Below are positions 1 through 20,748 of a stretch of DNA of 20,748 nucleotides, in pieces (positions within the stretch are counted from its first letter, which is position 1; each line of letters starts with the position of its first letter). The DNA is taken from the NCBI GenBank assembly GCA_024278215.1, contig JAJRTR010000116.1, positions 1-20,748 of the forward strand. Direction: 5' to 3'. This stretch comes from a bacterium. Its GTDB lineage: Bacteria; UBP15; UBA6099; JAJRTR01. The position numbers were made by a program, and so were the translations under genes. Below the pieces are notes generated by a model, which saw only the letters and a list, made by a program, of their open reading frames with translations, searched no databases and was not told the origin of the DNA.

Positions 1-76
1 GGTAGTAAACCCGAGCTTCGCAATAAACCGATTACGGGTGTAAATACTTGATTTTCGGTAACATCAAGATGTGGTT

Positions 77-1840
77 TCAGAACTCTTTAAAATCGCTGTC
101 GTCCATCGGGATAATACTTTCAGGATCATTAGTTGAAACAGTAGCGGCAATGTGCTGACGGCTTTCACCGTCCCTGTCGACTACGTTTTTTACAGAATGA
201 AACTTCAACATTGAAGGTCCGTGTGCGTTGTCCCGGTCGCTGTGGCCGATGGACCTTGATTCTTTTCTGTTGCCTGGCGCAACGCTACCCCCCGCGCTAC
301 TGCCTCCCACTATTGCAACCAACTCGAGAACCATGTCGTTCAATGCCTCCGCCTGCGAGCTCATTTCCTCGGCGGCAGACGCTGATTCTTCAGCATTGGA
401 GGCGTTTTGCTGAGTTACCTTATCCATCTGGCCCACAGCTATGTTCACCTGGTCTATACCCTGTGCCTGCTCCCTGGATGCGGCGGCAATCTCCGCCACA
501 AGGTTGTTAACCATTTCCGTGCTGGTGCCGATATCCCTGAGAACGTTTCCAACTCTCTCGGCTATTTTGACACCATTTTCAGAGTTCTTCACAGACTCTT
601 CGATCATAGCGGCGGTATTCTTGGCGGCCTCTGCGCTTCGCATCGCAAGATTACGAACTTCCTCGGCCACCACGGCAAACCCCTTGCCCGCCTCGCCCGC
701 GCGGGCTGCTTCCACAGCTGCATTCAGAGCAAGCAGATTCGTCTGAAAAGCGATCTCGTCAATAGTCTTTATAATCTTGGATGTTTCACCTGAAGATTTT
801 TTTATGTCTTCGATGGCCTTGTTCATAAGCTGCATGGCATCGTTGCCCTGCCTGGCGGCACTGGTCGATTCTTCGGATAACTTCTTCGCCTGGTCCGCAT
901 TGTCGGCGTTTCGGCGTGTCATTGATGCCATTTCTTCAAGCGACGAAGATGTCTCTTCAAGCGATGATGCCTGTTCCGCCGCACCTTCCGCAAGTGACTG
1001 ACCGGCCGATGACACCTGCCCTGACGCAGACGATACCTGGTCCGCTCCATCAGACAGATTCCGTATTATATTATTTATCGGTAAAGTAATAGAGCGTGTA
1101 ATGAGCAGCCCCAGCACTGCGGCAAGCAGACCGCCCAGAATCATTCCCGCGACAGACATCAGCTTCGCGCTGTTCGCGGTTTTATCAGCTGCTTCACGGG
1201 CAATGTCGATCTCTCTCCAGATTTCTTCATCCGCCTGTGCTAATTTGTTGTAGAACTTAGCGGAGGCGGCATCATATTCATTTTCGCTCTCAGAAATTTT
1301 CTTATCCAATTGTTCCATCTGCAATTTCAGATCGGCAATAGCACTTTCACTGCCTTCCCGGTTTTCTTCCATCACACCAAGCTTTGTCCGCAACTCGATT
1401 TCCCTTTTTTTGATGTCGTAAACAGCTTTAGCCGCCGGTCGAAACTCGGCTCCCTGTATATCGGCGGCTTCAGCACTTAGTTTCTGCACCTTTTCAGCAG
1501 CAGCGATATACTCCCGGGCATCGATTTCCGCCCCGGTACTGATCGCGCTCTGGTACTTGTCGAAATGCTCGACCGTTTTTTCGAAATTCTTCCATGAAGC
1601 ATCCAGCTTTTCCATGTCGACAGCCGCTATCATCTCCATGAGTTGCGTGTCGCCTTCGGTGGCGCCTATCCTCATCTCGCTGATAGCTGCCAGTTGCGGA
1701 ATGTGATCAATCGTGTCACCCAGGTCCCTGTCTATGTTATTTGCGGAAATATAACCCAGAACACCAACCATCACCGTGATTAACGCTACCGCCATAAAGC
1801 CAAGAATAAGTTTTGTTCCGAGTTTCAGATTTTTGAACAT
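77..1840 (-). CDS. Methyl-accepting chemotaxis protein
   Basis: A 587-residue transmembrane chemoreceptor that would sense a ligand outside the membrane and control CheA through CheW. A first membrane segment lies at about residues 12-32, followed by a long helical extracytoplasmic domain of the four-helix-bundle kind to about 225. A second membrane segment lies at about 229-249, then a HAMP-like linker and the long signalling coiled coil. The highly conserved hairpin tip is present ([20 protein letters not shown], then [15 protein letters not shown]). The C terminus ends in DSDFKEF and has no NWETF-type CheR-docking pentapeptide. The start is supported by AGGGGA just upstream of the ATG. It lies 211 bp downstream of cheW on the same strand, and that gap holds a hairpin repeat. 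The ligand cannot be predicted. Confidence 0.96.
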
Positions 1841-1957
1841 TTGAATTCCCCTTTCTTTTTTGAGCTGTCCACTGATCCTGTGCGTTTGGAAAAACGGTAT
1901 GCACCACTTCGCTCTTATGACGAAAAAACGGGTGCCGGCGGGGTGTCCGGAATATCG

Positions 1958-1980
1958 CCCGCATTAGTGAAATATGCGGG
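1958..1980. repeat. Hairpin repeat copy 1 (GTGAAATATGCGG family)
   Basis: A perfect 7-bp stem, CCCGCAT (1958-1964) and ATGCGGG (1974-1980), encloses a 9-base loop. The 13-mer GTGAAATATGCGG at 1967-1979 recurs at 13171, 15811 and 16471, always on the plus strand and always between genes. This copy lies between cheW and the chemoreceptor gene. Confidence 0.7.
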
Positions 1981-2051
1981 GTAACCGAAGAAGCTCCTGC
2001 CTGTACACGATACATTATCTGAAGCGCACAAGTTCAGTTCAGGCATTCATT

Positions 2052-2549
2052 TCAATTACAATTTGTTGACAACTTATTGATTTCTTCCGATGTGAGCACT
2101 TTTCTGATATCGAGAATGATAATAACCTTATCTTTCGCTTTACCGATTCCAAGAATAAATTCCGTATCCACGCTAATCCCGAAAGACGGAGTGTTCTCGA
2201 TATCATGGCCCTTTATGTCCAGTACTTCCGATACCTGATCGACAACAATCCCCATCAGGATATCATCCAGGTCCACGACGATTATGCATGTTTCCTTCGT
2301 GTCCACGACCTTGTTCATGCCGAATCTAAGCCTGAGGTCTATCACTGGTATTACCTTGCCGCGCAGGTTGATGACACCTCTTACAAAGTTCGGCATTCTC
2401 GGCACCAGCGTGATGCCCATCATTCCGATGATTTCACGCACGCGCAGGATTTCAAGCCCGTACTCTTCATCTCCAAGAGCGAAAGTCAGGTATTTGCCGA
2501 GCTTCTCTTCGGCGCGGTTTATCGTTGCTGTCGCACTTTCTACACTCAT
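2052..2549 (-). CDS. cheW: Chemotaxis coupling protein CheW
   Basis: A 165-residue CheW adaptor that links chemoreceptors to the CheA kinase in the cytoplasmic signalling array. A single CheW-like SH3-type domain covers about residues 15-155. Family landmarks are present: a YLTFALGDEEYGLEILRVRE start, the VPRMPNFVRGVINLRGKVIP segment that contacts receptor and kinase, and DLRLRFG. The length is usual for the family. A strong AAAGGAGA ribosome-binding site precedes the ATG. The start codon overlaps by ATGA the stop of a short receiver-domain remnant upstream. The chemoreceptor gene follows downstream on the same strand, so the two probably act together. Confidence 0.97.
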   Translation of the reverse strand: MSVESATATINRAEEKLGKYLTFALGDEEYGLEILRVREIIGMMGITLVPRMPNFVRGVINLRGKVIPVIDLRLRFGMNKVVDTKETCIIVVDLDDILMGIVVDQVSEVLDIKGHDIENTPSFGISVDTEFILGIGKAKDKVIIILDIRKVLTSEEINKLSTNCN

Positions 2550-2677
2550 CCGTCTTTCTCCTTTCCATCACCTGCTTTCAGGGTTTCATAGCCCATAAAA
2601 TACAGTTGATCAACCATTGATGACCGGAAGTCACCATCATCATCGACAATCAGAATCGTTTGTACTGCCTCAGTCAC
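2546..2677 (-). pseudogene. Truncated response-regulator receiver remnant
   Basis: Reading the minus strand from a GTG at 2677 gives 43 codons that begin VTEAVQTILIVDDDGDFR and continue through MVDQLYFMGY to KAGDGKEKDG. This is the beta1-alpha1-beta2 part of a receiver domain with its acidic DDD pocket. It stops before the phosphoacceptor aspartate, switch threonine and lysine. The TGA stop overlaps the cheW ATG (ATGA). An ATG with a better ribosome-binding site (GGAGAAG) lies slightly upstream in another frame and closes after seven codons, so the fragment may be frameshifted as well as truncated. It is most likely a decayed response regulator whose 3' end now carries the cheW ribosome-binding site. 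It could also be a short translated peptide coupled to cheW. Confidence 0.75.
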
Positions 2678-2745
2678 TAATGTGTCTTTTCATGATGAAA
2701 AACTTCTCCACACTCACTGTCGATCTCCGCACTTTTCCGTTTAAT

Positions 2746-2923
2746 GAGCCGATTGCAAAATTATGTTCGTAGCGAGGTCGAGCGAAATTGTTCAGAGCAA
2801 GGCAAAGGTGTAAAATCCTCGCAGGCGTACTTGTAGAGTACGTCGAGGACGATTTTATGCCGACAACGCAGATACGGACAATAGCAGCCGACCGCAGCAG
2901 AATCAGAATATTGCAATTGGCTC
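2746..2923. mobile_element. 178-bp palindromic element, candidate MITE
   Basis: The ends are imperfect inverted repeats: GAGCCGATTGCAA at 2746 pairs with TTGCAATTGGCTC ending at 2923, and pairing continues inward with GAGGTCG against CGACCGC. The centre is a second palindrome with CGTACT and AGTACG around 2825-2845, flanked by AAAATC and GATTTT. TAAT abuts both ends (2742-2745 and 2924-2927), which looks like a 4-bp target duplication. No protein is encoded. It ends inside the stop codon of the receiver gene. From memory only, similar AGGCGTACT-type palindromes are dispersed in several deltaproteobacterial genomes. Confidence 0.5.
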
Positions 2924-3324
2924 TAATGTTTTTTCATTGCACTTCTCAATTCGTTCACGATGTCACTTTTAAAGATAAAACCATCAACACCGGCTTTTAA
3001 TTCTTCGGCCTCATTTCCACTGACCGGATAATTTGTAATGCAGAAAATGAGTGTCTGCGGAAATTCCTGCCGTATCTTCCCTGCGACGGTCTTATTTCGA
3101 TTGCATAATGCGAGATCGAAAAGGATTATGTCCGGGCACATCTCAATGACCGATTCCAGCATCTCATCGTTTCTTGCCATTTGTGTTACCGTGTGCACCT
3201 CCGGCAGCCGCGACAGGATGCCGGATATTCTCTCTCTCAAAAAATGGTCTTCTTCTACGACCAGTATTTTGTATCCAGAACTATCTGCTTGTTCAACTTC
3301 GGTGGTAGTGTTTTTCTTTGACAT
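2923..3324 (-). CDS. Stand-alone response-regulator receiver (CheY-like)
   Basis: A 133-residue protein made of one receiver domain with no output domain, so it should act by phosphorylation-dependent protein contacts as CheY does. After a polar leader of about 18 residues come ILVVEEDH (acidic pocket), IILFDLAL (phosphoacceptor Asp on beta3), FCITNYP (switch Thr region) and FIFKSD (conserved Lys). The usual P-G loop after the phosphoacceptor is replaced by CNRNKTVAG, which is atypical. The start has no clear Shine-Dalgarno sequence. It lies upstream of cheW on the same strand, separated by the receiver remnant and the palindromic element, so a chemotaxis or motility role is likely but not proven. 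Confidence 0.88.
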   Translation of the reverse strand: MSKKNTTTEVEQADSSGYKILVVEEDHFLRERISGILSRLPEVHTVTQMARNDEMLESVIEMCPDIILFDLALCNRNKTVAGKIRQEFPQTLIFCITNYPVSGNEAEELKAGVDGFIFKSDIVNELRSAMKKH

Positions 3325-3475
3325 GTTGTAATATTACTCTATAGTCAAGATGTTGTGCAGTCTTAAAACATACAATTTCAATGTCGGATTTATCAGATTT
3401 ATCCTGTCGTATTAATAAGACAACAGGCAACGCATAAAACAATATTCACCGAGGAATAACATCAGGGAATCGTGC

Positions 3476-3514
3476 TCCGGAATTGAAGTGCTGATTACAG
3501 TCATGTCTCCCCGG
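3476..3514 (+). repeat. Short dispersed repeat, copy 1
   Basis: TCCGGAATTGA followed by GTGC, ATT and AGTCATGT and a run of C matches 14014-14050 in the same orientation with a few substitutions and one indel. The second copy lies inside the candidate miniature element at 13852-14086. Confidence 0.5.
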
Positions 3515-3754
3515 GAAAGCAAGACTTCATTTAATATAATTGAAGCGTTACAGCATGTGAGATATTGCAAGTATAATTAGCGCATGAACGAAAACGCCGC
3601 GAACCCCGATCACAACTGATGCCAGGTCCAGAAAGCTGATGAAGATATTTGTCTCGCAACGATTGAAAACCTGTGAGAACGAATAATGCAGATACAACAG
3701 GTTGAAAAAACGACAGTTCTTCTTGGAGAAATCTCATGAGGAAATCAAGGGTAA

Positions 3755-3946
3755 CCTAACCCGGCAAAGCCGGAACCAAACAGGCCGCATTCTAGTGCCC
3801 AAACAAATGCGGTTTGAGCACGGCACACAGAGTTCCAAAGTTCCCAAGGTCTACATTGGAAACGTCTGCAACTGGAAGCTCCAGCTTTCCCCGCTATCTT
3901 TTCAGCATTTTTCACCATCCTGCGTAGCATTTCATTCGTAAGATAC
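3755..3946 (+). repeat. 192-bp dispersed repeat, left copy
   Basis: This stretch, from CCTAACCCGG to AGATAC, recurs in reverse orientation at 13315-13593 with roughly 90 percent identity by eye once three extra 29-bp units in the other copy are removed. It contains nested short hairpins: CCGGC/GCCGG, CCGCATT/AATGCGG and CTGGA/TCCAG. In the other copy the last becomes CTGGA/TTCAG, which still pairs through a G-T wobble. No reading frame is conserved between copies, so a structural or mobile non-coding element is more likely than a gene. The two copies flank 4.0-13.3 kb as inverted repeats. Confidence 0.8.
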
Positions 3947-4057
3947 AAAATTCCTACGACATGTCTGTATTCGCTCAAGTTCATTTCTTTACAGAATTAT
4001 GCTTGTTGTGTATGATTCAGTTACAATATCACAACTTGCCGTACGGGAGGATGTCCC

Positions 4058-4579
4058 ATGACGAATCTGGAAATATTGAAACATTGCCGCCTTTTCGAGC
4101 TACTCTCCGACGAGGAACTTGACAGAGTGTTGGACCTGGTGGAAGAACACCATTTCCGAAAGGGTGACTATATATGCCGCGAGGGCGCATGGGGCGACTC
4201 GATGTACATCATAGGCAGCGGCGAAGTCAAGATCGTCAAAAAACTGACCACGGAAAGCAACTGGGAAATCACATCGTTACGGCATGGTGACTTTTTCGGC
4301 GAGGTCTCACTCATCGACGGAAGCCCAAGAACTGCCGGAGCCTATGCGATAGCTAACGCCATCGTACTCGAAATTTTCGGTCGCGACTTCAAAATGCTCA
4401 TCAGTGCCGACAACGAGTTGTCCAATAAAATGCTCGAGTCGCTCCTGAGAGTACTCATCAACAGGATTCGAGCTACAGACGATGTCGTTACCCAGATAAT
4501 GACTGAAAAGCTGGCCGGAGAAAGCCAGGAAGCAGCGTCGATGCGTGATGTTATGAGCAGAATGATGGTCGGAAGATGA
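4058..4579 (+). CDS. Cyclic nucleotide-binding domain protein
   Basis: A 173-residue cytoplasmic protein with one cyclic-nucleotide-binding domain at about residues 8-125 and a helical tail. The beta-roll and phosphate-binding cassette are clear: FRKGDYICREG, then MYIIGSGEVKI, then FFGEVSLIDGSPRTAGAYA, which has the Glu and Arg expected to hold the cyclic phosphate and sugar. There is no helix-turn-helix after the domain, so it is unlike CRP/FNR regulators and is probably a small effector or partner subunit. The ATG follows a strong GGGAGG site. It lies 275 bp upstream of purA on the same strand, with an intrinsic terminator between them, so co-transcription is doubtful. The ligand (cAMP, cGMP or other) is unknown. 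Confidence 0.9.
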   Translation: MTNLEILKHCRLFELLSDEELDRVLDLVEEHHFRKGDYICREGAWGDSMYIIGSGEVKIVKKLTTESNWEITSLRHGDFFGEVSLIDGSPRTAGAYAIANAIVLEIFGRDFKMLISADNELSNKMLESLLRVLINRIRATDDVVTQIMTEKLAGESQEAASMRDVMSRMMVGR

Positions 4580-4681
4580 AACAAGCCGGATTTTTTTGGA
4601 GCGGGCTGTTCGGAGAGTAAATCCTCAAGGAAACTCCCCGGAGCAAGCCCCGGAGAATTCTTTTCGATCAAACAGAAAAAC

Positions 4682-4713
4682 AAACACTCCTGAACCAATT
4701 TGTACAGGTGTTT
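4682..4713 (+). terminator. Possible weak terminator after the CNBD gene
   Basis: AAACAC plus CTG (with a two-base bulge) pairs with CAGGTGTTT around a loop of about 12 bases, and the hairpin runs into TTTTATT. It could end the CNBD transcript, but the stem is weak. Confidence 0.35.
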
Positions 4714-4715
4714 TA

Positions 4716-4744
4716 TTGACTTGCATTTAACATTATGTTAACAT
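4716..4744 (+). promoter_or_regulatory. Candidate sigma70 promoter of the purA leader
   Basis: TTGACT at 4716-4721 and TAACAT at 4739-4744 are 17 bases apart. Initiation about seven bases downstream would place the start near 4751, only a few bases before the terminator stem at 4758. Confidence 0.45.
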
Positions 4745-4757
4745 TCGTTGCAATCTG

Positions 4758-4792
4758 CTCAAACGGAGGTTGCCAGCCGTTTGAGTTTTTTT
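4758..4792 (+). terminator. Strong intrinsic terminator or attenuator before purA
   Basis: CTCAAACGG (4758-4766) and CCGTTTGAG (4777-4785) form a perfect 9-bp stem with a 10-base loop, followed by seven T (4786-4792). It lies 178 bp after the CNBD stop and 61 bp before the purA ATG. It either ends upstream transcription or attenuates transcripts started at the candidate promoter at 4716-4744. Confidence 0.8.
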
Positions 4793-4853
4793 GTGATCAG
4801 ACGAAAACGTCGGGGTAAAAGAACATTAAAAGAACACGAGGAGGTCCGGGATC

Positions 4854-6137
4854 ATGCCGGCCATAGTAATAGTTGGAGCGCAGTGGGGAGACGAAGGTAA
4901 AGGTAAAATAACAGATATGCTCGCTGAAGGGGTGGACGTAGTCGTCCGCTACCAGGGTGGTGCCAATGCGGGACATACGATGGTAGTGGACGGCACGTCA
5001 TATATCGTTCACATGATCCCGTCGGGAATCCTGTATGATGATAAAATCTGCATCATCGGCGACGATGTCGTTGTGAATCCCAAGATTCTAATATCAGAGA
5101 TCGACAAGATGGAAGCGCGGGGCATCAGCACGAAAAACTTGCGCATAAGCTGCAACGCGCATATGGTCATGCCCTACCACATGGAACTCGACCGCCTCGA
5201 AGAAGAGCTCAAGGGCAAACACAAGATCGGCACTACGGGCCGCGGCATCGGACCGACTTATGTCGACAAGGCAGGCCGTCTCGGCATCCGCGTCGTCGAT
5301 CTGTTCGATAAAGATGAATTCATCGGCCGGCTCGGCCACACGCTAAAATACAAAAACCTTATCCTGCGCGAGATATTCAAGCACAAAGGCTACGAAGTCG
5401 AGGACATCGCCGGTGAGTATCTCGAATACGGAAAGAGACTCGCGCCGTACGTGGCGGACACGTCCATGATTATCAGCCAGGCGCTCCGCGAAGAGAAATT
5501 CGTGCTGCTCGAAGGCGCACAGGGCACACTGCTCGACGTCACGCATGGCACGTATCCTTATGTCACATCATCGCACCCGATATCCGGCGGCGCCTGCATC
5601 GGCGCAGGCATCGGACCCTGCAAGATCGACCGCGTACTCGGCATCACAAAAGCATACACGACACGTGTCGGCGAAGGCCCCTTCCCGACCGAACTGATGG
5701 ACGACACAGGCGAACACCTCCGCAAGAAGGGCGGCGAGTTCGGCACCACCACCGGCAGACCCCGCAGATGCGGCTGGCTCGACGCTGTGCTCCTTCGCTA
5801 CAGTGTCCGCATCAACAGCATGAGCGCACTCGCCATGACGAAACTCGACGTGCTGGACGAGCTCCCCGTGATCAGGATATGCACCGGCTACCAGGTCGGC
5901 GATGAGATCATCAGGGAGTTCACCACGGACATCCGCAAGTTGCGCGAAAGCACTCCGGTCTACGAAGAACTGCCCGGCTGGCAGACAGACACCAGCAAGA
6001 TCACCGACTTCCGCGATTTCCCCGACGAAACCAAGAGTTACATCCGCAGGGTGGAAGAACTCATTCACGCGCCGATCGCTATTATCTCCGTCGGACCAGA
6101 CCGGCAACAGACCGTCCTCTTCAGAAAATTTGTCTGA
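4854..6137 (+). CDS. purA: Adenylosuccinate synthetase
   Basis: A 427-residue cytoplasmic enzyme that joins IMP and aspartate with GTP to make adenylosuccinate, the first step from IMP to AMP. The N terminus carries the signature VGAQWGDEGKGKITD with the catalytic Asp and GTP-loop residues, then GGANAGHTM with the catalytic His. Further family landmarks are GTTGRGIGPTYVDKAGR (IMP binding), LLEGAQGTLLDVTHGTYPYV, TTTGRPRRCGWLD and the C-terminal SVGPDRQQT. The length is normal and no key residue is missing. A strong GAGGAGG site precedes the ATG. The strong hairpin-plus-T-tract 61 bp upstream suggests control by attenuation or insulation from upstream transcription. Confidence 0.99.
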   Translation: MPAIVIVGAQWGDEGKGKITDMLAEGVDVVVRYQGGANAGHTMVVDGTSYIVHMIPSGILYDDKICIIGDDVVVNPKILISEIDKMEARGISTKNLRISCNAHMVMPYHMELDRLEEELKGKHKIGTTGRGIGPTYVDKAGRLGIRVVDLFDKDEFIGRLGHTLKYKNLILREIFKHKGYEVEDIAGEYLEYGKRLAPYVADTSMIISQALREEKFVLLEGAQGTLLDVTHGTYPYVTSSHPISGGACIGAGIGPCKIDRVLGITKAYTTRVGEGPFPTELMDDTGEHLRKKGGEFGTTTGRPRRCGWLDAVLLRYSVRINSMSALAMTKLDVLDELPVIRICTGYQVGDEIIREFTTDIRKLRESTPVYEELPGWQTDTSKITDFRDFPDETKSYIRRVEELIHAPIAIISVGPDRQQTVLFRKFV

Positions 6138-6240
6138 ACCTGCTGTTTACAACAGCTTAAAACTCCAACTTCCACGTCGCCGCTCGTGTTCGAGGACGGC
6201 GTCATCTTTATTTTTCAGCCATTTGACGAACTGCATCGTG

Positions 6241-6276
6241 CAAGGCAACACTTCATCCATCTGAAGTGTTGCCTTG
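6241..6276 (+). terminator. Perfect 15-bp hairpin after purA
   Basis: CAAGGCAACACTTCA (6241-6255) pairs perfectly with 6262-6276 around a six-base loop, about 100 bp after the purA stop. No T-tract follows, so classic intrinsic termination is not certain. The stem's 3' end overlaps the -35 box of the candidate rnf promoter. Confidence 0.55.
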
Positions 6277-6302
6277 ACACAAATATTTAATGTTGTTATG
6301 TT
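6274..6302 (+). promoter_or_regulatory. Candidate sigma70 promoter of the rnf operon
   Basis: A consensus TTGACA (6274-6279) is followed after 17 bases by TATGTT (6297-6302). The first downstream gene is rnfC at 6597, so the leader would be close to 290 nucleotides long. Confidence 0.55.
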
Positions 6303-6596
6303 TATTCCGTTTAAAATAAGCGGCAGGCAAATAGAAGCGGCCTGATGTCATGTCAAGTCTGTGCTGACGTTTTAAGTTGACACGACACAAGACTACCAAT
6401 AAGAGAAGGTGTTCCCAACGGGATGTAATGGCTATGGAAAAGAAAACCGGTGCAAACTGATTTTTCACGATCAAGTGGCAATAATGACAACAGAATCCTC
6501 TGTAAAAAAATCACTGCGAGACTTTTCAATTATGGCTTAATGTTATAGTATTGTTATGTTGCAATTTAGTAAATGCGATGGAAGTTGGTCTGATAA
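6303..6596 (+). other. Long untranslated rnf leader region
   Basis: I see no gene here. It holds an 11-base inverted repeat with one mismatch (TGTCATGTCAA near 6347 and TTGACACGACA at 6377-6387) and a second TTGACA at 6377. TATAGT at 6544-6549 is an extra candidate -10 box without a convincing -35 box. I recognise no known riboswitch class. Confidence 0.4.
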
Positions 6597-7940
6597 ATGA
6601 AAGGGACACTTTTTAAGAGTTCTGTTTTACCCCTGAAAACAGGCAAGCTGGACCGTTTGCCGATGACCGAAGTCCCGGCGCCGCGCGAGGCGATAGTTTT
6701 TATGCGTCAGCACTCGGGCGAAGTCTGCAAACCGGTTGTCGAGGCAGGCGACAGGGTCCTGTTGGGACAGGTTGTGGGTACTGCGCAGGATCAGCAGGGT
6801 GCGGATGTTCATTCACCAGTTTCCGGGGAAGTTACGCTCGTCGCGCCCCTGGAGGACCCTTACGGCGGTTTCACACTTGCGGCTATGATCGTGTCGGACG
6901 GCAAAGACGAGGCCGCGGAAGCAATGGAGCCGATGGCGGATTTCAACAACATGCCCCCTACACGAATGTTCGAAAGACTGCGGAGGGCGGGAGTCACTAC
7001 CTACGATCTCGAGCCCACACCGCTCTCGGCGGCGATATGTCCGGTAGATACGGCTTCCGACCTGCCCACGGGCATTGCCGAAAGCACGACGGAGTTGCCG
7101 GCTCTTGATACTGTTATTGTCAATACTGTAGATGAAGAACCTCTCACAGTCATCAACCAGCGGCTTTTTATAGATAACCGCGACAGAGCGGCGGAGGGTA
7201 TCGCCCTGATGAAACGTCTCACGGGCGCGCCTCGCGTAATATTCGCAGTACGCAAATCGCACGAGAAGATCGCGGTCAAAGCCCTCGGTCCAGATTCCGG
7301 CGCGGAGATCAAAGTCGTTCCTGTCTCTTATCCGGGAACACTGCCGATAGTGATGATAAACGCCCTTACATCAAGGACAATCCCGCCCGGCGGAACAGCC
7401 CGGGACGCGGGTGTGCTGCACATTTCATTCGAGATCATGCTGGACGCGCTTGAAGCGATAACGAAGGGCAGCGCGAATATTTATGAGATGCTCACAGTGA
7501 GCGGCGGCGCGGTGAACCCGCCGAAGAATCTCAAGGTACGCATCGGCACGCCCCTGCGGGCCGTGTTGAGATTTGTCGGATGCAGGGAGGCGGGCATAGA
7601 AAAGCTTGTGCTCGGCGGCCCCATGCGCGGCAAAGCGCAATTCTCTCTTGACATGCCCGTCGTCAAAGGGGTAAACACGATTCTTGCGCTCACGGAGAGC
7701 GAAGTCGCGGAAGTGAAAGAGACCTCGTGCATAAACTGCGGCGATTGCGTGGATATATGCCCCGCAAACCTGCAACCGAATCTCTTGAGTCGCTCGTGTG
7801 AATTTTTCAAATACGACAACCCGCAATTTCAGAAGGAATTGCGAGCGTGTATCGAATGCGGACTCTGTGGCTATGTTTGCCCGTCGCACCGGCCGATGAT
7901 GCAGTATTTCCTGAATGCAAAGCATCATCTCGGCATGTAG
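6597..7940 (+). CDS. rnfC: Rnf complex subunit RnfC, NADH/FMN site degenerate
   Basis: A 447-residue peripheral subunit of the ion-translocating Rnf complex. The RnfC barrel-sandwich N terminus is present (QHSGEVCKPVVEAGDRV, then VHSPVSGEV), as are the SLBB-like region and two 4Fe-4S sites: C378, C381, C384, C388 and C418, C421, C424, C428. In standard RnfC a glycine-rich loop of the form GLGGAGFPT and an ECEPY motif bind NADH and FMN. Here residues 131-147 read AGVTTYDLEPTPLSAAI and residues 176-185 read NTVDEEPLTV. The later YPSGG- and QNVGT-type stretches are also changed (YPGTLP, HISFE). The Fe-S wiring looks intact but the nucleotide site looks lost. It is the first gene of the C-D-G-E-A-B operon, with no strong ribosome-binding site. 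Confidence 0.93.
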   Translation: MKGTLFKSSVLPLKTGKLDRLPMTEVPAPREAIVFMRQHSGEVCKPVVEAGDRVLLGQVVGTAQDQQGADVHSPVSGEVTLVAPLEDPYGGFTLAAMIVSDGKDEAAEAMEPMADFNNMPPTRMFERLRRAGVTTYDLEPTPLSAAICPVDTASDLPTGIAESTTELPALDTVIVNTVDEEPLTVINQRLFIDNRDRAAEGIALMKRLTGAPRVIFAVRKSHEKIAVKALGPDSGAEIKVVPVSYPGTLPIVMINALTSRTIPPGGTARDAGVLHISFEIMLDALEAITKGSANIYEMLTVSGGAVNPPKNLKVRIGTPLRAVLRFVGCREAGIEKLVLGGPMRGKAQFSLDMPVVKGVNTILALTESEVAEVKETSCINCGDCVDICPANLQPNLLSRSCEFFKYDNPQFQKELRACIECGLCGYVCPSHRPMMQYFLNAKHHLGM

Positions 7941-8017
7941 ATATTGGTGTGACGCGCACATGGTTTTTAGTCTCGCAGGTGGCTCCAAAGGAATAAAAAA
8001 CAGGAGATTTTCTTAAG

Positions 8018-9001
8018 ATGATTAAGCCGTCAGGCCTTACAGTAAGTGCAGCGCCGCATGTGCATTGCGGCAGTTCGGTTCAAGAGCGAATGACGTTGCA
8101 GATTCTGGCGCTGGTGCCGGCGACGCTGGTCGGAATATATTTTTTCGGCCTGCACGCGGCGATAGTGGTTCTACTTTCGATGGCTGCTGCTATGGTCAGC
8201 GAAATGGCGTTGCAGAAAGCGCTGAAAAGAGAAGTCTCGGTAGCGGACGGAAGCGCGGCGCTCACGGGCCTGATCTTTGCGCTGCTATTGCCGGCAAGCG
8301 CGCCGTGGTGGGCAGTGGTTCTGGGGTCGGCCTTTTGCATGATAATGGGCAAATGGGTTTTCGGAGGGCTGGGCTCGTATCCGTTCAACCCCGCGCTTGT
8401 GGGATACTTGATGGTCAAGATATCATGGCCTATCCTGCTTACGGAATGGCCTGCGCCGGCCCCGTTCGGGATAACGAACGCACTGCCGATTGAAACAGGC
8501 GCCGAGATACTTAAGAGATATGGTGTGACGATGGCCGAGCAATTCAGCATGATCAACGCGCTGCTGGGCAACCAGGCGGGCGGCATCGGCGCAGTCTGCG
8601 GCATCGCGCTGATTGCGGGGGGTGTTTTCCTCATTTCACGCAAAGTTTTTTCGTGGCACATTCCGGTAGCTTTCATCGCGGGTGTGCTCCTTGTCGGAGG
8701 CATCTTCCGCATCATGAATCCCGCGGAATATGCAAGCCCGTTCTTTCATCTTCTCTCGGGCACAACGCTTCTGGGAGTATTCTTTATAGCGCCGGAATAT
8801 ACGACAAGCCCCTGCACGATATGGGGCAAACTGCTCTACGGGTTCGGTTGCGGCGTGATGGTGATGATCATAAGGGTTTACGGCACATATCCGGACGGAG
8901 TGGTATTCGCAATACTGCTGATGAATCTTTTGACACCGATATTCGACCGTATAAGGCCGAAGGTGGTGGGAATAATGAAGGAGGCGCAGGCCGATGGGTG
9001 A
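8018..9001 (+). CDS. rnfD: Rnf complex membrane subunit RnfD
   Basis: A 327-residue polytopic membrane protein of the Rnf/NqrB family with about eight or nine hydrophobic segments. The N-terminal SAAPHVHCGSSVQERM and the GGLGSYPFNPALVGY segment match the family. Characterised RnfD carries FMN covalently on a threonine in an SGAT-type motif. Here the corresponding region (residues 150-163) reads FGITNALPIETGAE, with TNAL or TGAE where the motif is expected, so the attachment threonine seems absent. A CAGGAG site lies 5' of the ATG with rather long spacing. The 3' end overlaps rnfG by 8 bp. Confidence 0.95.
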   Translation: MIKPSGLTVSAAPHVHCGSSVQERMTLQILALVPATLVGIYFFGLHAAIVVLLSMAAAMVSEMALQKALKREVSVADGSAALTGLIFALLLPASAPWWAVVLGSAFCMIMGKWVFGGLGSYPFNPALVGYLMVKISWPILLTEWPAPAPFGITNALPIETGAEILKRYGVTMAEQFSMINALLGNQAGGIGAVCGIALIAGGVFLISRKVFSWHIPVAFIAGVLLVGGIFRIMNPAEYASPFFHLLSGTTLLGVFFIAPEYTTSPCTIWGKLLYGFGCGVMVMIIRVYGTYPDGVVFAILLMNLLTPIFDRIRPKVVGIMKEAQADG

Positions 9002-9566
9002 AATAATGAAGATGATGGTCGTCCTGACACTGATCAGCGTGGTGTCGGGCGTTGCCTTGGGCACGATGAACGAAGTAACCAGGGACCCCATCATACAGGC
9101 GGAGTTCAAGTTTGCCAAGGAACCGGCGCTTAAAGAGATTCTGCCGGAATATGACAACGACCTGGTTGCCGATAAGTTTGAAATTGTTTCCGGCGAAAAG
9201 ATCGTCACAGTGTATCCCGCGAAACAGAACGGTAAAGTGGTAGCGCTGGGATACGAAAGTTCAGCGAAGGGCGTCAACGGCGATATCAGGATAATGGTGG
9301 GAATCGACCTCGAGAAGAATGTGCTGCGTGGGATCAGGGTTGTGGCGCATTCGGAAACGCCCGGTCTCGGCGCGCGGATCACGGAAGCGGCATTCAGCAG
9401 GCAGTTCGACAATATACCGCTCGGCGCGCCTGTAAAGGTGAAACCCGACGGCGGGCAGGTCGACGCCATCTCCGGCGCCACTATCTCCTCGAGAGGCACA
9501 TGCGAAGCAGTCGAAGCAGCGTTCAAGTTCTTTGAAGAACACAAGGCCGAATTGTCAACAAAATAA
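8994..9566 (+). CDS. rnfG: Rnf complex flavoprotein subunit RnfG
   Basis: A 190-residue protein with one N-terminal membrane anchor (about residues 5-23) and an extracytoplasmic FMN-binding domain. DAISGATISSRG is the canonical flavin-transferase (ApbE-type) target, and Thr163 is the predicted covalent FMN site. HSETPGLGARI is another family signature. RnfG relays electrons between the membrane and the other side of the complex. It overlaps rnfD by 8 bp, which suggests translational coupling, with GGAGG about 10 bases before the chosen ATG. An alternative ATG lies four codons further in. No apbE gene is present in the window. Confidence 0.96.
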   Translation: MGEIMKMMVVLTLISVVSGVALGTMNEVTRDPIIQAEFKFAKEPALKEILPEYDNDLVADKFEIVSGEKIVTVYPAKQNGKVVALGYESSAKGVNGDIRIMVGIDLEKNVLRGIRVVAHSETPGLGARITEAAFSRQFDNIPLGAPVKVKPDGGQVDAISGATISSRGTCEAVEAAFKFFEEHKAELSTK

Positions 9567-9589
9567 TACAATAGGATAAGTGAACCGAT

Positions 9590-10201
9590 ATGAGCGTAGT
9601 AAAAGAATTTACAAAAGGATTCTGGCAGGAACTCCCGCCGTTCAGGCTGGTGCTCGGACTTTGTCCTACACTGGCGGTCACGAAGACGGCTTTCGCGGGA
9701 GCGGGCATGGGGCTGGCGACAACATTTGTGCTCGTCTGCTCCAATATTCTCATTTCAATGTTGAAAAACGTGATTCCCGCGAAGGTGAGAATCGCGTCGT
9801 TCATCGTGATCATCGCATCGTTTGTCGTCGTGGTGGAAATGCTTATGAAAGCTTACGCCTATCCACTCTCTCAGGTACTGGGGCTGTTTATTCCCCTGAT
9901 AGTGGTCAACTGTATAGTACTGGGCCGCGCGGAAGCGTTCGCATCCAAGAACAGCGTGATCGATTCCGCCGCCGACGGACTCGGCATCGGACTCGGTTAC
10001 TCTATGGCGCTTGCTTTGCTCGGCGCGATTCGCGAACTGTTCGGCGCCGGCACAATCCTGGGCGGCACTCCGATGGAGATGCTCGCGTTCGGCTCGTCAT
10101 TCAAACCTTTCAGCTTCATGGTGCAGGCACCCGGCGCGTTCATGTGCCTCGGTCTTATTCTCGGTTTTATCGGTTTTTTAAACAGAAGATACAACATCTA
10201 A
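9590..10201 (+). CDS. rnfE: Rnf complex membrane subunit RnfE
   Basis: A 203-residue integral membrane protein with about six hydrophobic helices, paralogous to RnfA. LGLCPTLAVT with C25 and IPLIVVNCIVLGRAEAFASK with C108 are fully conserved. In Rnf and Nqr structures these cysteines, with the matching pair in RnfA, hold a 2Fe-2S cluster in the middle of the membrane. The length is normal. It starts 23 bp after rnfG and is followed 16 bp later by rnfA. Unlike RnfC and RnfD, this subunit shows no loss of key residues. Confidence 0.97.
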   Translation: MSVVKEFTKGFWQELPPFRLVLGLCPTLAVTKTAFAGAGMGLATTFVLVCSNILISMLKNVIPAKVRIASFIVIIASFVVVVEMLMKAYAYPLSQVLGLFIPLIVVNCIVLGRAEAFASKNSVIDSAADGLGIGLGYSMALALLGAIRELFGAGTILGGTPMEMLAFGSSFKPFSFMVQAPGAFMCLGLILGFIGFLNRRYNI

Positions 10202-10217
10202 AAACGGGGAGATACAG

Positions 10218-10814
10218 ATGGAATACAACAGTCTGACGGATTACCTGCTGCTGATAGTTGCAGCCGTGTTTGTTAAAAACATATTGCTCGCGCAGTACCT
10301 CGGCAACTGCCCGTTCCTGGGAGTTTCCAAAAAAATGGAGACCGCGACCGGAATGGGCATGGCGGTTGTTTTCGTGCTCGTACTGGCAGCGGTCTTTACA
10401 TGGATGACCTACACTTACATCCTGGTTCCGCTGAAACTCGAATACATGAAAACGGTTACTTTTATTCTGGTGATAGCGGCGCTGGTACAGTTTGTGGAAA
10501 TGTTCATGAAAAAAAGTATGCCCGCACTCTACAAAGGACTCGGCGTCTTTCTGCCTCTCATCACAACAAACTGTGCGGTGCTCGGCGTCTGCCTGATAAA
10601 TATAGATAAAGAGTATTCAATAATGACGGCTACGGTTTTTTCATTCGCATCCGCAGTCGGTTTCGCACTGGCGCTGGCGCTTTTCGCGGGTCTGCGCGAA
10701 AGATTCGAAATCGCCGCGATACCGAAATCATTCGAAGGCACGGCAATCGGCCTGATAACCGCCGGCCTGATAGCGATGGCGTTCTTCGGATTCGCGGGAA
10801 TGGTTAATATTTGA
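10218..10814 (+). CDS. rnfA: Rnf complex membrane subunit RnfA
   Basis: A 198-residue integral membrane subunit with about six helices, the inverted-topology partner of RnfE. AQYLGNCPFLGVS with C31 and LITTNCAVLGVCLIN with C119 are the conserved cysteine motifs that complete the intramembrane 2Fe-2S site. GGGGAG lies upstream of the ATG. It sits between rnfE and the rnfB fusion gene, in the standard place for a C-D-G-E-A-B operon. Nothing in it is unusual. Confidence 0.97.
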   Translation: MEYNSLTDYLLLIVAAVFVKNILLAQYLGNCPFLGVSKKMETATGMGMAVVFVLVLAAVFTWMTYTYILVPLKLEYMKTVTFILVIAALVQFVEMFMKKSMPALYKGLGVFLPLITTNCAVLGVCLINIDKEYSIMTATVFSFASAVGFALALALFAGLRERFEIAAIPKSFEGTAIGLITAGLIAMAFFGFAGMVNI

Positions 10815-10861
10815 AAATATACGTCAGGCCCTTATAAGAGTAATACGGAGGCATTTCAGAA

Positions 10862-12961
10862 ATGGGAATTACAGAGATCATCTATGCGACCGTCGCAATG
10901 CTGGGACTCGGGTTTGTCAGCGCGGCGGTACTGAGCCTGGCTTCGAAGGTATTCCAGATCGAAGAGGACCCGCGCATCGAGGCGGTCGAGGGCGCGCTGC
11001 TGGGCGCGAACTGCGGCGGTTGCGGATACGCCGGCTGCGCGGCGGCGGCCGAAGCGGTGGTCAGGGGCGATGCCGGAGTCGACGTTTGCACTGCCGGAGG
11101 AGCGACCATTGCGATAGGCGTCGCCACCGTCATGGGCATGGAAGTGAAGATTAAAGAACGTGAAATCGCCCAGCTCGGCTGTCGCAAAGGCTTTCGCATA
11201 GACCAGAAATATAAATACGAAGGAATCATGGACTGCCGCGCCGCTGTCGAGATGTGGGAAGGCGCACGCAACTGCGGGCGCGCCTGTATCGGGCTCGGCA
11301 CATGCGAAAAATCCTGCCCGTTCGGCGCAATTAAAATCGGCGAAAACGGACTGCCCGTAATCGACGCGAATATCTGCACCGGATGCGGTACATGTGTAAA
11401 GAACTGCCCCAAGGACGTGCTCGAACTCGTTTCCATGACGCAGCGGCTTCTGAGCTTCAACAAGCTCGACGACTGCCTCGCTCCCTGCCGACAGACATGC
11501 CCCGCTCAGATCGATATCCCAACATATATTGAACAGATAAAACACGGCCAGTATAAAGAAGCCCTGATGACGATTAAGGAAAGAAATCCGATGCCACTGA
11601 CCTGTGGTCGAGTGTGTCCGCATCCCTGCGAATATGTATGCAGGCGCGGCGCGGCGGACGAACCGGTGAATATCAATCACCTGAAACGTTACGCCGCGGA
11701 CATCGAGTTGCGTTCGGGCGAGCATTACCCCATCGACTGCAACCCGGACACAGGCCACAAAGTGGCCATTATAGGCGGCGGCCCCGCCGGCCTAAGCGCG
11801 GCGTTCTTTCTGCGCAGGCTCGGCCACCAGGTGAAGATTTTCGAGATGATGCCCAAACTCGGCGGCATGACACGCTACGGCATCCCCGAATACAGGCTTC
11901 CTAAAGCCGTTCTCGACTTCGAGATCGACGGCACACTAGGCTTGGGCGTAGAGACCGAATGCAACGTGAAACTCGGCAGAGACTTCACGCTCCAGGACCT
12001 CAGAGCGCAGGGATTCGAAGCGATATTCCTCGCGATCGGCGCATGGAAAAGCAGCCCGATGAGGGTCGAAGGCGAAGACTGCGACGGCGCACTCGCAGGC
12101 ATCGAGTTCCTCGAAAAAGAAGGACTCAACGCGGACAACCCGATCGGCGACCGTGTCGCGATCATCGGCGGCGGAAACACTGCCATCGACGTGGCGAGAA
12201 CCGCACTCAGACTCGGCGCGAAAGAAGTAACGATTGTCTACAGGCGCACACGAAAAGAAATGCCGGCCGAATGGTACGAAATCGAAGAGGCGGAACACGA
12301 AGGCATTAAGTTCCACTTCCTCGCCGCACCGTCGAAAATCATTACAGATGAAAACGGACGATTCAAAGCACTCGAATATTTGAAGATGGAACTCGGCGAA
12401 CCGGATGCCAGCGGACGCCGCAGGCCCATCCCCATCGAAGGCTCCGAAACTATCATGGAACTCGACAATATCGTAGCCGCCATCGGCCAGAAACCCGACC
12501 TCGCGCCTTTCCCGGAAGACGAAATAGGTAAAGACATCGAACTGACACGCTGGCAAACGATTATAGGTGACGACCAGACACTACAGACGGCTGTTCCTTA
12601 TGTATTTACCGGAGGCGACTGTTTCACAGGCGCACTCACAGTGGTTTCCGCCATCGGCGCTGGGCGACGCGCAGCACGCTCGATCCACCTCTTCCTCGAC
12701 GAAGACGCGGAACTGACTCCACCGCCAAAACCACTCATAAAAAATATTCCTGAAAGCATGTTGCCCACCATCTACGGTGTTGTACGCAGACCTCGTGTTG
12801 AAATGCCAGAAATGGAACCGATGGTAAGAGTGAAAAGCTTCGATGAAGTGGCGCTCGGCCTGTCGGAAGAAGCGGCAAAATACGAGGCGTCCCGTTGCCT
12901 CCAGTGCGGCATACTCTGCTACAACCAGGATATTCACACCCCGGCAGAGATCGAAATCTGA
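10862..12961 (+). CDS. rnfB: RnfB fused to GltD/NfnB-like FAD oxidoreductase
   Basis: One uninterrupted 699-residue frame. Residues 1-190 are RnfB: a membrane anchor at 5-27, the four-Cys Fe-S domain (C51, C54, C59, C76) and two ferredoxin clusters (C138, C142, C148, C152 and C172, C175, C178, C182). Residues from about 200 form a GltD/NfnB-type module. Its N-terminal cluster cysteines are C205, C209, C213, C248, C252, C256 and C260. The FAD Rossmann motif VAIIGGGPAGLSAAFF starts at 301, the second nucleotide motif RVAIIGGGNTAIDVAR at 431 is followed by VYRRTRKEMPA, and the FAD-closing VFTGGDCFTGA starts at 581. The C-terminal RCLQCGILC adds three cysteines. Ordinary RnfB is about 200-330 residues. 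Paired arginines after the second Rossmann fold suggest NADP(H), as in GltD. GGAGG precedes the ATG. It is the last gene of the operon. Confidence 0.96.
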   Translation: MGITEIIYATVAMLGLGFVSAAVLSLASKVFQIEEDPRIEAVEGALLGANCGGCGYAGCAAAAEAVVRGDAGVDVCTAGGATIAIGVATVMGMEVKIKEREIAQLGCRKGFRIDQKYKYEGIMDCRAAVEMWEGARNCGRACIGLGTCEKSCPFGAIKIGENGLPVIDANICTGCGTCVKNCPKDVLELVSMTQRLLSFNKLDDCLAPCRQTCPAQIDIPTYIEQIKHGQYKEALMTIKERNPMPLTCGRVCPHPCEYVCRRGAADEPVNINHLKRYAADIELRSGEHYPIDCNPDTGHKVAIIGGGPAGLSAAFFLRRLGHQVKIFEMMPKLGGMTRYGIPEYRLPKAVLDFEIDGTLGLGVETECNVKLGRDFTLQDLRAQGFEAIFLAIGAWKSSPMRVEGEDCDGALAGIEFLEKEGLNADNPIGDRVAIIGGGNTAIDVARTALRLGAKEVTIVYRRTRKEMPAEWYEIEEAEHEGIKFHFLAAPSKIITDENGRFKALEYLKMELGEPDASGRRRPIPIEGSETIMELDNIVAAIGQKPDLAPFPEDEIGKDIELTRWQTIIGDDQTLQTAVPYVFTGGDCFTGALTVVSAIGAGRRAARSIHLFLDEDAELTPPPKPLIKNIPESMLPTIYGVVRRPRVEMPEMEPMVRVKSFDEVALGLSEEAAKYEASRCLQCGILCYNQDIHTPAEIEI

Positions 12962-13083
12962 TGTTATTCCGTCCCGGCCCGCCGCTTGCTGCGGGGATTG
13001 TGGTAAACCCGGCTCGAAAGACATGCATTCCGCGCGTGTGAGCCGAAGTCTCAATATGGTGAACTCGGAGCGTTCAGTCTATA

Positions 13084-13152
13084 CGTTCCGGGTCGGAGCC
13101 CCGGAACGATGAAAGCGGCAATAAATCGCCGCACACCAAAGCTTTTGCTTTG
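13084..13152 (+). terminator. Hairpin cluster downstream of the rnf operon
   Basis: Three consecutive hairpins occur here: CGTTCCGGG/CCCGGAACG (13084-13108, perfect 9 bp), GCGGC/GCCGC (13115-13132) and CAAAGC/GCTTTG (13137-13152). A weaker one, CCCGC/GCGGG, lies near 12980-12998. None has a clean T-tract, so they may end or stabilise the rnf transcript; termination is inferred. Confidence 0.4.
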
Positions 13153-13157
13153 ATTCT

Positions 13158-13189
13158 CTAACCCGGATTGGTGAAATATGCGGGCTAAC
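13158..13189. repeat. Hairpin repeat copy 2 (GTGAAATATGCGG family)
   Basis: TAACCCG near 13159 pairs with CGGGCTA (13181-13187), with a one-base bulge, and encloses the 13-mer GTGAAATATGCGG at 13171-13183. It lies downstream of the rnf operon. Confidence 0.65.
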
Positions 13190-13314
13190 TTAAATACCGG
13201 TCACTTAAGCAATAATGATGCTCAAAAGTCAGTGGTAATTGTTCACGGGGTATAACATGGAAATGCTTTGACATGGGAATATTCTGGAGTGCAACGACTG
13301 TGTCGTTGCATATA

Positions 13315-13593
13315 GTATCTACGACTGAAATGCTACGCAGGATGGTAAAGAAATGCTGAAAAGAGATCGGTGAAAGCTGAAGCTTCCAGTTACAGACGTT
13401 TCCAATGTAGACCCTGGGAACGATGAAACTCTGTGTGCCGTGCTCAAACCGCAGACCGTGCGTGTGCCGTGCTCAAACCGTAGACCGTGCGTGTGCCGTG
13501 CTCAAACCGTAGACCGTGCGTGTGCCGTGCTCAAACCGCATTTGTTTGGGCACGAAAATGCGGCCTGTTTGGTTCCGGCTTTGCCGGGTTAGG
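13315..13593 (-). repeat. 192-bp dispersed repeat, right copy with expansion
   Basis: This is the reverse-oriented partner of 3755-3946. It is 279 bp long, equal to 192 plus exactly three 29-bp units. Outside the expansion the two copies differ by scattered substitutions and single-base indels. The outer boundaries (AGATAC at one end, CCTAACCCGG at the other) match, while the sequences beyond them do not. Confidence 0.8.
13433..13537 (+). repeat. 29-bp tandem repeat inside the right copy
   Basis: The 18-mer GTGTGCCGTGCTCAAACC starts at 13433, 13462, 13491 and 13520. The three 11-base linkers between copies are near identical (GCAGACCGTGC, then GTAGACCGTGC twice). The left copy of the parent repeat has a single unit, so this is a local expansion. 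The linkers are not unique spacers, so it is not a CRISPR array. Confidence 0.9.
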
Positions 13594-13851
13594 GAACTAC
13601 TATAGTTATTAGAAGGTGCATTTCGCAAAAACTGACATTTTTGCATTCCAAAGTCTTTCTTATAGTGCTGGTCAAGCACAAAAAGCGAGTCTGTAATTCT
13701 GAGCAAATCCAAAAATCATCAGTTACATAAAAGCTGTTTTATCAACTCCCCCGTAAACAGTTACAGTCAGTGTTTATCGTGATATTATGATTTATTATCA
13801 ACTTAAGTGGCCGGTGTTGTGGGTAACTGAAATGAGAAATTTTATAAACAG

Positions 13852-14086
13852 CTGAACTTGTGCGTTTTTTATAAAAGGTAGTGCCATGTCAAGAAAGAAA
13901 AGATGTAAGATGGGGTAGAGTAAAAACTATAAAGGTGTAGGGCGGGGGCACCGTACACCTACTTGCGATATTACAAGCCTGACGTGACAGTAGTCGAATT
14001 TCTGGAGATACGATCCGGAATTGAGGTGCAAATTCAAGTCATGTCCCCGAAATTCTCACTTGATTTTCAAAAACGCACAAGTTATG
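13852..14086. mobile_element. Candidate MITE with 7-bp flanking duplication
   Basis: AACTTGTGCGTTTTT at 13855-13869 is matched by its exact reverse complement at 14069-14083. Adding three outer bases gives 18-bp ends with two mismatches. TAAACAG abuts both ends (13845-13851 and 14087-14093), as a target-site duplication would. The 235-bp interior has no coding capacity and includes the second copy of the TCCGGAATTGA repeat. Confidence 0.45.
14014..14050 (+). repeat. Short dispersed repeat, copy 2
   Basis: This matches 3476-3514, sharing TCCGGAATTGA, GTGC, ATT, AGTCATGT and CCCC. It lies inside the candidate MITE. Confidence 0.5.
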
Positions 14087-14116
14087 TAAACAGGTAGAAT
14101 CAAGCACATAGCCCAT

Positions 14117-14237
14117 TCGCGTTTTATGAGCTCTAATGATCTGTCATCTGAGGAACACGGGCACGCAATACATTGAAAGTGGCGGTGACGATTCGTTTTT
14201 ATGATCTCTACTGATTTACCATCTGAGGAACAGGGGT
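14117..14237 (+). repeat. Two degenerate direct repeats after the flagellin gene
   Basis: A unit at about 14117-14165 and another at about 14192-14237 share CGTTTT-ATGA, CTCTA, TGAT and CATCTGAGGAACA, with scattered differences and a spacing near 75 bp. They lie just downstream of the flagellin gene. Function is unknown. Confidence 0.5.
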
Positions 14238-14282
14238 AATCTGGAAAGTTTTTCCTGATTTCACCCCGGAATTTCGTCATAA

Positions 14283-15581
14283 TCATCCCCATGAGTAGTC
14301 CATGAGTTCGAGAACCCGCTCCGGCGCGTGAGCCGAGTAACTTGTCATTTCAGATGTTGTCGACTGCATTATCTGCGCGCGGGTCATTTCGGAAACTTCA
14401 CGCGCCATATCAGCATCCTGAATACTTGAACGCGCCGCCGCTATATTTATCGCCTGTGAGGAGACATCGTCCAGATTATTTTCAAGCCGCCTGTACATTA
14501 TTCCCATATCGGCCCTGACATTGCTGACCGATTCGATAGCCGAGTCGAGACTGTCTATAGCCTGTTGCGCACTGTCTATCATCGTGAGATTCACACTTGC
14601 CACGCCAAGACTGTACGGCGTGATCTCCGGCAGCGAAAGCACTATCCTGTCATCTGCCTTGTCGTCCGGCCCTACCTGGAGCACCTGGTTGGAACCGACC
14701 TGGTAGTCGTAATCGAGAGCAACGCCGTGCCTTGTGCCGCCGACATTGGCAGCCTCGATGGCAAGCACGTTTTTACCCGGCTGCAGCGCCGCCGTGATGT
14801 CATACGTTTCAGGCACAGCCCATGATCCGAAATCCGCACCAATCAGATTCCCGTTGACGTACAGGTCGTACCCGTCGTCCGCAGTGATATGCACAGTTAT
14901 TTTTGAAATCTTGTCGAACACCGTGTCAGATATCTCGAATTCACGCCTGAGGTACACTGTGTTACTGTCACTCGGGTCCCATATCCACTGCGCACTGGAG
15001 CCGGAGAAACCCGGAAGCAGGCTCGGCGGACCGTTTAAAGTCGAATTGCCTATCTTCGGTGTGTTCCAGCCTGAAGCGTCGAACCCGGTCATGTTCCAGC
15101 CGGCCGCGAAAACATCCGTTGTCTTCCAGTTGTCGTTTACTCCGCTGACAAGATCGAATGCAAGGCCCTCGAGATAATTCTTGCCGTTATAACTCGTTGC
15201 GCTCGCAACCCTGTTGACTTCATCGACAAGCGACTGGTATTCGTCGTCGAGCCGCGCGCGATCGGCATCCGATAATGTTGCTTCGTTCCCCGCCCTGACC
15301 GACAGGTCTCTCATCCTTATGAGAAGGCCATCGATCACGGATAGTGCCCCGTCGAGCGTCTGGAACAGTGAGATGCCGTCCTGGATATTGTTTTTTGTAA
15401 CTTCCAGGCCCCTGATTTTCGCGGTCATCGTGTCGGAAATCGCAAGGCCGGACGGGTCGTCCGCCGCCCTGTTGATTCTCAAACCGCTCGATAGGCGTTC
15501 TCTTGTGTTGTGCAACGTAATCTCAGCCGCATATCTGTCATTGTGCGTAATCAGGTTTGAAATATTAGTTGTTATAATCAT
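14283..15581 (-). CDS. Flagellin with inserted galactose-binding-like domain
   Basis: A 432-residue flagellar filament subunit. The N-terminal D0/D1 helices (residues 1-140, with RLSSGLRINRAADDPSGLAI and NNIQDGISLFQTLDGAL) and C-terminal D1/D0 helices (330-432, with NIAAARSSIQDADMAREVSE) are intact. Between the NGKNYLEGL strand and the QVLQVGPDD strand sits an insert at about 149-296. Its pattern AQWIWDP, VYLRREFEI, HITADDGYDLYVNGNLIG, ETYDITAALQPGKNVLAIEA resembles the beta-sandwich ancillary domains of alpha-rhamnosidases and GH2-type glycosidases. No catalytic motif is visible, so carbohydrate binding is the best guess. GGGTG precedes the ATG at short range, and AAGGAGA lies further upstream. 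Whether other flagellin genes exist is unknown from this window. Confidence 0.94.
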   Translation of the reverse strand: MIITTNISNLITHNDRYAAEITLHNTRERLSSGLRINRAADDPSGLAISDTMTAKIRGLEVTKNNIQDGISLFQTLDGALSVIDGLLIRMRDLSVRAGNEATLSDADRARLDDEYQSLVDEVNRVASATSYNGKNYLEGLAFDLVSGVNDNWKTTDVFAAGWNMTGFDASGWNTPKIGNSTLNGPPSLLPGFSGSSAQWIWDPSDSNTVYLRREFEISDTVFDKISKITVHITADDGYDLYVNGNLIGADFGSWAVPETYDITAALQPGKNVLAIEAANVGGTRHGVALDYDYQVGSNQVLQVGPDDKADDRIVLSLPEITPYSLGVASVNLTMIDSAQQAIDSLDSAIESVSNVRADMGIMYRRLENNLDDVSSQAINIAAARSSIQDADMAREVSEMTRAQIMQSTTSEMTSYSAHAPERVLELMDYSWG

Positions 15582-15632
15582 TTTTCACCCGTTAATAATA
15601 TTTGTCTCCTTCGACTCATACCTGAATAGAAT

Positions 15633-15659
15633 ATTTCGGCTTCAGCAACTGAAATAATA
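15633..15659 (-). promoter_or_regulatory. Possible sigma28-like flagellin promoter
   Basis: On the minus strand TATTATTT, 11 bases, then GCCGAAAT resembles the flagellar sigma28 pattern (TAAA-type -35, GCCGATAA -10) with correct spacing. The -10 box matches in six of eight positions, the -35 box less well. It would give a leader of about 45 nucleotides. Confidence 0.35.
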
Positions 15660-15784
15660 CCGTCCAGCCGCTGCTGTTCAGGTTGAGTGAAGGGGGTGTT
15701 AGCCGATAGAGGCGCAAAATGTGAGGGAACATTTTCACCTGTCTAAATGGTAGTATACTATTCCTGTATTGTCAACAAATATTC

Positions 15785-15828
15785 TTAACCCGGATTTCTG
15801 GCCCACACTGGTGAAATATGCGGGTTAA
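15785..15828. repeat. Hairpin repeat copy 3 (GTGAAATATGCGG family)
   Basis: TTAACCCG (15785-15792) and CGGGTTAA (15821-15828) form a perfect 8-bp stem around a longer loop than in the other copies. The 13-mer GTGAAATATGCGG is at 15811-15823. Confidence 0.7.
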
Positions 15829-15834
15829 TGTTTG

Positions 15835-15963
15835 ATTCCGGCGCAAAAAGTCCCAACACGCGAAAAGCAGGTACAGGCACCGCGGAAAAACCGCGTTGCC
15901 AGTCCCCGTTTTTCGCTGACTGTTTTCCATTTAGACTCAACACGGACTTTTTGTGCCGGAATA
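15835..15963. mobile_element. Nested palindrome, candidate MITE with 8-bp duplication
   Basis: The outer 19-base arms at 15835-15853 and 15944-15962 pair with one mismatch. Inside, GCGAAAA (15860-15866) pairs with TTTTCGC (15910-15916). The inner GGCACCGCGG (15876-15885) pairs with CCGCGTTGCC (15891-15900) with one mismatch and a loop of A. AATGTTTG directly precedes the element (15827-15834) and directly follows it (15964-15971), as a target-site duplication would. No protein is encoded and no T-tract follows on either strand. Confidence 0.55.
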
Positions 15964-15992
15964 AATGTTTGCGTGCGAGCACGTAGCGCATG

Positions 15993-16442
15993 TTATTCCC
16001 CGGATTCTTTCACGATAATTATGATATCAGGTACGTAGTTCGAGTTTTTTTTCGCGCGTCTGTTTAATATGGGGTAGATGACGGCGACACTTGCCGCGAA
16101 AAACAGTATGCCGCTTATCAGTGTTGTGGAATCCTTGTTCAAACCCCGCAACGATGCGATGTGGTCGCCAACTGCGAGTCCGATGATCAGACACAGGATC
16201 GGCACCATATATATGAAGAACGAACTGGAGACGAATGTGCTGTCGGACAACTCGATTTTCACGTGGTCGCCTTCGCGCGCGCCGACGATATTATTGGCCT
16301 CTACGGATACTTCTTCGCCGGACCCGCCCAGCGTCTGGCACATCCCTTTCGAGCTGCAACCCGCGCACGCATCGTTCCGCACTGTTTTCACCAGCGCGCG
16401 TTTTCCCCGTATTTCCATCACAATACCGTCTTCTACCGGCAT
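15993..16442 (-). CDS. RseC/MucC-like membrane protein
   Basis: A 149-residue protein of the SoxR-reducing-system RseC family. A cytoplasmic beta-rich N-terminal part (VEDGIVMEIRGKRALVKTVR) carries a four-Cys cluster motif CAGCSSKGMC preceded by NDA. It is followed by VSVEANNIVGAREGDHVKIE and two hydrophobic helices at about residues 75-95 and 105-125. In E. coli, RseC works with the Rsx/Rnf complex in reducing SoxR, and relatives often accompany rnf genes. Here it is about 3 kb from the rnf operon, on the other strand. I chose the internal ATG at 16442 because the longer frame (from 16508) would translate through a hairpin repeat. It lies downstream of the aminotransferase gene on the same strand. 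Confidence 0.87.
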   Translation of the reverse strand: MPVEDGIVMEIRGKRALVKTVRNDACAGCSSKGMCQTLGGSGEEVSVEANNIVGAREGDHVKIELSDSTFVSSSFFIYMVPILCLIIGLAVGDHIASLRGLNKDSTTLISGILFFAASVAVIYPILNRRAKKNSNYVPDIIIIVKESGE

Positions 16443-16461
16443 CTGCCGCCGCCTTTCCCGT

Positions 16462-16484
16462 CCCGCATCGGTGAAATATGCGGA
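16462..16484. repeat. Hairpin repeat copy 4 (GTGAAATATGCGG family)
   Basis: CCGCAT (16463-16468) and ATGCGG (16478-16483) form a perfect 6-bp stem with a 9-base loop, the same architecture as copy 1. It sits in the 96-bp gap between the aminotransferase and RseC-like genes. Confidence 0.7.
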
Positions 16485-16538
16485 AGGACAAATCCATTCG
16501 CGCAACACTTTATTATTATTATAAGCATCTCCAGCAGC

Positions 16539-17708
16539 TCATTCCGCTTCTTTCATTAAAAAAAACTCGCGCAGCCGACGCATTCCTTCTTTTATGTTTT
16601 CGATTGAATTGGCGTAGCTGAAGCGGATGAACCCCTCGCCGTTGCTGCCGAAGTCGATACCGGGCGTTACGGCGACTTTTGCTTTTTCGAGAATCTCCAG
16701 CGCCAGCCGGTACGAGTCGGTGTCGATGTGTTTCATGTTCACCAGCACATAGAACGCGCCCGTAGGCTCGACGGGAATGCGGAATCCCATTTCCTTGAGC
16801 GCGCCCACGATATAGCGCCTGCGCTCGTCGTAGATGCCGCACATACGTTCCACATCGTCCTTCGTCTCCCTCAGCGCGGCTATAGCGGCCCACTGGACAA
16901 ACGAGTTGGCCGAGATATAGAAATTCTGCTGTAGTTTCTGCATGTCGCGCATGTATTTTTTCGGCGCGATCACATAGCCGATGCGCCAGCCTGTCATCGC
17001 GTAAAGCTTTGAAAAACCGTTGATAACGAAAGCGTTGCCGGAGTATTCGAGCACACTGTGCGCGCGCGCTCCGCCATAAACAAGTCCGTGATAAATCTCA
17101 TCTGAAATCACCGGCACGTCATAGCGGGTAATCGCGGCCAGAGTCTCTCCGTCGATAATGGTGCCGCCCGGGTTCGACGGCGAATTCACAAGTATGGCGG
17201 CGGTTTTCGGACCTACCGCCCCTTCCGGTATCCCGGCTCGAAACTGGAATCCGTCTTCCTCTGTTACATTCACATACCGGGGCGTCCCGCAGGCGAATGT
17301 GATAAAGTTGGGGTAGCAGGCGTAATGAGGATTCGTGAGTACGACTTCACTGCCAGCCTCGATCAGCACGGAAAACACAAGGCTCATCGCTGCCGAAGTG
17401 CCGGGAGTTGCAATTATGCAGGAAGGATCGACATCCACGCCGTACCGCTCGAGATAATCTTCGGCGACGGCCTCGCGCAACTCGAGCAGACCCATGCTGT
17501 GCGTGTAGTGGGTCTTGCCCCCGCGCATGGCCCGCACACCTGCTTCGACAACGGCCGGCGGCGTGTCGAAATCCGGCTCCCCCACCTCCAGATGCACTAT
17601 ACTCTCGCCCTCGCGCTCCATCGCCTGGGCTTTCTCCAGTATCTCCATCACTATGAATGGAGTAATGCTTTTTATCTTTTCCCTGTTTGAACAGAAGTGT
17701 TCTTCCAT
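16539..17708 (-). CDS. Class I/II PLP-dependent aminotransferase
   Basis: A 389-residue cytoplasmic aminotransferase of the aspartate-aminotransferase fold. Landmarks are LEVGEPDFDTP near the N terminus, HYTHSMGLLELREAVA, NSPSNPGG with N179, SDEIYHG with D203 and Y206 that hold PLP, GFSKLYAMTGWRIGY with the Schiff-base Lys at K234, and FIRFSYA with the substrate-carboxylate Arg at R362. The frame is open further upstream, but the added residues are not family-like, so I start at the ATG at 17708 (a second ATG lies four codons earlier). The length is then normal. Substrate cannot be assigned; alanine/aspartate-type or aromatic 2-oxo-acid exchange are options. It is divergent from the exported protein gene. 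Confidence 0.95.
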   Translation of the reverse strand: MEEHFCSNREKIKSITPFIVMEILEKAQAMEREGESIVHLEVGEPDFDTPPAVVEAGVRAMRGGKTHYTHSMGLLELREAVAEDYLERYGVDVDPSCIIATPGTSAAMSLVFSVLIEAGSEVVLTNPHYACYPNFITFACGTPRYVNVTEEDGFQFRAGIPEGAVGPKTAAILVNSPSNPGGTIIDGETLAAITRYDVPVISDEIYHGLVYGGARAHSVLEYSGNAFVINGFSKLYAMTGWRIGYVIAPKKYMRDMQKLQQNFYISANSFVQWAAIAALRETKDDVERMCGIYDERRRYIVGALKEMGFRIPVEPTGAFYVLVNMKHIDTDSYRLALEILEKAKVAVTPGIDFGSNGEGFIRFSYANSIENIKEGMRRLREFFLMKEAE

Positions 17709-17826
17709 TATGATCACCATACTCGACAACTGTCGTTTTGAGCAACACAGGCATGTTTTTACACCCCTGCGATCCGTCCGATGATAATAACCCACTTGCG
17801 CGGCATTTTCAATTAAACATATTATG

Positions 17827-17841
17827 ATATAATCATTATAT
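17827..17841. promoter_or_regulatory. Palindromic TATAAT in the divergent gene gap
   Basis: ATATAATCATTATAT is symmetric about its central base and gives TATAAT on both strands, between the divergent aminotransferase and exported-protein genes. It could be a shared -10 region or an operator. No clear -35 box accompanies it on either side. Confidence 0.3.
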
Positions 17842-17888
17842 GTAAGTTGCGGGCGCCGTCCGCTATTATTGCTGACAGGGAACGGATC

Positions 17889-18788
17889 ATGACAATTAAA
17901 CGAATTCTGATAACGCTGGTCGCGGCGGCGATACTTTTCGCCGCCCGCGCCGTGGAGGCGACCCGCGCCGCCGAAGGGCACCTTAAGCCGGAGATACGCG
18001 ACGCTGTGAAAGTGACGCGCGCCATGCTTGCGCCCATGCGGTTCGCGAAACAGAAAGTGTGGTACAGCGCACTGCTCGAAGACCCGAGATACGGCAAGTA
18101 CAAGGCGGGTTACATGTTCATCGAGTTCGACAAAGATAAGGACGGCAACCTTATTCTCAGGCAGGAGTCCGACATAAGGCAGGTTCTCTACAGCGTGAAG
18201 ATGTCCCGCGAGTTTGTAAAATATGAGGAAGTAATCGACAGGCAGACGGGATTGCCGCTGCGTGCTTCGTTCGAATATGATGTTTCAGGCAGGACATACT
18301 GGCTTATCAGCATCAAACTGCCTCCCGAGTCACGCATGGCAACAAAGAAAACGGCAATCTTCGACTGGACCAGCAATAAAATAAAAATGACATACGGCGA
18401 CGGCCCCAACGCCCACGTGCGGATGTTCCCGCTCGAGAGAGACTCCGTGCCCGCTTTCGCGCCGGTGATCTTCATGTTCAGACTCATGGGCCGGCAGGAA
18501 GAGAAAGTGTACAGTTTCAGATATTTCGACATGCAGAGGGAACGATATGAAGACTCATATCTACAGTTCGAGGGACCGCGGGCAAAAGGCATCCAGAAAT
18601 ACTCGACCGTGCCGCAGGGCTGGGGCGACCAGACAGTAACAAGTTTCTGGTTCGGGCCGCCGTCCGAGGAAGCGCCGAACGGGCGTTTCGAGAAATATAT
18701 AATCAACCCGCTGATCACCAGATACATAACATTTCTGCCGACTACGAAAGAGAAAGCCCTCGAACCGGTGACGCCTCTCATCGACTGA
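17889..18788 (+). CDS. Exported protein of unknown function
   Basis: A 299-residue protein with a clear signal peptide (MTIKRILITLVAAAILFAAR, probably cleaved near residue 28) and no later membrane helix, so it is likely periplasmic or secreted. I do not recognise a family. The mature part is rich in beta-prone, charged segments such as KVWYSALLEDPRYGKYKAGY, YEEVIDRQTGLPLRASFEYD and WGDQTVTSFWFGPP. These recall, only loosely, LolA-like or DUF3108-like proteins that describe conversion of a sugar or lipid-like ligand. The ATG at 17889 is preceded by AGGGA, and a longer frame starting at 17847 lacks a signal peptide at its start. The acyl-CoA synthetase gene follows after 81 bp. Confidence 0.85.
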   Translation: MTIKRILITLVAAAILFAARAVEATRAAEGHLKPEIRDAVKVTRAMLAPMRFAKQKVWYSALLEDPRYGKYKAGYMFIEFDKDKDGNLILRQESDIRQVLYSVKMSREFVKYEEVIDRQTGLPLRASFEYDVSGRTYWLISIKLPPESRMATKKTAIFDWTSNKIKMTYGDGPNAHVRMFPLERDSVPAFAPVIFMFRLMGRQEEKVYSFRYFDMQRERYEDSYLQFEGPRAKGIQKYSTVPQGWGDQTVTSFWFGPPSEEAPNGRFEKYIINPLITRYITFLPTTKEKALEPVTPLID

Positions 18789-18869
18789 CTCTACACGCGG
18801 GCTCGCCGGTTCGACCCTGCTCCTGCTTTCAAGTTATCCAAATTCACAATCAGGGAGAAAAACATACTC

Positions 18870-20748
18870 ATGAAAAAACTATTTTACCCATCCGGCATAG
18901 CGGTTTTCGGCGTGTCCGAGGCACGCGACAACTTTGGCCGCAACATCGTGAAAAACCTGCTGGACTACGATTTCGACGGAAAGATATATCCCATCGGACG
19001 GAAGGAAGGCCGCATCTACGGAATAGATATCCACACCGATATTAACGAGGTGGAAGGCGCTGTCGACCTTGCGGTGTTCCTCGTGCCGGCGCGTTTCATC
19101 CCGGAGCAGATGGAGGCCTGCGCGAAAAAAGGCGTGCGCCGCATGATGATCTCGAGTGGCGGCTTCTCGGAACTCTCGGAAGACGGCGTCGCGCTCGAGC
19201 AGCGGTTGCTCGACATCGCCGCGAAAAACGACATCCGTTTTCTCGGCCCCAACTGTATCGCGGCGATAAACCAGGACATCGGCATGTGCCTGCCTTTCGT
19301 ACGCATGCACAGGTTCCTCGACGGGCCGGTGTCGTGCCTCACGCAGAGCGGCGGCGTGGGACTCAGCTTCATCAATCAGCTTACCGGCCAGAATATCGGC
19401 ATAAATAAATATGTCAGCCTCGGCAACAAGCTCAATATCGGCGAAGCGGACATGATACCGTTCCTCGAAGAAGACGAAAATACCGGGCTGATCCTGTTTT
19501 ACCTCGAGGAGATCGAGCGGGGCCGCGAGTTCATGAACGCCGTGCGCGGCTGCACGAAGCCGATTGTCGTGCTGAAGTCGAACACCGAACCGGAGACTGC
19601 ATCCGTGGCGCAATCGCACACCGCCGCCGTCGCAAACGACGACCGTGTGGTGGACGCCGCCTTCAGGCAGCTGGGCGTTACCCGTGTGGCGGAGTTCAGC
19701 GACGTCGCGCCCACGTGCAAAGCCTTCTCGATGCCGCCCATGAAGGGCAACAGGGTGGCGATCATCACACCCACCGGCGGCTATGCCGTGATCCTCGCCG
19801 ATATGTGCGCTAAATACGGGTTCGATCTGCCCGCGTTTCCGCAGTCTTTTATCGACGAGGTGTCGACGCATGTCAAAGCAGGCGTCATAAAACTTTCGAA
19901 CCCGCTGGACCTCGGCGATATGTTCGATTTCGAAATGGTTTCCTATACCGTCGCTCAGGCCATCCGGCAGGACGAATTCGACGCGATCGTGCTCTCGTGG
20001 ATTCTACTCCGGGACATCGGCGTCGACAAAATAAACATCTTCTCATACCTGGACAGGATGCGGAAGATGACGCCGAAGCCGGTGGTGCTCTCTCTTGTGG
20101 GCGATCCTGTCGACATAGCGCAAATCCGCAAGCAGACAAAGTATCCCATATTCACATCGCCCGAACAGTCGATACACGCACTGGCCCGCCTGCGGGACTT
20201 CCATCGCGACGCCATCGCGCTCAGAACTCAGAAACCTGTGCTTAAAGACATCGACGAACAGAAAATCAAGTCGGCCATCGCCGCCGCCCGCAAAGAAGGC
20301 CGCACCGAACTGGGCATGGAATCGCTCGAACTGCTCGAAGCCGCCGGCATCACCGCCGTGCCCTTCGCCCACGCTGCGACAGCCTCCGAAGCAGCGGAAA
20401 AGGCAGCGCGGATCGGGTTCCCGCTCGCAATGAAAATCGCGTCGCCCGATATACTCCACAAAACGGAAGTCCGGGGCGTTCGGCTGGGCGTCGACGGCGA
20501 AGACGAGTGCCGGAAAGTGTTCGGGGAACTGACAAACAATGCGCGGGAAGCAGCGTCCGGCAGCCGCATCACCGGCGTTTACATTCAGAAAATGGTCTCC
20601 GGCGCGCGCGAGATGCTGGCCGGAATAAACTACAATGAATCGTTCGGACATGTCGTGGTATTCGGGCTTGGGGGCACACTCGTAGAAGCGATAGAAGACG
20701 TGTCGATGCGCGTGGCACCCCTGGGACCGCTGGATGCTGAAAGAATGA
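18870..20748 (+). CDS. Acyl-CoA synthetase (NDP-forming), 3' end missing
   Basis: The first 626 residues of an acetate--CoA ligase (ADP-forming) family protein; the frame is open at the window edge and the family is about 700 residues long. Such enzymes convert acyl-CoA, ADP and phosphate to the free acid, CoA and ATP. A CoA-binding Rossmann domain covers about residues 1-125 (LFYPSGIAVFGVSEARDNFG, then FLGPNCIAAIN). Succinyl-CoA-ligase-like domains follow, with the SHTAAVA loop whose His250 matches the phosphohistidine. An ATP-grasp domain starts near 461, with AMKIASPDILHKTEVRGV and VFGLGGTLVEAIEDVSMRVAP. Alpha and beta parts are fused. AGGGAGA precedes the ATG. With the Rnf operon nearby, it fits acid-forming fermentation. 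Confidence 0.95.
   Translation, partial: MKKLFYPSGIAVFGVSEARDNFGRNIVKNLLDYDFDGKIYPIGRKEGRIYGIDIHTDINEVEGAVDLAVFLVPARFIPEQMEACAKKGVRRMMISSGGFSELSEDGVALEQRLLDIAAKNDIRFLGPNCIAAINQDIGMCLPFVRMHRFLDGPVSCLTQSGGVGLSFINQLTGQNIGINKYVSLGNKLNIGEADMIPFLEEDENTGLILFYLEEIERGREFMNAVRGCTKPIVVLKSNTEPETASVAQSHTAAVANDDRVVDAAFRQLGVTRVAEFSDVAPTCKAFSMPPMKGNRVAIITPTGGYAVILADMCAKYGFDLPAFPQSFIDEVSTHVKAGVIKLSNPLDLGDMFDFEMVSYTVAQAIRQDEFDAIVLSWILLRDIGVDKINIFSYLDRMRKMTPKPVVLSLVGDPVDIAQIRKQTKYPIFTSPEQSIHALARLRDFHRDAIALRTQKPVLKDIDEQKIKSAIAAARKEGRTELGMESLELLEAAGITAVPFAHAATASEAAEKAARIGFPLAMKIASPDILHKTEVRGVRLGVDGEDECRKVFGELTNNAREAASGSRITGVYIQKMVSGAREMLAGINYNESFGHVVVFGLGGTLVEAIEDVSMRVAPLGPLDAERM

What the first reader, a model, noticed from the sequence alone, without database searches (positions are those of the whole stretch)
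6597..12961. Candidate rewired Rnf complex with a relocated nucleotide site
Taken together, the operon shows site loss in RnfC, a gained GltD/NfnB-like module on RnfB, an apparently missing flavin site in RnfD, and full conservation of RnfG, RnfA and RnfE. The coordinated pattern is better explained by a functional variant than by decay. The VYRR motif in the added module suggests NADP(H), so the complex might couple ion transport to NADPH and ferredoxin, or take electrons from a different donor. NfnB-type FAD also raises the possibility of electron bifurcation.
Basis: inference. Interest (0 to 1): 0.85.

Follow-up and report, generated by a model that had tools for sequence, protein, structure and literature searches.

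The report
Rewired Rnf pump, Rnf2 type
This operon encodes a membrane ion pump of the Rnf family in which the NAD(P)H-binding part has moved from one end of the electron path to the other; this "Rnf2" layout was already reported in some sulfate-reducing bacteria, and here it proves to be one old clade, shared by unrelated bacteria, that travels with multiheme cytochromes, which suggests it passes electrons out of the cytoplasm instead of back to NAD+.

Summary
The window carries one intact rnfCDGEAB operon. RnfC lacks the FMN loop and NAD motif, RnfD lacks its flavinylated Thr, and RnfB (699 aa) ends in a GltD/NfnB/StnC-like NAD(P)H-FAD module. RnfG, A, E and all Fe-S ligands are kept. The pattern is not decay: fused RnfB occurs in 12 genomes of the set searched, all 10 with a readable RnfC lack both sites, 72 of 72 canonical loci keep the FMN loop, and the fused type is one clade (bootstrap 100). 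The window genome has an unlinked 24-heme homologue. Best reading: NAD(P)H and/or ferredoxin -> RnfB -> RnfA/E (ion pumping) -> RnfG FMN -> periplasmic cytochromes, probably reversible, without the RnfD-RnfC return limb. Bifurcation is unsupported. The layout is not new: it is the Desulfobacula toluolica-type "Rnf2" (PMC5109826, PMC11887813), whose function is untested. New here: a deep-branching lineage, phylum-level spread, RnfD flavin loss and the cytochrome association. No activity was measured.

The parts
6597..7940 (+). rnfC: RnfC fold and 2x[4Fe-4S] ligands kept; FMN loop GxGGAxFP and NAD motif xECEP lost (VDEEP instead)
8018..9001 (+). rnfD: NqrB/RnfD membrane subunit without the flavinylated Thr (S/T-x-A-T replaced)
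8994..9566 (+). rnfG: FMN-bind subunit with SGAT flavinylation motif; best model RnfG_DVU2794 (D. vulgaris-type), over its cut-off
9590..10201 (+). rnfE: ion-pump membrane subunit, canonical
10218..10814 (+). rnfA: ion-pump membrane subunit, canonical
10862..11431 (+). rnfB, RnfB part (about residues 1-190): N-terminal membrane helix, FeS domain (C51, C54, C59, C76), Fer4 pair (C138-C182)
   Evidence: boundary approximate
11474..12961 (+). rnfB, fused GltD/NfnB/StnC-like NAD(P)H-FAD module (from residue 205): Fer4_20 clusters, FAD and NAD(P) Rossmann folds, C-terminal CxxCxxxC; replaces the distal Fer4 pair of canonical RnfB
15993..16508 (-). RseC/MucC-family gene 3 kb away; in relatives it lies between the rnf operon and the cytochrome gene (accessory, linkage conserved)

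Best explanation
This is a one-way (not U-shaped) Rnf complex of the Rnf2 type. NAD(P)H is oxidised at the FAD of the GltD-like module fused to RnfB; reduced ferredoxin may also enter at RnfB. Electrons pass along the RnfB [4Fe-4S] clusters to the [2Fe-2S] cluster of RnfA/E, where ion pumping occurs, then to FMN on periplasmic RnfG, and leave to multiheme c-type cytochromes. The normal return limb (RnfD-FMN to RnfC-FMN/NAD) is disabled. Run backwards on the ion gradient, it could reduce NAD(P)+ or ferredoxin from the cytochrome pool. Shown: the anatomy, the co-inherited site losses, the monophyly, the cytochrome association. Inferred: cofactor content, electron path, direction, ion and NAD/NADP choice.
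For: (1) Fused RnfB comes with loss of both RnfC motifs in 10 of 10 loci; 72 of 72 canonical RnfC keep the FMN loop. (2) The flavinylation site of RnfD is lost in 9 of 9 fused operons and kept as Thr in 27 and Ser in 1 of 28 aligned canonical ones. (3) RnfA/E, RnfG and all 23 shared RnfB cysteines are kept. (4) ORFs with >=4 CxxCH lie beside 10 of 12 fused loci and near 0 of 38 canonical loci (+/-9 kb; Fisher p 6e-9, or 7/8 vs 0/38, p 1.5e-7, counted by genus and leaving out a truncated contig). Within genomes holding both types: 4/4 vs 0/4. (5) In the window's order, homologues of this cytochrome occur in exactly the 6 genomes that have the fused operon, including a 24-heme one in the window genome; the seventh genome has neither. 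(6) Structural precedent: in A. woodii the pump is RnfA/E and RnfD serves only the return path (PMC11889175). M. acetivorans Rnf does not use NAD and is modelled RnfG -> cytochrome c (PMC4023990).
Against: In Desulfovibrio alaskensis the decaheme gene dhcA co-transcribed with rnf had almost no fitness phenotype although rnf did (PMC4215793); whether that Rnf is of the fused type was not tested here. RnfC keeps its Fe-S ligands in all ten loci, so RnfC probably still carries electrons, which the model does not explain. The window's own cytochrome gene is not linked to its operon. Canonical control genomes may simply have fewer cytochromes. The Desulfobacteraceae literature assumes a ferredoxin/NAD role for Rnf2 (PMC11887813).
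Confidence: 0.5

Rival explanations
1. Polarity-flipped ferredoxin:NAD(P)+ oxidoreductase: the nucleotide site has moved to RnfB, and RnfC, stripped of FMN/NAD but with intact clusters, now exchanges electrons with ferredoxin or another cytoplasmic protein, the membrane path being used in reverse.
For: RnfC Fe-S ligands conserved in all ten variant loci; the RnfD N123/D249 riboflavin-site positions are partly kept; Desulfobacteraceae papers place Rnf2 between the ferredoxin, NAD and NADP pools.
Against: The covalent RnfD-FMN that bridges RnfG and the riboflavin is lost in every variant, two variants lack that whole loop, and the cytochrome association is unexplained.
Confidence: 0.2
2. Nqr-like NAD(P)H:quinone pump: the fused module plays the part of NqrF and electrons end on (mena)quinone through RnfD.
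For: Strong analogy: Nqr is proposed to have arisen by RnfC site loss plus recruitment of an NADH module joined to the RnfB helix (PMC4014512).
Against: NqrB needs its covalent FMN, which variant RnfD lacks; the cytochrome association is unexplained.
Confidence: 0.1
3. Electron bifurcation at the GltD-like FAD: NAD(P)H feeds ferredoxin (low-potential branch) and the RnfA/E-RnfG-cytochrome path (high-potential branch).
For: NfnB-type FAD and two adjacent Fer4_20 clusters are conserved.
Against: No NfnA/HydB-like second flavin partner in the operon; in Stn the homologous FAD is non-bifurcating (PMC10482914).
Confidence: 0.08
4. Decaying or inactive operon.
For: Loss of several cofactor sites.
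Against: Intact ORFs, 23 RnfB cysteines invariant at 49-67% identity, single clade with support 100 over several phylum-level lineages; a Tol2-type Rnf is expressed in D. multivorans (PMC5109826).
Confidence: 0.02

Closest known systems
Rnf2 / Desulfobacula toluolica Tol2-type Rnf (D. toluolica, D. multivorans, D. autotrophicum, Desulfobacteraceae core; PMC5109826, PMC11887813)
   Same: RnfB ~700 aa with NAD-binding sites, RnfC without NADH-oxidoreductase function, coexistence with a canonical Rnf1 in some genomes.
   Different: The window lineage has no relative nearer than domain level in the sample outside its own order. RnfC here keeps recognisable Complex1_51K and weak SLBB matches, which are reported absent in Tol2. 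RnfD flavin loss and the cytochrome association were not found in the texts read. Tol2 sequences themselves could not be compared.
Canonical Rnf (A. woodii, C. tetanomorphum, A. vinelandii)
   Same: Six homologous subunits (in A. woodii also the same operon order), pump core RnfA/E and RnfG.
   Different: No FMN/NAD site in RnfC, no flavinylated Thr in RnfD, RnfB carries an NAD(P)H-FAD module instead of a distal Fer4 pair.
Methanosarcina acetivorans Rnf with MmcA
   Same: No NAD reaction at RnfC; electrons thought to leave from RnfG to a multiheme cytochrome c.
   Different: Archaeal complex takes only ferredoxin and has no NAD(P)H module on RnfB (by literature; not aligned here).
Na+-NQR
   Same: NADH module at the input end, RnfC homologue (NqrA) without NAD/FMN site.
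   Different: NqrF is unrelated to GltD; NqrA also lost its Fe-S ligands; NqrB keeps its FMN.
Two-subunit NQR/RNF-like systems (PMC8238504, PMC11334425)
   Same: Proposed one-way NAD(P)H -> extracytosolic flow; NqrB/RnfD-like subunit without the conserved Thr.
   Different: No RnfA/E pump, no RnfB or RnfC.
StnC / NfnABC NfnA / NfnB
   Same: Same GltD-type FAD-NAD(P)H fold with two N-terminal [4Fe-4S] clusters, joined to an Fe-S chain.
   Different: Soluble transhydrogenases; here joined to a membrane subunit.

Membership tests
Rnf family | Six homologous subunits RnfABCDGE in one operon | tested here: met
   TIGR01945, 01946, 01947, 01948, 01943 and 01944 all over cut-off
Rnf family | Ferredoxin:NAD+ oxidoreductase activity with ion transport | not testable with these tools
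   sequence only
Canonical Rnf (Rnf1) | RnfC FMN loop GxGGAxFP and NAD motif xECEP | tested here: not met
Canonical Rnf (Rnf1) | Flavinylated Thr in RnfD | tested here: not met
Canonical Rnf (Rnf1) | Flavinylation motif in RnfG | tested here: met
   (SGAT)
Rnf2 / Tol2 type | RnfB ~700 aa with nucleotide-binding domain | tested here: met
   definition from PMC5109826
Rnf2 / Tol2 type | RnfC unable to use NAD (NADH-oxidoreductase and SLBB domains lacking) | tested here: inconclusive
   sites lost, but Complex1_51K still scores 44.8 bits and SLBB is only just below cut-off
Rnf2 / Tol2 type | Common descent with Desulfobacteraceae Rnf2 | not tested
   no named Desulfobacterota sequences reachable; indirect only: RnfG exceeds the RnfG_DVU2794 cut-off, and that D. 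vulgaris-based model ranks the nine fused-operon RnfG first in 386 genomes
NfnB / StnC GltD-type module | FAD and NAD(P) Rossmann motifs plus Fer4_20 cysteines | tested here: met
Electron-bifurcating Nfn | NfnA-type partner with second flavin | tested here: not met
   none in the operon or window; elsewhere in the genome not tested
Cytochrome-linked Rnf | Multiheme c cytochrome gene linked to the operon | tested here: not met
   not in the window; linked in five other genomes of the order and in five genomes outside it, unlinked 24-heme homologue in G000

The most novel reading that the evidence does not exclude
Fused-RnfB operons form a separate, widely spread class of energy-conserving enzyme: a straight-through NAD(P)H (and ferredoxin):cytochrome c ion pump that lacks the RnfD-RnfC return path, reached in parallel with the evolution of Nqr. 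If Desulfovibrio Rnf belongs to it, this would explain why ferredoxin:NAD+ vesicle assays failed there (PMC4841214).
Probability: 0.4. Interest if true: 0.75.

Novelty: new member of a known kind. Interest (0 to 1): 0.5.

Why it matters
Rnf sets the energy yield of many anaerobes, and Rnf2 is reported as core to Desulfobacteraceae yet its reaction is untested. If electrons leave to periplasmic cytochromes, models that book Rnf2 as a ferredoxin:NAD+ oxidoreductase are wrong, and NAD(P)H oxidation gains a direct ion-pumping route to the periplasm or cell exterior. The clade is also a natural case of pump rewiring to set beside the proposed origin of Nqr.

Tried and rejected
AlphaFold model of fused RnfB: mean pLDDT 37, unusable. 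RnfC model: pLDDT 58, fold match only. The search for related loci in genome contigs with the single sequence missed the fused relatives and used the only scan. Searches of the plasmid collection found no fused RnfB and no Desulfovibrio Rnf among the listed hits. Searching the classes and one phylum of the fused genomes gave only two more members, because these taxa are tiny in the held set. Considered and rejected: decay; assembly chimera (same fusion in 12 genomes); second canonical Rnf in the window genome (genome about 95% complete); PF01512 hits on C56, C31 and C156 are not a second RnfC: the hit on C56, the only one read, is NuoF-like, and one search finds a single RnfC.

Full report
What is there. 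The window holds a complete operon in the order rnfC, D, G, E, A, B on the + strand. Pfam and NCBIfam assign every subunit. RnfB is 699 aa: its first ~190 residues are ordinary RnfB, and residues ~205-690 are a GltD-type NAD(P)H-FAD module whose nearest solved relatives are NfnABC NfnA and StnC. Compared with the 273-aa canonical RnfB of a related genome, the module takes the place of the distal Fer4 pair.

Site losses. RnfC lacks the FMN loop (GxGGAxFP) and the NAD motif (xECEP, here VDEEP) but keeps both sets of cluster cysteines; RnfD lacks the flavinylated Thr; RnfG keeps SGAT. The A. woodii structure gives these positions meaning: electrons run RnfB -> RnfA/E [2Fe-2S] -> RnfG FMN -> RnfD FMN (T156) -> riboflavin -> RnfC -> NAD+, and ion pumping is assigned to RnfA/E (PMC11889175). 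The window has lost precisely the return limb and gained a nucleotide site at the entry.

Is it a pattern or an accident? Five of the six other held genomes of the order carry the same fused operon; the sixth (80% complete) has no Rnf that was found. A profile search of 386 genomes found four more, in distant lineages, and two more came from their classes. Each of the ten fused loci with a readable RnfC lacks both motifs; 72 canonical loci all keep the FMN loop. RnfD lost the flavinylation site in all nine fused operons examined. In an RnfA+E tree the nine variants are monophyletic with ultrafast bootstrap 100, and in an RnfC tree the eight variants with SH-like support 1.0. The trees contain no named Desulfobacterota. 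The distribution is patchy, which suggests horizontal transfer or repeated loss (inference).

The cytochrome link. Genes with 4 to 27 CxxCH motifs lie next to the fused operon in 10 of 12 loci; of the two exceptions one is the window and one is a contig that begins close to rnfB. None of 38 canonical loci has one within about 9 kb. The control may be unfair if canonical-Rnf genomes have few cytochromes, so the within-genome comparison matters: G001, G002, G225 and G204 hold both types, and only the fused type has the cytochrome, though two of those canonical contigs are short. Within the window's order, homologues of the L037 cytochrome occur in exactly the six genomes with fused Rnf; the window genome's copy, 24 CxxCH, lies on another contig (G000:C139). 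They belong to the cytochrome c7/c3 group.

Mechanism. The most economical reading is a one-way pump: NAD(P)H (and perhaps ferredoxin) -> RnfB -> RnfA/E -> RnfG -> cytochrome c. M. acetivorans gives a precedent for the exit (PMC4023990), and a similar exchange between the cytochrome pool and NAD(P)H or ferredoxin was already hypothesised for Desulfovibrio (PMC4287179). The entry resembles Nqr in logic, not in descent (PMC4014512). Every step of flow is inferred. Two facts do not fit easily: RnfC clusters are conserved, and dhcA mutants of D. alaskensis had almost no phenotype. Bifurcation is possible but unsupported: in Stn the homologous FAD is non-bifurcating and no second flavoprotein is in the operon. 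NADPH preference is not established by the YRR motif.

What is known. The anatomy was reported before: a ~700-aa RnfB with NAD-binding sites and an RnfC without NAD function in D. toluolica, with both types expressed in D. multivorans (PMC5109826), named Rnf2 and called core to Desulfobacteraceae (PMC11887813). [quoted passage not shown] that may be the same fusion, but I could not obtain those sequences, and PMC11887813 assigns Desulfovibrionaceae to Rnf1. D. alaskensis ferredoxin:NAD+ vesicle assays were unsuccessful (PMC4841214), which would fit if that Rnf is of this type. The RnfG model built on D. vulgaris DVU2794 ranks the nine variant RnfG above all others in 386 genomes, which hints at kinship and does not prove it.

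Verdict. The cytochrome association, the RnfD loss and the breadth of the clade are the additions made here; the reaction itself remains a hypothesis.

Noticed in passing
window 13433-13540: Tandem array of a 29-bp unit, 3.7 copies, 97% matches, in the non-coding stretch downstream of rnfB.
   Followed up: no
window 15993-16508 (-); L037 10650-11147; L038 3586-4203: RseC/MucC-family gene near the operon; in relatives it sits between rnfB and the cytochrome gene. The title of PMC9124969 reports rseC as indispensable for autotrophy in C. ljungdahlii.
   Followed up: partly
L061 7029-8951 (G000:C139): 24-heme cytochrome of the window genome, next to ilvB/ilvH-like genes on another contig.
   Followed up: partly
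L038 1292-3763: 27-CxxCH cytochrome whose N-terminus matches NapC/NirT (membrane anchor), unlike the lipoprotein-like one in L037.
   Followed up: partly
L062 4890-5861: Canonical RnfD with Ser in place of the flavinylated Thr (TSASPLA); RnfG of L037, L064 and L110 likewise carry GAS instead of GAT.
   Followed up: no
L108 3960-8293 and L113 154-4717: Fused rnf operon followed by a 16-heme cytochrome and a membrane protein with 5 CxxCH; L113 also has a ferredoxin-type subunit between, resembling an Hmc-like redox complex.
   Followed up: no
L110 517-3615: Periplasmic-type [NiFe] hydrogenase genes directly beside a fused rnf operon, a possible electron partner of its cytochromes.
   Followed up: no
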